64,000 bases of DNA from Hyunsoonleella pacifica (GTDB lineage Bacteria > Bacteroidota > Bacteroidia > Flavobacteriales > Flavobacteriaceae), in the NCBI RefSeq assembly GCF_004310335.1, contig NZ_SIRS01000003.1, positions 434,001 to 498,000 of the forward strand, in the 5' to 3' direction. Shown here in pieces: positions 1-64,000 of the stretch (positions are counted from its first letter, which is position 1; every line of letters starts with the position of its first letter). The translations under genes and the position numbers were made by a program. Under the pieces are notes generated by a model. That model worked only from the letters and a program-made list of their open reading frames with translations. It was not told where the DNA came from and did no database searches.

Positions 1-1425
1 ATACGCGGCACCATTAGAATTTATTTTAGCATCAAACCCATAATCTTTAGAAACATCTTTAAAAGTGTAACCATTTTCATTTACAAACATGTAATTGGCT
101 AGCTTCTCTGAAGGGATTATTTGTAATGCTGTTTCAAGGTTTTTCTTTTCATCATATCTTGACAACTTCCCTTTCATTTGCTTCCTAAAGTCTTGATTAG
201 CAATATCTTTTTCAATACCATTGGTTACAAACAAATCATTAAAGCCATCATTGTTAAAATCTGCAATTAATGGTGCCCAACTCCAATCGGTTTTTGCCAC
301 ACCAGAAAATTGTGCTATATCACTGTAAGTCCCATCTCCATTATTCAATTGTAACATATTAGACATATATTGATAATGCCAACCTCTATTTACCATACGG
401 TTAAATTTAGCAGTACTCATAGTTGCCATGTTTTCCTTCCCTCGTTTTCTATCAGCTGCTAGCATATCTAAAACTACTAAATCTGATTTTAAATCATTAT
501 TAATATCTGCAAAATCAGAGCCCATACTATTGTTCGAAATGTGCTTGAATCGGGTTAAAATTTCATCTGTAAACGTACCATCTTGGTTGTTAATAAATAA
601 AAAATCAGGTTCTAAAAAATCGTTTGCTACATAAACATCTGGCCAGTTATCATCATTAAAATCACCAACAGATGCGCTTAATCCCCAAGCTTTTTGGTTT
701 TGTATCCCGGCTGATTTAGATACATCAATATATTTACCATTGTCATTTCTAAATAATCGGTCTAAATCGTCTTTTGTTAATCTGGTTTGCAGGCTAGGGC
801 TTAATAATGTTTGCATTTTGTTTTCCAAACTATGGTTAACCAAATACATATCTAAATCGCCATCTTTATCATAATCGAAAAAATAAGCTTGAGTGGAAAA
901 CCCATTGTCTTTAAGCCCATAGTTTAAAGCTTCCTCTTTAAAAGTGCTGTTTTTTTGATTGATATACAATTTATTCTGTCTTAAGTTTCTATCTTTTATC
1001 GAAGCCGATTTACACACATAAATATCCAACCAACCATCGTTGTTAATGTCAATCATAGATACACCTGTAGACCACCCATTATCGTCTTCTACACCAGCAG
1101 ATTTAGTGATATCTTTAAAAACAAAATTGCCTTTGTTGACATATAACTTATTTGAGTTTTGGTTGGATGTAAAGTAAATATCCTCCAACCCATCGTTATT
1201 AATATCTCCTACAGCTACACCTCCTCCGTTGTAGATATATGTGTAATTCAAAAAATTAAACTCTGGTGTTTCCTCAACTATATTTTTAAAATTTATATTA
1301 GAATGAGAAGATGGAATATTTGTAAACAAGGTGTTTTTACCATCAAGATAAGGTCGTGGTAATCTGTCTTTACATGATAAGAAGGCTATTACAATAAAAA
1401 TGTAAGTAATCTTTCTAATACACAT
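1..1425 (-). CDS. FG-GAP/VCBS repeat lipoprotein (CRTAC1-like), cut by the left edge
   Basis: The frame is open from an ATG at 1423-1425 to the window edge, giving 475 codons with no stop, so the C-terminus lies outside. The N-terminus (MCIRKITYIFIVIAFLSC) is a lipoprotein signal with the acylated Cys at about residue 17. At least six calcium-binding type repeats follow, each with a DxNxDGxxD-like core: GDINNDGLEDIY, IDINNDGWLDIY, FDYDKDGDLDMY, GDFNDDNWPDVY, ADINNDLKSDLV and ADFNNDGFNDLF. Such beta-propeller repeat lipoproteins are common in Bacteroidota outer membranes, often beside SusC/SusD nutrient-uptake genes. The partners, if any, would lie to the left. The ligand is not predictable. 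The gene is divergent from the kinase gene at 1544. Confidence 0.88.
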   Translation of the reverse strand, partial: MCIRKITYIFIVIAFLSCKDRLPRPYLDGKNTLFTNIPSSHSNINFKNIVEETPEFNFLNYTYIYNGGGVAVGDINNDGLEDIYFTSNQNSNKLYVNKGNFVFKDITKSAGVEDDNGWSTGVSMIDINNDGWLDIYVCKSASIKDRNLRQNKLYINQKNSTFKEEALNYGLKDNGFSTQAYFFDYDKDGDLDMYLVNHSLENKMQTLLSPSLQTRLTKDDLDRLFRNDNGKYIDVSKSAGIQNQKAWGLSASVGDFNDDNWPDVYVANDFLEPDFLFINNQDGTFTDEILTRFKHISNNSMGSDFADINNDLKSDLVVLDMLAADRKRGKENMATMSTAKFNRMVNRGWHYQYMSNMLQLNNGDGTYSDIAQFSGVAKTDWSWAPLIADFNNDGFNDLFVTNGIEKDIANQDFRKQMKGKLSRYDEKKNLETALQIIPSEKLANYMFVNENGYTFKDVSKDYGFDAKINSNGAAY

Positions 1426-1528
1426 TAATTTCTCAACTTTTTAACCAAGATAATAAAATCCGTATGGATTAATCTAAAAGAAATAACTCTTAAGCTTAAA
1501 AAAGGATATAGAGAAAATCTCTATTTAC

Positions 1529-1536
1529 TACCTTTG
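1529..1536 (+). promoter_or_regulatory. -7 promoter element TACCTTTG for the kinase-phosphatase operon
   Basis: Exact match to the Bacteroidota TAnnTTTG -7 element, ending only 7 bases before the ATG at 1544. The mRNA would have almost no 5' leader. No clear -33 TTTG is visible. Inferred from consensus and position. Confidence 0.5.
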
Positions 1537-1543
1537 ATAGTGT

Positions 1544-2491
1544 ATGAATGATTATTTTAAATCTGCCATTTTAAAGAAAACAGGAGCTTCTTCTTTATTT
1601 GAAAAAGAAATCATCCAAGAGTTATGGAGTGGCTATGGTAAAATTATTCGTGTTTCATTAGAAAACGCTACTTTAGAAAGTGTTGTTGTAAAACATGTAC
1701 AGCTACCTATAGGCAATACACATCCTAGAGGATGGAATACAGATATTGGGCATCAAAGAAAATTAAAGTCTTACGAGGTAGAAACTAATTGGTACAAGCT
1801 ATACAGTAAACATAGTATGGCACGTTTACCTGAGTGTTTTACTGTTGAAACTTACCATGATGAAGTACTTATAGTTCTTGAAGATTTAGACAGAGCAGGT
1901 TTTCCATTACGTAAACATAACGTAGCATGGGAAGATATAGAGACCTGTTTAGAATGGTTGGCACAATTTCATGCAAGTTATTTAGGAGAAACCCCAAACG
2001 GACTTTGGGATATTGGAACCTACTGGCACTTAGACACTAGACCTCAAGAATTAGAAGCCTTACAAGATGAATCGCTGAAGAATTACGCTATTGCTATTGA
2101 TAAAAAACTGAATTCCTGTAGCTTTAAAACATTTGTTCATGGCGATGCAAAATTGGCAAACTTTTGTTTTTCTGAAAACGGAGCAGTGTCTGGTGTAGAT
2201 TTTCAATATGTGGGTGGCGGATGCGGAATGAAAGATGTTGCCTATTTTATTGGAAGTTGCCTCAATGAGAGAGATTGCGAACATTTGGAATCAAAAGTTT
2301 TGGATACGTATTTTAAACATTTACATAAAGCCCTTGGTAAAACAAATAAAGCTCTTGAAAACGAATGGCGAGGTTTATACCAAGTAGCTTGGGCCGATTT
2401 CCATCGGTTTTTAAAAGGCTGGAGTCCTGGTCACTGGAAAATTAATAGTTATAGCGAACGTATTACTACTGAAGTTATTAAAAGCCTCTAG
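1544..2491 (+). CDS. Aminoglycoside-phosphotransferase-fold kinase (APH/ecdysteroid-kinase-like)
   Basis: A 315-residue protein with the APH kinase fold. The catalytic loop is [10 protein letters not shown] (His199, Asp201, downstream Asn) and the metal-binding DFG-equivalent is GVDFQ (Asp219), followed by the family-typical GMKDVAYF segment. The VLEDLD hinge lies near residue 110. The family phosphorylates small hydroxylated molecules; the substrate here cannot be read from sequence. The stop codon is separated by two bases from the start of an inositol-monophosphatase-family gene, so the two are probably translated together and act on related compounds. A choline, sugar or nucleoside-like substrate would all be consistent. 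Function of the family is confident, substrate unknown. Confidence 0.85.
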
Positions 2492-2493
2492 AA

Positions 2494-3330
2494 ATGGACT
2501 TACAACATTTAGCAAATATTGCTATTGAAGCAGCACTTTCAGCTGGAAAGATTATTCAAAAGTATAAGGATGATAATATTGCTGTAGAACAGAAAGAAGG
2601 AGGATCAACCTACGCCTCCCAAGTAGTCACAAAAGTAGATCGCGAATGTGAAAGCATCATCCTTTCACATTTAATACCAACCTGTAAAAGATTTGATATT
2701 GGTTTATTATCTGAAGAAACAAATGATGATGGAAGCAGATTTAAAAAACCTTTCTTTTGGTGTATTGACCCCATGGATGGCACACTAGCCTTTATCAATA
2801 AACACCCTGGGTTTTCTGTTGCTATTGCTTTAATTTCGAGAGATGGTATGCCAGTAATTGGCGTTGTATTTGATCCTAGTACGGAAACACTATACCATGC
2901 CATAAAGGGATATGGGGCTTATAAAAACAGAAGACGATGGAAAATTAAAAACTCAAATAAGCATCTAACTTATATAACCGATAAAAAATTAAGTGATACA
3001 CCAAATTTTACCAAAATCCAGAATATACTTAACACGTATAAATCTAATTTAGCTCTAAAAAACATAAAAGAAATTTCTGGGACAGGTGCTGTAATGTGTG
3101 CAATTTTAGTTATCGAAAACGGACCTGCATGCTTTTTAAAACTACCTAAAAAAGAAATTGGAGGGGGCAGTATTTGGGATTTTGCCGCTACAGCATGTAT
3201 TTACAATGAGTTAGGTATAGCTGCAACAAATTTTAAAGGGGAAATATTAGATTTAAACAAAGAAGGTAACACTTTTATGAATCATGAAGGTGTTTTTTTT
3301 GCCAACTTAATGCTGAATAGCAAAAAATAG
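2494..3330 (+). CDS. Inositol monophosphatase / CysQ-family phosphatase
   Basis: A 278-residue member of the lithium-sensitive, Mg-dependent phosphatase superfamily. Metal-binding motifs are visible: the Glu pair SEET at residues 74-75, DPMDGT at 92-97 (canonical DPIDGT) and the C-terminal IWDFAA with Asp229. These proteins remove phosphate from inositol phosphates, 3'-phosphoadenosine nucleotides (CysQ) or related sugars. No sulfate-assimilation genes are beside it, so a CysQ role in PAP recycling is only one possibility. Coupled by a two-base gap to the upstream kinase gene, suggesting a phosphorylation/dephosphorylation pair for one metabolite. The start is fixed by the tight spacing. Confidence 0.82.
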   Translation: MDLQHLANIAIEAALSAGKIIQKYKDDNIAVEQKEGGSTYASQVVTKVDRECESIILSHLIPTCKRFDIGLLSEETNDDGSRFKKPFFWCIDPMDGTLAFINKHPGFSVAIALISRDGMPVIGVVFDPSTETLYHAIKGYGAYKNRRRWKIKNSNKHLTYITDKKLSDTPNFTKIQNILNTYKSNLALKNIKEISGTGAVMCAILVIENGPACFLKLPKKEIGGGSIWDFAATACIYNELGIAATNFKGEILDLNKEGNTFMNHEGVFFANLMLNSKK

Positions 3331-3340
3331 TATATAAAAT

Positions 3341-4243
3341 TTAGAAGAAAATCTCCTGCGCTAACCGAAATGTATTAGCATGCGCTTCAATAATAATTTT
3401 AATATCTGTAGAATAACCACCGCCCATAGAACACATCACAGGTATTTTGTTGTTTTTACAGCTCTGTAGTACAAAACGATCTCGTTCTTTACAACCTTCT
3501 AAAGTCATTCCTAATTTTCCCAATTTATCTGATGCTACTACATCAACACCACATAAATAGTAAATAAAATCAGGCTGTTCTTCTTTGATTAACCTAGGTA
3601 GTGTTTCTTTTAAAATAGATAAATAGGTGTCATCATCTGTACCATTTTCCAAAGCTATATCTAAATCACTCTGTTCTTTTTTAAACGGGTAGTTGCCTTT
3701 ACCATGCATAGAAAATGTGAACACATTTTTATCATCTTGAAAAATTTCTGCGGTACCATTACCTTGATGCACATCTAAATCGACTATCAAAACTTTTGAA
3801 ACTCGCTTTTCATGTAATAAATAACGTGCTCCAATAGCTTGGTCGTTCAATAAACAAAAGGCTTCCCCTCTATTGGAATATGCATGGTGTGTGCCACCAG
3901 AAATATTCATTGCTATGCCGTATTTTAATGCAAATTCACTAGCCTTTATAGTACCATCAGCAATAATAACTTCTCGTTTTACTAAAGCGTCACTTAACGG
4001 AAACCCTACCTTTCTAGCCGCTCTTGCATCTAAGCTTAAACTCTTTAAGCTATCTAAATATACTTTGGTATGCGCTCTTAAAATATGTGTATCGTCTGGA
4101 ATAGTAGGTTTAAAAAAATTAGTATTACCACATGTACCTTCATACATTAATTGTTCAGGCAAAAGCTCATATTTAATCATTGGAAAACGATGTCCCTCTG
4201 GTAAAGGATGCTTGTAAATAGGGTGGTAAGCTATTTTTAGCAT
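3341..4243 (-). CDS. Histone-deacetylase-family zinc hydrolase
   Basis: A 300-residue single-domain protein of the arginase/deacetylase fold (HDAC/AcuC/acetylpolyamine amidohydrolase superfamily). The active-site His pair is in SGGTHHAYSNRGEAFC (His119-His120). Zinc ligands are Asp157 and His159 in VDLDVHQGNG and Asp234 in GVDVVASD. The C-terminal MGGGYS motif that completes the pocket is present. Bacterial members deacetylate small amides or acetyl-lysines, and are sometimes linked to acetyl-CoA synthetase; no such gene is nearby. Convergent with the phosphatase gene and only 3 bases downstream of the DUF695-RraB gene, so probably co-transcribed with it. Confidence 0.85.
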   Translation of the reverse strand: MLKIAYHPIYKHPLPEGHRFPMIKYELLPEQLMYEGTCGNTNFFKPTIPDDTHILRAHTKVYLDSLKSLSLDARAARKVGFPLSDALVKREVIIADGTIKASEFALKYGIAMNISGGTHHAYSNRGEAFCLLNDQAIGARYLLHEKRVSKVLIVDLDVHQGNGTAEIFQDDKNVFTFSMHGKGNYPFKKEQSDLDIALENGTDDDTYLSILKETLPRLIKEEQPDFIYYLCGVDVVASDKLGKLGMTLEGCKERDRFVLQSCKNNKIPVMCSMGGGYSTDIKIIIEAHANTFRLAQEIFF

Positions 4244-4246
4244 GCA

Positions 4247-5128
4247 TTAATTGGTTATAATGGTTTCCCAACCGTCATATTTAGCATTGTACTTTTTAGC
4301 CATTTTTTGTAACATAGATGTAATTGGGTTAATCGTATCAATATCTGCTTTATTGTATTTGTAAAATTGTAAACTATACGGGAATTTAGCAACTCCTTTT
4401 CTTCCTGAAAACTCTATTTTAAAATTTAATTTGATAATATCTTCCGTAAAGCGGTCTAGATCTTCTTCATTTCTAAAATACATCCAATGGTCAACTCGTC
4501 TTTCCTTGGTTATATCGTCGCCAGCTTCCTTTAATTCATTTATAAGACGAACATCCAACATATAGTTCTGCGTTTTTTCATTTGGATACAAAAACTCTTT
4601 ATAATACTGCCATTCTTTATCTTCCTTTATATTAAGATAATAGGTTTTATCTGGATAGTGTTCTTTATAAAAGGCCTCAACTTTTTCTTTAACATCTTCG
4701 TTAGATTTCAAATAAAAATATCCTAACCGTTCAAAATTATGAGTAAAAGATCCAACCAATATGCATTCTATCTCTTTATTCAAAAATGCTTGAAGAGCAT
4801 CATCTATCGTATGTAATAATTTAAATGTTACATCGCCTTTTGGCAAACCATCTTCACGTTCACTTTCATAATTCACTCCTGTTACCAAAACATAGTTATA
4901 ATCTTCAACAGGAGCTTTATCTATTAAATCCATTCTAATAGTAGTAGAACCTGGCTTTCCATTTTCGTATGAAGCCATATATGTTTCCCAATGCTCTGTT
5001 TTTACTTGAGACACTAGGTTAGCACATAAAAATAAACCTAAAATATAAACAGCACTCTTTTTTAAAATATTGGACAGAATGTTTGTCTTAGGATATAAAC
5101 GCCTTAATGAATACAAAAGTAGTTTCAT
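4247..5128 (-). CDS. DUF695 - RraB (RNase E regulator B) domain fusion with N-terminal hydrophobic segment
   Basis: A 293-residue protein. The N-terminus has a basic start, a hydrophobic stretch near residues 27-42 (VYILGLFLCANLVSQ) and no good lipobox. Residues about 45-170 resemble DUF695 (HWETYMASYENGKPGS, then NYVLVTGV). Residues about 185-290 resemble RraB: VDHWMYFRNEEDLDRF and the C-terminal AKKYNAKYDGWET. RraB inhibits RNase E in gammaproteobacteria and is cytoplasmic, so the apparent signal segment is odd; a downstream start such as the Met in YMASYENG would give a cytoplasmic protein. Upstream of the HDAC-like gene with a 3-base gap. Domain calls are from recognition, not a search. 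Confidence 0.65.
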   Translation of the reverse strand: MKLLLYSLRRLYPKTNILSNILKKSAVYILGLFLCANLVSQVKTEHWETYMASYENGKPGSTTIRMDLIDKAPVEDYNYVLVTGVNYESEREDGLPKGDVTFKLLHTIDDALQAFLNKEIECILVGSFTHNFERLGYFYLKSNEDVKEKVEAFYKEHYPDKTYYLNIKEDKEWQYYKEFLYPNEKTQNYMLDVRLINELKEAGDDITKERRVDHWMYFRNEEDLDRFTEDIIKLNFKIEFSGRKGVAKFPYSLQFYKYNKADIDTINPITSMLQKMAKKYNAKYDGWETIITN

Positions 5129-5307
5129 TATTAATGTTGAGTTAGAGTTATGTAATTAAATTGGTTGCTTTAAGCAACTAACTTATAACAAAATAGAATA
5201 AAGAACAAACATTGATTTCAAATAAATTATGTGTTACTTAAACCTCTACTTATCAGAAAAAAACGCATACTTATTTAGTTGAATATTTTGGTAAATTGGG
5301 CAGTCAA

Positions 5308-7425
5308 TTACTTATGCAACTTTAATTGAATGCGCTTACGTGGCGCATCTATTTGCAATACTTTCACAATAACTTGTTGGTGTAAATGTACATGTTCATT
5401 AACATCTTTCACGAACGCATCTGATAGGTTGGAAACATGAATTAAACCACTTTCTTTAATACCAATATCTACAAAACACCCAAAATTGGTAATGTTATTA
5501 ACAATCCCTGGCAGTAATTGCCCCTCCTGCAAATCTGTAATTGTTTTTATATTTTTATTAAAAGTAAATACTTTGGCCTGTTCCCGAATATCCAAACCTG
5601 GTTTTTCAAGCTCTTTTATGATGTCTTGTAATGTTGGTAGGCCAACGTCATCTGTGCAATAGGTATCTAAATTTATTTTTTGAAGTAGCGTTTTGTTACC
5701 AATAATATTGGATACACTTTCCCCTAAATCTTTAGCCATTTTGGTTACAATAGTATAGCTTTCAGGATGCACAGCAGAATCGTCTAACGGGTTTTTAGCA
5801 TCTTTAATTCTTAAAAAGGCTGCACCTTGCTCAAACGCTTTTCCACCTAAACGAGGTACACTTTCAATAGTGTCTCGAGATGTAAACACTCCATTCTCAT
5901 TTCTATAATCAAATATATTTTCTGCTAGTTTAGTACCAATGCCAGATACATAGCTTAATAACGATTTACTTGCCGTATTGATATTTACACCAACAGCATT
6001 TACACAATTTTCAACAACAATATCCAATTGTTTTTGAAGTTTAGTTTGGTCTACATCGTGCTGGTATTGCCCTACACCGATAGATTTTGCATCAATTTTA
6101 ACTAATTCTGCTAATGGATCTTGTAAACGTCTACCAATAGAAATAGCACCACGAACCGTAATATCATAGTTTGGAAATTCTTCACGAGCAATTTTAGACG
6201 CAGAATAAATACTTGCTCCAGCTTCACTAACCACAAAAACCTGTACATCGTTTTTAAAATGTACTTTTCTAATTAACGCTTCGGTTTCTCTAGACGCTGT
6301 ACCGTTTCCAATAGCTATTGCTTCAATTTTATAAGCATCAGCTAGTGAACTTATTTTTTTCATCGCACCTATACTATCGTTTTTTGGTGGGTGAGGATAT
6401 ATGGTTTCGTTATATTTTAATTGCCCTTGTGCATCGAGACATACAATTTTACATCCTGTTCTAAATCCTGGGTCTATTGCTAAAACTCGTTTTTCACCTA
6501 ATGGAGAACCTAATAACAATTGTTTTAAATTTTTAGCAAATACAGAAATGGCAGCCTCATCAGCCTTTTCTTTTGCTATTTGCAAAGTTTCTTTGCTTAA
6601 CGATGGAAATAGCAAGCGTTTGTAAGCATCTTCTATTGCTATTTCAATCTGTTCTGTGCAAGCATTACTATTTTTAATAATGCGTCTCTCAATGGCATCC
6701 AAAGCTCTATCTTTGTCTATTTGAATTTTCACTCTAATAAACCCTTCTTTTTCAGCTCTTAAAATAGCCAAAAGTCTGTGCGAAGGTATTCTGCTTAAGC
6801 TTTCTTCCCAATCAAAATAGTCTCTAAATTTTTGAGCATCCTCAGTGTCTGCTTTGGTCTTAATTACTTTTGTAACAATGATTGCAAAACGCCCTAATTG
6901 ACGACGGAGATTATTACGAATATCTGTACGCTCATTAATCCACTCTGCAATAATATGCCTTGCGCCTTCAAGAGCATCTTCCACAGTATTTACACCTGTT
7001 TTTAAATACCTATTTGCTATAGATTCAATAGCATTTGCATTCTGGCTCATAATAATTTTTGCCAAAGGCTCTAATCCATTTTGTCTTGCTTTTTCTGCCT
7101 TGGTTTTTCGGCTTTTTTTATAAGGCAAATAAACATCTTCAAGGGTTGTTAAATCTTGAGAGCCATCTATTTTTTGTTGCAACGTCACAGTTAAAACACC
7201 TTGTTCATGTAAAGCCTTTAAAATGGCTTTTTTTCGTTTTTCTAAAGCTTCAAATTGTTCTTTAAACTTAACGATTTCAGCTATTTGAACTTCATCTAAA
7301 TTCCCTGTACGCTCTTTTCTATATCTAGAAATAAAAGGGATGGTACAATCTTCGTTAAGTAATGCTATGGTATTTTTTACAGATTGCTCTGGAAGTTTCG
7401 TTTGGGTAGTAATAAATGGTATCAT
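5308..7425 (-). CDS. tex: RNA-binding transcription accessory protein Tex
   Basis: At 705 residues it is full-length for Tex/YhgF. Visible parts, in order: a helical N-terminal domain (IPFISRYRKERTGNLDEVQI), a YqgF/RNase H-like domain with RVLAIDPGFRTGCK, tandem helix-hairpin-helix motifs (TASKSLLSYVSGIGTKLAENI) and a C-terminal S1 domain (GQLLPGIVNNITNFGCFVDIG ... GLIHVSNLS). Tex binds nucleic acid through S1 and affects transcription and RNA turnover in many bacteria. It stands alone, with 180 bases upstream, and is followed by nothing on its strand until the HDAC/RraB pair. Confidence 0.95.
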   Translation of the reverse strand: MIPFITTQTKLPEQSVKNTIALLNEDCTIPFISRYRKERTGNLDEVQIAEIVKFKEQFEALEKRKKAILKALHEQGVLTVTLQQKIDGSQDLTTLEDVYLPYKKSRKTKAEKARQNGLEPLAKIIMSQNANAIESIANRYLKTGVNTVEDALEGARHIIAEWINERTDIRNNLRRQLGRFAIIVTKVIKTKADTEDAQKFRDYFDWEESLSRIPSHRLLAILRAEKEGFIRVKIQIDKDRALDAIERRIIKNSNACTEQIEIAIEDAYKRLLFPSLSKETLQIAKEKADEAAISVFAKNLKQLLLGSPLGEKRVLAIDPGFRTGCKIVCLDAQGQLKYNETIYPHPPKNDSIGAMKKISSLADAYKIEAIAIGNGTASRETEALIRKVHFKNDVQVFVVSEAGASIYSASKIAREEFPNYDITVRGAISIGRRLQDPLAELVKIDAKSIGVGQYQHDVDQTKLQKQLDIVVENCVNAVGVNINTASKSLLSYVSGIGTKLAENIFDYRNENGVFTSRDTIESVPRLGGKAFEQGAAFLRIKDAKNPLDDSAVHPESYTIVTKMAKDLGESVSNIIGNKTLLQKINLDTYCTDDVGLPTLQDIIKELEKPGLDIREQAKVFTFNKNIKTITDLQEGQLLPGIVNNITNFGCFVDIGIKESGLIHVSNLSDAFVKDVNEHVHLHQQVIVKVLQIDAPRKRIQLKLHK

Positions 7426-7445
7426 CTAACTAAAAACATGTTTTT

Positions 7446-8456
7446 TTAATCTTCTAGAATTTCTATCTGTTTAACAACCTGTATTTCAGTTACTGGATAA
7501 GGCGCCTTATTTCGAATGGTTTGATAAACGGCTTCAAAAATATTCAAATACGATGATTTTGTAGGTGCTATTTTCTCCTGAGTTTTAACTTGATCTTTTA
7601 TGGTTGTTAGAATACCTTCTTTCCCAACCGCTTCAACTCCAAATAATGGATTATTAGGTTTTATTCCCGCCTGTAATTGTGTTTCTTGAACATCTGTTCT
7701 TTCTTTAATATAGGAACCTTTAGCACCATGCAACACAAAGGCAGGTTGCACATTGGCCACTAAAAGACTTGCTGTAAGAAACACTTGTAAACCACTTGGA
7801 TATTTAAGATGTATGTGTGCATAATCATCAATTTGGGTTTCTGGACGATTTCCATGAAGTGTCTTTTCCCAAGCTTCAGGAATTCCAAATAAAGCTATGG
7901 CGGCATCTAAAGCGTGAGGCACTAAATTATATAAAACGCCATTACCAGGAATGGGTAATTCTTTATTGAGGTTAGCTCCAAGAGCATATTTATATCTATC
8001 ATACCGAAAATGAACTTCTATTAATTTGCCTAACTTACCAGACTCTACTACTCCTTTAACAGATAAGAAATCGCTATCATAGCGTCTGTTTTGAAACGGC
8101 ATTATTAAACAGTTTCTTTTTTTTGCTTCTTGATAAAGGGTTTTAGCATCAGCTGCTGTTATTGTCAATGGCTTCTCTACAAGTATATGTTTCTTGTGTT
8201 GAATTGCTTTTAAAGCAAACTCAAAATGTGTTGCGCTTGGCGTATTTATAACTACTAATTCAATAGTGGTATCGTTAAGCAGGTCGTCAAAACTATCATA
8301 GCTCTTTATGTTTGTATATTGCTTATGCGCTTGCTTTTTACTTCTTTCTACTATAGCGGTTAATTCGAAGCCAGTATGTGATTCTAAAAAAGGACAGTGA
8401 AATAAGCTTCCAGACATTCCAAAAGATAAAACTCCTGTTTTTATTTTAGTGTTCAT
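7446..8456 (-). CDS. Gfo/Idh/MocA-family NAD(P)-dependent oxidoreductase
   Basis: A 336-residue protein with the two-domain architecture of the family. The Rossmann region at residues 8-24 reads GVLSFGMSGSLFHCPFL, slightly unlike the usual GxGxxG. The cofactor-side loop VVINTPSATHFE and the conserved EKPLT (94-98) are clear. The C-terminal half contains the family's beta-sheet domain (GVLYNLVPHALDAAI with the active-site His). Members oxidise or epimerise sugars, inositols or related compounds; the substrate is not predictable. It lies 20 bases upstream of tex on the same strand, so they may share a transcript. Confidence 0.88.
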   Translation of the reverse strand: MNTKIKTGVLSFGMSGSLFHCPFLESHTGFELTAIVERSKKQAHKQYTNIKSYDSFDDLLNDTTIELVVINTPSATHFEFALKAIQHKKHILVEKPLTITAADAKTLYQEAKKRNCLIMPFQNRRYDSDFLSVKGVVESGKLGKLIEVHFRYDRYKYALGANLNKELPIPGNGVLYNLVPHALDAAIALFGIPEAWEKTLHGNRPETQIDDYAHIHLKYPSGLQVFLTASLLVANVQPAFVLHGAKGSYIKERTDVQETQLQAGIKPNNPLFGVEAVGKEGILTTIKDQVKTQEKIAPTKSSYLNIFEAVYQTIRNKAPYPVTEIQVVKQIEILED

Positions 8457-8508
8457 TTTAAAAGTAAATTAAACAATAGTAGCTGAACAAATTTAAAGCT
8501 AATTACTA

Positions 8509-8543
8509 AAAAACGCGTAAAACCTTTGGGTATTACGCGTTTT
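8509..8543. terminator. Bidirectional hairpin terminator
   Basis: Arms AAAAACGCGTAA and TTACGCGTTTT form an 11-base stem around a 12-base loop, with an A run on one side and T run on the other. It separates the 54-residue protein gene from the oxidoreductase gene. Confidence 0.7.
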
Positions 8544-8568
8544 ATATAACACTCTTTTATTATTTCAT

Positions 8569-8733
8569 TTAAGCCACTTTCTTAATCAAATCGAAGCAAG
8601 GACATTTTTTACAGCGTTTGTTTTCGCCTTTTTTAAACTTTTTACAGCAACTACTTTTTACTTTATCAGGAAGTTCAATCCCCAACTTTTGTAATTTCTT
8701 TATTGCCTTTTTCTGTTTCTTTTTTTTGCCCAC
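8569..8733 (-). CDS. Small Lys/Cys-rich protein of 54 residues, GTG start
   Basis: Read from a GTG at 8733 to a TAA at 8569-8571. The N-terminal half is strongly basic (MGKKKKQKKAIKKL) and the C-terminal half carries five cysteines: a CC pair at residues 29-30, then CKKCPC at 41-46. That spacing could bind zinc or another metal. I recall similar short Lys/Cys-rich proteins in other flavobacteria but know no function. It has its own terminator downstream (8509-8543) and the cupredoxin terminator upstream, so it is a separate transcription unit. The compositional bias and clean boundaries support a real gene, although the GTG start and short length lower certainty. Confidence 0.6.
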   Translation of the reverse strand: MGKKKKQKKAIKKLQKLGIELPDKVKSSCCKKFKKGENKRCKKCPCFDLIKKVA

Positions 8734-8835
8734 GGTAAAATACAGTAATCAAATCTGCTGCAAAAATAATTTATTTTTATTAAATCTAAATAAGCTTAAA
8801 TGTTAAATTTCTAAGAAGAAAAGTGTTTTAACAAA

Positions 8836-8865
8836 AAAGGTTGTCTTTACATAAAGACAACCTTT
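8836..8865. terminator. Hairpin terminator after the cupredoxin gene
   Basis: Near-perfect stem AAAGGTTGTCTTTA / TAAAGACAACCTTT with a 2-base loop, 24 bases beyond the stop of the cupredoxin-like gene (minus strand) and followed by a T-rich stretch in that direction. Confidence 0.75.
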
Positions 8866-8889
8866 CTCAACTATTAATCAACTCTCACT

Positions 8890-9297
8890 TTACTGTACAG
8901 TAAGTGTGTATTGTGGTGTTGGATTTAGTGGACAAAAATATACATATTCGCCTTTAGTTAATTTGGTAGCTTTAGATGTTTCTACTGCACCATCTTTAAC
9001 TACACTTGTTACATAAGCTGTTGCAATATGGTTTTCTGGCTTACTTGCATCTTTCCCTTTAGGTACTAAAACTAAACCTACATCTTTACCTACATGGTTG
9101 TTTGAAACAGAAAAGATATAAGTTCCTTCACTAACTGTTAAAGACTTTTGCGTAAATTCTCCCGCAGTTTGCTCTAAAGCTATAGTTTTTACAGTTTCTC
9201 CCTTCATCATCTTATCCTTTTTCATCATTTCATCTTGTGCGTTTCCATTGAAAGCGAAACCTAATGCTACTACTAAAATTGCTATTACTTTTTTCAT
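8890..9297 (-). CDS. Secreted cupredoxin-like protein with incomplete copper site
   Basis: A 135-residue protein with a signal peptide (MKKVIAILVVALGFAFNGNAQ). A Met/Lys-rich segment follows (residues 24-32, MMKKDKMMK), then a cupredoxin-like beta-sandwich: SEGTYIFSVSNNHVGKDVGLVLV and KGEYVYFCPLNPTPQYTL. His68 and Cys122 sit where two type-1 copper ligands belong, but the His and Met normally following the Cys are absent (CPLNPTPQY). It may bind copper differently, through the Met-rich tail, or not at all. It is 88 bases downstream of an AhpD-like gene on the same strand and has a strong terminator. Periplasmic redox or metal function is an inference. Confidence 0.7.
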   Translation of the reverse strand: MKKVIAILVVALGFAFNGNAQDEMMKKDKMMKGETVKTIALEQTAGEFTQKSLTVSEGTYIFSVSNNHVGKDVGLVLVPKGKDASKPENHIATAYVTSVVKDGAVETSKATKLTKGEYVYFCPLNPTPQYTLTVQ

Positions 9298-9385
9298 TGT
9301 TTTAATTGTTGTGAGCTTTTAGCTCTGGTTATTTATCTATTATTAATTTTTGGGCGTTACCCTCTATTACTATTTTATTTAATAT

Positions 9386-9934
9386 TTATGCTAACTCAGC
9401 TTGTAAAGGTTGAGCTTCAGGAAAATCTACAGGAACTTGAGTTGTACTATGAATGTAATTTGATATCGTTTTATCTCCTACCAAAGAAATCACATCAATT
9501 AAGTTTCCTTTAGAATAACCTGCGCTAAAGAAATTTTCTAAAACTGCAGCATCTGTTTTACCTCTGTTTTCTGTAATGTTTCTAGCTATTCTTGCTAAAG
9601 CATCTAACTTATCGTTAAAAGAGGCTTCTCCAGCTCGTAATTCTAAAATTTGCTCATCAGTAAAACCATTCATTTTTCCAATGGCTGTATGTGCAGATAA
9701 ACAGTAAATACAATTATTTACTTCACTTACTGCTAAGTTTACCACTTCTCTTTCCTTAGCTGATAATGATGTTTTAGCGTTTGAAAAATTTAAATAGTTT
9801 TCTAAAGCTGTATCACTATACGCATAGGTTGCATATAAATTTGGTACAAACCCCAAGGCTTTGTTTAAATTATCAAAAATAACTTGGTTATTTTCACTTA
9901 CTTCTTCTCTTGTTGGTACATTAAATGTGCTCAT
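9386..9934 (-). CDS. Carboxymuconolactone decarboxylase / AhpD-like peroxidase family protein
   Basis: A 182-residue all-helical CMD-family protein. The redox motif CxxCxxxH is intact in NNCIYCLSAHTAIG (Cys75, Cys78, His82), as in AhpD-type alkylhydroperoxidases that reduce peroxides through the Cys pair. The length fits the peroxidase-related subfamily. The gene is preceded by a long, highly structured promoter module (9989-10060) that is repeated upstream of the neighbouring 58-residue gene. The downstream neighbour is the secreted cupredoxin-like protein. Likely part of an oxidative or nitrosative stress response controlled by the AraC regulator at 10525; that link is inference. Confidence 0.88.
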   Translation of the reverse strand: MSTFNVPTREEVSENNQVIFDNLNKALGFVPNLYATYAYSDTALENYLNFSNAKTSLSAKEREVVNLAVSEVNNCIYCLSAHTAIGKMNGFTDEQILELRAGEASFNDKLDALARIARNITENRGKTDAAVLENFFSAGYSKGNLIDVISLVGDKTISNYIHSTTQVPVDFPEAQPLQAELA

Positions 9935-9988
9935 GTTTTCTAAATTTTTAATTTATTTTATTTGATGTTTTATTATTAAAATATCTTG

Positions 9989-10060
9989 GTACAAAAGTGC
10001 AACACTTATAAAGGCTACACCATGCAATGATTTCCTTTTAACTTGTCAATTTTTCCTTTA
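9989..10060 (-). promoter_or_regulatory. Promoter module A upstream of the AhpD-like gene
   Basis: In minus orientation this reads TAAAGGAAAAATTGACA, then 42 bases, then TGCACTTTTGTAC. The same layout with identical spacing from AAATTGACA to GTAC (64 bases) occurs at 10258-10330. Shared bases also occur between the ends. The TTTTG part resembles a -7 element with C replacing the first T. Proposed activator site plus promoter; the activator is probably the adjacent AraC protein. Confidence 0.6.
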
Positions 10061-10234
10061 CAAATTTGATGTTATCGAATTATCTGCTACATGTGGTCTT
10101 TCTGCATCACAATAGAAATCGTGAATATGTTTTTGCTCACAATGTGTTTTAGGCGAAATAGTATTTAACACTTTTCTTCCTTGTCCTCTAAATATTTCAA
10201 TTAAATTGAAAACTGATATATGTTTTAAATTCAT
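10058..10234 (-). CDS. His/Cys-containing small protein of 58 residues, unrecognised
   Basis: An ATG at 10232-10234 opens a 58-codon frame ending at TAA 10058-10060. The product contains seven potential metal ligands in its length: His5, His31, Cys32, His36, His38, Cys42 and His48, clustered in THCEQKHIHDFYCDAERPH. No signal peptide or membrane segment. I do not recognise the family. Support for a real gene is its position directly behind a promoter module (10258-10330) that is duplicated in front of the AhpD-like gene, and the fact that the second module starts exactly at its stop codon. A metal- or redox-sensing role is speculation. Confidence 0.5.
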   Translation of the reverse strand: MNLKHISVFNLIEIFRGQGRKVLNTISPKTHCEQKHIHDFYCDAERPHVADNSITSNL

Positions 10235-10257
10235 GATTTTGTTGTTTTAATTATACA

Positions 10258-10330
10258 GTACAAAGATGCATGGAAGACAAGGACAATAAAATGTAAAGAA
10301 CTCCCTAGTGCATGTCAATTTTTCCCTTTA
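10258..10330 (-). promoter_or_regulatory. Promoter module B upstream of the 58-residue protein gene
   Basis: In minus orientation this reads TAAAGGGAAAAATTGACA, then 42 bases, then TGCATCTTTGTAC. It matches module A (9989-10060) in both end motifs and in their exact distance, with many matched bases between (GGA, TC.TT.CA, CCTT-like). The TCTTTG part acts as a -7-like element. Likely target of the same activator. Confidence 0.6.
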
Positions 10331-10478
10331 TAAGTTTTAAGAGCTTTTCTCTATAGAGGAGCTAGGGTAGAATTTTCAAATTCTTGGTACTTTTCTAGTC
10401 TTTTTGTTGACAATCAAGACTAATTTTAAATTTTTAAGAAATAAGTTTATGGGATATTTAATGTAGCATGAAATTAAC

Positions 10479-10507
10479 CTTCCTCTTAACCCCTCCAAGA
10501 GGAGGAA
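10479..10507. terminator. GC-richer hairpin after the AraC gene (CCCCTCC repeat family)
   Basis: TTCCTCTT and AAGAGGAGGAA pair around AACCCCTCC, 18 bases past the AraC regulator stop. The core AACCCCTCCAA is shared with the inverted repeat at 57925-58003 and partly with 22441-22490, so it may be a repeat that doubles as a terminator. Confidence 0.5.
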
Positions 10508-10524
10508 ATACTCATGCCCAAAAT

Positions 10525-11367
10525 CTAAGAAACTTTTTTAAGTTGTTTCTTGAAGTCTGAAGGCGATAAATCGGTATGTTTTTTAAATAACCGACTTAAA
10601 TGTGAGGCATCATCAAAACCCACATCATAGGCAATTTCCTTTGCTGTTTTGTCTGTGTAGATTAGTAGTCGTTTTGCTTCAAGGATGATGCGTTCGTGGA
10701 TAATTTGTAGAGGACTCGTGTTTAATTTAGCAAAATTATTGGATAATGTTTTAGGAGATTTAAATAACTTATCCGCATAAAAAGATACACTATGCTCAAT
10801 TTTAAAATGAGATTCAACCAACATATTAAACTCTCGCAGTAAATCTATTTTAGTATTCTTTGCGGTTTCTACAAAACCTTCTTTGGCCTTTAGTAATCGT
10901 GTACTTATAATGATAAAACGAGCCATTAGCATTCGTAACATTTCTGCCTGAATTGTATCTTTAGTTTCTAATTCATCTAAAAACACCTCTTGTAAAACAT
11001 CAAGCTTTCTACGCTCCTTAGCATCTAGCTCGATAATTGGAATATGAACATTACCAAAAAACAATAAACCTGCACAGCTTACTTCTTGATCGTGATCTTT
11101 AATACAATAAAACTCTCTATTAAATTGATACACTACCAAATCTTTACCAGAAACAAACTCAAAAAACTGTACTACAGTTAGCGCCAAAATACTATTGGGC
11201 TCAATAGTGTAAGGTATACTATCTACTATAATTTCAGCCTTAAAATTAGTGGTTCTTATAAATGTATATAAATCTGGTTGCTTAGGCGTTTTATAAGATT
11301 CTAGAAGCTCTTCGTCTCCTATTTTTAAAATGGCATTGGTTGAAAACTCAGTGAATGTTTTTTGCAT
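10525..11367 (-). CDS. AraC-family transcriptional regulator
   Basis: A 280-residue protein with an N-terminal cupin-like sensing region (IPYTIEPNSILALTVVQFFEF) and a C-terminal AraC DNA-binding domain in the last ~100 residues. The two helix-turn-helix motifs are visible (FYADKLFKSPKTLSNNFAKL and AKEIAYDVGFDDASHLSRLF). The KKHTDLSPSDFKKQ ending is typical. Its nearest targets are probably the two repeated promoter modules just downstream (9989-10060 and 10258-10330). The effector is unknown. The length and intact domains indicate a functional protein. Confidence 0.9.
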   Translation of the reverse strand: MQKTFTEFSTNAILKIGDEELLESYKTPKQPDLYTFIRTTNFKAEIIVDSIPYTIEPNSILALTVVQFFEFVSGKDLVVYQFNREFYCIKDHDQEVSCAGLLFFGNVHIPIIELDAKERRKLDVLQEVFLDELETKDTIQAEMLRMLMARFIIISTRLLKAKEGFVETAKNTKIDLLREFNMLVESHFKIEHSVSFYADKLFKSPKTLSNNFAKLNTSPLQIIHERIILEAKRLLIYTDKTAKEIAYDVGFDDASHLSRLFKKHTDLSPSDFKKQLKKVS

Positions 11368-11435
11368 GTAGAGTTAGTCTATTCTTTTTACAAACATTAC
11401 ATATTTAGTTTATTTTTTGATAAAATATAGGCCAC

Positions 11436-11467
11436 AAAAAACTCACCTTTATATAAAAGTGAGTTTA
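11436..11467. terminator. Hairpin terminator after the second AhpD-like gene
   Basis: ACTCAC and GTGAGT with the inner TTTATATAAA form a long near-perfect palindrome flanked by A and T runs, 24 bases beyond the stop of the gene at 11491 (minus strand). Confidence 0.7.
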
Positions 11468-11490
11468 AATTAACTTTATGAAGAGGACTG

Positions 11491-11925
11491 CTAATCTATT
11501 TGAAGCTTTGTACTTATTGCTATCCTATTCCACATATTAATAGTAGCTATTACCATCATAATAGCTATAATTGTTTGTTCATCGAATAAAGCCGTTGCTT
11601 TTTTATAAGTATCTTCTTTTAACCCATTATGATGAATCAATGTTATTTCCTCCGTAATCTTTAATAGTAATTTTTCAGTTTCATCAAATAAATTTGTGTC
11701 TTCCCAAGCAGGTAATAAATGTAGTCTTTGATGTGTTTCTCCTGCTTTTATTGCCTCATTTGAATGCATGTTTAAGCAATAAGAACACCCATTCATTTGA
11801 GATGCTCGCATCTTAATTAAAGAAATTTGCTTTTTATCCAGCGGGCTTTCCTCAATAAACTTTTCTAATGCAAATAAGCCATTGTATGCCTTTGGATTAG
11901 ATTTATAAATATTAATTCGTTCCAT
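11491..11925 (-). CDS. Carboxymuconolactone decarboxylase / AhpD-like protein, second copy
   Basis: A 144-residue CMD-family protein with the CxxCxxxH motif intact in NGCSYCLNMHSNEA (Cys47, Cys50, His54). It is shorter than the neighbouring copy at 9386 and belongs to the YciW/AhpD-core type subfamily often annotated as alkylhydroperoxidase. It has its own -7 element at 11949-11956 and its own terminator, and the Crp/Fnr regulator gene lies immediately upstream on the same strand. A peroxide- or thiol-linked role under control of that regulator is a reasonable inference. Confidence 0.87.
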   Translation of the reverse strand: MERINIYKSNPKAYNGLFALEKFIEESPLDKKQISLIKMRASQMNGCSYCLNMHSNEAIKAGETHQRLHLLPAWEDTNLFDETEKLLLKITEEITLIHHNGLKEDTYKKATALFDEQTIIAIMMVIATINMWNRIAISTKLQID

Positions 11926-11948
11926 TTTTATTGTTTTAAATTATGAAA

Positions 11949-11956
11949 CAAATCTA
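11949..11956 (-). promoter_or_regulatory. -7 promoter element TAGATTTG for the second AhpD-like gene
   Basis: Exact TAnnTTTG match on the minus strand, 23 bases upstream of the ATG at 11925 and inside the 63-base gap after the Crp/Fnr gene. Confidence 0.5.
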
Positions 11957-11988
11957 GAACTGAAAAAATCTAATTTTCTTAAACTGGT

Positions 11989-12564
11989 TTAAGAACGCTT
12001 TTGTCTTCTAATTTTACTAACGTATTCTGGTGTTAAACCTAAAAAGGAAGCAATTAAATATTGTGGAACTCTTTGTTCAAATTCAGGAAAGCTTTCTGTA
12101 AAATGAAAATAAATATCTTCTTTGGAATAATTAAACAGGTACTTAAACTTTACCAAGGAAGCGCCATAAGCTATTTGATAAACCTTCCTAAAATAGGATT
12201 CCATTATAGGATATTCCTTCAAGAGCAATTCATAATTACTTTTAGAAATACTCATTATTTGTGATTCTTCTATAGCTTCAATATAAAAATCTGTTTTAGA
12301 TGTTTTGTGAAATGCTAAAAAATCACATATCCACCAATCTTCAATAGCAAACTGAATAGTTTGTTTTACCCCATCTTCACGTATAAAATACATTTGTAAA
12401 AGACCATCAATTACAAAATAGGTACTAAAATTTGTGGTACCAGATTCAGTTAAAGTAGTTTTCTTTTTTACTGAATCAATTTCAAAAAATGATGCTATAT
12501 TCTCATATATACTCTCATCAATAGTAATAAATTTATTGATATGGTTATATAACTTATGACTCAC
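11989..12564 (-). CDS. Crp/Fnr-family transcriptional regulator
   Basis: A 191-residue protein with a cyclic-nucleotide-binding-like beta-barrel (residues about 25-115, including TNFSTYFVIDGLLQMYFIREDG) and a C-terminal winged helix (RVPQYLIASFLGLTPEYVSKIRRQ). This short, Bacteroidota-typical form has no Cys cluster for an iron-sulfur centre, so it is not an Fnr-type oxygen sensor. It may regulate the AhpD-like gene next to it, a common pairing in this phylum. The effector ligand is unknown. Confidence 0.9.
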   Translation of the reverse strand: MSHKLYNHINKFITIDESIYENIASFFEIDSVKKKTTLTESGTTNFSTYFVIDGLLQMYFIREDGVKQTIQFAIEDWWICDFLAFHKTSKTDFYIEAIEESQIMSISKSNYELLLKEYPIMESYFRKVYQIAYGASLVKFKYLFNYSKEDIYFHFTESFPEFEQRVPQYLIASFLGLTPEYVSKIRRQKRS

Positions 12565-12653
12565 TTGATATAGGCCTTGTATTCTTTAAAGTTTTATGTA
12601 GTGCTAAAATAGTATCGCGATGAAAGTCCTTTTATAATTAGGATAATCTACAC

Positions 12654-13190
12654 TCATGTTTGGAGTTTTATCATTATAAACGAAAGCCCGTAACAATATA
12701 TTAGACCAACAACTAAAATTAAAATTGAGTAAACAGAAAATCTTGTTTTCTTTACATCATCTATTAAACTTTTAAATTTTTCTTTTTCCGAGGGTATTAC
12801 TTTAGTATAGGCAAAAATATCTCCTAATCTTCTACTAGGACTTATTATGGAAACTAGAACTTCAAGAGGCCAAATAGGAGTAAATAAATTCCTTACAAAA
12901 CATTGAAATGCATTTGCCGGCTCTCCCGTTTTATAATTAACCACCTGTAGCCCAATTGTACGTTTTCCAACACTCTTACCGCGATAAGAATCTTTCAGAA
13001 AATAAACAAGAAATGGAAGAAAAGCCACAGAATAACCTATTCGATTACTTTGAAACAAAAATTCTGGGTAAGATTCTTTTGCGAATAGTTGCATTACTAC
13101 AAAAAAAGCAATCATCAACGGAACTAATACAAAAGACATAGTAACATGATCCAAAAACATCGATGCTAATCTATTTATTCTTTGTATCAT
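12654..13190 (-). CDS. RDD-family membrane protein
   Basis: A 178-residue protein with four hydrophobic segments. The family signature region is SYRGKSVGKRTIGLQVVNYK between segments two and three, followed by FVRNLFTPIWPLEVLVSIIS and the SRRLGDIFAYTKVI loop, the RDD hallmark Arg-Asp positions. RDD proteins are poorly characterised; some act as ion/proton antiporters. The start is 10 bases after the metG stop, so it probably rides on the metG transcript. Nothing else suggests a specific role. Confidence 0.82.
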   Translation of the reverse strand: MIQRINRLASMFLDHVTMSFVLVPLMIAFFVVMQLFAKESYPEFLFQSNRIGYSVAFLPFLVYFLKDSYRGKSVGKRTIGLQVVNYKTGEPANAFQCFVRNLFTPIWPLEVLVSIISPSRRLGDIFAYTKVIPSEKEKFKSLIDDVKKTRFSVYSILILVVGLIYCYGLSFIMIKLQT

Positions 13191-13200
13191 GATAAATAAC

Positions 13201-15267
13201 TTAACTTATTTGCAACCCATTCCCAACCTTAGCATTATCGGGGTTCACAAATACCAATTTACCTTCTGGAGTTTCCGTCATTAAAATCATGCCTTGGCTC
13301 TCAACTCCACGTAAGGCTCTTGGAGCTAGATTTACTAAAACAGTAACACGCTTCCCAATAACTTCTTCAGCAGAAAAACTTTCGGCGATACCAGAAACAA
13401 TGGTACGTGTATCAATCCCTGTATCTACCTTTAGTTTTAACAACTTTTTAGTTTTAGGCATCTTTTCAGCTTCTAAAATGGTACCCACACGGATATCTAA
13501 CTTTGTAAAATCTTCAAAAGTAATTGTGTCTTTTTGTGGTTCTACTTTTTTATTCGCAGCTTCATTAGCTTTTTTACTGGCTTCTAATTTATCTAACTGT
13601 TTTTGGATAGTTGCATCTTCTATTTTAGAGAATAACAATTCTGCTTTTCCTATTTTGTGGTTTGCCGGCAATAGAACTTCATTAGTTTTAATGTCATTCC
13701 ATTGAGATTCTGAATCAAGTTCAGAATAACAAAGGATACGTTTTAGTTTCTCCGAGGTAAATGGTAAAAATGGTTCACTTAACGTTGCCAATGCAGAAGC
13801 TATTTGAAGCGCCACATACATAATGGTTTTTGTACGGGCTTCATCTTCTTTAATAACCTTCCAAGGTTCGGCATCTGCTAGATATTTGTTGCCTAACCGT
13901 GCTAAATTCATCAATTCTTGCCCTGCTTCTCTAAAGCGGTAACGCTCAATAGAACTCGCAATAACATCTGGGTATGCTTTTACAGCCGCCAAAGTTTCCT
14001 CATCAACGTCATTAAATTCTGAAGGTTCTGGAACTACTCCTTCGTAATACTTGTTGGTTAACACCACCACACGGTTAATGAAGTTACCAAAAATGGCTAC
14101 CAACTCGTTGTTATTTCTCGCTTGAAAATCTTTCCAAGTAAAATCGTTATCCTTTGTTTCTGGTGCATTAGCATTTAAGGCATAGCGCAATACGTCTTGC
14201 TGTCCTGGAAACTCCTCTAAATACTCAGGCAACCAAACGGCCCAATTTTTAGATGTTGATAATTTATTGCCTTCTAAATTCAAAAATTCATTAGCTGGCA
14301 CATTTTCTGGCAAAATATAACTGCCTTCTGCCTTCAACATAGATGGAAATATAATACAGTGAAATACAATATTATCTTTACCTATAAAATGTACCAATTT
14401 AGTGTCTTTATCTTTCCAATAGGGTTCCCAGTCTTTTCCCTCTCGCGCAGCCCACTCTTTGGTAGAAGATATATATCCAATAGGGGCATCAAACCATACG
14501 TAAAGCACTTTTCCTTCTCCTCCTTCAGCGGGAACAGGGATTCCCCAATCTAAATCACGGGTAACTGCACGTGGGCGTAATCCATCATCTATCCAAGATT
14601 TACATTGTCCATAAACATTGGACTTCCAATCTTTTTTATGTCCTTCTAAAATCCACTCTTTTAAAAACGATTCATGCTTATCTAAAGGTAAAAACCAATG
14701 TTTAGTTTGCTTTAAAGTTGGTGTATTTCCTGTAATAGCCGATTTTGGATTAATTAAATCTGTAGCATTGTGACTGGTGCCACAGTTTTCACACTGGTCA
14801 CCATAACTTTCCTCAAATCCACATTTAGGACAAGTACCCACTACAAAACGATCTGCCAAAAACTGATTTGCTTCCTCATCGTATAGTTGCTCTGTAGTTT
14901 CCTCTATAAACTCGCCTTTTGCATCCAACGTTTTAAAGAATTCAGAAGCTGTGTCATGATGAATAGGAGCAGAGGTACGGGAGTAGTTATCATAAGTAAT
15001 CCCAAAATCTTCAAAGGACTTTTTTATAATTGCATGATATTTGTCGACAATATCCTGTGGTGTAACACCTTCATTTTTTGCTTTAATGGTAATGGGCACA
15101 CCGTGTTCGTCGCTTCCTCCAATAAACGCCACATCATTTCCTGTTAAGCGTAAATAACGCGCATAGATATCAGCAGGCACATAAACCCCTGCTAAATGAC
15201 CAATATGAATTGGACCGTTAGTATAAGGAAGTGCCGTAGTAATTGTATATCGTTTTGGTTTGCTCAT
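13201..15267 (-). CDS. metG: Methionyl-tRNA synthetase
   Basis: Charges tRNA-Met with methionine. At 688 residues it is full-length, with the class I signature GPIHIGH (residues 18-24), a CxxC...CxxC zinc knuckle ([18 protein letters not shown]), the KMSKS-equivalent NKLSTSKN near residue 336, an anticodon-binding helical domain, and a C-terminal EMAP-II/Arc1p-like tRNA-binding domain ([18 protein letters not shown], residues ~580-688). Residues about 510-520 ([11 protein letters not shown]) are encoded by a REP-like palindrome at 13691-13730 and look like an in-frame insertion between the anticodon-binding and linker regions. Followed by the RDD gene 10 bases downstream. Confidence 0.97.
13691..13730. 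repeat. REP-like palindrome inside metG
   Basis: Inner palindrome TTCTGAATCAAGTTCAGAA (13708-13726; 7-base perfect arms) sits inside an outer imperfect pair, TGTCATTC at 13691 and GAATAACA at 13723. The unit resembles the TTCTGAACTTGATTCAGAA repeats that I recall as frequent between genes in flavobacteria. It is read through in frame as [11 protein letters not shown] in metG. Confidence 0.6.
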
Positions 15268-15336
15268 CAGTCTAAAATTAAGCCGTAAAAGTACACATTT
15301 TAAGGGCTTTTTAGAAAAAAAATGTACATTTACATT

Positions 15337-16347
15337 ATGCGGAAAAACCTACTAGTCTTAAATTTATTTTGTGTTCTTTTTTTCTTAGGAATTAAAGTTA
15401 ATAATGCTCAAACAACAATTGAAAAATCTAATACTGTTTTGATACAACCATCATATTTACAAAAAGGAGATACCGTAGCTATTGTAGCACCAGCAGGCAT
15501 TTTAAAAAATAGAGAAGGCGAAATAAATAAAGCCAAAGCACTTTTAAAAAGTTGGGGATTACATACCGTTGTTGGCAAACATATATTTAATCAAGGAAGG
15601 CATTTTGCCGGAACTGATGATGAACGTTGTGAGGATTTCCAAAATGCTTTGGATGATAAATCAATACGTGCCATTTGGTGTGCACGAGGAGGTTATGGTA
15701 GTGCACGAATTTTAGATAAACTAGATTGGACCAATTTTAATGAAAGTCCTAAATGGATTATTGGTTATTCTGATATTACAGCAATTCATAGTGAACTACA
15801 CAATCTAGGCTTTCTATCGCTTCATGCAATGATGTGCACAAGCTTACAAGATGATGTTGCAACTATAAAAGAAACTATTTCAACATTTAAAAACGCTCTT
15901 TTTGGTAAGCCTTTAAATTATACATTAGAAGGCTCTAAATACAACAACCCTGGAACTGTTTCTGCTCCTATTATTGGAGGCAACTTAACTATTTTACATA
16001 CTATGTTAGGCTCTAAAACGAGCCTAGATACTTCGGGTAAAATTCTTTTTATTGAAGAAATAGGCGAGTATAAATATCATATAGATCGCATGTTACAAAG
16101 TTTAAAACGTGCTGGTTATTTTGATAACTGCAAAGGTGTAATTATTGGGGATATGACAAAAATTAAGCGTAATACGACACCTTGGGGCTCCTCGATTGAA
16201 CAATTAATATTAGATGTACTTTCAGAATACAATTTCCCCATTGCCTTTAATATGAAAGCTGGTCATGAAAAAGATAATCGCGCTTTAATTTTGGGTAGAA
16301 CTATTACATTAAAAGTCAACAAAACATCTAGTGAAATTTTATTTTAA
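15337..16347 (+). CDS. LD-carboxypeptidase (peptidase family S66), secreted
   Basis: Cleaves the L,D bond between the third and fourth residues of peptidoglycan tetrapeptides during wall recycling. The ATG at 15337 starts a clean signal peptide ([20 protein letters not shown]); an upstream in-frame ATG at 15322 adds only five residues. S66 features: [10 protein letters not shown], the nucleophile elbow GYSDIT (Ser145 from this start), a Glu in the [12 protein letters not shown] segment and the His in [13 protein letters not shown]. Cytoplasmic LdcA lacks a signal peptide, so this one acts in the periplasm or is exported. Divergent from metG. Confidence 0.9.
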
Positions 16348-16562
16348 ATCACTTACATTGATATAAATAGAACGTACTTTTTGGGTTCTAACCTCTTTAA
16401 ATTATCAATTTTCCATAGGTTACTAATCGAAAAAATTTGCTTTTCGTAGTAAAGCAATGTAATTAAACGTTTAATACTATAATGTTACCTAATAATTTTA
16501 AGAATTATTAATATCTGCGGTAAACTTGTACTCAATTAATAACCCTAAGAAAAGACCCTATT

Positions 16563-16793
16563 ATGAAAAGAATTTTACTAGCCAGCGTAATGATTTTGTT
16601 ATCTATTAGTGTAAATGCTGATGATATTATTAATACTGATTTAAACCTTTATAATCCAGATGTAAGAAAGTGTTTATTAGAATCTTCTAAAGAAGAAGGA
16701 TGGACATTAAAATCTGTCTATATGAATGCTGATGATGTATTAGTTATGATATTTGATAAAGGTACTACAACTAAGATTTACAAAAGCAAATAA
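16563..16793 (+). CDS. Small secreted protein of 76 residues, unrecognised
   Basis: A clear signal peptide (MKRILLASVMILLSISVNAD) precedes a 56-residue mature part with one Cys and a C-terminal strand-like region (VYMNADDVLVMIFDKGTTTKIY). The intact signal peptide, a strong terminator 27 bases downstream and separation from both neighbours support a real gene. I do not recognise the family. The 215 bases upstream hold no other gene that I can see. Confidence 0.65.
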   Translation: MKRILLASVMILLSISVNADDIINTDLNLYNPDVRKCLLESSKEEGWTLKSVYMNADDVLVMIFDKGTTTKIYKSK

Positions 16794-16819
16794 TATAATT
16801 ATCAACAACAATCCCTCAG

Positions 16820-16852
16820 AGCCAGCTAATCTCTCACTTAGCTGGCTTTTTT
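16820..16852. terminator. Hairpin terminator between convergent genes
   Basis: GAGCCAGCTAA and TTAGCTGGCTTTTTT form an 11-base stem followed by a T run. It ends the 76-residue gene and overlaps the stop of the DUF1569 gene, so it may serve both directions. Confidence 0.8.
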
Positions 16853-17303
16853 ATACTCCAAATTGTGTTAAATGATGATCTAAATGTTTATAAAACATGT
16901 TATTCCATTCTTGTTTAGTTAACTTTCCAAAAGAGTGTGAGTCCCTTCCATTAAAATAATCTGCTCCTAAATTTTTAGTTTTCTCTATATAACCAATTAA
17001 TCGGTTTTTCTCTTCTTCAAAATCCTTTGCATCAGTTACCAAAAATTGCGGTGCTGTTCTACCATTTCTCTTATATGGTTTTTCGTTTACCACAGTCTTT
17101 TTCACAAATAGTTTTAGCATCAACTTAGTGAACCCATTTGGTTTTTTATGTTTGTCTTCATAAGCCATTTCATAAGTTACATTACAGTGCGCTAACATTT
17201 GATCTACACTCATTTTCCCCCATTGAGGTTTTGTAGAAGACTCTAACGTATTAATACGTTTTATAACCTCATTAGTAACGTTTGTTTCGAAAATATTTTT
17301 CAT
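16851..17303 (-). CDS. DUF1569 (DinB-like) family protein
   Basis: A 150-residue protein with the metal-site pattern of DinB-like four-helix-bundle proteins: KMSVDQMLAHCNVTYEMA near the N-terminus and HLDHHLTQFG at the C-terminus, giving three spaced His ligands. The family is widespread in Bacteroidota and its reaction is unknown; related DinB/YfiT proteins are metal-dependent thiol transferases or hydrolases. It is a single-gene unit, convergent with the 76-residue gene. Confidence 0.7.
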   Translation of the reverse strand: MKNIFETNVTNEVIKRINTLESSTKPQWGKMSVDQMLAHCNVTYEMAYEDKHKKPNGFTKLMLKLFVKKTVVNEKPYKRNGRTAPQFLVTDAKDFEEEKNRLIGYIEKTKNLGADYFNGRDSHSFGKLTKQEWNNMFYKHLDHHLTQFGV

Positions 17304-17428
17304 AATTTTATGATTGATGAATTTTTGCTTCCCGCAAGTTATTCATTTTAGTTTTACTTTGAAAGCATTAAAATGGGGCTTTACGACTTAAATAATGCAG
17401 ATAGTGGATTTTTTGACTGAAAAAAGAC

Positions 17429-20386
17429 CTAAAACATTATATCTAGCTTCCTTAATTCTTGCTTTAGTAGTTCTATATCCATCTCCTTAAAACTAAACTC
17501 AATATCTGGGTTTTCAACTGTTTTAGTAGACAACACATCAAAATACAATTTTCTTTCCAACTTTTTTATGGCTACTATTACTACTTCTTCATTGTTAGGA
17601 ACTGTTTTAAAATCAAATTCATCACCAAACCTCCAACTCGGTAATACCGATTTCCAAGACTTAAAAATCATACTTAACTTTATTTCTCCATCAGCATCAT
17701 TAATTTTAAGCTTATATTTTATTTTGTCTTTTACTCTAACGAACCTATCACAGTTTATCCAACCTAAGTTTGACGTGCTTAAAACATAGTTGTTTGCCTC
17801 AGATACAGAGATATTTCTTGTATCTCTGTTTTTTAGTGTGTTTTTTATGTAGTCTGGAATAGTTACAGTATCCTGCTTTGAATTGTTGGTTGAAGAACCT
17901 GCTATTGTTTCTCCATCAACTAGAATTCTAATTGGTAGAGTATACCCTACTGAAACAACTTTACCTCTTTGCTTACCGGGGGTCATCTTTGGTAACAAAC
18001 CAATAACTCTTTCGGCTTCTATTTCTAAATAAGGGTTCTTACTTCTCGCACGAATGTCTACTATGTCTCCATCTCTATTAATTTTAAAACCCCCTGTAAT
18101 CCTTTGCAATCCTTTCAACCTTAAATCATTAGCGATTTTAGTATTGAAATTTTTTCTAATAAACTTATCTACAGCATCTTTAAAACATTTCTTTGCTTTG
18201 TTTTTGCTTAAGCCTTCGCAACCTGGATAAATAGGTGGTTCTTCTATCTCATAGAATGGCACCTCTACATCGTTTTCATTTGGTGTTACTTGAATATCTT
18301 CTGTAACTACTTCTGTTTCTTGTTGAGGTTTCCAGTTAATGATTTCATTTTCCAATTCCCCATAGAATAATTGCATGTTTTTCTTTTTATCGGCAAATGA
18401 AATTTCTATTGGTTTTGTGTTGGCAACTTGTAACTTTTTATCATCTTGCATAGCTTCTATATAGAGCATGCCTCCTGTTTCTAACAATTGATCATTGCAA
18501 TGTGTATTTAAGTTAGCTAATAAGATATCCGACAGTTTATAATATTCCGTCACTTTTATATCAACATTTCCAACTATTTTAGTACCAACATCATCAATAA
18601 AAGAGTTTGCCTTTATTATAAGTTTTGTGCCTTCTTTAAACACTATACTAGTGTCTTTACTAGTATTAATTCTTATAGTTTCAGGTGCCTTTTTTGGAAT
18701 AGTTACTATAATATTGCTTTTAGATTTTACCTCTTTTTTTGTAATATCTTTTTTTCCTTTAAGGCTTTCTGTTATTATTTTTTCAGGTTTTATCTTGTTT
18801 TCTTTTACTTCAATTTCATCAATTATTAAAAGTGATTTTATTTGAGACTCTTCAATCTTCTTATAGTTTATTTGGAAACTGCCATTTTTGTCAAACCTAA
18901 CTTCTTTCTTATAACCATAAATAGTTTTTCCTTTTTGCGCTATTCCAATCAAATGGAAACTCCTGTTTACTGGTAAATCAATACTATTGTCATAAACATT
19001 TAAAATAGTGTTGTTGTTTTGATCTACAAGATACAGTTGTTCATAATCTGCATCAATGTTAGAGTGTAATGCAACCTTCACTTTTACCTCATCGCTCGTA
19101 AATTTATCAATGTTTATCCAACCTAATTTTGATAGTCTTATTGATCTATATAACTCTGTTGAAATAATCTCCTGAATCGTGTCTATTGATTCACGATAAT
19201 TCAAATACTCTTCTTGAAATTTTATATAATCAGCTTTTGAAATTAGTTCCTCCCCTTTTAATTCAACAGCTTTAACTTGTTTAGTAACTTCTCCTATTAA
19301 TTCTCTACATTCCGAAACAATATTAACATCTAAATCGATTAAAACAGAGTCAATGACTATCTCTTTCTTGTAATACAAAGAATCTAAAATTTTCACTTTA
19401 AAGGTTCTATCCTTATGTAACCATTTGAATTCGCAATCATATTCTTCATCTATTATGTGTACTGTTTCCTTAATTAACCTTATAGTGTCAGTATTTTTAT
19501 TTTGAAAATTAATTTTATTGAATCTATCTCTTAGCTTCTCTAAACTTAAAAAACCTAAAGTATCTATTACGTTTATACTTTTGAAAGTTTCTACCCCTCC
19601 ATACTTCTTAGTCAAAGTTGTATTAAAAACAAAGCCTTCTTCATATAAAATCACAAAAGGGTTTTCTTGTATTTTTAAATCAGCTTTACTCCAATTCATA
19701 TCCCCAATAACGTCTCGTTTCCCATAAAACAATTCCATTCCACCTTCATTAGTACTTTTAGGGAAAATTAAATCAATGGTTTTTCTTTCTTTCAAAACCA
19801 AAGTGCTATTACCTTGTTTGATATCAATTTTAAAAGCACCTCCAGATATTAACCATTTATCCTTAGAAACGGTTTGGGCATTTGCTAAAAGTAAATCTTG
19901 TTTTGAGGTAAGTTCAATGAGTTCAATGATTAAGCTATCATTTGATAATGCTTTACCAGATTTTGTTTCTAAATCATCAGGATTGAATCGCAAAACAGTG
20001 CCTTTATCTCCTTTTACTTCAATAATTGAATCTATAGGAACTTTGATTTCTTGCAGGAATTCAGATTCAAAATTTAATTTATTTTTAAAATCGTTTTCTT
20101 CTGATTTAAAAAGATTCAAACAAACAATAATTAAAACCACAATTAAGCTCCCAAAACCTAAATAGCGTAACCATTTAGTTTGCAAATACCGTTGTTTACC
20201 TAATTTAATTTCGGTCTTAATTCTTTGCCTTTTTATACCTTCAAGAATAATTACATGTTCATCATATAAGGCTCTAAATTCATTATCCTTTTTTAATCGG
20301 TTTTCAAAATCTACTAAGTCTTTTCCTGAAAGATTTTTATTTAAATAATTATTGATTAATTCTATATTTTCAATTTGATTTTCCAT
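17429..20386 (-). CDS. Large anti-sigma-like membrane protein with internal TonB C-terminal domain
   Basis: A 985-residue protein whose first ~70 residues resemble the cytoplasmic anti-sigma part (INNYLNKNLSGKDLVDFENR), followed by one membrane helix (75-93) and a long periplasmic region. Two copies of a carboxypeptidase-like/beta module occur: one near residues 110-260 (ends MELFYGKRDVIGDMNW) and one near 555-690 (ends MQLFYGELENEIINW). A TonB C-terminal-like domain lies near 715-825 (EEPPIYPGCEGLSKNKAKK ... YTLPIRILVDGE). A second repeat, LGWINIDKF (~417) and LGWINCDRF (~873), flanks it. It is 11 bases downstream of the ECF sigma factor, the usual sigma/anti-sigma order. Envelope sensing is inferred. 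Confidence 0.75.
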   Translation of the reverse strand: MENQIENIELINNYLNKNLSGKDLVDFENRLKKDNEFRALYDEHVIILEGIKRQRIKTEIKLGKQRYLQTKWLRYLGFGSLIVVLIIVCLNLFKSEENDFKNKLNFESEFLQEIKVPIDSIIEVKGDKGTVLRFNPDDLETKSGKALSNDSLIIELIELTSKQDLLLANAQTVSKDKWLISGGAFKIDIKQGNSTLVLKERKTIDLIFPKSTNEGGMELFYGKRDVIGDMNWSKADLKIQENPFVILYEEGFVFNTTLTKKYGGVETFKSINVIDTLGFLSLEKLRDRFNKINFQNKNTDTIRLIKETVHIIDEEYDCEFKWLHKDRTFKVKILDSLYYKKEIVIDSVLIDLDVNIVSECRELIGEVTKQVKAVELKGEELISKADYIKFQEEYLNYRESIDTIQEIISTELYRSIRLSKLGWINIDKFTSDEVKVKVALHSNIDADYEQLYLVDQNNNTILNVYDNSIDLPVNRSFHLIGIAQKGKTIYGYKKEVRFDKNGSFQINYKKIEESQIKSLLIIDEIEVKENKIKPEKIITESLKGKKDITKKEVKSKSNIIVTIPKKAPETIRINTSKDTSIVFKEGTKLIIKANSFIDDVGTKIVGNVDIKVTEYYKLSDILLANLNTHCNDQLLETGGMLYIEAMQDDKKLQVANTKPIEISFADKKKNMQLFYGELENEIINWKPQQETEVVTEDIQVTPNENDVEVPFYEIEEPPIYPGCEGLSKNKAKKCFKDAVDKFIRKNFNTKIANDLRLKGLQRITGGFKINRDGDIVDIRARSKNPYLEIEAERVIGLLPKMTPGKQRGKVVSVGYTLPIRILVDGETIAGSSTNNSKQDTVTIPDYIKNTLKNRDTRNISVSEANNYVLSTSNLGWINCDRFVRVKDKIKYKLKINDADGEIKLSMIFKSWKSVLPSWRFGDEFDFKTVPNNEEVVIVAIKKLERKLYFDVLSTKTVENPDIEFSFKEMDIELLKQELRKLDIMF

Positions 20387-20397
20387 GACTTCAAGAA

Positions 20398-20937
20398 TTA
20401 AGATTGAACTGTTTTACGAGATTGATAGATGTCTTTTGCTTTTAATAAGCACTTGTACTTCTGGTTTTTTGCAACCTTTTCGGATTTGAATTGCATCTTA
20501 AGGGCTATCTCCTTAAAAGACATAGCCTTGAGATAAAACAGTTGTAAAAGTTCTTGACATCGTTTCCCTAATTCGAGAAATGCATGTTCTGCTTGTTGGT
20601 ACTTCTTCTCCTCTAAAACGTTATGGAAGTGTTCAATCTCAACAGTATTTAAATCGTGAAGTTCTTGTTTTGAAAATTTCTTTTGGGTATCCTTCCAAAT
20701 AAATCGAGATACCGAATATAAATAGGTGTAAAATGATGATGTAAGTTTAAAATCTGACTTTTCCAGATTTCTGTTAAGAATGATTAAAGCTTCCTGAAAC
20801 ACATCAGAAGCATCTTGTTTTTGCCCTCCTTTAGAAAGAACTAAGACTTCAATTTTAGGATATAAGCTATATAACCTACTAAAAGCTTTTTCGCGTTGCC
20901 CCTGCTTAAAAAGTTCTAGGATATTTTGATCGTTCAT
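20398..20937 (-). CDS. ECF-family RNA polymerase sigma factor
   Basis: A 179-residue sigma-70 protein with only regions 2 and 4. Region 2 is visible in DASDVFQEALIILNRN and the FYTYLYSVSRFIWKD segment; region 4 is visible in CQELLQLFYLKAMSFKEIALKM with a helix-turn-helix. The length and domain set fit the extracytoplasmic-function group. The gene is the first of a two-gene unit with the membrane-anchored anti-sigma-like protein at 17429. It probably responds to an envelope signal; the regulon cannot be read from the window. Confidence 0.9.
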   Translation of the reverse strand: MNDQNILELFKQGQREKAFSRLYSLYPKIEVLVLSKGGQKQDASDVFQEALIILNRNLEKSDFKLTSSFYTYLYSVSRFIWKDTQKKFSKQELHDLNTVEIEHFHNVLEEKKYQQAEHAFLELGKRCQELLQLFYLKAMSFKEIALKMQFKSEKVAKNQKYKCLLKAKDIYQSRKTVQS

Positions 20938-21041
20938 AAAACTACTTTATTACTTAATGGTAATATTGCAAAAAGGTCTCCCAGAAAATAAAATAATTTT
21001 AAAACTAAGTGGATTGCGCTTTCGCGGGAATAACTAAAAAC

Positions 21042-21815
21042 CTAAAACCGCAGTTCCTTCTGCAACTGCTCATAAGCTTCTTGTACTTGCCTGAATTTTT
21101 CTTCAGCACCAGCTTGATGTTCTTTACCTAAATGCACCAATCTATCTGGATGGTATTTTTTAGCCATTTTTCGATAGGCCTTTTTAATTTCATCTACAGA
21201 TGCATCTTTATCAATTTCTAAAATCTTATACGCATTGTCTTTACTACTATAAAACATGGCTTTAATACTCTCGTAATCTCTAGAGCTAATACCTAAATAT
21301 CCAGCTATAGTATAGATTTGTCGTTCCTCATCCTGAGTTACAGTACCATCGGCTTTTGCAATGCCAAATAGAAAATGTATTAACTGCAATCTAGACGGAT
21401 GATCCATCATAGATTTAATCTGTAAACACACAGGGCGAATAGAAATATTCTGCTTACTAATACCTTTAAACAATTTAAACGCGTGATTTGCACGATCTTT
21501 ACCGTACATGTTAACAAATTGCTTGCGTACATAATCCAATTCACGTTGATCTTGAACACCATCAGCCTTTATAATAACTGAAGCTAATACTAATAAACTC
21601 ACTTCAAAATCGCCAGATTGGGTTTGTGGACGCTGCCTTGGCTGGGTTCTATATGTAGTCCTGCCTCTTCTTCTTTTTTGTTGGTCTCCTAATAATGGTT
21701 GACCATTATCTGCCATAGAATCAATAACACTACCAATTGCCAACCCAATTATGGCACCAATGGGGCCTCCAAAAGACCATCCTAAAGCACCTCCTATCCA
21801 TTTTGAAAAACTCAT
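21042..21815 (-). CDS. TerB-DnaJ protein (DjlA-like co-chaperone)
   Basis: A 257-residue protein. It begins with a Gly-rich hydrophobic segment (residues 7-32, [20 protein letters not shown]) that can insert in the membrane, then a basic linker, a TerB-like helical domain (~70-185, with the acidic repeats [11 protein letters not shown] and [11 protein letters not shown]) and a C-terminal J domain (194-257) with the intact HPD motif at 222-224. DjlA-type proteins recruit DnaK to the membrane. The domain order matches DjlA, so this is probably its flavobacterial counterpart. Single-gene unit. Confidence 0.88.
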
Positions 21816-21982
21816 GTAAGAAATAGATTTTAATTATGACCAAACCTACAAACAAAATCCTTCTTTTAAAAGAAGAAATATGTAATGATAGGTTCACGCT
21901 GCCTAACTTAATAAAATGTTAACTTTCAGCGTAAATATAATATTTGTTAGTTGATTGATTCCTAATTTTGTTACACAATTGG

Positions 21983-21990
21983 TATCTTTG
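21983..21990 (+). promoter_or_regulatory. -7 promoter element TATCTTTG for the bacilliredoxin gene
   Basis: Exact TAnnTTTG match followed by C, 37 bases upstream of the ATG at 22028. Confidence 0.55.
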
Positions 21991-22027
21991 CAACTCCAAA
22001 AAATGTTAATTATTAAAATTTAAAAAT

Positions 22028-22438
22028 ATGTATCCAGCAGAATTAGTAAAACCAATGCGAGAGGATTTAACCAATGTTGGTTTTGAAGAGTTACAAACTG
22101 CCGAAGCTGTTGATGTTGCTTTAGCAAAAGAAGGTACAACTTTAGTAGTAGTAAATTCAGTTTGCGGTTGTGCAGCAGCCAATGCAAGACCAGGAGCAAG
22201 AATGAGTTTACAAAATGCTAAACGTCCTGAGAATATTACAACAGTGTTTGCAGGTGTTGACAGAGAAGCTGTTGAAAAAGCAAGAGAATATATGATTCCA
22301 TTTCCTCCAAGTTCACCTTGTATGGCGTTATTTAAAGATGGAGAATTAGTACACATGTTGGAGCGCCATCATATTGAAGGGAGACCAGCAGAATTGATAG
22401 CGGAAAATTTAATGGATGCCTATAACGAGCATTGTTAA
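22028..22438 (+). CDS. BrxA/BrxB-type bacilliredoxin
   Basis: A 136-residue protein, the usual length for the YphP/YqiW (DUF1094) family. The CGC redox motif is at Cys46-Gly47-Cys48 in NSVCGCAAANARPG. In Firmicutes these proteins remove bacillithiol from proteins after oxidative stress; whether this host makes bacillithiol cannot be judged from the window. Other family landmarks are PPSSPCMALFKDGELVHM and a C-terminal helix. It has its own promoter and terminator. Confidence 0.92.
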   Translation: MYPAELVKPMREDLTNVGFEELQTAEAVDVALAKEGTTLVVVNSVCGCAAANARPGARMSLQNAKRPENITTVFAGVDREAVEKAREYMIPFPPSSPCMALFKDGELVHMLERHHIEGRPAELIAENLMDAYNEHC

Positions 22439-22440
22439 AA

Positions 22441-22490
22441 ATCTCTCTCCTAACCCTCTCTTAAAAAAGAGAGGGGGAGCTCTCGACTCT
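22441..22490. repeat. Palindromic CCCTCTC repeat downstream of the bacilliredoxin gene
   Basis: CCCTCTCTT and AAGAGAGGG pair across AAAA. The left side, CTCCTAACCC, matches the left arms of the CCCCTCC repeats at 10479 and 57921, so it appears to be a related dispersed repeat. Confidence 0.5.
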
Positions 22491-22501
22491 AAAAAATTTT
22501 G

Positions 22502-22527
22502 AAACCACGTTTTTTGTGGTTTTTTTA
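22502..22527 (+). terminator. Hairpin terminator of the bacilliredoxin gene
   Basis: AAACCAC and GTGGTTT arms around a T-rich loop, followed by seven Ts. Confidence 0.7.
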
Positions 22528-22560
22528 TGTCCTTATATCATATTACACTAATTTTGGTCC

Positions 22561-23298
22561 ATGCAAAAATTGCTTTCATATCCTATATCCGTAGTTTACT
22601 ATTTGTTTTTTGGATTAACATTGGTGGTTTTTCATCCTATTCAATGGGTTTGCTTTAATATTTTTGGGTATCAAGCCCATAAAGTAAGCGTTGATGCTCT
22701 TCAATTTTTTCTATTAAGATGTGCCAATATTTTAGGCACACGTTTCTCATTTAAAAACCCACATAACATACCTACAGATAAACCTTTAATTATTATAGCT
22801 AATCATCAAAGCTTATATGATATTTCGCCAATTATGTGGTTTATGCGAAAGCATCATACTAAGTTTATTAGTAAAATTGAATTAGGTAAGGGGATTCCAA
22901 GTGTTTCATATAACTTACGTCATGGTGGCTCAGTATTAATTGATAGGAAAAACCCAAGACAATCCTTACCTGCTATTATGAAGTTTGGTGAATATATAGA
23001 AAACAACAAACGTGCGGCGGTAATTTTTCCTGAAGGTACTCGTAGTAAAAATGGCACACCCAAACCATTTCAAACCAAAGGTTTAGAGATTTTATTTAAA
23101 AAAACACCATCTGCATTGGTTGTCCCTATCTCAATAAATAATTCATGGAAAATGCAAAGATATGGTTCATTTCCTATGGGATTAGGCACTCATATTAAAT
23201 TTACAGTTCATGAGCCTATAGAATTGGCTACCTTTGCAGATAAACAAGAGCTTATTAAACGTGTTGAAAGCACAATTAAAGCCCATATTCATCCTTAA
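22561..23298 (+). CDS. 1-acyl-sn-glycerol-3-phosphate acyltransferase (PlsC family)
   Basis: Transfers an acyl group to lysophosphatidic acid or a related lysolipid at the membrane. A 245-residue protein with an N-terminal hydrophobic region, the catalytic NHxxxxD motif at residues 81-87 (NHQSLYD), and the glycerophosphate-binding FPEGTRS at 156-162. The VPISINNSW segment and C-terminal HEPIELA fit PlsC. It is 10 bases upstream of an acyl-ACP desaturase gene, so the two form a lipid-biosynthesis pair. A lyso-ornithine-lipid (OlsA-type) acyltransferase cannot be excluded. Confidence 0.88.
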   Translation: MQKLLSYPISVVYYLFFGLTLVVFHPIQWVCFNIFGYQAHKVSVDALQFFLLRCANILGTRFSFKNPHNIPTDKPLIIIANHQSLYDISPIMWFMRKHHTKFISKIELGKGIPSVSYNLRHGGSVLIDRKNPRQSLPAIMKFGEYIENNKRAAVIFPEGTRSKNGTPKPFQTKGLEILFKKTPSALVVPISINNSWKMQRYGSFPMGLGTHIKFTVHEPIELATFADKQELIKRVESTIKAHIHP

Positions 23299-23308
23299 AC
23301 ATATATAA

Positions 23309-24304
23309 ATGTCGTTGAAAAATGTAAGATTGGAAGTGATGCAATTCTTAGAAAAAGATGTTGCTTCCTTAATGGAAAAATACCTTATACCTATAGATAA
23401 AATTTGGCAACCTACTGATTTTTTACCTAACGCAGAAACCGATACCTTTTTTGATGAAATACATGAAATTCAAGAACTTGCTAAAGAATTACCTTATGAT
23501 TTTTGGGTAGTATTGGTTGGAGATATGATTACTGAAGAGGCTTTACCTACTTACGAATCGTGGTTGATGGATGTAGAAGGTGTAGATCAAGTTGAAAACG
23601 GTGGCAATGCATGGAGTAAATGGGTAAAGCATTGGACTGCCGAAGAAAATCGTCATGGGGATGTATTAAACAAATACTTGTATTTATCAGGTCGCGTAAA
23701 TATGAAAGAAATTGAAAAAACCACACAGTATTTAATTGCTGACGGTTTTGATATTGGAACTGATAGAGACCCATATAAGAACTTTGTATATACAAGTTTT
23801 CAAGAATTAGCAACATACATCTCACACAATCGTGTAGCTAAAATTGCTAAAAAAACAGGAAACAAACGTTTAGCAAAAATGTGTCAGATTATTTCAGGAG
23901 ACGAAATGCGCCATCACCACGCTTATTCTGAATTTGTAGAACGTATTTTTAAAGTAGATCCTAGCCAAATGATGATGGCTTTTCATTACATGATGAAACA
24001 AAAAATTACCATGCCAGCTCATTTTTTAAGAGAATCTGGGGGAAAAATAAGTACAGCTTTCGAAGAGTTTTCCAATACCGCTCAACGCATTGGGGTGTAT
24101 ACATCAACTGATTATGTAGATATTTTACAAAAGTTAATTGATCGTTGGCAAATTGATAAAATCACTAACCTTTCGGAGGAAGCTGAAAAAGCACGAGATT
24201 ATCTCATGAAATTACCATCTAGAATGTATCGATTATCTGAGCGTATTAAGGTTCCTGAGAATTCTTATGAGTTTAAGTGGGTAGCACCTGCTGTTATTAA
24301 ATAA
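23309..24304 (+). CDS. Acyl-ACP desaturase (soluble diiron)
   Basis: Introduces a cis double bond into acyl-ACP using O2 and reduced ferredoxin. A 331-residue protein with all six diiron ligands of the family: Glu77, Glu113 and His116 (EENRHGD), Glu166 (SFQELAT), Glu199 and His202 (DEMRHHH). The length fits plant-type and mycobacterial DesA-like stearoyl-ACP desaturases. It lies 10 bases after the PlsC-like gene, consistent with membrane-lipid tailoring. Regiospecificity cannot be read from sequence. Confidence 0.92.
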   Translation: MSLKNVRLEVMQFLEKDVASLMEKYLIPIDKIWQPTDFLPNAETDTFFDEIHEIQELAKELPYDFWVVLVGDMITEEALPTYESWLMDVEGVDQVENGGNAWSKWVKHWTAEENRHGDVLNKYLYLSGRVNMKEIEKTTQYLIADGFDIGTDRDPYKNFVYTSFQELATYISHNRVAKIAKKTGNKRLAKMCQIISGDEMRHHHAYSEFVERIFKVDPSQMMMAFHYMMKQKITMPAHFLRESGGKISTAFEEFSNTAQRIGVYTSTDYVDILQKLIDRWQIDKITNLSEEAEKARDYLMKLPSRMYRLSERIKVPENSYEFKWVAPAVIK

Positions 24305-24322
24305 ATCATTTTTATTTTTAAG

Positions 24323-24661
24323 TTGATTAATTACCATAACAAAAAATTTAAGCCAATTTCTAGTTCAGAGAATAGTGAAACTACTTCTGAAACAATTTTT
24401 TTGTATAAACAACATCAAAACATATTGACTTCAAACTACACAGGTGGTAATATTATTAAAGGACATCTTATTGGTTTGGTTGATGATGATGGTACAATAC
24501 ATATAAGGTATCATCAGATTAATAAAAATGGAGATTTAATGACTGGTATTTGTGTTTCCAAACCTGAAATTACCTCAAATGGAAAAATTAAGCTTTATGA
24601 AAGTTGGGAATGGACTTCGGGAGACAAGTCAAAAGGTCATTCAGTTCTAGAAGAATTATAA
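24323..24661 (+). CDS. Conserved 112-residue protein (often named N-acetylglutamate synthase-like)
   Basis: Begins with TTG at 24323, 18 bases after the desaturase stop; no ATG lies near the conserved N-terminus (INYHNKKFKPISSSEN). Repeated beta-strand pattern (TGGNIIKGHLIGLVDDDGTI, HYRY-like strand, KLYESWEWTSGDKSKG) suggests a small beta-rich fold. Similar flavobacterial proteins carry the database name N-acetylglutamate synthase, but no acetyltransferase motif is visible, so I do not endorse that function. Likely the third gene of the lipid operon, and it runs into the HD hydrolase gene. Confidence 0.65.
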   Translation: MINYHNKKFKPISSSENSETTSETIFLYKQHQNILTSNYTGGNIIKGHLIGLVDDDGTIHIRYHQINKNGDLMTGICVSKPEITSNGKIKLYESWEWTSGDKSKGHSVLEEL

Positions 24662-24665
24662 TGTT

Positions 24666-25322
24666 ATGAGCTCGAAAGATATCATAAACAAAACCATGGC
24701 CTTCGTAAAAGAGACGCTTAAAAATGCTGAAGGTGGTCATGATTGGTTTCATATTCAGCGTGTATACAAAAACAGTTTATTAATTGCCAAAACAGAGTCT
24801 GTAGATCTATTTATTGTTTCATTAGGCGCATTATTACACGATATTGCCGATAGTAAGTTTCATAATGGCGATGAAACTGTAGGCCCTAAAATTGCAAGGG
24901 ATTTTTTGTTTAAAATGAATGTGGACTCTACAGTAATTGAACATGTTATTGCCATTATAGAAAATATATCTTTTAAATCCAGTTTGGGTGGAGAGAAAAA
25001 ATTCTCATCAAAAGAGTTAGATGTGGTACAAGATGCAGACAGGTTAGATGCCATAGGTGCCATTGGCATAGCGCGAACCTTTAATTACGGTGGTTTTAAA
25101 AACAGGGCAATTTACGATCCTGAAATAAAACCTAATTTAAATATGACAAAAGAAGCATATAAATCTTCAACAGCTCCTACCATTAATCACTTTTACGAAA
25201 AACTACTACTGCTTAAAGATAAAATGAATACAGAAACAGGTAAAGCATTGGCAAAACAGCGGCATCAATTTATGGAATTATACCTAAAGCAGTTTTATTC
25301 TGAATGGGAAGGAAAGGTATAG
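24666..25322 (+). CDS. HD-domain phosphohydrolase
   Basis: A 218-residue HD-superfamily protein of the YedJ/YpgQ type. Metal ligands are visible: His25 and His29 in GGHDWFHIQRV, the His58-Asp59 doublet in ALLHDIADSKF and a later Asp in VQDADRLDAIGAIG. Relatives hydrolyse nucleotides such as dNTPs or modified nucleotides; the substrate here is unknown. The start is 4 bases after the preceding stop, so it is in the same operon as the desaturase group. Confidence 0.85.
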   Translation: MSSKDIINKTMAFVKETLKNAEGGHDWFHIQRVYKNSLLIAKTESVDLFIVSLGALLHDIADSKFHNGDETVGPKIARDFLFKMNVDSTVIEHVIAIIENISFKSSLGGEKKFSSKELDVVQDADRLDAIGAIGIARTFNYGGFKNRAIYDPEIKPNLNMTKEAYKSSTAPTINHFYEKLLLLKDKMNTETGKALAKQRHQFMELYLKQFYSEWEGKV

Positions 25323-25418
25323 TACTATTAATTGATTTCATTGAGATCAAAAATTAACTTATGTTAATGTTTGTCTTTTTTATTATTTTAGCTATTCACT
25401 AACTAATAATCAGAAATT

Positions 25419-25820
25419 ATGTTAAAAGAATTCAAAGAATTTGCAATGAAGGGTAACCTTGTAGACATTGCAGTTGGTTTTGTAATGGGTGCTGCCTTTA
25501 AAGAAGTAGTAACTTCATTTACTGGAGGTATAGTATCACCATTAATTGGATTATTATTCGATACTGACTTTAAAACTTTACGTATGAAATTAAGAGATGG
25601 CGTTGCTGATGAAGCAGGCAAGATGGTAGGAGAAGTTTGGTTAGAATATGGTACATTTTTAACTAACGTATTAGACTTTATCATTGTTGCTTTTGTAATG
25701 TTTTTACTTGTAAAAGGTATTAATAATATGAAGAAAAAAGAGGAACCTGCTCCAGAAGAACCAGCAGGACCAACTCAAGAAGAATTACTAATGGAAATTA
25801 GAGATGCTCTTAAAAAATAA
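25419..25820 (+). CDS. mscL: Large-conductance mechanosensitive channel
   Basis: A 133-residue protein matching MscL in length and order: amphipathic N-terminal helix (LKEFKEFAMKGNLVDIAVGF), TM1 (VGFVMGAAFKEVVTSFTGG), the periplasmic loop with the region near DTDFKTLRMKL, TM2 (FLTNVLDFIIVAFVMFLLV) and the charged cytoplasmic helix (KKKEEPAPEEP). It forms a homopentameric pore that opens under membrane tension to release solutes in hypo-osmotic shock. Single gene with a terminator behind it. Confidence 0.95.
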   Translation: MLKEFKEFAMKGNLVDIAVGFVMGAAFKEVVTSFTGGIVSPLIGLLFDTDFKTLRMKLRDGVADEAGKMVGEVWLEYGTFLTNVLDFIIVAFVMFLLVKGINNMKKKEEPAPEEPAGPTQEELLMEIRDALKK

Positions 25821-25858
25821 CAATATGTTAATTAAATAACAACCTGTTATTTGTTGTT

Positions 25859-25892
25859 AAAAAGCCCTTATTTTCTTAAAATGAGGGCTTTT
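25859..25892 (+). terminator. Hairpin terminator of mscL
   Basis: AAAAGCCCT and AGGGCTTTT arms followed by a T run. A second small hairpin (AAATAACA/TGTTATTT) precedes it at about 25834-25853. Confidence 0.75.
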
Positions 25893-25919
25893 TTTGTATT
25901 GAGAATTGTAATTAATACT

Positions 25920-25927
25920 TAGTTTTG
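25920..25927 (+). promoter_or_regulatory. -7 promoter element TAGTTTTG for asd
   Basis: Exact TAnnTTTG match followed by C, 29 bases upstream of the asd ATG at 25957 and just after the mscL terminator. Confidence 0.55.
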
Positions 25928-25956
25928 CGGACGCATTTATTAAAAATTTTAAACAG

Positions 25957-26946
25957 ATGAAAGTAGCTGTAGTTGGTGCCACTGGTATGGTGGGAGAAGT
26001 GATGTTAAAAGTTCTTGCAGAACGTAATTTTCCTGTAACAGAATTAATCCCTGTAGCGTCTGAGCGCTCAGTTGGTAAAACTCTAACATACAATGGAAAC
26101 GATTATACCGTTGTTGGTTTAGAGACTGCTGTTGCAATGCAACCAGACATAGCATTGTTTTCAGCTGGTGGTGGTACGTCGTTAGAATGGGCTCCAAAGT
26201 TTGCTGAAGCTGGTACTACTGTTGTTGATAATTCTTCGGCTTGGAGAATGGATCCTTCTAAGAAATTAGTAGTTCCAGAAATTAATGCTCATGAGTTAAC
26301 CAAAGACGATAAAATTATAGCCAACCCTAATTGTTCTACAATACAGATGGTTATGGCGTTAAATCCGTTACACAAAAAATACAAAATGAAACGCGTTGTA
26401 GTATCAACTTATCAATCTGTTTCTGGTACTGGAGTAAAAGCTGTTCGTCAATTAGAAAATGAAATTGCTGGTGTTGAAGGCGAAATGGCTTATCCTTATC
26501 CTATAGGTAGAAATGCTTTGCCTCATTGTGATGTTTTTGAGGATAACGGTTATACTAAAGAAGAAATGAAGTTGGCTAGAGAGCCACAAAAAATAATGAA
26601 TGATAGAACGTTTTCTGTATCTGCTACTGCAGTTAGAATTCCAACAGCTGGTGGGCATTCTGAATCTGTAAATGTAGAGTTTGAAAATGATTTTGATTTA
26701 GCTGAAGTACGTCAATTATTAAGTGACACTCCTGGAGTTGTTGTTCAAGATGATACAGCAAACAACAGCTATCCAATGCCTATTTTTGCACATGAAAAGG
26801 ATGAGGTTTTTGTTGGGCGTATTCGTCGTGATGAAACACAACCTAATACTCTAAATATGTGGATTGTTGCTGATAACTTACGTAAAGGTGCTGCTACAAA
26901 TACTGTACAAATTGCAGAATATTTAATTGAGAATAATTTAGTGTAA
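25957..26946 (+). CDS. asd: Aspartate-semialdehyde dehydrogenase
   Basis: Converts aspartyl phosphate to aspartate semialdehyde with NADPH, feeding lysine/diaminopimelate, threonine and methionine synthesis. A 329-residue, full-length protein: N-terminal nucleotide-binding GATGMVGEVML (7-17), phosphate-binding NSSAWRM, catalytic Cys126 in NPNCSTIQM, and the C-terminal substrate residues around AGGHSESVN (with the active-site His). Own promoter and terminator. Confidence 0.96.
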   Translation: MKVAVVGATGMVGEVMLKVLAERNFPVTELIPVASERSVGKTLTYNGNDYTVVGLETAVAMQPDIALFSAGGGTSLEWAPKFAEAGTTVVDNSSAWRMDPSKKLVVPEINAHELTKDDKIIANPNCSTIQMVMALNPLHKKYKMKRVVVSTYQSVSGTGVKAVRQLENEIAGVEGEMAYPYPIGRNALPHCDVFEDNGYTKEEMKLAREPQKIMNDRTFSVSATAVRIPTAGGHSESVNVEFENDFDLAEVRQLLSDTPGVVVQDDTANNSYPMPIFAHEKDEVFVGRIRRDETQPNTLNMWIVADNLRKGAATNTVQIAEYLIENNLV

Positions 26947-26966
26947 GTGTTAATATTTATAGTACT

Positions 26967-26997
26967 AAAGGCTTCTAACTATATTAGAAGCCTTTTT
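26967..26997 (+). terminator. Hairpin terminator of asd
   Basis: Perfect 12-base stem AAAGGCTTCTAA / TTAGAAGCCTTT with a 5-base loop and a T run. Confidence 0.85.
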
Positions 26998-27049
26998 GCT
27001 TTAGTATGTTTTGCTTAGGTTGAACTTTATAGAACGTACTAAAACTAGT

Positions 27050-27178
27050 GCTATGGGCTGTTTTTAGTAGACGAGACTGCGTTAGGGATTGCAGTAGTAG
27101 CTTTTGCCGAGGCACGCATCGAGGCAAAACTTTTAACGGAAAGCCCGACCGCGCTTAAAGTGGGGTAACGCCCAAAAA
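27050..27178. repeat. Structured Bacteroidota intergenic repeat element
   Basis: A non-coding block that starts GACTGCGTTAGGGATTGCAG, contains an inverted TTTTGCC...GGCAAAA hairpin (27101-27130) and ends AAAGCCCGACC...GGGGTAACGCCC. I recall this order of blocks (GGGCGT...CCC, CGGGCTTTCC, AATCCCTAACGC) as a very common intergenic element in flavobacterial genomes. A second, divergent and oppositely oriented member lies at 53452-53560. Function unknown. Confidence 0.6.
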
Positions 27179-27242
27179 ACATTAACAATACCTAAACACT
27201 TTTAGGTAAAGTAATAGGCTATTTTTGTGGAAAAATAACCTG

Positions 27243-29402
27243 ATGAAAAAAATATTACTCATCTCAGTTATAACGATTATTATAATGGGATGTAAAGAAT
27301 ACCAAAACAAAACAATTGTTGTGAATTACCCTAAAACTAAAACTGTTGACACCATTGATTCTTATTTTGGTGTTGCCATAAAAGACCCTTATAGGTGGCT
27401 AGAAGATGATAGAAGTGATGATACCAAGGCTTGGGTTAAATTACAAAATAAAACAACTTTTGGCTACTTGGATAACATACCATTTAGAGAAGATTTAAAA
27501 GAACGCTTGTCGAAAATTTGGAATTATGAAAAAGTGAGTGCGCCTTTTATTGAAGGGAATTATACTTATTTCTATAAAAATGATGGGTTGCAAAACCAAT
27601 ATGTAATTTATCGTTACAATACTGGAGAAGACCCCAATACAGCTACAATATTTTTAGATCCTAATACGTTTTCTGAAGATGGCACAACATCGTTAGGTAA
27701 TCTGAGTTTTTCTAAAAATGGTAAAATTGCTGCTTATTCTATTTCAGAAGGTGGAAGTGACTGGCGTAAAATTCTAATCATGGATACTGAAAGTAAAACG
27801 ATTATAGAAGATACTTTAGTTGACATAAAGTTTAGTGGCATCTCTTGGTATAAAAATGAAGGGTTTTATTATTCTAGTTATGATAAACCTAAGGGTAGCG
27901 AATTATCTGCCAAAACAGACCAACACAAAGTGTACTATCATAAATTAGGTACGTCTCAACAAAATGATGTACTTGTTTTTGGAGGCACACCAGAAGAAAA
28001 GCACCGCTATATTTATGGTACTGTTACTGAAGATGATAACTACCTGATTATTTCTCCGAGAGTTTCCACCTCTGGTAATAAACTTTATATCAAAGATTTA
28101 TCTAAACCTAATAGTGAATTAATTACTGTTTTAGATCATACTGACAGTGATACTTATATTATTGATAATGTTGGTAGTAAGCTGTTTTTAGTAACCAATT
28201 TAAATGCACCTAATAAAAAAATTGTTTCCGTTGACGCATCAAACCCTAGTCCTAAACATTGGGTAGATGTAATTCCTGAAACAGAACATGTATTATTACC
28301 ATCTACAAGTGGAGGTTATTTTATCACAGAATATATGGTAGATGCTATCTCTAAAGTGTTACAATATGATTATAATGGAACATTGGTTAGAGAAATTGAA
28401 CTGCCTGGTGTTGGTAATGCTAATGGTTTTGGAGCAAAAAAAGAGGAGCAGCTAGATTATTACTCGTTTACAAATTACAATACGCCTTCTAGTATTTATA
28501 GATTTGATTTAAAGACTGGTAAATCTGAGCTATATTGGGAACCTTCCATCGCTTTTAATACTGAAGCCTATGAAAGTAATCAAGTATTTTTCACATCAAA
28601 AGACGGTACCAAAGTACCCATGATTATAACTCATAAGAAAGGATTAGAATTAAATGGTAAAAATCCAACTATTCTTTATGGTTATGGTGGTTTTAATATT
28701 AGTTTAAACCCATCTTTTAGTATTACAAATGCCGTTTGGATGGAGCAAGGTGGTATTCTTGCTGTTCCCAATTTAAGAGGTGGTGGTGAGTATGGCAAAA
28801 AATGGCATATTGCTGGTACCAAAATGCAAAAGCAAAATGTATTTGATGATTTTATTGCTGCTGGGGAGTATCTTATTGAAAATAACTATACCTCATCAGA
28901 TTATTTAGCAATAAGAGGTGGTTCTAACGGAGGCCTTTTAGTTGGAGCGGTTATGACGCAGCGTCCAGATTTAGCCAAAGTAGCACTGCCAGCTGTTGGA
29001 GTTTTAGATATGTTGCGTTACCATACATTTACCGCTGGAGCTGGTTGGGCTTACGATTATGGTACTGCCAACGATAACAAAGAAATGTTTGAATACCTTA
29101 AAGGTTACTCTCCTGTACATAATGTAAAAGAAGGTGTAGCCTATCCTGCTACTTTAGTTACAACAGGCGATCATGACGATCGCGTAGTACCTGCACATAG
29201 TTTTAAATTTGCTGCAGAATTACAAAGCAAGCAAACTGGAGATAACCCAACATTAATACGAATTGAAACCGATGCTGGCCATGGCGCAGGAACTCCTGTG
29301 AGTAAAACTATTGAACAGTATGCTGATATTTTTGGATTTACTTTATTTAATATGGGGTTTAAAACACTACCTAATAAAGCAAGCGAAACATTAAAAGACT
29401 AA
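27243..29402 (+). CDS. Prolyl oligopeptidase family serine peptidase, lipoprotein
   Basis: S9A peptidase that cleaves short peptides after proline. The ATG at 27243 gives a lipoprotein signal ([19 protein letters not shown]) with lipid-attached Cys; an upstream ATG at 27225 would add six residues and weaken the signal. The N-terminal [18 protein letters not shown] region and seven-bladed propeller precede the C-terminal hydrolase domain. Catalytic residues: Ser561 in GGSNGG, Asp in GDHDDRVVP and His in DAGHGAGTP. At about 719 residues it is full-length. Probably periplasmic, anchored in a membrane. Confidence 0.95.
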
Positions 29403-29456
29403 TTAAATTGCATCATTTATAGCATGTTTCCTCATAAGAAGCGTATTTTTTTATAG

Positions 29457-29464
29457 TACTTTTG
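29457..29464 (+). promoter_or_regulatory. -7 promoter element TACTTTTG for the ABC ATPase gene
   Basis: Exact TAnnTTTG match followed by C, ending 8 bases before the ATG at 29473. Implies a very short or absent 5' leader. Confidence 0.5.
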
Positions 29465-29472
29465 CTAAGGCT

Positions 29473-30384
29473 ATGCTCAACGTAAAAAACCTTTCTTTTA
29501 AATACGAAACAACTCCTGTTTTAAAGGATATTTCTTTTGAAGCAAAACAAGGGGAACATATTGCTATTATTGGGGAAAGTGGTTCAGGAAAAAGTACACT
29601 TTTAAAGTTACTTTATGGAGAGTTTGATTTAAATAGCGGACAAATATTTTGGAAAGATCAAGAAATTTTAGGTCCAAAATACAATTTGGTTATTGGCTAT
29701 AGTTTTATGAAGTATGTGGCACAAGAATTCGATTTGATGCCCTACACCTCTGTTGAAGAAAATATAGCAAAACACTTATCTCGATTTTTTCCTGAAGAAA
29801 CACAACAACGGGTAGACGAACTTATTAAAGTGGTAGAGCTAGAAGCTTTTGCAAAAACAAAAGTAAAGTCTTTAAGTGGAGGACAAAAGCAACGTGTGGC
29901 TTTAGCTAGAGCTTTAGCTAAACAGCCCGAAATATTGTTATTAGATGAACCTTTTAGCCATATAGACAATTTTAAAAAACAAAGCTTAAGACGCAAAGTA
30001 TTTAGGTATTTAAAAGAGCAAAATATTACTTGCATTATTGCAACGCACTCTAAAGAAGATGTACTAGGTTTTGCTGATAGAATGATAGTGCTAGACCATA
30101 ACACAATTGTAGCAAATGCAGTACCTCAAGATCTATTTGAAATACCAAAATCGCCATTAATTGCTGCATTTTTTGGAGAGTTTAATACTATTGATGGTGC
30201 TATTATTTATGCACACCAACTTAAAGTTGTAGCTACATCTCACTTAAAAGCAATTGTAAAACAATCGTATTATAAAGGCAGATTTTATTTGATTGAAGCT
30301 GTTTTAAACAAACAAAATATATTTTTTGAGCATAGCACTTCACTAAAAAAAGATACAACGGTTTGCCTTGAAATTGACAACTAA
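29473..30384 (+). CDS. ABC transporter ATP-binding protein (PotA/FbpC-like)
   Basis: A 303-residue ATPase with Walker A GESGSGKST (34-42), Q-loop region, ABC signature LSGGQKQR (~134-141), Walker B ILLLDEPFSH and the H-loop ATHS. Beyond residue ~225 it has a C-terminal extension with beta character (KGRFYLIEAVLNK) like the regulatory domain of polyamine or iron(III) importer ATPases. No permease or binding protein lies beside it, so its partners are encoded elsewhere or it acts differently. Converges with the MMPL gene with a two-base gap. Confidence 0.88.
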   Translation: MLNVKNLSFKYETTPVLKDISFEAKQGEHIAIIGESGSGKSTLLKLLYGEFDLNSGQIFWKDQEILGPKYNLVIGYSFMKYVAQEFDLMPYTSVEENIAKHLSRFFPEETQQRVDELIKVVELEAFAKTKVKSLSGGQKQRVALARALAKQPEILLLDEPFSHIDNFKKQSLRRKVFRYLKEQNITCIIATHSKEDVLGFADRMIVLDHNTIVANAVPQDLFEIPKSPLIAAFFGEFNTIDGAIIYAHQLKVVATSHLKAIVKQSYYKGRFYLIEAVLNKQNIFFEHSTSLKKDTTVCLEIDN

Positions 30385-30386
30385 AT

Positions 30387-32639
30387 TTATTTGTCAAATT
30401 TCTTTAATAGTGCTGGGAGGTAAAAAATATCGGTAATTAATGCTATAGCCACTGTAATTGCACATAAAGCTCCAAAATCTCTTACTGAAGGTGTTGCGCT
30501 AGATGCAATAATTAAAAACCCTCCAACTAAAGCAATTGTGGTAGATAATAATGCACTCCCAGTGTAATGCATAGCATTATTCATTCGTTCTTCCGCTGTG
30601 CCTTGTATCCTTTTATTCTTTCTATACTTGTGTACTAAATGGATGGTGTCGTCCATAGCTATACCTAGCATAATAGGTGTAATCATGGCCGTAGAAACAT
30701 CCAAAGGAATATCAAATAAACTCATAAAAATAGCTAAAATGGCTAGTGGTAAAACGTTTGGAATTAAAACTAAAATGGTGGTTTTTAAACTTCTTATAAA
30801 AAACCATAAACATAAAAAGGCCACAAAAAATGCCGCAAAAAACGACTTGAACTGCGTTTCTAAAATAAATTTATTGAGTTGAGCAAACACTACGGCAAAT
30901 CCGTTAATTTTTAAATGATATTTACTGGTATCAAACGTAGATTTAAAAGTACTTTCAATATCTAAAAGCAATTGTTCCAGCTGAGATGTTTTTATATCTC
31001 TAAGGCTAATTGTAATGCCAGCTGAGCTTAAATCGTCTGCAAACAATTTAAAAAAACTATTATCTGCACTTTCAACAGAAGCTAAAGTGCTTCTTATCTT
31101 TTTTTCTGAAATATTAGATTGAAATAAAACTGGAGATCTTTTCTCTAAAAAAGATTTAATATCAACTATAGATACTGGTGCTGTAATTATTGGATTATTT
31201 TCTAATTTGTTTTGAAAATCTTCCAATCGTTTCATCGCTTCCTTATTCAATATGCTAGTACCATCCGCCATAGAGATATCTAGTTGTAATCTCGAACTGC
31301 TATTAAGTTGTTTTTCCACAATTCGTAAATCTTGTTTTGCTTTTCCTTCAGCTAGGAGATCTAAAGAATCTGTATCGATTTTTACGTTAAAAACAGAGTA
31401 CAATCCATAGAATAACACTAAAGTAAATACGGCAATAATGCTTGTTTTATATTGAGAAGTTATACGATTAATCCAATTAATAAAGCCTGTTTGGCTTACT
31501 ATTTTTAAGGACAAAATTGGTTTAGTAGCTTTAAAGTCGAGATTCATAAAACTAAACCCAATAATGGTAATGATATACACCAGAAAAAAACTTAACACTA
31601 AACCAATACAGGTAAAAACGCCCATATTTTTAAATGCAGGTAATGGTGATAAATACAAAGCAAAATAGCCTACAAAAGTGGTTAGTGTTGTATAAAAACA
31701 TGGTGTTATACTTTTACGAACAGCCAATGCTAGAAGTTCTACTTTATTTAAGGTTTTATTAATGAGTCCTTCTTTGTGGTATATGTTTATAATATGCACT
31801 GCATCACTTACACTATATACCATTAAAATAGTGGGAATAAGCATTGATATCATATTCAATGCAAATCCTAGTGAAGTAATAATACCAAATAGCAACGATA
31901 CTGGTACAGCTACAGATAAGAGAGAAACAATTAAATATCGTTTACTTGGAAGCAAGAACAATAGCATTAAAGTAATAACCAAAACCGTTAAAACTCCAAA
32001 CAATAAACTCTCCTTGTAAATACCTTTACTATAGGCTTCATTTAACACTGGTGGCCCTGTTAAAAAATAATCTTTATAAAGGCTTTCTATCGTATTTCTT
32101 ATTTCACTGGCAATAATTTCTCGTTTCTCTTCAATTTGCGGTGTTGGGTTTAATTGAATATAGAAAAACTGATGTTTAAAGTCTTTTGATACTAGTTGTG
32201 TGCTTATGTTAGGTAACTTTGATAATAGATTTTTTAATCCCTTTTCACTACGCTGCGTGTTATACAAATCATCAAAAACAATTTTACCACTGTTATAAAT
32301 AGGATATTTGGCCTTTGCTAAACTAAACGATGTGTTCACAAAAGAAAGTGCTTCTATACGTTTATGTAATTGTAAAAGTTTTTGTCGTTCTACCTCTCCA
32401 ATGGCATTTTCAACAGGAAACATGGCTATAAAAATCTCATCAGAGCCAAATTCTTCTTGAAAATCTATATAAGCTTTATAGCTTGGATCATCTTCTAAAA
32501 ACCAAATAGACAAAGAATTGTCTATACTCAATTTATTGGCAGTTTGATAGCTGGCAAGTCCCATTAATAATGCTAATAGTACTATAATTGCAAGTCTAAA
32601 CTTTATAATGGTTTTTATGATGCTTTGTAACCGGTTCAC
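30387..32639 (-). CDS. MMPL/RND-family transporter
   Basis: A 750-residue protein with the RND duplication: one N-terminal helix (IIKFRLAIIVLLALLMGLA), a periplasmic loop, a five-helix block (~215-375), then a second helix-loop-block set ending near 745. Sterol-sensing-like core segments contain the charged motif MVYSVSDAVHIINIYHK and its counterpart GIAMDDTIHLVHKYRK, typical of MMPL proteins (HAE3-like). Such transporters move lipids, hopanoids or hydrophobic compounds using the proton gradient. No membrane-fusion or outer-membrane partner gene is adjacent. Substrate unknown. Confidence 0.9.
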   Translation of the reverse strand: MNRLQSIIKTIIKFRLAIIVLLALLMGLASYQTANKLSIDNSLSIWFLEDDPSYKAYIDFQEEFGSDEIFIAMFPVENAIGEVERQKLLQLHKRIEALSFVNTSFSLAKAKYPIYNSGKIVFDDLYNTQRSEKGLKNLLSKLPNISTQLVSKDFKHQFFYIQLNPTPQIEEKREIIASEIRNTIESLYKDYFLTGPPVLNEAYSKGIYKESLLFGVLTVLVITLMLLFLLPSKRYLIVSLLSVAVPVSLLFGIITSLGFALNMISMLIPTILMVYSVSDAVHIINIYHKEGLINKTLNKVELLALAVRKSITPCFYTTLTTFVGYFALYLSPLPAFKNMGVFTCIGLVLSFFLVYIITIIGFSFMNLDFKATKPILSLKIVSQTGFINWINRITSQYKTSIIAVFTLVLFYGLYSVFNVKIDTDSLDLLAEGKAKQDLRIVEKQLNSSSRLQLDISMADGTSILNKEAMKRLEDFQNKLENNPIITAPVSIVDIKSFLEKRSPVLFQSNISEKKIRSTLASVESADNSFFKLFADDLSSAGITISLRDIKTSQLEQLLLDIESTFKSTFDTSKYHLKINGFAVVFAQLNKFILETQFKSFFAAFFVAFLCLWFFIRSLKTTILVLIPNVLPLAILAIFMSLFDIPLDVSTAMITPIMLGIAMDDTIHLVHKYRKNKRIQGTAEERMNNAMHYTGSALLSTTIALVGGFLIIASSATPSVRDFGALCAITVAIALITDIFYLPALLKKFDK

Positions 32640-32670
32640 TGTTATAATAACATAAAATTCTAAGTAAGTA

Positions 32671-33120
32671 TTATTCTATCTTAACAATTGCAAAGTTAAG
32701 GCTTCTAAATGTTACCTGTTCCCCAACTTTTTTAGACAATAGTAATTTTGCTATAGGTGTAGACGCAGAAATAGCATAAAACTTATCATTATTATATTTT
32801 ATTTCTCCTGCACTTATCGCTATAAAATAATTAAGATTTGTAGTGTATACCAAACATCCTAAACTTATAGTTTCTGAAGTTTTTTCAATATTAATTTTAG
32901 AAAGAGTTTCCTTTACTTTTTGAATTTCAGCCAGTTGCTTTCCTGCTTTTTCTCGTTCTAATTGAAGCATTGCTCTACCTGTTTCATGCTTATCTCCAGC
33001 AGAACTTTTAGTTTCAGATAACAATGAATTTTGAATTTCAGAAATTGTATGCTGTATAGTCTCTAAACGCTGATTTAGAAAATCTTCGCATTGTTTATAT
33101 AGTTGTTGTTTTATTATCAT
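32671..33120 (-). CDS. GreA/GreB-like protein
   Basis: A 149-residue protein with an N-terminal coiled coil carrying SSAGDKHETGRAMLQLEREK, the pattern seen in Bacteroidota Gre-like proteins, and a C-terminal FKBP-like beta domain (GCLVYTTNLNYFIAISAGE, TPIAKLLLSKKVGEQVTF). Gre factors bind the RNA polymerase secondary channel and promote transcript cleavage. This form is shorter than GreA at the N-terminus and the tip acidic residues are not clearly conserved, so the cleavage role is uncertain. It lies between the MMPL transporter and the FAD oxidoreductase on the same strand. Confidence 0.7.
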   Translation of the reverse strand: MIIKQQLYKQCEDFLNQRLETIQHTISEIQNSLLSETKSSAGDKHETGRAMLQLEREKAGKQLAEIQKVKETLSKINIEKTSETISLGCLVYTTNLNYFIAISAGEIKYNNDKFYAISASTPIAKLLLSKKVGEQVTFRSLNFAIVKIE

Positions 33121-33162
33121 TTAAAAAAAGAAATGTCTACCAGTTAGAATGGTAAAAGTTAG

Positions 33163-34275
33163 TTATATCAAATCTGCTAATTCCTTTCCAATTAAGCTAC
33201 CAATTGCAACACCCATTCCTCCCAAACGCACACCACAATATACATTATTTGATACTTGTTTTACAATTGCTTTTTTCTGTTTACCAACACCCATAATACC
33301 GCTCCAACGGTGCGCAATTTCAAAAGAATCATTTGGTAGAATAATAGTTTTTAAAAGTGACTCTAATGTGTTTTGAATGATTTTTGTTTCTCCAAATTCT
33401 GAAGTTTCTTCTGTTTTAAAATCTAGATGTCTACCTCCTCCAAATAAAATTCTGTTGTCAATATTTCTAAAATAATAATAGCCTCTATCTAAATGAAATG
33501 TTCCTTTTATATGAAGGTTTTTAATAGGTTTTGTAATTAATACTTGAGCACGGGCAGGTGTGACGCTTTCATTTAAAAGTTGAGAAGCAAAACCATTAGT
33601 GGCTATTACTAGTTTAGATGCTGAAAACTCAAAATAACAGGTTTTAATTTTTACTGAATTTATACCCTCTGAAAAATCTTCAACAGTTACGGTATTTAAA
33701 ATCTTAATATGTTTTGATTGCACTAATTCAAGTAATGCTTCCATCATACATCCAGTATCAATTTGTCCTTCAAACTGGTTAAATATATAATCTTCTTGAA
33801 TAGCTTTAAACTTGAAGATATTATCTTTTAAGCTAAAGACATCATCTTTAAAAATTGGTTTAAATAAAGCGTTAATCTGTCTTTTTTGCGCTTTACAATG
33901 GCTAAATAATTCTTCATCTTTTTTTAAAAACAGCTCATACCCTCCTAATTGTTGAAACTTTAGTTGTTTATCTCCAATTACTGTCCTTAATAATTTTAAA
34001 CCCTCTACGCGTTTTTTTATTAGCTGAAACACCTCTTCTTCTGTATGGGATTTTAAATCGTCTAATATTTCGTTTAAGCTACCAAAACATGCAAATCCTG
34101 CATTTTTGGTACTCGCGCCTTGTGGTAATGTACCACGTTCTAAAATGATTATTTTTGCTTTTGGATAACGTTCTCTTAATTGTAAAGCACAATTAAGCCC
34201 TACAATACCACTGCCAACTATACAAAAGTCTACATTAGATAGCCATGTTTTTATTTCCCAATAAGAGAGTTGCAT
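33163..34275 (-). CDS. FAD-dependent oxidoreductase (DAO/glycine oxidase family)
   Basis: A 370-residue protein with the FAD-binding Rossmann motif CIVGSGIVGLNCALQL at residues 18-33 and the Glu at the second beta-strand end (IIILERG). The second conserved block is the substrate/FAD segment (RAQVLITKPIK) and the C-terminal GVGKQKKAIV ... GVRLGGMGVA, typical of D-amino-acid oxidase/sarcosine oxidase-like enzymes. The substrate is not predictable. It is 42 bases upstream of the Gre-like gene on the same strand. Confidence 0.85.
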   Translation of the reverse strand: MQLSYWEIKTWLSNVDFCIVGSGIVGLNCALQLRERYPKAKIIILERGTLPQGASTKNAGFACFGSLNEILDDLKSHTEEEVFQLIKKRVEGLKLLRTVIGDKQLKFQQLGGYELFLKKDEELFSHCKAQKRQINALFKPIFKDDVFSLKDNIFKFKAIQEDYIFNQFEGQIDTGCMMEALLELVQSKHIKILNTVTVEDFSEGINSVKIKTCYFEFSASKLVIATNGFASQLLNESVTPARAQVLITKPIKNLHIKGTFHLDRGYYYFRNIDNRILFGGGRHLDFKTEETSEFGETKIIQNTLESLLKTIILPNDSFEIAHRWSGIMGVGKQKKAIVKQVSNNVYCGVRLGGMGVAIGSLIGKELADLI

Positions 34276-34410
34276 AAGTGCTAAGTTACTGCTTTATGTT
34301 TATCTAACCTGATTTAGGTTTGAGGATAAAATGCTTGTGTTTTGCCTAGCACAGTCTAAACATTTGAAATAAAAATCAATGCTTAAATTAAGTCTTAAGA
34401 TTACAACATA

Positions 34411-34442
34411 AAAAAACTCCGAAAATAATTTCGGAGTTTTTT
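34411..34442. terminator. Terminator of the fabH-accB-accC unit
   Basis: AAAAAACTCCGAAA and TTTCGGAGTTTTTT form a 14-base perfect stem with a 4-base loop, directly after the accC stop (minus strand); symmetrical, so usable from both sides. Confidence 0.85.
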
Positions 34443-34444
34443 AG

Positions 34445-35788
34445 TTATGCTTTTGGCATTTCAAAGTCTTCCATAAACTTTGTAGTATAGTTACCAGCTA
34501 TATAATCTGGATGATCCATAAGTGCTCTATGGAATGGTATTGTGGTTTTTATACCTTCAATAACAAACTCATCTAAAGCACGCTTCATTTTATTTATAGC
34601 TTCTTCTCTGGTTTGCGCCGTTGTAATCAACTTTGCTATCATAGAATCGTAATTTGGCGGAATAGTGTAACCTGCGTACACATGTGTATCTAAACGCACA
34701 CCATGTCCTCCTGGAGCATGTAGCGTAGTTATTCTTCCTGGAGAAGGTCTAAACCCATTATAGGGATCTTCTGCATTTATTCGACATTCTATGGAATGTA
34801 ATTTTGGATCGTAATTTTTACCTGAAATTGGCACACCTGCAGCTACTAAAATTTGTTCTCTAATTAAATCAAAATCAATAACTTGCTCTGTAATTGGGTG
34901 CTCTACTTGAATACGGGTATTCATTTCCATAAAGTAGAAATTACGGTGTTTGTCTACTAAAAATTCTACTGTTCCTGCGCCTTCGTAGTTAATATACTCA
35001 GCAGCTTTTACTGCAGCATCTCCCATTTTTTTACGCAATTGTGGCGTCATAAATGGCGAAGGTACTTCCTCTGTTAATTTTTGGTGGCGACGCTGTACTG
35101 AACAATCTCTTTCTGATAAATGACATGCTTTCCCACGAGAATCTCCTACAATTTGAATTTCAATATGTCTTGGCTCTTCTATAAGTTTTTCCATGTACAT
35201 ATCGTCATTCCCAAAAGCTGCTTTACTTTCTTGTCTTGCTGAATCCCAAGCATCCTTAAGGTCTTCTTTTTTAAATACACCTCGCATACCTTTACCTCCA
35301 CCTCCAGCTGATGCTTTAAGCATTACTGGATAACCAACTTCTTCAGCTAGTTTTTCACATTCTTCATAAGATTCTATGATACCTTCACTTCCTGGAACAC
35401 AAGGCACACCTGCTGCTTTCATTGTAGCTTTTGCATTGGCTTTATCTCCCATTTTATTAATCATTTCAGCCGAAGCTCCAATGAACTTGATACCATGTTC
35501 TTCACAAATCTCTGAAAACTTAGCATTTTCAGATAAGAAACCGTATCCTGGATGTATCGCATCAGCATTTGTTATTTCTGCCGCTGATATTACATTAGAC
35601 ATCTTTAAATATGAATCTGTACTAGAAGGTGGTCCTATACAAACGGCTTCATCAGCAAACTTAACATGTAAGCTTTCCGCATCTGCAGTAGAATATACTG
35701 CTACGGTTTTTATTCCCATTTCTTTACAAGTTCTAATTACGCGAAGCGCAATTTCACCTCTATTGGCAATCAATATTTTTTTAAACAT
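34445..35788 (-). CDS. accC: Biotin carboxylase subunit of acetyl-CoA carboxylase
   Basis: Carboxylates biotin on BCCP with ATP and bicarbonate, the first half-reaction of fatty-acid synthesis. The ATG at 35788 gives [16 protein letters not shown] and 447 residues, the standard AccC length; an upstream in-frame ATG at 35833 lies in the repeat-rich gap and is unlikely. ATP-grasp motifs are visible ([27 protein letters not shown] with the catalytic Glu/Arg/His region). Last gene of the fabH-accB-accC unit, followed by a strong terminator. Confidence 0.97.
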
Positions 35789-35799
35789 AACGTCTTGAA

Positions 35800-35870
35800 T
35801 TAAAAATTTCAAATTCCAATCGCCAAATTCCAAATATTGGACTTTGAGATTTGTGTATTGGAATTTTTAA
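35800..35870. repeat. AT-rich inverted repeat between accB and accC
   Basis: The element AAATTCCAAT and its relatives occur three times in direct or inverted form: TTAAAAATTTCAAATTCCAAT at 35800-35820, CCAAATTCCAAATATTGG at 35823-35840 and ATTGGAATTTTTAA at 35857-35870. The outer ends are inverted copies of each other. It separates two subunits of one enzyme and could form an RNA hairpin. Confidence 0.5.
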
Positions 35871-35874
35871 TAGG

Positions 35875-36369
35875 TTATGATGGATCTACTAAAAATAGTG
35901 GTTGATCGAATTCTACAGGAGAAGAATCATCAACTAAAATTTTAACTACTTTACCGGAAACTTCCGATTCTATTTCGTTGAAAAGCTTCATTGCTTCAAT
36001 AATACAAAGTACATCTCCTTCAGCAATGGTTTGACCTACCTCAACAAATAAAGGTTTATCTGGAGATGGCTTTCTGTAGAATGTTCCTATAATTGGAGAT
36101 TTTATTGTAATATATTTTGATGTATCGTCTGCAGCTGCTGGTTCTTCTGGTTTAGCAGGTTCTGCAGCTGCTGGTGCAGCAATTTCTGCAATAGGAGCAG
36201 GAGCTTGCGCTATTTGTGGTGCAGCAACAGGCGCATATTGTACTGTAGATGCGTCGTTATCTGATCCTGTTCTGATGGTAATTTTTACATCATCCATCTC
36301 TAATTTAACCTCGCTTGCTCCAGATTTAGCAACAAACTTGATTAAGTTTTGAATCTCTTTTAAATCCAT
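35875..36369 (-). CDS. accB: Biotin carboxyl carrier protein
   Basis: Carries the biotin that shuttles CO2 from AccC to the carboxyltransferase. A 164-residue protein with the N-terminal helical region ([19 protein letters not shown]), a flexible Ala/Pro linker (about residues 48-80) and the C-terminal biotinyl domain with the modified Lys128 in IEAMKLF. Gene order fabH-accB-accC on one strand, with 23 bases after fabH, indicates a fatty-acid synthesis operon. Confidence 0.97.
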
Positions 36370-36392
36370 AATTCAGCTATTGGTATTAATGA

Positions 36393-37394
36393 TTAGTTTT
36401 TAGAGTTATAGGCCCATTTTAAATAAATGGCTCCCCAATTAAATCCGCCGCCAAAAGCAGCAAATATTACATTATCGCCTTTCTTAAGTTGTGATTCATA
36501 ATCATTCAGTAATAATGGTAGTGTAGCAGACGTAGTATTTCCATATTTATGGATATTTATCATTACTTTTTCTTCTGCTAAATCTATACGTTGTGCTGTA
36601 GCATCAATAATTCTTTTATTGGCTTGATGTGCTGCTAGCCAATCAACTGAGTCTTTATCTAGATTATTACGTTCTAGAACTTTAGCCGTTGCATCAGCCA
36701 TATTAAATACAGCATTTTTAAATACTGTTCTTCCTTCTTGAAATGCGTAATGGCCGCCTTCATCTAAAGCTTCATGTGTTAATTCATAGGCTGAACCACC
36801 GTATGTCGCCTGTAAAAACTCACGTCCTGTTCCATCACTTCTTAAATATTCATCTTTAAGCCCTACATCTTCATTAGTTGGCTCAAAAAAAGCTGCACCT
36901 GCACCATCACCAAAAATAATACATGTAGCTCTGTCCTTGTAATTAATAAGAGAAGACATTTTATCAGCACCTATTAAAAGTACATTTTTGTAGCGTCCAG
37001 ATTCAATGTAAGACGCTGCTACAGACATTCCATATAAAAAACTTGAACATGCAGCATCCATATCAAAAGAAAATGCATTTGTAGCTCCAATTTTAGCTGC
37101 TGTATAGGATGCAGTAGAAGCTGCTTTCATATCTGGTGTAGCTGTAGCTACTATTACTAATTCTATATCTTTAGGGTCTATCCCCTTTTTATCAATAAGA
37201 TTCTGGGCTGCTTTAATAGCTAGGTAAGACGTACCTTTGCCATCTTCTTTTAAGATACGGCGTTCTTTAATTCCAGTACGTGTGGTTATCCATTCGTCAT
37301 TAGTATCAACCATGGTTTCAAGCATTTGATTGGTTAATACATACTCTGGAACATAAGCTCCTACCGCGGTAATTGCTGCTGAGATTTTACTCAT
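36393..37394 (-). CDS. fabH: Beta-ketoacyl-ACP synthase III
   Basis: Starts fatty-acid chains by condensing acyl-CoA with malonyl-ACP. A 333-residue protein with the catalytic triad: Cys116 in DMDAACSSFLYG, His in LAAHQANKRI and Asn in HKYGNTTSATLPLL. The N-terminal TNDEWITTRTGIKERR motif is diagnostic. First gene of the fabH-accB-accC unit; the rpmF unit upstream is ended by a separate terminator (37525-37554). Confidence 0.96.
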   Translation of the reverse strand: MSKISAAITAVGAYVPEYVLTNQMLETMVDTNDEWITTRTGIKERRILKEDGKGTSYLAIKAAQNLIDKKGIDPKDIELVIVATATPDMKAASTASYTAAKIGATNAFSFDMDAACSSFLYGMSVAASYIESGRYKNVLLIGADKMSSLINYKDRATCIIFGDGAGAAFFEPTNEDVGLKDEYLRSDGTGREFLQATYGGSAYELTHEALDEGGHYAFQEGRTVFKNAVFNMADATAKVLERNNLDKDSVDWLAAHQANKRIIDATAQRIDLAEEKVMINIHKYGNTTSATLPLLLNDYESQLKKGDNVIFAAFGGGFNWGAIYLKWAYNSKN

Positions 37395-37524
37395 ACGTTT
37401 TAATAAATTTGAACGAAAAACGCTCTAAACACATCAAAATTTGCTAATTTTTGGCGAAAAATAGGGAATTTTGAACTATTTTAATGCAAATTAAGGCTTT
37501 TTTACCTTTTAGAAATACATATCA

Positions 37525-37554
37525 TAAAAAAAACGCCCACAAGTGAGCGTTTTA
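37525..37554 (-). terminator. Terminator after rpmF
   Basis: AAAACGCCCAC and GTGAGCGTTTT form an 11-base stem with one mismatch, 20 bases beyond the rpmF stop; T-rich stretch follows on the minus strand. Confidence 0.65.
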
Positions 37555-37573
37555 ATATATGCATACATAGCAT

Positions 37574-37774
37574 TTATGCTACGTTTTCTTCTTCAGTATT
37601 ATCAATTAAAACTTGACCTCTGTAGTATAATTTACCTTCATGCCAATGTGCTCTATGATATAAATGCGCTTCTCCTGTTGTAGGACATGTAGCAATCTGT
37701 GGCGCAGTTGCTTTATAATGTGTTCTTCTTTTATCTCTTCTAGTTTTAGAGATTTTTCTTTTAGGATGTGCCAT
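37574..37774 (-). CDS. rpmF: Ribosomal protein bL32
   Basis: A 66-residue basic protein of the large ribosomal subunit: [20 protein letters not shown] at the N-terminus and the [18 protein letters not shown] core. Only one Cys remains of the four zinc-binding Cys seen in some L32 proteins, so this is the zinc-free C-minus type. It lies 8 bases after DUF177, the usual DUF177-rpmF pairing of bacteria. Confidence 0.96.
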
Positions 37775-37782
37775 TTTTTATA

Positions 37783-38319
37783 TTATTTATCCGTTAATAG
37801 TTTTTTTAATGTATTCCAACGAGGATCAATATCCTTGTCTTCCTTTTCCTTTTTTTCTTTAGGACTTAACTCTTCGAGTTTATCAAGTATTTCAGAACTT
37901 AATGTACCGTCTTCTACTCCTGGATGAATACGTTTTGCTGGTACTGCTAACACAACAAGCTCGTAAATATACTGCTGAATATTAATTTCATACTCACCAT
38001 GTGGCAAAATTAGAATGTCAATGTTTTCGTCATTGTATTCTTGCCCAAACTTTACTACCAAATCAAAACTGTTTTCGATGTTTTGGTCGTAAGGCTCATT
38101 AGTTAGGTCACAATTTATATTTACGTATCCAGAAATTTTAAAATGTAGTTCAAGTAATGTTGCCTTTTTATTTAAAGAAACATCCACTTTAACTTTTACA
38201 TCATTAAAATCTTCATACTCAAAATAATCAAAGAACGTTTGGTCTATTTTGTACTCAAAATTGTGATTTCCAACCTTTAACCCAATAAATGGGATGATAT
38301 ATTCTTTCATTGGCTTCAT
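37783..38319 (-). CDS. DUF177 (YceD) family protein
   Basis: A 178-residue protein from the ATG at 38319 (MKPMKEYIIPFIGLK); an in-frame ATG at 38325 adds two residues. YceD proteins are conserved beside rpmF; plant and bacterial relatives take part in 23S rRNA accumulation. The acidic strand-rich body (CDLTNEPYDQNIENSFDLVV) with one of the usual Cys positions is typical for Bacteroidota members. It is co-directional with pdxA upstream and rpmF downstream. Confidence 0.88.
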   Translation of the reverse strand: MKPMKEYIIPFIGLKVGNHNFEYKIDQTFFDYFEYEDFNDVKVKVDVSLNKKATLLELHFKISGYVNINCDLTNEPYDQNIENSFDLVVKFGQEYNDENIDILILPHGEYEINIQQYIYELVVLAVPAKRIHPGVEDGTLSSEILDKLEELSPKEKKEKEDKDIDPRWNTLKKLLTDK

Positions 38320-38382
38320 TATCACATCTATTTTGAGCCTGCAAATATATAAATTTTTTAGCTTAAGCCAACTTGGAAAATA

Positions 38383-39441
38383 TTATTTTTTCACTCCTGC
38401 TTTTCTTGGCTGTTTTTTTAAGGGGTTTGCTGTAAGTTCCTCAAAATCACGTCGATTTCTAAAAATCTTAATTCCTGTGAATAACGCTTCTTTAAATGAG
38501 CCTTCATCGGCTATACCTTTTCCAGCAATTTCGTAAGCAGTACCATGGTCTGGAGAGGTTCTAACTCGCTTTAACCCTGCTGTAAAATTAACCCCTTGCC
38601 CAAACGATAAGGTTTTAAAAGGAATTAACCCTTGGTCGTGATAAGACGCTATAATAGCATCAAAATTCTTGTAGTTGTTTGAACCAAAAAAACTATCGGC
38701 AGCATAAGGTCCGTACACTAATTTTCCTGCTTCTTTAATTTTTTTCAAAGTTGGTCGCATAACAGTGTCATCCTCATTACCAATAACTCCATTATCCCCC
38801 GTGTGAGGATTTATACCCAAAACCGCAATCTTAGGCTTTATGATATTGAAATCTTTTTTTAAGGTTTCATACACCGTATTTATTTTATCTGTAATGAGTT
38901 CTTCTGAAATATGTTCTGACACATCTTTTACAGGTACATGATCAGTTAATAAGCCAACTTTTAAGGTATCAGTTACCATAAACATTAAACTTTTTCCTTC
39001 CAATTCTTTTGCAAGATAATCTGTATGTCCTGGAAACGTAAAAGCTTCAGATTGTATATTATGCTTATTTATTGGTGCTGTTACCAAAATATCTATCTGC
39101 TCTTGCTTTAGAGCTTTAGTAGCACTCTCCAGAGATTTTAATGCATACTCTCCAATTTTGGTTTCTTCTTGCCCAAAATTAATTGTTACTGGTTCTTTCC
39201 AACAATTTAATACATTTACTTTTCCCCGGCTTATATTCTTAATGTCATGAACACTATTGAAATCTATAGATGAATTAAAATGCTTATTAAAAAAATACAT
39301 TACTTTAATTGATGCGAAAATTACAGGTGTACAAAGCTCAAGAATCCTAGAATCCTTAAAGGTTTTTAAAATAATTTCACCACTTATTCCATTTAAATCT
39401 CCAACCGAAATGCCTACAACGATATTTTCTTCATTCTTCAT
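38383..39441 (-). CDS. pdxA: 4-hydroxythreonine-4-phosphate dehydrogenase
   Basis: NAD-dependent enzyme of the DXP-dependent pyridoxal phosphate pathway. A 352-residue protein with the family N-terminus (VGISVGDLNGISGEIILKTF), the substrate-binding FPGHTDYLAKEL and the metal-binding SYHDQGLIPFKTL with its His, plus RTSPDHGTAYEIAGKG at the C-terminus. The divergent neighbour is ribE, another cofactor gene; the downstream neighbour is DUF177, 57 bases away. Confidence 0.95.
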   Translation of the reverse strand: MKNEENIVVGISVGDLNGISGEIILKTFKDSRILELCTPVIFASIKVMYFFNKHFNSSIDFNSVHDIKNISRGKVNVLNCWKEPVTINFGQEETKIGEYALKSLESATKALKQEQIDILVTAPINKHNIQSEAFTFPGHTDYLAKELEGKSLMFMVTDTLKVGLLTDHVPVKDVSEHISEELITDKINTVYETLKKDFNIIKPKIAVLGINPHTGDNGVIGNEDDTVMRPTLKKIKEAGKLVYGPYAADSFFGSNNYKNFDAIIASYHDQGLIPFKTLSFGQGVNFTAGLKRVRTSPDHGTAYEIAGKGIADEGSFKEALFTGIKIFRNRRDFEELTANPLKKQPRKAGVKK

Positions 39442-39462
39442 TAATACCCTAAATTTTGTTCG

Positions 39463-39470
39463 TAATTTTG
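39463..39470 (+). promoter_or_regulatory. -7 promoter element TAATTTTG for ribE
   Basis: Exact TAnnTTTG match 34 bases upstream of the ribE ATG at 39505, in the 63-base gap shared with the divergent pdxA gene. Confidence 0.5.
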
Positions 39471-39504
39471 AGGTGCAAATTTAACCAAATAAACACATAA
39501 TATT

Positions 39505-40095
39505 ATGTTTACGGGAATTATTGAATCTCTAGGTACTATTACTAAATTGGAAAAAGATAAAGAAAACCTTCATATCTCAGTTAAAAGTAATATAGCTCAT
39601 GAGTTAAAAATTGATCAAAGTGTTGCGCATAATGGCGTATGTTTAACTGTAGTACAAATTAATGATGATATATATACGGTTACAGCAATTAAAGAAACAT
39701 TAAACAAAACTAATTTGCTTACTCTTAAAGTAGGGGATATTGTTAATTTGGAACGCGCTATGAAACTGGGAGATAGGCTTGATGGGCACATAGTACAAGG
39801 ACATGTAGACCAAACCGCTATATGTACAAGTATTGAAAATGCAGATGGTAGTTGGTTTTTTTCTTTTGGGTATGATACTACTCTAAACAATATTACTATT
39901 GAAAAAGGCTCAATTACAATAAATGGGACTAGTTTAACTGTAGTAAATTCTGAAAAAAACACATTTAGCGTAGCAATAATTCCGTATACCTATGAAAACA
40001 CTAACTTTAAAACTTTTGAAAAAGGGACGAAAGTAAATTTAGAATTTGATGTTGTTGGTAAATATGTAGCTAGACTAGTAGAAAATTACAAATAA
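39505..40095 (+). CDS. ribE: Riboflavin synthase, alpha subunit
   Basis: Dismutates two molecules of 6,7-dimethyl-8-ribityllumazine into riboflavin and a pyrimidine. A 196-residue protein with the invariant N-terminus MFTGIIESLG and two lumazine-binding repeats, the first ending near residue 90 and the second containing GHIVQGHVDQTAIC and GSITINGTSLTVV. The length is standard. No other riboflavin genes are in the window, as usual for the scattered flavobacterial set. No FMN riboswitch is visible in the short upstream gap. Confidence 0.96.
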   Translation: MFTGIIESLGTITKLEKDKENLHISVKSNIAHELKIDQSVAHNGVCLTVVQINDDIYTVTAIKETLNKTNLLTLKVGDIVNLERAMKLGDRLDGHIVQGHVDQTAICTSIENADGSWFFSFGYDTTLNNITIEKGSITINGTSLTVVNSEKNTFSVAIIPYTYENTNFKTFEKGTKVNLEFDVVGKYVARLVENYK

Positions 40096-40105
40096 GAAAA
40101 GTAAA

Positions 40106-40297
40106 CTACTTTTTCAATAGTTTTTTACCACCATAAAACAAAGCAACTAGAACACCAACTAATACACCACCATCAATTGGAAGACCTACAGGAGGTGGAG
40201 GTCCAGGAGGTGGAGGTCCAGAACCTTGTGCAACACATACAACGCTTATTAATACAAATAAGATTGAGGCTAATATTCTTTTAGTTTGTATCATCAT
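40106..40297 (-). CDS. Small PID-CTERM-like surface protein
   Basis: A 63-residue protein: signal peptide (about residues 1-23), a short proline-rich stretch (GPPPPGPPPP), the tripeptide motif PIDGG, a hydrophobic helix and a Lys-rich tail (GGKKLLKK). That tripartite end is the layout of the flavobacterial PID-CTERM sorting signal, and in these short proteins it makes up nearly the whole mature part. The function of such stub proteins is not known to me. Upstream lies a 16-bp direct repeat with 21-bp period (40354-40390). The two Met codons at the start give 62 or 63 residues. Confidence 0.7.
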   Translation of the reverse strand: MMIQTKRILASILFVLISVVCVAQGSGPPPPGPPPPVGLPIDGGVLVGVLVALFYGGKKLLKK

Positions 40298-40618
40298 TGG
40301 GACGCAAATGTATAAAAAAAAGAGTGTTTACAAAAGGTTTATACCAAAAAAACATCCATGAAAAGCAATAAATCATCGATGAAAAGCAATTTTACTTCGT
40401 AAACTTTCTGTTTTTATAACGTTTAAATAGTCCTAAAAGTATAATTAGTTATAAATTAATCCCTTTGTTATTACAAAATAACCAAACAAATATATAAAAG
40501 ATTTAAAGACCTAAATATCAACTGCACCAAGTTATTAACAAATGTATACACAATTAATTACTTCTTCTTAAAAAAAGAAATTATCAAAACAATTTATTAA
40601 TTGATATACTGTACTTTT
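40298..40618. other. Non-coding gap with upstream regulatory region of the PID-CTERM gene
   Basis: Between the PID-CTERM gene and the TPR gene, both on the minus strand. I see no gene in it. The proximal half holds the direct repeat at 40354-40390; the distal half is AT-rich with no strong hairpin terminator behind the TPR gene. Confidence 0.6.
40354..40390 (-). promoter_or_regulatory. Direct repeat with 21-bp period upstream of the PID-CTERM gene
   Basis: ATCCATGAAAAGCAAT at 40354-40369 and ATCGATGAAAAGCAAT at 40375-40390 differ at one base and repeat with a 21-base period, placing both on the same helix face. LytTR-type regulators bind such paired direct repeats. Located about 57-93 bases upstream of the start codon, as for an activator. 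Confidence 0.5.
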
Positions 40619-42004
40619 TTATTTAATTTTGGGTACTACTACTTTATCATTTATCCAACAACCTATTGCTATAACTTTACCAGAGCAGGCACATTTAAAG
40701 ATTTCTTCTCTTGAGGGTGCTAAAGCATTATATCTCTCTACTAGCTGAGACGCCTTATTACGTAAAACAGGATCTAAACGCAAAGCTTTCTTTGCTTGTT
40801 CCGCAGCAAGCCAATATACTGCTCTTTTATTAAAATTTGTATCTCCACAGTTTTTAGCACTTTCTGCATACATCTTTGCAATAGCTAAGTAAGGGCTTCC
40901 GCTAGAAGGATTAAGCTTTAGTGCTTTTCTGAAATATTTACGGGCCTCCGAATATCTTTTTAACTTCTTAAGGAGAGCACCATTACTATTGGCTCTTCTT
41001 GATTTTTTAAAAGCATCAGTTTCTAAATCATAAGATTCCTTTAAATATGTTTCAGCTTCTTTAAACTTTCCCTTTTTAACTAAAATGGTAGCAACAAAAT
41101 ACTTTGTATCAGCAGACGGCTCAACTTCATCATAAGCTTTCACGAGTTTTTCATAAAGAGGATCTTCAGTACATTCCTTATGATACATCCTACTTACAGC
41201 TCGTTTTAACCAAAAAGAATCATTTTTATTAGCCTCAAAAGTTTTAGTATATAATGGAATTAAGTTTTCACAATCGGCAAGAATACCCAATTTTGTATTT
41301 ATGTTTTTTGAAATTAAATCATAATTCTTAAGGTAGCTTTTATAAGCTTTAACTTTATCTTTTTCATTTTTTGTTAGTACTTCCCCATTTTCTTCTTTTT
41401 GAATTAAAGTATTAAGGTTCTCTGAATAATTTTTTATTTCATATTGAATTTTTTCAATAATAGCATCGTAAGTATCAAAAACATCCTGAATTGATTTTTT
41501 ATCTTCTTTATATAAATCTATAACCAATGAAAAATAAGTATATAAGCTCTTAGGATGCGTAAATGTTGCTTTGTCAGTTTTATATGTTGCATCAAAACAA
41601 TCAAATAATTGAGTATTATTTTTTTGAAGCAAATTTCGATAATCATACATCAGTTGACATTTTTTTGAACTAAATACCCCTACGGGTGCTTTTTTAGGAA
41701 AATTATCAATTCGCATTTGTAAAAGCTCAATTAAAGCTTCTACAAATTCTTTTTGTTCATTTTCTGAAGTGTTTGCTATTTTATATTTTAATATTTTCTC
41801 ACCATCTGTATAAATAGCAATATTTAATTTAGGACAACTATCTTTAACAAAAGCCCAAGGTTTGTATGCTGCATTATAATTTTCAACCTTTACATGTTCA
41901 TGAAAAATGGAGAGTTTCGTTCTGCATTCATCAGAAGTATCTTGTGAAAAAATACTGGTAATTGCTGCAAATAAAGAAATGAAAAATAGTTTTATTGATT
42001 TCAT
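40619..42004 (-). CDS. Secreted tetratricopeptide-repeat protein
   Basis: A 461-residue protein with a signal peptide (MKSIKLFFISLFAAITSIFS) and no catalytic motif. The C-terminal third contains clear TPR units (KFKEAETYLKESYDLE, RYSEARKYFRKALKLNPSSG and AEQAKKALRLDPVLRN). The N-terminal part is helical, with CRTKLSIFHEHVKVENYNAA and CPKLN Cys residues typical of a flavobacterial TPR family found in the periplasm. Likely a scaffold for protein contacts; its divergent position to the YqiJ-flotillin-ATPase group is noted but a link is unproven. Confidence 0.82.
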   Translation of the reverse strand: MKSIKLFFISLFAAITSIFSQDTSDECRTKLSIFHEHVKVENYNAAYKPWAFVKDSCPKLNIAIYTDGEKILKYKIANTSENEQKEFVEALIELLQMRIDNFPKKAPVGVFSSKKCQLMYDYRNLLQKNNTQLFDCFDATYKTDKATFTHPKSLYTYFSLVIDLYKEDKKSIQDVFDTYDAIIEKIQYEIKNYSENLNTLIQKEENGEVLTKNEKDKVKAYKSYLKNYDLISKNINTKLGILADCENLIPLYTKTFEANKNDSFWLKRAVSRMYHKECTEDPLYEKLVKAYDEVEPSADTKYFVATILVKKGKFKEAETYLKESYDLETDAFKKSRRANSNGALLKKLKRYSEARKYFRKALKLNPSSGSPYLAIAKMYAESAKNCGDTNFNKRAVYWLAAEQAKKALRLDPVLRNKASQLVERYNALAPSREEIFKCACSGKVIAIGCWINDKVVVPKIK

Positions 42005-42091
42005 AATAGATTAGTTTTAAGAATTAGTAAATAGCTAAACCGTTATGAAATGCCACAAAACATGTACCAGAATAAAAAACAACTTTTAAAT

Positions 42092-42153
42092 TAAGTTTAA
42101 GAAAAATTAGATCTATTCAATAATTTTAACTGTAACATTTTTCTTAAAACTTA
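42092..42153. repeat. Inverted repeat in the divergent TPR/YqiJ promoter region
   Basis: TAAGTTTAAGAAAAAT (42092-42107) and ATTTTTCTTAAAACTTA (42137-42153) are inverted copies with one extra A, 29 bases apart. It lies between two divergent start codons (42004 and 42293) and has no T run, so it is more likely a regulatory site than a terminator. Confidence 0.45.
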
Positions 42154-42292
42154 TACAGATATAATAGATTAACAATTTGTAGTATTGATAAAATCAAATA
42201 AGAAATTACTGAATGAAATTTGATTAAAATTAACTATTATTGTTTACACTTAGTGTCTTGCTATTAACACACCATCTAAAAATATAAATCTA

Positions 42293-43015
42293 TTGAGTTC
42301 TGTTTTTGAAATTGCATTTTCATCTGTAAATATCACGCTAAGTATTCTTGTTATTTTACTGATTTTATATTGGCTTTTCAATATGATTTCTGGTATTGAT
42401 TTTGACTTGGATATAGACGTTGATGTTGATGCGGATATTGATACGGCCACCAATATTACTGATCTTGCTAATGCCGAAATTAATAAAGAAGATGTTATTA
42501 GAAACCCAAGAAAGAAACTGGAATGGTGGCAGATGACACTTATCTTTTTCAACTTTGTAGGCCTACCATTTATGTTCACATTTACCTGTTGGATTTTTTT
42601 ATGGTGGTTATGTACAGTAATTTCAACAAGTGTAACAGCTTCTTACAATACTAGTTTTGGTTACACTTTACTATTAGCTGGTATAATACCATCTTTAATT
42701 TTAACTAAAATTTTTACAACACCTCTTAAAAGCTTTTTTAAAAATTTGAATCCTGATGGCGATTTACCAACTGATTTAGCAGGTAGACAGGGTATGATGC
42801 TCTCTAAAATTTCAGGAGAGAAAATGGGTTCAGCAGAAGTTGTTGCAGAAGGTAATCCTATATCTATCTACGTAAAATCATTTGATGGAGAAGCACTTAC
42901 ATACAAGCAGAATATAGTTGTGATAAAACAATCTGACGATAAGAATTTTTATTGGGTATTGCCTTTTAAAGATGAAAATGAGGATGAATTCAATCTTAAT
43001 AAAATAGAATTTTAA
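42293..43015 (+). CDS. YqiJ-like membrane protein with C-terminal OB-like domain
   Basis: A 240-residue protein from a TTG at 42293; the first ATG in frame (residue ~31) would remove the first helix. Three membrane segments are visible (ITLSILVILLILYWLF, then MTLIFFNFVGLPFMFTFTC with the following WIFLWWL, then FGYTLLLAGIIPSLILT). An unusual run of alternating Asp (DLDIDVDVDADID) follows the first helix. The C-terminal ~70 residues are beta-rich and resemble the OB-fold of E. coli YqiJ. As in E. coli, the next gene encodes a YqiK-type flotillin, which strongly supports the assignment. Likely a partner of the flotillin in the membrane. Confidence 0.75.
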   Translation: MSSVFEIAFSSVNITLSILVILLILYWLFNMISGIDFDLDIDVDVDADIDTATNITDLANAEINKEDVIRNPRKKLEWWQMTLIFFNFVGLPFMFTFTCWIFLWWLCTVISTSVTASYNTSFGYTLLLAGIIPSLILTKIFTTPLKSFFKNLNPDGDLPTDLAGRQGMMLSKISGEKMGSAEVVAEGNPISIYVKSFDGEALTYKQNIVVIKQSDDKNFYWVLPFKDENEDEFNLNKIEF

Positions 43016-43052
43016 ATAAAAACATAATAATTAAATAAAAACCAAATTCACA

Positions 43053-45119
43053 ATGGAAAACATCTCGCAGTTTATTGGAATAGGTATCGGGCTTATTCTA
43101 TTTTTAATCATTATTTACTTTGCAATTATTGCTTTATTCTACAAAAAAGTACCTCAAGGGGAAGCTTTAGTAAGAACCGGTTTTAAAGGCACAAAAGTTG
43201 CTACCGATAAAGGTTTATACGTTGTTCCTGTTTTTCACAGGGTTGAAATTATGGATATTTCGGTAAAGAAAATCCAAATAGAGCGTATTGGCGATAACGG
43301 TTTAATATGTAAAGACAATATGCGTGCCGATATTAAAGTAGCCTTCTTTGTACGGGTAAACAATGAGGTAGATTTTATTAAAAAAGTCGCCCAAACTGTT
43401 GGTTGTGAACGTGCTTCTGACATTTCTACCTTAGAAGAATTATTTGAAGCTAAATTCTCTGAAGCTTTAAAAACAGTAGGTAAAAAATTCAATTTTGTTG
43501 AATTATATGAATCCCGTAGAGAATTTCGTGATGAAATTGTAGATATCATTGGTACTGATCTTAATGGCTATACTTTAGAAGATTGTGCTATAGATTATTT
43601 AGAACAAACCTCTGTACAGTTTTTAAAAGCTGATAATATTCTAGATGCTGAAGGGATTAAAAAAATCACTGAACTTACTGCTGCACAAAATATGAAGGCC
43701 AACCTTATTAAACGTGATGAGGAGAAAGTAATTAGAAAACAAGATGTGGAAGCGCGAGAAGCTATTTTAGAATTAGATAAGCAATTAGCTGAAAAAGAAG
43801 AGCAGCAAAAACGTGAGATTGCCAATATAAAAGCACGAGAAGGAGCAGAAACTTTAAAAGTTGCTGAAGAAGAGCGGTTAAAATCTGAAAGCGCTAGAAT
43901 TTCTACTGAAGAAAAAGTGAAAGTTGCAGAAGAAAATATGGCACGCCAAATTATTGTTGCTGCGAAAAACAAGCAACGTACTGATGCTGTTGAAACAGAA
44001 CGTGTAGAAAAAGATAGAATGCTAGAAGCCACAGAAAGAGAACGTATCGTTACACTGGCTCAAATTGAAAAAGAAAAGGTGGTAGAAGTTGAGAAAAAGA
44101 ATATTCAAGATGTTATTCGCGATAGAGTAATGCTAGAAAAAGGCGTGGTAGAAGAGCAGGAAAATATGAAAGATATTGAGGCCTTTAAAACTGCAGATAG
44201 GGAAAAGCAAGTAAAGATTACTATAGCTGAAGCTAATGCTCAAGAAGATTTAATTAAAACTATAAAAGCTGCAGAAGCTGAAAAAGAAGCCTCTAAGCAA
44301 AAAGCTGAAGAAATAAATATTGAAGCTGAAGCAAAGAAACAAGCTAGTGAAAAAGAAGCTGAAGCTAGAAAAACATTAGCCGAAGCAAAAGCAAAAGAAG
44401 AAGCTACAATTGGTATGTCTGAAGCACAAGTAATGCATGCAAAAGCAGATGCTAACGAGCGTCAAGGTTTAGTTGAAGCTTCTATTATCGAGGAAAAAGC
44501 TAAAGCGGAAGCTGCTGGTATTTTGGCTAAAGCAGAAGCGATTAAAGAAGAAGGTATTGCACAAGCTGAAGTTATTAAAGAACAAGCTCTTGCGGAAGCT
44601 GCTGGAATAGAAGAAAAAGCAGAAGCAATGAAGAAATTAGATGGTGTTGGTAAAGAGCACGAAGAGTTTAAGCTACGTTTAGATAAAGAATTACAAGTAG
44701 ATTTAGCAGAAATTAATATTCAAAAAGAAATTGCAGATGCACAAGCTAACGTGATTGGAGAAGCTCTTAAAGCAGCTAATATTGATATTGTTGGAGGAGA
44801 AACAATGTTCTTCGATCAAATTATAGGGCAAATTACTAAATCTAAAGGTATAGATCGTTTAGTAAACCATTCTGACAACATTACTGAAGTTAAAGATGCT
44901 ATTTTAGGAAGTGATGACGTAAAAGGTAATCTTTTAGAAAAAATTAAAGACTTTGCAACTAAATATGGTATCTCTTCAGAAGACATTAAAAACTTAACGG
45001 TTGCTAATTTATTAATGGATTTAAAATCTAAAACAACCGATTCTGGTGAGGCTACATTGTTTGATAATTTATCTAACCTTGCTAAAGGTTTAGGACTATC
45101 AAATAAGAAACTTGGGTAG
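43053..45119 (+). CDS. Flotillin (YqiK-type SPFH/band 7 protein)
   Basis: A 688-residue protein with an N-terminal membrane segment (residues 9-30), an SPFH domain (about 30-210; GEALVRTGFKGTKV, DISVKKIQIERIGD) and a very long Glu/Lys/Ala-rich coiled coil (about 215-560), ending in a small globular C-terminus. Flotillins form large membrane rings and organise membrane microdomains. Length and architecture match YqiK. It lies 37 bases behind the YqiJ-like gene and 222 bases before the 1630-residue AAA ATPase, with a hairpin in that gap. Confidence 0.93.
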   Translation: MENISQFIGIGIGLILFLIIIYFAIIALFYKKVPQGEALVRTGFKGTKVATDKGLYVVPVFHRVEIMDISVKKIQIERIGDNGLICKDNMRADIKVAFFVRVNNEVDFIKKVAQTVGCERASDISTLEELFEAKFSEALKTVGKKFNFVELYESRREFRDEIVDIIGTDLNGYTLEDCAIDYLEQTSVQFLKADNILDAEGIKKITELTAAQNMKANLIKRDEEKVIRKQDVEAREAILELDKQLAEKEEQQKREIANIKAREGAETLKVAEEERLKSESARISTEEKVKVAEENMARQIIVAAKNKQRTDAVETERVEKDRMLEATERERIVTLAQIEKEKVVEVEKKNIQDVIRDRVMLEKGVVEEQENMKDIEAFKTADREKQVKITIAEANAQEDLIKTIKAAEAEKEASKQKAEEINIEAEAKKQASEKEAEARKTLAEAKAKEEATIGMSEAQVMHAKADANERQGLVEASIIEEKAKAEAAGILAKAEAIKEEGIAQAEVIKEQALAEAAGIEEKAEAMKKLDGVGKEHEEFKLRLDKELQVDLAEINIQKEIADAQANVIGEALKAANIDIVGGETMFFDQIIGQITKSKGIDRLVNHSDNITEVKDAILGSDDVKGNLLEKIKDFATKYGISSEDIKNLTVANLLMDLKSKTTDSGEATLFDNLSNLAKGLGLSNKKLG

Positions 45120-45127
45120 TATATTTT

Positions 45128-45165
45128 AATCCACTCATTGAAAAAAGAAGATCAATGGGTGGATT
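45128..45165. repeat. Hairpin between the flotillin and AAA ATPase genes
   Basis: AATCCACTCATTG and CAATGGGTGGATT form a 13-base stem with one mismatch around a 12-base loop, 8 bases after the flotillin stop. No T run follows, so it may be an mRNA stabilising or processing element rather than a full terminator. Confidence 0.5.
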
Positions 45166-45341
45166 GAAATCGATTGAAAAGGGCTTGTTTATTATATAAT
45201 CAAGATACAAATATCTATAAATTCAAAATAATCAAATTTACACTCATTAGTAAATAGTAAAATAAGTCTTTTCAAAAAGTAACAAATACCATTGCATGTA
45301 TTTTTCAATTTAGGCAGTTTCAATTTCAATATTAATTAAGA

Positions 45342-48300
45342 ATGGCGGAAACCAATTCAGATAACAGAATACAACTTGATGGCGGTACTTATGAGATTAT
45401 TCAAGGGCGTTTACAAAAACAAAAAAGCGAACTACTCTCAAGGTTATCTCAATTAAATGATGCTCGAAAAACTATTTTTGGTAATGTTGAAACTAAACTT
45501 ATTGCCAATAACCGTATCAATACAGAAAACAACTGTATTGCACGAGATATTGTAACCATTGGCGATAAATGTTTGTTTGGTTATAATGTACATTTTGGGC
45601 TTCGTACCGATATTACGCTAGAGGATGTATTCAGCATTTATACTTATGATAATGATCATTTTTCAGATCAACCCATAAGTTTACTAGAAGATTCTACGTT
45701 TATAAATGACTTTACCAATCTTTATAAATACTACAGAAATACCATTTTCTCAAAATTTGCTATAGTTGATAATTACCTTCACATGGTATTTCAGTTAAGT
45801 GAGAATATCACAGATATAAAAACATTTAAATGGCTAATTAATGATGGTACACTAAAATATATTGATAACCGAAGTGAACATGAATTTAAATTCCCAAATC
45901 AGCATGAATTTAATTGGATAGAACCCACACGAGAACATCATGTGTATGGAGAACATCCTCACATATCAATTTTAGATAAAGTATTTGTTGAAACCATAGG
46001 TGGCGATTTAACCATTAAAATAGAAGATAATACTGATGATGGTAAAGGTATTTATGATGAACCTGTAGAGCATCCAGACCAAACTTTAGATGATGGTCAA
46101 TATAGGTATGCAGACTTAGGTAATTTAATAGTTTTAGAAATTAAGCCATTTCAGGAATCGCATAGATATTTTGTTTATAATCATAAAATACAAGAGGTAA
46201 AGAAAATAAATAGTATTGCAGATGCATGTGTTCTGCTCCCTGACAATCAAGGAATTATTTTCGCTGAAGGTTATTATCTACAATCGGGAGGTTTCAAATT
46301 ATTTGATAATAGTATTTCAAATGTTAAGTTTAAAAAGAAAGTAAGCTCTCCTAACGGCGAAGATTTCCTCTATGTGTTTTATGAAAGTGAAAGAGGCTTA
46401 TATATTTTAATGTCTTATAATGTTATAGAACAAGAAGTAAAAATACCAATTGTCTGTAGTGGTTACACCATTTTAAATGATGGCGAATTATGTTATTTTA
46501 AAACTGAAGACGAACAAACAAAACATCACGTTATTCAAATATGGCAAACACCGTTTGTTAAAGGTGATGTTATCCCTTCAGAACACACAGATACGCTTTT
46601 ATATAAAATTGGAAACAAAGATATTGTTAAAGCTATGGCAGAATGTCAAGCTTTAATCACGCTATTAAATAAAGAAGATAGTTACGATGGTTTGTATACA
46701 GATATTGCAAAAGCTTCAAGCGATATTTTAAACAGTTACTACTGGATTACTGAACCAGAAACTTTTTTAGTTAATGAACCTTTAACCGCTTTAAATGAGG
46801 CTGCAAATGCTGCGATTGATGAATTTGAAAAAGTAGTACAATTACGTAAAACAGCTGGTAATATTACTAAAGAAACCCAAGCTAAAGCAGATGGTGTTTT
46901 TGGAAAAATAAAAAGTAGCTCTTTTAAATCTATTGAAGATTTTGTGTTTGTACTATCACAATTACGTACACTTAGAGGAGAAGTTATAGGTTTAAACGAT
47001 ATAAGGTATGTAGATACAACATTTATCACTGCACTAGAAGAAGAAATTATAGTACAAAACGATAAAATTTCTGAACGCTGTGTTCAATTTTTATTGAATG
47101 ATAAGGCACTTCTTCCATATCACGAACGTGTTACCAAAAAAGAAATAGCATTAGATAGTATAAAAAAAGTTATCGATGCAAAAACCTTAGAAGAAGAGGT
47201 TAATCAAATAGCGGCAGACTTGGAAATGTTGATTGATATTGTTTCTAACTTAGAAATAGAAGACGCTTCGCATTCTACCCAAATTATCGATAATATTTCT
47301 TTAATCTTTGCTACTATTAATCAGTTAAAAGCAGGATTAAAAAACAAACTAAAAACTTTAGGCGAAAAAGAAGCTTCGGCAGAATTTAGCGCGCAACTTA
47401 AGTTAGTAGATCAAAGTATTATCAACTATTTAGATATTGCTACCACACCAGAAAAAACCGATGAGCTTTTAAATAAAGTATCCGTACAACTAGAAGATTT
47501 AGAAGGAAGGTTTGCAGATTTTGAAGATTTCATTGCTCTAATTATTGAAAAAAGAGAAGAGGTTTATAACGCTTTTGAGGCTAGAAAAAACAGTCTTGTT
47601 GAAGCTAGGAATAAAAAAGCAATAACACTAGAAACTGCCGCAAATCGTATTTTAAAAGGAGTAGTTAAAAAAGCTTTAAGCTTTAAAACTACCGTAGAAA
47701 TTAACGGCTATTTTGCTTCAGATTTAATGATTAATAAGCTTCGTGATATTATTACCGATCTTAAAGATTTAGATGATGCAGGAAAAGCAGAAGCTATTGA
47801 AACGGGACTAAAAGTTGCTAAAGAAGATGCTGTTAGAAAATTAAAAGACACCCAAGATTTATACGAAGATGGAGAAAACATCATCAAATTAGGAAAACAT
47901 AAATTTGGTGTTAATAAACAACCTTTAGATTTAACTATTGTCTATAAAGACGATACGTTAAAATACCATCTTACAGGTACAGATTTTTACCAAACTATTG
48001 AGAATGAAACGCTTATTACATCTCAAAAGTATTGGAATCAAGAATTAGTTTCAGAAAATGAAACTATATACAGGTCATCGTATTTAGCTTATAAATTATT
48101 TACAACAACTACTGCTGATTTAAACAACCTCAATGAAACAGAGTTGCTTGAATTTATAAAAACAGAAAGCAGTAAAAACTATTCTGAAGGATATATAAAA
48201 GGGGTTCATGATGAAGATGCTTCAAAAATTTTAAAGACCTTGGTAAATAAGCATCACGAACTAGGTTTGCTAAGCTATCAACCTATAGTTAGAGCTTATG

Positions 48301-50234
48301 GCCAGCTATTTTGGAATACATTAAACCAAGACGATAAAACAGTTTGGAATCAAAAAATAAAAGCTTCAGGAGCAGTACTATCTGTTTTTCCTGATAGCAA
48401 AGAATATCAAGTTATTATTGAAGTATTAAGTTCAGCACTGCAGAGATCTGTTCTTCAAGATATCATTTCAAAAGATTATAACGGTAACATCAATAAGTTA
48501 GAATTTGAAACCGCTTCATATCTTTTTGATGAGCTACAAAGTGATGATACGTTTTGCATAAGTAAAACAGCATATGAATTACATGAAAATTTCATTAAAT
48601 CTTTAGAAAGTAAAAATGCATTAACAGCATTTAAATCATCCCTCAAAATTGCGTTAAGTGATGCTTATGAAATTACTGATGCAGTACAATTAGTATTACA
48701 ATGGGTAAGCTCTTTTATAAAAACACAAGCACCCGAAAGCATAGATTACACTTATGAAGTTATTGCATTAACGCTATATAAAAGAGAATCAAATTCTGGG
48801 CTTATACAGGTAAATCCTTCTACAGTTATTGAAAACTTAAAAGGGAGTCATAGTACTATTAACAATGGTAATTTCAAATTTAATTATCATCAGTTTATTA
48901 GTCAGTTACACAATTTTAAATTTACAGAAGTTCCTGCGTTTAATAGGCATCGTGAGGCAAAACATGAGGTAACCGAAACACTAAAAGCACAGTTAAAGCT
49001 TGAAGAATTTAAACCAAGAGTACTGTCTTCATTTGTGAGAAACAAATTGATTGACCAAGTGTATTTACCATTAATTGGCGATAATTTATCTAAACAATTA
49101 GGAAGCGTAGGCGATAACAAACGTACAGATCGTATGGGGATGCTATTGCTTATATCGCCACCAGGTTATGGTAAAACCACCTTAATGGAATATATGGCAA
49201 ACCGCTTGGGGCTTATATTCATGAAAATAAATGGACCAGCTATAGGGCATGAAGTAACCTCGGTAGACCCATTAACAGCTAATAACTCTGCTGCAAGAGA
49301 AGAGCTTAACAAGCTTAACCTTGCATTTGAAATGGGCAACAATGTGATGTTGTATTTAGATGATATACAACATTGTAATCCTGAGTTTTTACAGAAATTC
49401 ATTTCTCTTGCTGATGGTACACGTAAAATAGAAGGCGTATATAATGGCAAACCCAAAACTTACGATTTACGAAGTAAAAAGTTTTGCGTTATAATGGCTG
49501 GAAATCCATATACTGAAAGTGGTGATAAGTTTCAAATACCAGACATGTTAGCTAACCGTGCTGATATTTATAATTTAGGCGATATTATTGGCGACACAGC
49601 AGATTTGTTCAAACTAAGTTTAATTGAAAATGCATTAACATCAAACCCTATTTTACACCAATTAAGCAGTAAATTTTTTGAAGATATTTATAAACTAATT
49701 GAAGTTGTAGAATCTGGAAACCGTGAAAGTTTAGCATTAAAAGGCAACCATACGAAACAGGAAGTTGAAGATTATCTAGCTGTATTAAATAAAGTGGTTA
49801 GTATTCGAGATATAGTGTTAAAGGTAAATGAAACATATATAAAGTCGGCTGCTATGGATGATAGTTATCGTACCGAACCTTCATTTAAACTACAAGGGTC
49901 TTACAGAGATATGAGTAAATTAGTAGCCAAAGTGGTGCCTATAATGAATGCCAAAGAATTAGAAACACTTTTGCTATCGCATTACGAAAACGAATCACAA
50001 ACACTTACTAGTGCTGCCGAAGCCAACTTGTTAAAATACAAAGAACTTACTGGTTCCTTAAATAAAACTGATGCAAAACGTTGGCAAGCTATTAAGGATA
50101 CTTTTGTAAAAAACAATAAACTTAAAGGCTTTGGGGACAAAAATGAAATGGCACAAGTACTTGCACAAATGATGCAGTTTAGTGAGCATTTAGAAGGAAT
50201 AAAAGAGGTTTTAAATAAGAAACTAGATAATTAA
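45342..50234 (+). CDS. 1630-residue MoxR-like AAA+ ATPase (DNA-repair-ATPase/DUF3686 type)
   Basis: Residues ~1-400 form a beta-rich N-terminal region resembling DUF3686 (DNA repair ATPase) proteins; ~480-900 is largely coiled coil. The C-terminal AAA+ domain has Walker A PPGYGKTTLMEYMA (~1273), Walker B VMLYLDDIQHCNPEF (~1339), sensor-1-like MAGNPYTESGDKF (~1387) and a LANRADIY finger-like segment (~1403), most like MoxR/dynein-type AAA ATPases. No nuclease domain is seen, so the DNA-repair label is historical and unproven. The YqiJ-like and flotillin genes just upstream suggest a membrane-anchored remodelling machine. The start at 45342 follows a 222-base gap. Confidence 0.82.
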   Translation: MAETNSDNRIQLDGGTYEIIQGRLQKQKSELLSRLSQLNDARKTIFGNVETKLIANNRINTENNCIARDIVTIGDKCLFGYNVHFGLRTDITLEDVFSIYTYDNDHFSDQPISLLEDSTFINDFTNLYKYYRNTIFSKFAIVDNYLHMVFQLSENITDIKTFKWLINDGTLKYIDNRSEHEFKFPNQHEFNWIEPTREHHVYGEHPHISILDKVFVETIGGDLTIKIEDNTDDGKGIYDEPVEHPDQTLDDGQYRYADLGNLIVLEIKPFQESHRYFVYNHKIQEVKKINSIADACVLLPDNQGIIFAEGYYLQSGGFKLFDNSISNVKFKKKVSSPNGEDFLYVFYESERGLYILMSYNVIEQEVKIPIVCSGYTILNDGELCYFKTEDEQTKHHVIQIWQTPFVKGDVIPSEHTDTLLYKIGNKDIVKAMAECQALITLLNKEDSYDGLYTDIAKASSDILNSYYWITEPETFLVNEPLTALNEAANAAIDEFEKVVQLRKTAGNITKETQAKADGVFGKIKSSSFKSIEDFVFVLSQLRTLRGEVIGLNDIRYVDTTFITALEEEIIVQNDKISERCVQFLLNDKALLPYHERVTKKEIALDSIKKVIDAKTLEEEVNQIAADLEMLIDIVSNLEIEDASHSTQIIDNISLIFATINQLKAGLKNKLKTLGEKEASAEFSAQLKLVDQSIINYLDIATTPEKTDELLNKVSVQLEDLEGRFADFEDFIALIIEKREEVYNAFEARKNSLVEARNKKAITLETAANRILKGVVKKALSFKTTVEINGYFASDLMINKLRDIITDLKDLDDAGKAEAIETGLKVAKEDAVRKLKDTQDLYEDGENIIKLGKHKFGVNKQPLDLTIVYKDDTLKYHLTGTDFYQTIENETLITSQKYWNQELVSENETIYRSSYLAYKLFTTTTADLNNLNETELLEFIKTESSKNYSEGYIKGVHDEDASKILKTLVNKHHELGLLSYQPIVRAYGQLFWNTLNQDDKTVWNQKIKASGAVLSVFPDSKEYQVIIEVLSSALQRSVLQDIISKDYNGNINKLEFETASYLFDELQSDDTFCISKTAYELHENFIKSLESKNALTAFKSSLKIALSDAYEITDAVQLVLQWVSSFIKTQAPESIDYTYEVIALTLYKRESNSGLIQVNPSTVIENLKGSHSTINNGNFKFNYHQFISQLHNFKFTEVPAFNRHREAKHEVTETLKAQLKLEEFKPRVLSSFVRNKLIDQVYLPLIGDNLSKQLGSVGDNKRTDRMGMLLLISPPGYGKTTLMEYMANRLGLIFMKINGPAIGHEVTSVDPLTANNSAAREELNKLNLAFEMGNNVMLYLDDIQHCNPEFLQKFISLADGTRKIEGVYNGKPKTYDLRSKKFCVIMAGNPYTESGDKFQIPDMLANRADIYNLGDIIGDTADLFKLSLIENALTSNPILHQLSSKFFEDIYKLIEVVESGNRESLALKGNHTKQEVEDYLAVLNKVVSIRDIVLKVNETYIKSAAMDDSYRTEPSFKLQGSYRDMSKLVAKVVPIMNAKELETLLLSHYENESQTLTSAAEANLLKYKELTGSLNKTDAKRWQAIKDTFVKNNKLKGFGDKNEMAQVLAQMMQFSEHLEGIKEVLNKKLDN

Positions 50235-50271
50235 TAGTATAAACTATTGATAACTAAATTATCATAAAGCC

Positions 50272-50994
50272 CTAGAGTTTCCACATTTTTTTTATTCTAT
50301 TCTTTTTATTCATAATATTTGTTCCTTTTAACGTATCCCATAAAAACAAACCTGAAACTTTCTCTACTTTTGATGTTTCAACTAAAAAATCCTCTAAAGG
50401 TGCATTAGTTTTTTTATTAGGAATAATAAAAGACCACATATTAAACGTACCTGTATTCCGCTCTGTAAGAACAGATTTAAAAAAAGCATGTGGGATAGGT
50501 AACGATACATCTATTTTTGGATTATCATCACCTATCATTACTACTTCTTGATCAAAATAGAATAAGGGTCCCGAAATCACGTAGGTTTCAAATACTTTTT
50601 TATCACTATCTAAATGCCTTACTGCATCTTCTAGTTTTTTCCAAATTCCACTATTAAACTCTGGAACTTGTGGGCACATATTTGATAATAAAAACGTTTC
50701 ACTATTCTGAATTTCTGTTTCTATTTGATTAGCACTAGCAACAAGATGCCCTCTATTAAAACCAGAATTTACATATACGTCTTTATCTGCTCGAAACTTT
50801 TCAGGTATTCTATAATCAGAACGGAAATAATCTTTCCGTACAACATGTGTCATATCAGGGTCCACAATCTCAAGTGCCCATTTGGCTTGCCGAAAGTAAT
50901 ACGAATACCCTAATACGTAGTGTCTATTATAAAGTATTTGGTCTGCCTCTGGTAAACCATATCTAGTTTCCCTTTTCAAATTTTTAGTATTCAT
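50272..50994 (-). CDS. DNA/RNA non-specific endonuclease (NUC family)
   Basis: A 240-residue beta-beta-alpha-metal nuclease. The signature is GFNRGHLVASANQ (Arg81, Gly82, catalytic His83) where the usual Asp before Arg is Asn80; the metal-binding Asn is in SNMCPQVPEFNSGIW. These enzymes cleave nucleic acids at a Mg site and are usually secreted, but no signal peptide is visible at this start (MNTKNLKRETRYGLPEADQI). It is convergent with the large AAA ATPase gene, 37 bases apart. It may be intracellular or use another export route. Confidence 0.85.
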   Translation of the reverse strand: MNTKNLKRETRYGLPEADQILYNRHYVLGYSYYFRQAKWALEIVDPDMTHVVRKDYFRSDYRIPEKFRADKDVYVNSGFNRGHLVASANQIETEIQNSETFLLSNMCPQVPEFNSGIWKKLEDAVRHLDSDKKVFETYVISGPLFYFDQEVVMIGDDNPKIDVSLPIPHAFFKSVLTERNTGTFNMWSFIIPNKKTNAPLEDFLVETSKVEKVSGLFLWDTLKGTNIMNKKNRIKKMWKL

Positions 50995-51096
50995 TTTAAA
51001 ACTTTGATATTTATCTATACATTGGAGCTGTTAATTTAAATACTTTATGACAAAAATAAAATACGTATAACTACTCATTTTACACAAGAAGAAAAA

Positions 51097-51126
51097 TAAA
51101 AAAACCTAAGCTACTTCTAGCTTAGG
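51097..51126 (-). terminator. Terminator after the tRNA
   Basis: CCTAAGCTA and TAGCTTAGG form a perfect 9-base stem with a 4-base loop, followed on the minus strand by a run of seven Ts (51098-51104). Confidence 0.8.
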
Positions 51127-51135
51127 CTTCTAAGG

Positions 51136-51209
51136 TGGGCCCACCTGGGCTCGAACCAGGGACTTTCTGATTATGAGTCAGATACTCTAACCAACTGAGT
51201 TATAGGCCC
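51136..51209 (-). tRNA. tRNA with CAT anticodon (Met, or Ile2 read as AUA)
   Basis: 74 bases fold as a standard tRNA: acceptor stem GGGCCTA/TGGGCCC, D arm ACTC-GAGT, anticodon stem TCTGA/TCAGA with loop CTCATAA, T arm CCTGG-TTCGAGC-CCAGG, discriminator A. Only CC of the CCA end is encoded. G1-C72 excludes the initiator type. The acceptor pairs C4-G69 and C5-G68 and the sequence similarity of the 5' half to tRNA-Ile(GAT) favour the lysidine-modified Ile2 species over elongator Met. Confidence 0.9.
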
Positions 51210-51284
51210 TATTACATAAAATGTAATTCTCTTAAAAATAAGAGTGTGCAATATTACTATATTTCTTAAAACTCTACAAGAAAT

Positions 51285-51689
51285 TTATTCGCTAATCTCT
51301 TGACAAAGCTCTATTAATACTCCGTTTGTAGATTTTGGATGCAAAAAAGCTACCAACTTATTATCTGCGCCTTTTTTTGGGGTTTTGTTCAACACAGTAA
51401 AACCTTCACCTTGCAATCGTTTAATTTCAGTTTCTATATCATCTACATCAAATGCAATGTGGTGTATCCCTTCTCCTTTTTTTTCAATAAATTTTGCAAT
51501 AGGGCTGTTTTCTTCTGTCGCTTCCAACAATTCAATCTTATTATCGCCAATCTTAAAAAAAGATGTATTTACACCTTCAGTCTCCACCTCTTCAATCTTA
51601 TATTCAGGCTTACCAAAGAGTTTTGTGAATAAAGCGTTAGAGTCTTTTAAACTCTTAACTGCAATACCAATATGCTCTATTTTATTCAT
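51285..51689 (-). CDS. mce: Methylmalonyl-CoA epimerase
   Basis: Interconverts (2R)- and (2S)-methylmalonyl-CoA. A 134-residue vicinal-oxygen-chelate protein: EHIGIAVKSLKDSNALFTKL, the metal-binding GEGIHHIAFDVDD and the C-terminal NGVLIELCQ with the Glu ligand. The length is that of single-domain epimerases. Divergent from rbfA, the arrangement often seen in flavobacteria (mce beside rbfA and a LolC/E-like permease). Confidence 0.93.
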   Translation of the reverse strand: MNKIEHIGIAVKSLKDSNALFTKLFGKPEYKIEEVETEGVNTSFFKIGDNKIELLEATEENSPIAKFIEKKGEGIHHIAFDVDDIETEIKRLQGEGFTVLNKTPKKGADNKLVAFLHPKSTNGVLIELCQEISE

Positions 51690-51726
51690 TAACTGCTACT
51701 TTTATAGAAAGATACAAAATATCCAC

Positions 51727-51734
51727 TATTTTTG
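51727..51734 (+). promoter_or_regulatory. -7 promoter element TATTTTTG for rbfA
   Basis: Exact TAnnTTTG match followed by C, 34 bases upstream of the rbfA ATG at 51769. Confidence 0.5.
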
Positions 51735-51768
51735 CATCGTAGTTACATTAAAGCTACACAAAATTTCT

Positions 51769-52164
51769 ATGGAAGAAAGTCAAAGACAAAAAAAAATAGG
51801 CTCAGTTTTACAACGTGATTTGGTAGATGTTTTGCAAGGTGCAGCTACCCAAGGCGGCATGCATGGTGTTATCATATCTGTTTCTAAAGTAAAAGTAACG
51901 GTAGATTTATCTGTAGCAAAAGTGTATTTAAGCATTTTTCCAAATAATAAAGCAAAAGCATTAATAGAAGGTATAAGGAGCAATACCCCTTTAATTCGTC
52001 ATGAAATGGCACAACGTACCAAAAACCAGTTACGCCGTATGCCCAATCTTGAGTTTTTTATTGATGATTCTTTGGAATATATAGATCGTATAGAAAAATC
52101 TCTAAAAGGGAAAGACAACCCAATTGAAAATCCCGACTTACTAGATAAAAGAAAGAAGTCTTAA
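51769..52164 (+). CDS. rbfA: Ribosome-binding factor A
   Basis: Late 30S maturation factor. The ATG at 51769 gives MEESQRQKKIGSVLQRDL and 131 residues, matching the family; an open frame extends upstream but lies opposite mce and carries no family sequence. KH-like core segments are HGVIISVSKVKVTVDLSVAK and the RKH-equivalent LRRMPNLEFFIDDSLEY. The following permease gene begins 74 bases later and may be co-transcribed. Confidence 0.95.
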   Translation: MEESQRQKKIGSVLQRDLVDVLQGAATQGGMHGVIISVSKVKVTVDLSVAKVYLSIFPNNKAKALIEGIRSNTPLIRHEMAQRTKNQLRRMPNLEFFIDDSLEYIDRIEKSLKGKDNPIENPDLLDKRKKS

Positions 52165-52238
52165 GTAAGTATTGTTAAAAAAACTTCATTTAAAGATTTT
52201 ATGATTCTAAATTTATTTTTCTTTTTTACATTAGAAGA

Positions 52239-53444
52239 ATGAATTTTCCACTGTACATAGCCAAACGTTATCTCCACTCTAAGAGCAGTAATAATGCTAT
52301 TAACTTTATTACCATAATCGCATTAATAGGTGTGGTTTTAGGGGCAGCTTCCCTTTTTGTAGTACTTTCTGGTTTTGCAGGGTTAAAAGATTTTACACTT
52401 CAATTTTCAACCGTGGTAGACCCAGATATAAAAGCTGAAACTGTAATAGGTAAATCATTTATTTTAACAGAAGAGCAACGTAAAACAATTAGTAATATTG
52501 ATGGTATTGCACTATACTCCGAAATTATAGAAGAACGTATTATAGTATACTCTGAGGGTAAAAACTATTTAGCAACTATAAAAGGCGTAGATAAAAATTT
52601 TAATAAAGTAAGCAGTATAGATTCTGTAATTCAGTATGGAAATTGGTTAGAGCAAAAAACCAATCAGGTTGTGGCAGGTTGGGGGGTGTCACAAAGCCTA
52701 TCATTTGGTGTTTTAGACTATACAAAAGGTATCAACATCTATGTGCCAAAACCAGGAAAAGGACAAATAACTTCCACAAAAAATGCTTTTAATACCGTTA
52801 GAGCTATAAACGTTGGCATTTTTGATATTAATGAGAAGTTAAACGACACTTATGTGTATGCCTCTATAAGTTTAGCACGTAGATTATTAAACTATAAGCC
52901 TAATCAAATCTCAGCTATCGAATTTAAATTGAGTAAAGACGCTGACGAAACCGCAATAAAAGCTCAACTTCAAAATATTCTAGGCAACAAAGTAGCTATT
53001 AAAAACCGTGTACAACTAAACGATGCATTATACAAAATGCTTAACAGTGAAAACCTACTTATTTACCTGTTGCTTACGTTGGTTTCAGCACTACTCATAT
53101 TCAATGTTATTGGATCCATCATCATGATGATTCTAGAAAAAAAACCATCACTAAATACACTCTATAATCTAGGTGTAACCATAAAAAATATGCGAAAAAT
53201 CTTCTTCCTTCAAGGCTCTGCTATTACGCTTATCGGGTGTTGTATCGGACTATTGTTAGGGTTTCTAATCGTTCTTTTACAGCAAACTTTCGGGCTTGTT
53301 CCCATTACCCCAACATTAGCATACCCCGTAAGTATAAAATTAGAAAACTTCATTTTAGTATTTTTTACTATTTCAATTTTAGGTATATTTTCCTCTAAAA
53401 TAAGTGCCACAAGGGTTACAGAAAAATTAGTTACAGGTAATTAG
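52239..53444 (+). CDS. LolC/LolE-like ABC permease (FtsX/MacB family)
   Basis: A 401-residue protein with four membrane helices in the MacB/FtsX arrangement: one after residue 20 (INFITIIALIGVVLGAASLFVVLSG), a large periplasmic domain (about 50-255), then three helices in the last 140 residues. The start FPLYIAKRYLHSKSSNNAINF is typical of lipoprotein-releasing permeases. The ATPase partner is not adjacent. It follows rbfA, as in other flavobacteria. It probably extracts lipoproteins from the inner membrane. Confidence 0.87.
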   Translation: MNFPLYIAKRYLHSKSSNNAINFITIIALIGVVLGAASLFVVLSGFAGLKDFTLQFSTVVDPDIKAETVIGKSFILTEEQRKTISNIDGIALYSEIIEERIIVYSEGKNYLATIKGVDKNFNKVSSIDSVIQYGNWLEQKTNQVVAGWGVSQSLSFGVLDYTKGINIYVPKPGKGQITSTKNAFNTVRAINVGIFDINEKLNDTYVYASISLARRLLNYKPNQISAIEFKLSKDADETAIKAQLQNILGNKVAIKNRVQLNDALYKMLNSENLLIYLLLTLVSALLIFNVIGSIIMMILEKKPSLNTLYNLGVTIKNMRKIFFLQGSAITLIGCCIGLLLGFLIVLLQQTFGLVPITPTLAYPVSIKLENFILVFFTISILGIFSSKISATRVTEKLVTGN

Positions 53445-53451
53445 GTGTTTA

Positions 53452-53560
53452 TGGGCAAGTTGCCATTTCAAAAAAAATGGCAAACAGGCTTTCACTACTC
53501 GCTCTCTTCGAGGAGCTCAAACATACCGTTCAATCCTTCTCGCAAGAGTTTCTAATAATT
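53452..53560. repeat. Divergent member of the Bacteroidota intergenic repeat
   Basis: Non-coding. Order of blocks: GGGCAAGTTGCC, an inverted GCCATTT...AATGGC, CAGGCTTTCACTACTCGCTC, an inner GAGCTC-rich hairpin and CGTTCAATCCTTCTCGC. The same order appears in reverse complement at 27050-27178. Located between the LolC/E-like permease and DUF5946-like genes. Confidence 0.5.
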
Positions 53561-53583
53561 ATTATATATTTCGAAAAAAAGTA

Positions 53584-54117
53584 ATGCAAGACTACATCGC
53601 TTTTGCACAGAAAAAAAACATTGTTCTATTAGATACAGGGAAATGCCAATTTTGTGGCGCAAGCACCAAACGTGGTATTCACGAGTGTATAAAAATCTTT
53701 AACTTAGATATTGGAATAGATGTTTCTAAACTTCAAAATCATATTTTCAAATTTTTGATTGTTGATGCACATGCGTTACAGCACCCAGAAATCCATGGTA
53801 GATGGAGTAATCATTTTCATCTAACTCGATTACATCTAATAATTAAATATGATATAAATTGGACGTACAAAATGTCTTCAAAACTTAGCAATCATCTTAA
53901 CATCTATAAATCAAAAAAACAACACGAAGTATTACTTCCTCCTGAAACTATGCAACGCGGTTTAATAACTTCAACAGACATATTAGAAAAACCAAAAAAT
54001 CCATCTGAAACTAAAGAATGGGTAAAAAAGTGGGCATGGAGTACCTATGACTCTTGGAGTGCAAATCATAAGGTAGTTGATGTTATAGCACATCAATTTC
54101 TAAATAACTCCCTCTAA
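53584..54117 (+). CDS. DUF5946-like protein
   Basis: A 177-residue cytoplasmic protein. It has an N-terminal metal-binding type motif (GKCQFCGASTKRGIHECIKIF) and the conserved central segment VDAHALQHPEIHGRWSNHFH, which fits my memory of the DUF5946 family. The function is unknown. It is separated from its neighbours by repeat sequence on the left and converges with the peptidase gene on the right. The family call is by recognition and moderately certain. Confidence 0.6.
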   Translation: MQDYIAFAQKKNIVLLDTGKCQFCGASTKRGIHECIKIFNLDIGIDVSKLQNHIFKFLIVDAHALQHPEIHGRWSNHFHLTRLHLIIKYDINWTYKMSSKLSNHLNIYKSKKQHEVLLPPETMQRGLITSTDILEKPKNPSETKEWVKKWAWSTYDSWSANHKVVDVIAHQFLNNSL

Positions 54118-54143
54118 TTTTTTTGTGTATTATCAGGCTTTAG

Positions 54144-55271
54144 TTAATTAAAATGTAGTTGCTCCATAGTTTTTTTCCTAATAGCATCCTTATGTACCGT
54201 AATACTTATGGCTTTTAAGCGCATATAGCTTTCACTAAAATATACATAGCCACCATTAGCATTTCTGGAGGCATCGGTGCCCCAACTGTTTTTTACTTTG
54301 TAGTATTTAGTGCCGTTTTGGTCTTTTAAAACACCTGTGATATGCATTAAATGATCGTCGGTAGTGGTGTAGTTTTCAAATTCATCTTGCCTGTATTCTT
54401 GGGTAATTTGCTTTTCAGGGTAAATAGCTTCTAAAGCCTTTTTGTTGTTTTCTGGATTTTCAGGAATAACAGCAACACCGTGTTTTGATGAAAATGTACG
54501 CTCGCTAACATCGCAGTCTAATTCTACTGTAAATCCGTTTTCCAAAGCATTATCAATAGTAGTCATCATTTGATCTAAAGGTACATTATAAAAACTACCA
54601 TTGCTCCAGTTGTCAGGAATGTTCAAAATAAACTTTGAATAAAATGGTGCATGGGTAAATGAGGTAATATTCACATAATCTGACGGATTAATTTTTGTCA
54701 TTTCTAAAAATGATTGAGGTGTATAAGTTTTGCCTTCATACACAAAAGTCTCAGGGTTTTCGCCAATATAAGTTGAGAGTACCGCATCAATCGCAGGTTT
54801 CCACTTCTTACTTAATTTTTTTCCTGGGTTATCTACATAAGTTTCCACCATACTGCGCAAAACTGCCGACAGTTCTGCATGATTATGGTTAGCTTCGTTA
54901 AACAACAAACCACTGTAAGCCGAATTTGGTACCAAACCATACTCCGTAACAGAATTCATCACATCGTGTGCTAATCCGCCCTCACTAAATTGTGCTTTCC
55001 CTTGACGCATTACAAAGTTTTCAGCCTTCTTGGGATAGGTGTTGCGTACAGTGTACATCTCTGATAAATCAATTTGCTTTCCTGTAAGTCTGATAATTTC
55101 AGATTCTAAAAATGAGGTGCTTGAAAAACTCCAGCACGTCCCTGTACGACCTTGGCTAATAACAGGTGTAGCATCTAAATCGATTACTTCAGTGAATTTA
55201 TAAGCACCTTGAGCTTGAATAAAGCTTAATAAAAATATGGTTATTAAGAAAAAAAATAGGCGTTTTAACAT
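54144..55271 (-). CDS. Secreted C1-family cysteine peptidase (aminopeptidase C / bleomycin hydrolase-like)
   Basis: A 375-residue papain-fold peptidase with a signal peptide (MLKRLFFFLITIFLLSFIQA). The oxyanion Gln40 and catalytic Cys46 are in ISQGRTGTCWSFSS; His is in TDDHLMHITGV and Asn in YKVKNSWGTDAS. The insertion pattern fits C1B (bleomycin hydrolase-like) enzymes, which trim amino acids from peptide N-termini. Those are usually cytoplasmic, but secreted forms are common in Bacteroidota. It follows the VOC protein gene by 18 bases. Confidence 0.9.
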   Translation of the reverse strand: MLKRLFFFLITIFLLSFIQAQGAYKFTEVIDLDATPVISQGRTGTCWSFSSTSFLESEIIRLTGKQIDLSEMYTVRNTYPKKAENFVMRQGKAQFSEGGLAHDVMNSVTEYGLVPNSAYSGLLFNEANHNHAELSAVLRSMVETYVDNPGKKLSKKWKPAIDAVLSTYIGENPETFVYEGKTYTPQSFLEMTKINPSDYVNITSFTHAPFYSKFILNIPDNWSNGSFYNVPLDQMMTTIDNALENGFTVELDCDVSERTFSSKHGVAVIPENPENNKKALEAIYPEKQITQEYRQDEFENYTTTDDHLMHITGVLKDQNGTKYYKVKNSWGTDASRNANGGYVYFSESYMRLKAISITVHKDAIRKKTMEQLHFN

Positions 55272-55289
55272 AGCTAATCTATTTATATA

Positions 55290-55757
55290 TTATTTAAAGC
55301 GTTTTTCGCCATCGTTTATTTCAATCCAATAGCCATCAGGATCTTGAATGTATATTTGTTGTACTTTATCAGGTCTTACTGATACTGAACCTTTATTCCC
55401 AGGCCAATCATAATAAGTAATTTCTAACATTTCTAAATGTTTGATAAATAAGGGTACATCTGCAGTAGTTAATGCTAAATGTACGCCTTTAGGTATCTGC
55501 AATTTTAAGTTTTCTACACTTATAATATGTAATTCTTGTTGGTCTCCCAATCGAAACCATCGTATATGAGGTTTTCCTGTACCATTATGAATTTCTTTTA
55601 TCCCAAATACTGATTGATAAAAATCAACGCTACGTTGTAAATTTGAAACATTAATAGCGTAATGGTCTACAGAAAATTGCATCGTATTTTCTTGCGCCTG
55701 TACACTGTAATTACATGTAAGACTTATAAGTAAAATGAAAGTATAAAAGTGACGCAT
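55290..55757 (-). CDS. Exported VOC-family protein (glyoxalase/dioxygenase fold)
   Basis: A 155-residue protein with a signal peptide (MRHFYTFILLISLTCNYSVQA) followed by a single vicinal-oxygen-chelate domain: VDHYAINVSNLQRSVDFYQ with the first His ligand, and the YIQDPDGYWIEINDG end with the Glu ligand. VOC proteins include glyoxalase I and resistance proteins; the substrate is unknown, and the exported location is unusual. It forms a two-gene unit with the C1 peptidase downstream. Confidence 0.82.
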   Translation of the reverse strand: MRHFYTFILLISLTCNYSVQAQENTMQFSVDHYAINVSNLQRSVDFYQSVFGIKEIHNGTGKPHIRWFRLGDQQELHIISVENLKLQIPKGVHLALTTADVPLFIKHLEMLEITYYDWPGNKGSVSVRPDKVQQIYIQDPDGYWIEINDGEKRFK

Positions 55758-55854
55758 GAGTTCTGATTTTAATAGTATATAGTTGCACGACTAAATGTAC
55801 TAAAGATATTTGTAAATCAGCTCTAAAAGTTTCTGGGCTTTGTTTACACCAAAT

Positions 55855-56850
55855 CTATTCTGTAAACTGATAGTCCGCAAACTTTTCAAGTACCTCATCA
55901 AAAGTAGCAAATACATCTTCAGAGTGGTCGCTAGTTACCATTTTCATACGGTAATCTTTAAAATGTGGTATCCCTTTAAAGTAATTGGTATAGTGACGAC
56001 GCGTTTCAAAAACACCTAATTTTTCGCCTTTCCAGTCAATAGACATTTGTAAATGCCTGCGTGCAGCTTCTACACGTTCTTCTAATGAAATAGGCGCTAA
56101 ATGTTCTCCTGTCTTAAAAAAGTGCTTTACTTGTTTAAAAAACCAAGGGTTCCCAATACTAGCACGTCCAATCATGGCACCATCTAATCCGTAATTATCA
56201 CGCATTTCAGCAGCCTTTTCAGGTGTATCTACATCGCCATTTCCAAATACAGGAATATGCATTCTAGGGTTGTTTTTTACGGCAGCAATCGGTTTCCAAT
56301 CAGCACTACCTTTATACATCTGCGCTCGTGTACGCCCATGAATGGCAATAGATTTTATCCCCACATCTTGTAAACGTTCTGCGACCTCCACAATTTTTAT
56401 AGAATCATGATCCCAACCTAAACGTGTTTTTACCGTAACTGGTAAATTAGTACGCTTTACCATTTCAGCAGTAAGCTTTTCCATCAAGCACACATCTTTT
56501 AAAATGCCTGCGCCCGCACCTTTGCTTACTACTTTTTTTACAGGACATCCAAAATTGATGTCGATAATATCTGGTTTAGAACGCTCCACAATATCAATGG
56601 TTTGGAGCATGCTGTCTAAATTAGCTCCAAAAATTTGAATCCCAACCGGACGCTCTTTTTCATAAATATCCAGCTTCATTACACTTTTTGCGGCGTTTCT
56701 AATCAAGCCTTCACTAGACACAAACTCGGTATACACCACATCTGCGCCCTGCTCTTTGCACAGTGCACGAAACGGCGGATCGCTAACATCTTCCATAGGT
56801 GCTAAAAGCAATGGGAATTCGCCCAATTCTATGTTGTCTATTTTTACCAA
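55855..56850 (-). CDS. dusB: tRNA-dihydrouridine synthase
   Basis: Reduces specific uridines in tRNA using FMN and NADPH. A 331-residue protein with the FMN-binding LLAPMEDVSDPPFRAL, the catalytic Cys102 in NFGCPVKKVVSKGAG, RTRAQMYKGSADW and GNGDVDTPEKA of the TIM barrel, and the C-terminal helical RNA-binding domain. The length matches DusB of Bacteroidota. Divergent from the Lgt-like gene at 56909. Confidence 0.95.
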   Translation of the reverse strand: MVKIDNIELGEFPLLLAPMEDVSDPPFRALCKEQGADVVYTEFVSSEGLIRNAAKSVMKLDIYEKERPVGIQIFGANLDSMLQTIDIVERSKPDIIDINFGCPVKKVVSKGAGAGILKDVCLMEKLTAEMVKRTNLPVTVKTRLGWDHDSIKIVEVAERLQDVGIKSIAIHGRTRAQMYKGSADWKPIAAVKNNPRMHIPVFGNGDVDTPEKAAEMRDNYGLDGAMIGRASIGNPWFFKQVKHFFKTGEHLAPISLEERVEAARRHLQMSIDWKGEKLGVFETRRHYTNYFKGIPHFKDYRMKMVTSDHSEDVFATFDEVLEKFADYQFTE

Positions 56851-56908
56851 GTCATCAATTTTTCAGCAAAACTACTGCTTTTCTCTATATTTATAAAAAA
56901 TTCAACTG

Positions 56909-57643
56909 TTGCAAATTCCTTTTGAACCCCAATTATTCGGTTATAACATAAACATTCACTTGGTTTTAGAGTATTTGGCGTTCTTTTTGGCGTTTCGCTA
57001 TTATGTGGTATTACGCCGAAAAAGTAAAGACCATATTTCATCCAATAATCGTTTATCTATTATACTTGGAGCTGCTTTAGGCGCATTAATTGGTTCTCGC
57101 GTAGTTGGCATTTTAGAAAATCCTGCTTTTGAATGGTCGCAACACAATATAATTCAACTACTAAACACCAAAACCATTATGGGTGGATTATTTGGTGGGC
57201 TTTTGGGGGTTGAGCTTGCTAAAAAATATATTGGTGAAACCCAATCGTCTGGGGATTTGTTTGTATTTCCTATTATTTTGGGGATTTTTATTGGACGTAT
57301 TGGCTGTTTTTTATCGGGCATTAATGAATTTACTTATGGTAAGGAAACCTGTTTTTTTACTGGTATAGATTTAGGTGATGGTGTATTGCGACACCCGACT
57401 TCTTTGTATGAACTGGTGTTTTTGGTTATGCTTTTCTTTGGTTTGAAGTGGCTTCAAAAACATCGCCAATTACCAAATGGCGACCTGTTTAAATGGTTTA
57501 TGGTTCTCTACTTCGGATTTCGATTCTTCATTGAATTTTTAAAACCTAATGTGTTTTTTGTGTTTGGATTGAGTACGATTCAAATTTTATGCGTAGTTTG
57601 TTTCCTCTATTACAAAAAAACTTTGATATTTTATTCAAAATAA
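56909..57643 (+). CDS. Lgt-like membrane protein lacking the catalytic His
   Basis: A 244-residue, multi-helix protein homologous to prolipoprotein diacylglyceryl transferase; start TTG 56909 (no ATG before the first helix). Conserved relative to E. coli Lgt: Arg130 (R143) in IGRIGCF, Tyr201, Arg205 and Glu209 (Y235/R239/E243) in YFGFRFFIEF, and RHPTSLYELVF. Lost: the His of HGGLIG (H103) is Met91 in TIMGGLFGG, and Asn146 is Cys133. It is shorter than normal Lgt. It is therefore a paralog that may use a different lipid or acceptor, or be inactive. A 12-base gap to the next gene indicates an operon with the small membrane protein. Confidence 0.78.
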   Translation: MQIPFEPQLFGYNINIHLVLEYLAFFLAFRYYVVLRRKSKDHISSNNRLSIILGAALGALIGSRVVGILENPAFEWSQHNIIQLLNTKTIMGGLFGGLLGVELAKKYIGETQSSGDLFVFPIILGIFIGRIGCFLSGINEFTYGKETCFFTGIDLGDGVLRHPTSLYELVFLVMLFFGLKWLQKHRQLPNGDLFKWFMVLYFGFRFFIEFLKPNVFFVFGLSTIQILCVVCFLYYKKTLIFYSK

Positions 57644-57655
57644 AAAACAATATCT

Positions 57656-57856
57656 ATGGAAAACATATCAACTATACTATTGGCTGTAGTGCTCTTTTTA
57701 ATTATTACGCTTCTATGGTGGAAGCTTACTAATAGGTACGTTAAAAAAATACATGGCAAAAAGATGTTTAATCAATGGGGAACCAGAATGTTTTACTGGA
57801 CTGGCAGCATAATGGTTAGTGGACTTCTTACCGTATTCGTATTAAAGCTTTTTTAA
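57656..57856 (+). CDS. Small two-helix membrane protein
   Basis: A 66-residue protein with two hydrophobic segments (about residues 4-25 and 45-65) joined by a basic loop (NRYVKKIHGKKMFNQWG). I do not recognise the family. It lies 12 bases after the Lgt-like gene and 167 bases before the radical SAM gene, with the inverted repeat 57925-58003 between, so it belongs to the Lgt-like transcript. Confidence 0.65.
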   Translation: MENISTILLAVVLFLIITLLWWKLTNRYVKKIHGKKMFNQWGTRMFYWTGSIMVSGLLTVFVLKLF

Positions 57857-57924
57857 TAACAAAAAAGCTAGATTATATCATTTGCAAACATACCAGTGTT
57901 AGAGATTAAGTAAGGGAAGTCCCT

Positions 57925-58003
57925 CCTAACCCCTCCAAAGGATAGGAACTAAAACCTGTAAAACAAACCAATCCGAGTATTTCCCTCCTTTGGAGGGGTT
58001 AGG
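57925..58003. repeat. 18-bp inverted repeat (CCCCTCC family)
   Basis: CCTAACCCCTCCAAAGGA at 57925-57942 and its exact reverse complement at 57986-58003, with 43 bases between. The core AACCCCTCCAA is shared with 10479-10507. Situated between the small membrane protein and the radical SAM gene. Confidence 0.7.
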
Positions 58004-58023
58004 GGAGGCTTCAAAACTAAACT

Positions 58024-59418
58024 ATGCCAACAAGAAAATATACGTATTACGATTTTACCCTGAGCTTGTGCCCTGAGTGTTTACAGCGTGTGGATGCGAA
58101 AATTGTGTTTGAAAATGAGAAGGTGTATATGCTGAAGCGTTGCGCGGCGCACGGGAATTCTAAGGTGTTGATTGCGGACGATATTGACTATTATAAAAAC
58201 ATACGGAACTACAATAAGCCGAGTGAAACGCCGTATACGTTTAACACGAAAACGCATTATGGGTGTCCGTATGATTGTGGGTTGTGTCCAGACCATGAGC
58301 AGCACTCCTGTCTTACGGTGGTTGAGGTTACGGATCGTTGTAATTTAACTTGCCCTACTTGCTATGCGGGGTCTTCGCCAACTTATGGGAGGCATCGTAC
58401 TTTGGAAGAAGTCAAAGAGATGTTAGACACCATTGTGAAGAATGAAAAGGAACCTGATGTGGTGCAAATTTCGGGCGGGGAACCGACGATTCATCCACAG
58501 TTTTGGGACATTCTAGATTATGCAAAAGCGTTGCCTATTCGGCATTTAATGCTAAACACCAACGGGATAAAAATTGCCAAAGATTTTGAGTTTGCAAAGC
58601 GTTTAAAAACATACTCGCCCGATTTTGAGATCTATTTGCAGTTTGATTCTTTTGAAAATACCGTATTGCAAGAATTACGTGGTGCGGATTTATGGGATAT
58701 TCGTGCGCAAGCTCTGGAAAATTTGAATTCGCTGAATTTGTCGACAACCTTGGTGGTAACACTTCAAAAAGGCTTGAACGACCATGGGATTGGAAAAATA
58801 ATCAACTTTGCGCTACAACAAAAATGCGTGCGAGGGGTAACCTTTCAACCTACACAAATTGCAGGACGTTTGGATAATTTTAATCCCGAAACCGATAGGA
58901 TGACGCTTACCGAAGTGCGCCGTAATATCATGGAGCAAACTGATATTTTTACCTCAGACGACTTATTGCCCGTGCCTTGTAATCCTGATGCTTTGGTTAT
59001 GGGGTATGCTTTAAAATTGGATGGTGAGGTGTTTCCATTAACTCGCTATATCAACCCAAACGATTTGCTGGACAATAGTAAAAACACCATTATTTACGAG
59101 CAAGATGAGCAACTGCATGGGAAAATGATTGAACTGTTTAGTACAGGAAACTCCGTTGAAGTTGCCGAGGAAAACTTAAAAAGTATTATGTGTTGCCTAC
59201 CAAATATTGATGCGCCAAACTTAGGGTATGATAATTTATTTCGTATTATTATCATGCAATTTATTGATGCTTACAATTTTGATGTGCGCGCTATAAAAAA
59301 ATCCTGCGTACATATTGTAGATAAGAACAACAAGATTATTCCGTTTGAAACTATGAACTTGTTGTATCGGGATGATAATCGGGAGCGTTTAGAGAAACTC
59401 AAAAAAGAAAGCACATAA
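58024..59418 (+). CDS. Radical SAM protein resembling tetraether lipid synthase (Tes/MJ0619 family)
   Basis: A 464-residue protein. N-terminal Cys16, Cys19 and Cys40 (LCPECLQ ... KRCAAHG) fit a rubredoxin-like iron site; CPYDCGLCPDHEQHSC (Cys81, 85, 88, 96) fits an auxiliary Fe-S cluster; CNLTCPTC (Cys106, 110, 113) is the radical SAM cluster and SGGEPT (150-155) the SAM-binding motif. More Cys occur near the C-terminus (PCNPDALVMGY, SIMCCLPNID). This Cys layout is the one I associate with archaeal Tes, which couples lipid tails. The first third is visibly richer in G and C than neighbours. It heads a three-gene unit with two small membrane proteins. Confidence 0.78.
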   Translation: MPTRKYTYYDFTLSLCPECLQRVDAKIVFENEKVYMLKRCAAHGNSKVLIADDIDYYKNIRNYNKPSETPYTFNTKTHYGCPYDCGLCPDHEQHSCLTVVEVTDRCNLTCPTCYAGSSPTYGRHRTLEEVKEMLDTIVKNEKEPDVVQISGGEPTIHPQFWDILDYAKALPIRHLMLNTNGIKIAKDFEFAKRLKTYSPDFEIYLQFDSFENTVLQELRGADLWDIRAQALENLNSLNLSTTLVVTLQKGLNDHGIGKIINFALQQKCVRGVTFQPTQIAGRLDNFNPETDRMTLTEVRRNIMEQTDIFTSDDLLPVPCNPDALVMGYALKLDGEVFPLTRYINPNDLLDNSKNTIIYEQDEQLHGKMIELFSTGNSVEVAEENLKSIMCCLPNIDAPNLGYDNLFRIIIMQFIDAYNFDVRAIKKSCVHIVDKNNKIIPFETMNLLYRDDNRERLEKLKKEST

Positions 59419-59421
59419 ATT

Positions 59422-59619
59422 ATGTTTTTAATTGAACTTGATGGTTTAGGACTCCTTATTTTATTATGGCTTTTTGTTGCCTTCGGAGTTCCTTTGATTC
59501 TGCTAATTATTGGAATTTCTTTGAGAAATAAAAACAAGAAAAAATCAAAAGGCCTTCTTATAGCTGCTGTGGTTTATATTTTAATTGGCTTAGGCATTTG
59601 TGGAAGTATGATGATTTAA
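59422..59619 (+). CDS. Small two-helix membrane protein, tandem paralog 1
   Basis: A 65-residue protein: hydrophobic helix, a basic turn (RNKNKKKSKG) and a second helix ending YILIGLGICGSMMI. It begins 3 bases after the radical SAM stop and is clearly related to the next gene (both have the LLxIIGxxxRxKNKK core, AAVVYILI/AAVYLII and LGICG). No known family recognised. Probably a membrane component of the unit. Confidence 0.65.
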   Translation: MFLIELDGLGLLILLWLFVAFGVPLILLIIGISLRNKNKKKSKGLLIAAVVYILIGLGICGSMMI

Positions 59620-59630
59620 AAAATTTCAAT

Positions 59631-59840
59631 ATGATTTTTCTTTTAAGCCCAAATATGGATTTTACAGGGTTGTTCATTATAATTTTGCTGATAATGTTTG
59701 GGCCTGCTATTTTATTGACAATTATTGGGTTCGCTGTTCGAGGTAAAAACAAAAAAGCAGCTAAGGTATTGTTTATTATTGCTGCTGTATATCTTATAAT
59801 TAGCTTAGGTATCTGTGGTGCTTTGGTTGCGGATTTTTAA
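59631..59840 (+). CDS. Small two-helix membrane protein, tandem paralog 2
   Basis: A 69-residue protein from the ATG at 59631 (MIFLLSPNMDFTG), 11 bases after paralog 1. Shares IIGFAVRGKNKKAAKV and AAVYLIISLGICGALV with it, so the pair arose by local duplication. Its last 36 bases overlap the 3' end of the DUF4345 gene on the other strand. Confidence 0.65.
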   Translation: MIFLLSPNMDFTGLFIIILLIMFGPAILLTIIGFAVRGKNKKAAKVLFIIAAVYLIISLGICGALVADF

Positions 59841-60206
59841 TACCCATAGCCCGTAAACTCCTAAAATCAATTCTCCAACGGTTCCAAAAACATAGGCAAA
59901 TGTTGGTGTGCCATCAAAAACTAAACTTAGCAATCTGCCAAAACCTAACCCTAGCATAAAAATCATGTTGCTTACTAAGGCTAGTTTTAGATACTTCTTT
60001 TGAAAAATTCCTAAAAGCCAAAGTATTGAAAAACCTAAATACAAGCCCATAATAGCTTTAAAGGCGTTTTGTTCATCAATAGTATTAAGTTGGATATTGA
60101 ACTCTGAACTTGGACTAAAACCATACAAAAACGCAACAGGTACAACAATAATAACTGAAATTAAAAGGTGGATTTTGTTGATAAAATTAGTTTTACTTAA
60201 TCCCAT
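59805..60206 (-). CDS. DUF4345 membrane protein
   Basis: A 133-residue protein with four hydrophobic helices (IHLLISVIIVVPVAFLYGF, AIMGLYLGFSILWLLGIF, LVSNMIFMLGLGFGRLLS and FGTVGELILGVYGLWVL). The FGRLLSLVFDG motif between helices three and four is typical of DUF4345. The function is unknown. It overlaps paralog 2 by 36 bases in convergent orientation; both reading frames are intact. Confidence 0.72.
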   Translation of the reverse strand: MGLSKTNFINKIHLLISVIIVVPVAFLYGFSPSSEFNIQLNTIDEQNAFKAIMGLYLGFSILWLLGIFQKKYLKLALVSNMIFMLGLGFGRLLSLVFDGTPTFAYVFGTVGELILGVYGLWVLKIRNQSTTDT

Positions 60207-60285
60207 ACCACTATGCGTTTTACATCAAAAATAATGAAGATTTTTTTGAGTAATATTTCAACGAGATTCACAGCGAAAAAACAGC

Positions 60286-60293
60286 TATATTTG
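60286..60293 (+). promoter_or_regulatory. -7 promoter element TATATTTG for lepA
   Basis: Exact TAnnTTTG match followed by C, 29 bases upstream of the lepA ATG at 60323. Confidence 0.55.
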
Positions 60294-60322
60294 CACCCTA
60301 CATTTTAGGGTAAGATTACTAT

Positions 60323-62119
60323 ATGAAGCAGATTAGAAATTTTTGCATTATTGCGCATATTGATCATGGTAAGAGTACCCTTGCAGACCGTTTGCTAGAC
60401 TATACAGGTTCGGTAACCGCAAGGGAAAAACAAGACCAATTATTAGATAATATGGATTTGGAGCGTGAACGTGGCATTACCATTAAAAGTCACGCCATAC
60501 AAATGGATTATGAATATAAAGGCGAAAAATATGTTCTAAATCTGATTGATACTCCTGGACATGTGGATTTCTCGTATGAAGTTTCCCGTTCCATAGCTGC
60601 ATGTGAAGGTGCGCTTTTAATTGTAGATGCTGCACAAAGTATACAGGCGCAAACCATTTCTAATTTATATCTGGCTTTAGAAAATGATTTGGAGATTATT
60701 CCTGTACTAAACAAAGTAGATTTACCAAGTGCAAATCCTGAAGAAGTTACCGATGATATTGTAGATTTACTAGGTTGCGATCCTGAAGAGGTAATTCACG
60801 CTAGTGGAAAAACAGGTTTTGGTGTTGATAACATTTTAGCAGCCATCATTGAGCGTGTTCCTGCCCCTGAAGGCGACCCAAATGCACCATTACAAGCCTT
60901 GATTTTTGATTCTGTTTACAATACGTTTAGAGGGATTGAAACTTACTTTAGAGTATTTAACGGAGAAATAAAAAAAGGGCAGCATATTAAATTTGTTGCT
61001 ACTGATAAAGACTATTATGCAGATGAAATTGGTACTTTAAAGCTAAACCAAGTTGCAAAACAAACCGTAAAAGCAGGCGATGTTGGTTACCTAATTACAG
61101 GTATAAAAACAGCTAAAGAGGTAAAAGTAGGAGATACTATTACCGATTTTGCAAAACCCACACAGAATGTTGTTGAAGGGTTTGAAGATGTAAAACCTAT
61201 GGTATTTGCTGGTATTTACCCTGTAGACACTGAGGATTATGAAGACTTACGTGCTTCTATGGAGAAACTACAATTAAATGATGCCTCTTTAGTGTTTCAA
61301 CCAGAAAGCTCGGCAGCATTAGGGTTTGGTTTCCGTTGTGGATTTCTAGGGATGTTACACATGGAAATTATCCAAGAACGTTTGGAGCGTGAGTTTGATA
61401 TGACGGTTATTACTACGGTACCAAACGTATCGTACCACGCATATACCAATAAAGCACCTGATGAGATCATCATTGTAAATAACCCATCTGATTTACCTGA
61501 ACCTTCCACCTTAAATCGTGTTGAAGAACCATATATAAAAGCGACCATCATTACAAAATCTGATTTTGTGGGTAACGTCATGTCGTTATGTATTGAAAAA
61601 CGTGGTATTATCACGAATCAAACCTATTTAACTACAGAGCGTGTAGAATTAATTTTTGAAATGCCTTTAGCTGAAATTGTTTTTGATTTTTATGATAGAT
61701 TAAAAACCGTTTCTAAAGGTTATGCGTCTTTCGATTATCATCCGATAGGCATGAAACAGTCTAAATTAGTGCGTTTAGATATTTTATTAAATGCACAACC
61801 TGTTGATGCGCTTTCGGCTCTAATTCATGCTGAAAATGCGCAGACCATTGGTAAAAAAATGTGCGAGAAGTTAAAAGAGTTAATACCTCGTCAGCAATTT
61901 GATATACCTATTCAAGCGGCCATTGGTGCTAAAATTATATCTCGTGAAACAGTAAAAGCACTTCGTAAAGATGTTACTGCTAAATGTTACGGTGGTGATA
62001 TTTCACGTAAACGTAAACTTTTAGAGAAACAGAAAAAAGGTAAAAAACGTATGCGACAAGTAGGTAATGTAGAAATACCTCAGCAGGCATTTATGGCGGT
62101 ATTGAAGTTGAATGATTAG
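60323..62119 (+). CDS. lepA: Elongation factor 4 (LepA) GTPase
   Basis: A ribosome-associated GTPase acting on translation initiation and back-translocation. A 598-residue protein with all GTPase motifs: G1 [11 protein letters not shown]3 DTPGHVDF, G4 NKVDLPSA and G5 SGKTGFG. EF-G-like domains III and V follow, with the LepA-specific C-terminal domain ([20 protein letters not shown]). Full-length and standing alone. Confidence 0.97.
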
Positions 62120-62216
62120 CCACAGAATTTAACTGATACGTTCGTTAGAGATTGAGACATTTGTTGAAGCTCTCCGACTTAGGAGGTAGTGCCTTCCGGC
62201 GGGCAGGCATCCAAAA
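62120..62216. repeat. Repeat-like intergenic element downstream of lepA
   Basis: Non-coding. CGTTCGTTAGAGATTGAGACA, TTGTTGAAGCTCTCCGACTTAGGAGG and GGCGGGCAGGCATCC form a chain of short hairpin-prone blocks. I recall the blocks TTAGAGATTGA, GAAGCTCTCC and CGGGCAGGCATC from other flavobacterial intergenic regions. No open frame. Confidence 0.45.
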
Positions 62217-62219
62217 AAA

Positions 62220-62984
62220 CTATTGTTCTAACCACTTTCTAAAATCAGAAGTTGTAGAAGAACTTGTCATTACTTTCTCTTTTACATGAGTCATTTTTAT
62301 AAGTAACCTATTTTTGAAATGGCTTTCTATATTGTCAATATAATCGATATTTATAATTTCGCTACGATTGATTTTAAAAAATTTTGTGGGCTGCAATTGT
62401 TGATGTATTGCTCCTAAATTTTGAGAAATAGTGTGCCTCTTACCTTTGTTATCTGTTGCAATACAAAAATCTCCTGAGGCTTCGATTAGGTTAATTTCTG
62501 AAACGTTTAGCAACTGAATGCCTTTTGCTTTTTTGATAACAAAACGCTTTTTATAATTAGTGCTTTCTTCTTTTAAAGCTGATTTTAATTCTGTGATGGT
62601 TTGTTGATTTAGTGTATTGTAATCGCCTTGTTTAAATAATGCTTGGTATTTTTCTATGGCCTTTTTAAAGTCTAATTTGGTATAGGGTTTTAAAATATAA
62701 GCTATACCGTTAGTATTAAAGGCTTGGAATAAATACTCATCATGGGCTGAACAAAATATAATTGGAGAGGTTATGTTTGTTTCGTTATACAAATCGAACG
62801 AAATACCATCTAAAAGTTGAATATCAGATAATATAAAATCGTATTTGTTTTTTTGAAGAAAGGCTTTCCCATCTTTATTAGAGCGTGCCCAATCGTGCGC
62901 CACATCAGTTTCAAAATATTCGTTTACAAAGGCTTGTAATTTTTTGTATGCTGGTATTTCGTCTTCTAAAATTAAAATTTTCAT
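62220..62984 (-). CDS. LytTR-family response regulator
   Basis: A 254-residue two-domain regulator. The receiver domain is intact, with the phospho-acceptor Asp54 in FILSDIQLLDG, acidic pair at LILEDE and the conserved Lys in YILKPYTK. The C-terminal LytTR DNA-binding domain spans about 150-254 (LLNVSEINLIEASGDFCIAT and FKINRSEIINIDYIDNI). LytTR proteins bind paired direct repeats. It lies 12 bases after its sensor kinase; targets may include the 21-bp direct repeat at 40354-40390, but that is inference. Confidence 0.93.
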   Translation of the reverse strand: MKILILEDEIPAYKKLQAFVNEYFETDVAHDWARSNKDGKAFLQKNKYDFILSDIQLLDGISFDLYNETNITSPIIFCSAHDEYLFQAFNTNGIAYILKPYTKLDFKKAIEKYQALFKQGDYNTLNQQTITELKSALKEESTNYKKRFVIKKAKGIQLLNVSEINLIEASGDFCIATDNKGKRHTISQNLGAIHQQLQPTKFFKINRSEIINIDYIDNIESHFKNRLLIKMTHVKEKVMTSSSTTSDFRKWLEQ

Positions 62985-62996
62985 CTGTTTAAAAAA

Positions 62997-64000
62997 TTAG
63001 GCAATAAGCTTAATAATAGGAATAGAAATAGTGTATTCTTTATCTGTGTTTATGATGATAACTTCTTTATCAGATAGTAATAAATAACGCGTTTTTAAAT
63101 TCTCTAAACCTGTACCGAAAGATTCGTTTTTTGGTTTTGCATTCGTTTTTGTATTGGTTACTTTTAAAACATCATCTTCAATACTAATATGCGTTTTAAT
63201 GCTTTTTTCGTTTTGGGGCTTGTTATGTTTAACAACATTTTCAAGAAGTGTTTGTATAGCTCCTGTTGGGATAAATTTATCCTCAATTGGTGTTTTAATA
63301 TCTAAACGAAAATCATAGTCATTTTCAAAACGCGTTTTTATTAAAAACATATAGTTTTCAGCCAGTTCTATTTCTTTAGAAAGTTCCATGACCTCTGCAT
63401 CCTTGGTTTGAATAAGGTATCGGTATATTAAGGATAATCTATTTATGTATTCTTTAGCTTTTTCTGTATTACTATCTATTAAAGAATCTAGTGTGTTTAG
63501 GTTATTAAATAGAAAATGAGGGTCTATTTGCGAGCGCAATAATTTCAACTCGTTTTCTTTTTGTTGCTTTTCTATTTTCAAATATTGGTTTTGCCCTTCA
63601 TAAAACTTTTTGGTAAGGAATAGCGCAAAAGGAAAGGCTGTTTGTTCAGATCCTATATTTATCATACGAATTATAAAATTTAACCCTTTAGGGTATTTAT
63701 TCCAGTCGTTATTACCAGACCAAAATCCCACGGTGTACTCAAACGCAGTGAAAATTATAAGTGTTAATACGCCTAGTATCGCAAAAAGTAAGTACTTCTT
63801 TTTATTATTTACAAACCTTGGAATTAACCAAAAAACAAATATGAAAATAGTACAGAAAATAGCGATAAACTGTGCTGGAAAATCAACCAAATATTCTATT
63901 AGAAAAGCATCTCTGTTATAATATTCTATGCCTTGAATGGTAAAAGACACAAAGAAATATACTGCCAGAACTATAAAATCAGAGCTGTTTAATTTTGTAT
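62997..64000 (-). CDS. LytS/YehU-type sensor histidine kinase, cut by the right edge
   Basis: The frame is open to the window end. A GTG at 63950 would start a shortened form, but the codons upstream encode further hydrophobic sequence (LNSSDFIVLAVYFFVS), so the true start is outside the window. Helices occupy the N-terminal half; the HisKA_3-like His-phosphorylation site is in LRSQIDPHFLFNNLNTLDSL, followed by the ATPase domain (IQTLLENVVKHNKPQNEKS and GTGLENLKTRYLLL). Forms a two-component pair with the LytTR regulator 12 bases downstream. Confidence 0.88.
   Translation of the reverse strand, partial: TKLNSSDFIVLAVYFFVSFTIQGIEYYNRDAFLIEYLVDFPAQFIAIFCTIFIFVFWLIPRFVNNKKKYLLFAILGVLTLIIFTAFEYTVGFWSGNNDWNKYPKGLNFIIRMINIGSEQTAFPFALFLTKKFYEGQNQYLKIEKQQKENELKLLRSQIDPHFLFNNLNTLDSLIDSNTEKAKEYINRLSLIYRYLIQTKDAEVMELSKEIELAENYMFLIKTRFENDYDFRLDIKTPIEDKFIPTGAIQTLLENVVKHNKPQNEKSIKTHISIEDDVLKVTNTKTNAKPKNESFGTGLENLKTRYLLLSDKEVIIINTDKEYTISIPIIKLIA

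Follow-up and report, generated by a model that had tools for sequence, protein, structure and literature searches.

Two described systems come closest to the locus analyzed here. The first is Lgt, which attaches diacylglyceryl to the thiol of lipoproteins. In the E. coli enzyme His103 is the proposed general base and is essential: all tested changes at His103, together with R143A, R143E and R143K, failed complementation (PMC4728403). Asn146Ala abolishes activity (PMC8689077), and the roles of the conserved phosphate-site residues are described in the same two studies (PMC4728403, PMC8689077). The second is the archaeal radical SAM enzyme Tes (MJ0619, PDB 7TOL/7TOM), which couples lipid tails and whose metal sites are spaced CX2CX20CX2H, CX3CX2C and CX3CX2C (PMC9433317). 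Bacterial Tes homologs are known and are suspected in brGDGT synthesis (PMC8941075, PMC9433317, PMC11868695). A search of the open literature, with subscription papers and preprints outside its scope, found no paper that pairs bacterial Tes homologs with an Lgt-like gene or with a small protein ending in a Cys-containing tail (hereafter Cys-tail mini-protein).

We analyzed a window of 64,000 nucleotides from Hyunsoonleella pacifica (contig NZ_SIRS01000003.1, positions 434,001 to 498,000), in which these three kinds of gene stand together. An Lgt-like gene, a Tes-branch radical SAM gene and a Cys-tail mini-protein gene almost certainly constitute a real conserved module, which is widespread and apparently undescribed. 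The genome comparisons below show that the three parts are passed on and lost jointly and so form a co-inherited membrane module. Its chemistry we infer.

Organization of the locus

The features of the locus (coordinates of the window) are as follows:

56909..57643, forward strand: Lgt-like membrane protein, 244 aa, TTG start, a GRxGC variant without the HGGL His (PF01790 match; AlphaFold model; residues invariant in 53 family rows)
57656..57856, forward strand: 66-aa two-helix ORF without Cys, a local insertion (neighborhood comparison with relatives)
57916..58012, no strand: inverted repeat with 27-nt arms at 57916-57942 and 57986-58012 (sequence)
58024..59418, forward strand: Tes/TrsS-branch radical SAM enzyme, 464 aa (rubredoxin-like, N-terminal cluster and radical SAM Cys sets; Cys319, Cys390/391, Cys428 and Met411)
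59422..59619, forward strand: Cys-tail mini-protein 1, 65 aa, two predicted TM helices (conserved Cys60, codon 59599-59601)
59631..59840, forward strand: Cys-tail mini-protein 2, 69 aa, two predicted TM helices, start ATG at 59631 (conserved Cys62, codon 59814-59816)

A preliminary description of this DNA had placed all of these genes correctly, including the gaps of 3 and 11 bases before the two small genes, which are tandem copies. It had counted the 66-aa ORF as part of the block along with the enzymes and the small membrane proteins; the latter stay, whereas the ORF occurs in a few close relatives only and was rejected as a component. A second correction sets the start of the second small protein at the ATG at 59631. 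The conserved C-terminal Cys of the small proteins, and their status as a constant third part, were absent from that description. In Hymenobacter, Lewinella and others, further genes separate the Lgt-like gene from the radical SAM gene; they are mutually unrelated and were likewise rejected as extra parts, as were dusB, lepA and other neighbors as partners, the context of the module differing among genomes. The arm sequence of the inverted repeat has four occurrences in the genome, and the repeat sits between genes that overlap in most relatives.

Co-occurrence and distribution

Genomes were sampled regardless of the module, 120 from the same family and 392 from the whole phylum. The radical SAM protein is present in 17 of the 120 family genomes, its own included (79-100% identity), and the Lgt-like protein in the same 17 (about 58-100% identity); in all 17 the two genes lie close together on the same strand, and their reading frames mostly overlap. 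One other genome (G063) holds only a broken remnant of the module, and the one further member of the genus that was sampled (G116) lacks the module. In the phylum sample, both enzymes occur in 31 genomes, the Lgt-like protein alone in one, and a radical SAM match alone in four (Fisher P = 2e-40, ignoring relatedness). Among the last four, G213 has an Lgt-like gene upstream after all, with a Cys-tail protein between the two genes, and the other three belong in the tree to the true Tes clade, beside MJ0619; their neighborhoods of 15-16 kb yielded no Lgt-like gene. The two enzyme genes lie on different contigs in G151 and G381, so that the co-occurrence does not depend on adjacency alone.

A scan of species genomes returned more than 580 relatives, and the best 80, a biased sample because they were picked by similarity, all belong to Bacteroidota. 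They include Tenacibaculum, Winogradskyella, Algibacter, Flavobacterium, Aquimarina and Maribacter as well as Lewinella, Hymenobacter, Chitinophaga, Mucilaginibacter, Pedobacter and Apibacter, genera that we take to be mostly aerobes. An Lgt-like gene lies upstream on the same strand in 74 of these 80, and three of the six loci without one are at contig edges. The pairing of the two enzymes, on whose conservation the preliminary description had staked its reading, is thus kept in 17/17 intact family carriers and in 74/80 named loci, and is no product of chance.

Beyond Bacteroidota, where the search covered plasmid records, all three parts are found on plasmids of Mycobacterium branderi and M. 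avium: an Lgt-like protein with GRxGC and an HGGL region lacking the His, small proteins with G-x-C-TGLNP at their C-terminus, and a radical SAM gene of the Tes branch (RefSeq names: prolipoprotein diacylglyceryl transferase family protein, hypothetical protein, and radical SAM protein). Nonomuraea has both enzymes, with no obvious Cys-tail protein. Plasmid-borne radical SAM relatives in Mycolicibacterium and Haloarcula, which we take as presumed members of the TrsS branch, differ from the module in having a methyltransferase neighbor and no Lgt-like gene.

The Lgt-like protein

The Lgt-like protein matches PF01790 (94 bits, cut-off 24.9) and scores far below every Lgt equivalog cut-off (e.g., NCBIfam TIGR00544: 46 bits, cut-off 118.9). 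The genome also has a separate canonical Lgt (183 bits), and the gene in the window is therefore a paralog rather than the housekeeping enzyme. Its AlphaFold model (pLDDT 91) has a single significant match in the PDB, E. coli Lgt (5azb, E = 6.5e-6, TM = 0.60). With Lgt it shares the fold, the Pfam family, the GRxG and RHPxxLYE motifs, and the phosphate-site residues: Arg130, Tyr201 and Arg205, which correspond to Arg143, Tyr235 and Arg239 of the E. coli enzyme, are invariant in 53/53 family rows, and position 209 (E. coli 243) is acidic (E/D) in 52/53. All members differ from Lgt in the replacement of His103 and Asn146. The latter, which closes the GRxGN signature of Lgt, is Cys133, invariant in 53/53 rows, whereas the position of His103 is Met91 here and V, M, I, L, A or T in the family, and residues 86-108 contain a His in 0/53 rows. 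Arg130, Arg205, Glu209, Met91 and Cys133 had all been assigned correctly in the preliminary description.

A transferase role is hardest to reconcile with the absence of His103: either the thiol would be activated by another group, or Cys133 would take a direct part, or the protein would bind lipid without transferring it. As to the lipid donor, PG synthesis in this genome is uncertain, its matches to PG-phosphate synthase being weak only, and in Flavobacterium johnsoniae phosphatidylethanolamine has been reported as the only major phospholipid (quoted in PMC10025309).

The radical SAM enzyme

The best NCBIfam score of the radical SAM protein is to TrsS (NF045646: 330 bits over a full-length alignment, cut-off 490), followed by Tes (NF045702: 291 bits, cut-off 450; a distant member of the module has 276 bits), and the next family outside this branch is MoaA (57 bits). 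MJ0619 Tes is the sole PDB sequence match at E <= 1e-5 (E = 1e-70), and the predicted model (pLDDT 75) has 7tom/7tol as its top folds (about 1e-33), the next being SuiB (2e-10); the structural neighbors that follow Tes include peptide maturases. The profile and structure searches thus point to the Tes/TrsS branch and not to the sulfatase maturase or PqqE type, an outcome on which the preliminary description had also made its reading depend. By score the enzyme fails membership in both Tes and TrsS, though Tes is the closest solved structure. In the tree, the Bacteroidota and actinobacterial-type module enzymes both fall outside the Tes/TrsS group (split support 91/76, long branches).

The likeness to Tes extends to the metal sites. 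The Cys residues listed in the preliminary description (16/19/40, 81/85/88/96 and 106/110/113) do not vary across 49 rows and have the Tes spacing: a rubredoxin-like CX2CX20CX2H (C16-C19-C40-H43), an N-terminal cluster CX3CX2C (C81/C85/C88) with His91 and His94 invariant in the Bacteroidota module, and the radical SAM CX3CX2C (C106/C110/C113). The N-terminal CX3CX2C and its His are missing from the actinobacterial-type members. Met439 of Tes, a labile ligand of its cluster, has its counterpart in Met411, which is conserved in at least 90% of the clade alignment and is Thr in the two most distant members. Other features differ from Tes. Tyr459, present without exception in 1000 archaeal homologs of Tes, is Ile431 here and invariant as Ile in the clade alignment; near the C-terminus, the RCC and PFC of Tes (CC..PFC) are replaced by KSC and PFE (SC..PFE), and the module enzyme has Cys319 and an additional CC at 390-391. 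Which Cys residues would bind the C-terminal cluster we infer. A further difference is the pairing of the gene with an Lgt-like gene and a mini-protein.

The Cys-tail mini-proteins

A small membrane protein of 54-123 aa, with two or three predicted helices, is encoded immediately downstream of the radical SAM gene in 74 of the best 80 relatives, most commonly with a 4-base overlap. There are one to three such proteins per locus, and in Apibacter, as in two genomes (L150, L151) from a different family within the same taxonomic order, the gene lies between the two enzyme genes. In 71/74 of these proteins a Cys lies among the last 20 residues, whereas the Cys content of their other parts would predict 10.7 such proteins (P = 7e-56, with relatedness left out of account). 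It stands where the last helix reaches the outer face, in the motif G/S-[LF]-G/S-x-C (in stricter form G-[LF]-[GS]-x-C), and the remaining sequence is highly variable. The loop that leads into this helix carries positive charge and the tail beyond the Cys is neutral, clearly so in the short form and more weakly in the long form; by the positive-inside rule, this places the Cys at the predicted periplasmic face.

The last helix resembles a lipoprotein signal helix with its lipobox in having a positive segment, a hydrophobic helix, and a small residue followed by Cys at the outer face. It differs in being C-terminal, in having no downstream mature domain, and in having its small residues at -2 and -4 rather than -1, where G, A or S is found in only 7/72 and other residues in 65/72. 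A bulky residue at -1 should, by the lipobox rules, prevent cleavage by signal peptidase II, so cleavage of the mini-proteins would be blocked.

Profile searches tie the mini-proteins to the module. The short-form profile hits 17 of the 120 family genomes, namely 16 of the 17 carriers and the remnant genome G063, with no match elsewhere in any of the 120; the 17th carrier has a diverged form. No Pfam family matches the mini-proteins over its cut-off. The NCBIfam family lipo-invert (NF058595) was rejected as their identity, the two proteins scoring 13 and 11 bits against a cut-off of 37; its weak background matches occur in 144/148 genomes, none over the cut-off.

Proposed mechanism and alternatives

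The strongly conserved pairing, together with best matches in the Tes/TrsS branch, makes modification of lipid tails on a lipid or lipoprotein the leading reading. This much of the preliminary description stands, whereas strict identity of the enzyme with Tes falls on the scores below cut-off, on Ile in place of Tyr459 and on the different C-terminal Cys residues. We consider it likely that the module acts on a lipid, and the three-gene set probably builds some lipid or lipid-anchored membrane structure. Our main reading, to which we give a probability of about 0.45, is a membrane-lipid modification system in which the Cys of the mini-protein is lipidated by the Lgt-like enzyme and the tails are modified or coupled by the radical SAM enzyme. 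The Lgt-like enzyme would bind a glycerophospholipid through its Arg130/Tyr201/Arg205 site, the last helix of the mini-protein would serve as acceptor in the way that a lipoprotein signal helix does for Lgt, and the lipid would be attached to the Cys thiol, the uncleaved helix staying as a permanent anchor. The radical SAM enzyme, on the cytoplasmic side as is Tes, would abstract hydrogen from unactivated C-H bonds of the lipid tails, perhaps iso-branched ones, which are common in Bacteroidota and whose ends resemble phytanyl ends, and would couple or otherwise modify them. This would yield a small membrane protein with a modified or tail-linked lipid. For the mini-protein Cys as the lipid acceptor we see a little under an even chance, and that the radical reaction is a tail-tail C-C coupling we propose only tentatively.

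This reading is supported by the operon structure, the phylum-wide co-occurrence and the mycobacterial plasmids with all three parts; by the confinement of the mini-protein profile to genomes with the module or its remnant, with the Cys-tail motif and the charge pattern; and by an Lgt fold that keeps its phosphate-site residues next to a radical SAM enzyme nearest to the tail-coupling Tes in sequence, fold and metal spacing. Several observations weigh against it. With His103 gone and Asn146 changed to Cys, lipid transfer may be lost or the acceptor may differ; the motif is not a lipobox; the radical SAM site is expected on the cytoplasmic side and the Cys on the periplasmic side, so that a shared substrate needs a lipid reaching both; and the departures from Tes, the Nonomuraea locus and the doubt over PG synthesis count on the same side.

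The substrate might instead be a free phospholipid, whose tails the radical SAM enzyme would couple or modify into membrane-spanning or cross-linked lipids, the Lgt-like protein supplying or altering the glycerolipid and the mini-protein acting as a scaffold or dock with a structural or redox-active Cys. Free phospholipids are what Tes and its fold act on, a part in brGDGT synthesis has been suggested for bacterial Tes homologs (PMC8941075), and iso-C15 acids are abundant in Flavobacterium (PMC10025309). We regard this as rather unlikely; it leaves unexplained both the tandem mini-protein copies and the sole strongly fixed feature of these proteins, the one Cys where the last helix reaches the outer face. 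The mini-protein might also be a modified peptide precursor, in which the radical SAM enzyme would install a residue cross-link or other change, with a lipid added or positioned by the Lgt-like protein. Peptides are substrates of many radical SAM enzymes, peptide maturases are among the next structural neighbors, and one to three small proteins per locus lie beside the enzyme. However, the last helix lies in the membrane with only the Cys strictly kept, the conserved unit lacks a leader, peptidase and exporter, and the Tes-like fold and cofactor layout (1e-33 against 2e-10 for peptide maturases) count against it; we hold maturation of a peptide to be improbable.

The loss of His103 in 53/53 rows and the new invariant Cys133 in the central site would also fit a catalytically dead Lgt-like protein acting as a receptor that binds lipid. 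Its Cys133 would then join with the Cys of the mini-protein in a disulfide, a metal site or a covalent assembly, which would bring the radical SAM enzyme to the membrane. The equivalents of Arg143, Tyr235, Arg239 and acidic 243, which are needed for Lgt activity, are nevertheless still fixed, which is unusual for a dead enzyme, and such a receptor seems to us about as improbable as peptide maturation.

The boldest form of the lipidated mini-protein reading is an undescribed class of membrane protein, in which, in bacteria that are ordinary aerobes, a His-less Lgt variant would lipidate the Cys of a C-terminal helix and a Tes-branch enzyme would then join or cross-link the tails; we think it unlikely as a whole. 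If true, it would connect thiol lipidation of the lipoprotein type with radical chemistry on tails, a link of which we know no earlier case, and a function would be found for a large set of bacterial Tes homologs hitherto counted as possible makers of the membrane-spanning lipids that palaeoclimate work relies on. Chemistry aside, the comparisons define a three-gene system that can be tested and that many genera carry. For Tes homologs of Bacteroidota and mycobacteria that adjoin an Lgt-like gene, the label tetraether synthase may be wrong; the RefSeq names of the module genes, where visible, are a generic transferase, a hypothetical protein and a radical SAM protein.

Variation within and around the module

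In the window, two features separate the Lgt-like gene from the radical SAM gene:

57656-57856, 66-aa two-helix protein without Cys
57916-57942 / 57986-58012, inverted repeat with 27-nt arms

The two-helix protein occupies the same intergenic position in Algibacter marinivivus (L199) and in one more flavobacterium (L206). The genome has four copies of the arm sequence of the inverted repeat, and 57916-58012 therefore reads as a small dispersed repeat, which appears to have split an Lgt-like/radical SAM pair that overlaps in most relatives. In the phylum's two most distant members, the two enzyme genes are also separated, by an added gene:

L156:8271-8951, extra gene between the two enzyme genes
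L157:4784-5377, extra gene in the same place; its sequence suggests a membrane protein of the isoprenylcysteine methyltransferase type

Natural loss of the module is represented by a decayed remnant in genome G063, which sits between the same flanking genes as the module:

L079 6595-7048, stop-containing radical SAM fragments plus the end of a Cys-tail protein

Related proteins in other genomes

The true Tes clade, i.e., the group containing MJ0619, includes radical SAM proteins from three genomes of the same phylum (L159, L160, and L161 in G183, G499, and G415, respectively). No Lgt-like neighbor was found in the 15-16 kb around these three genes, and their products are candidates for real bacterial tail-coupling enzymes.

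Mycobacterial carriers encode the following Cys-tail proteins:

L284:4220-4501, Cys-tail protein
L284:4699-4989, Cys-tail protein
L279:5636-5989, Cys-tail protein

The last helix of the mycobacterial proteins repeatedly matched the Pfam family Mycobacteriophage_TM (PF24191), but weakly and below threshold, at E = 0.004-0.016.
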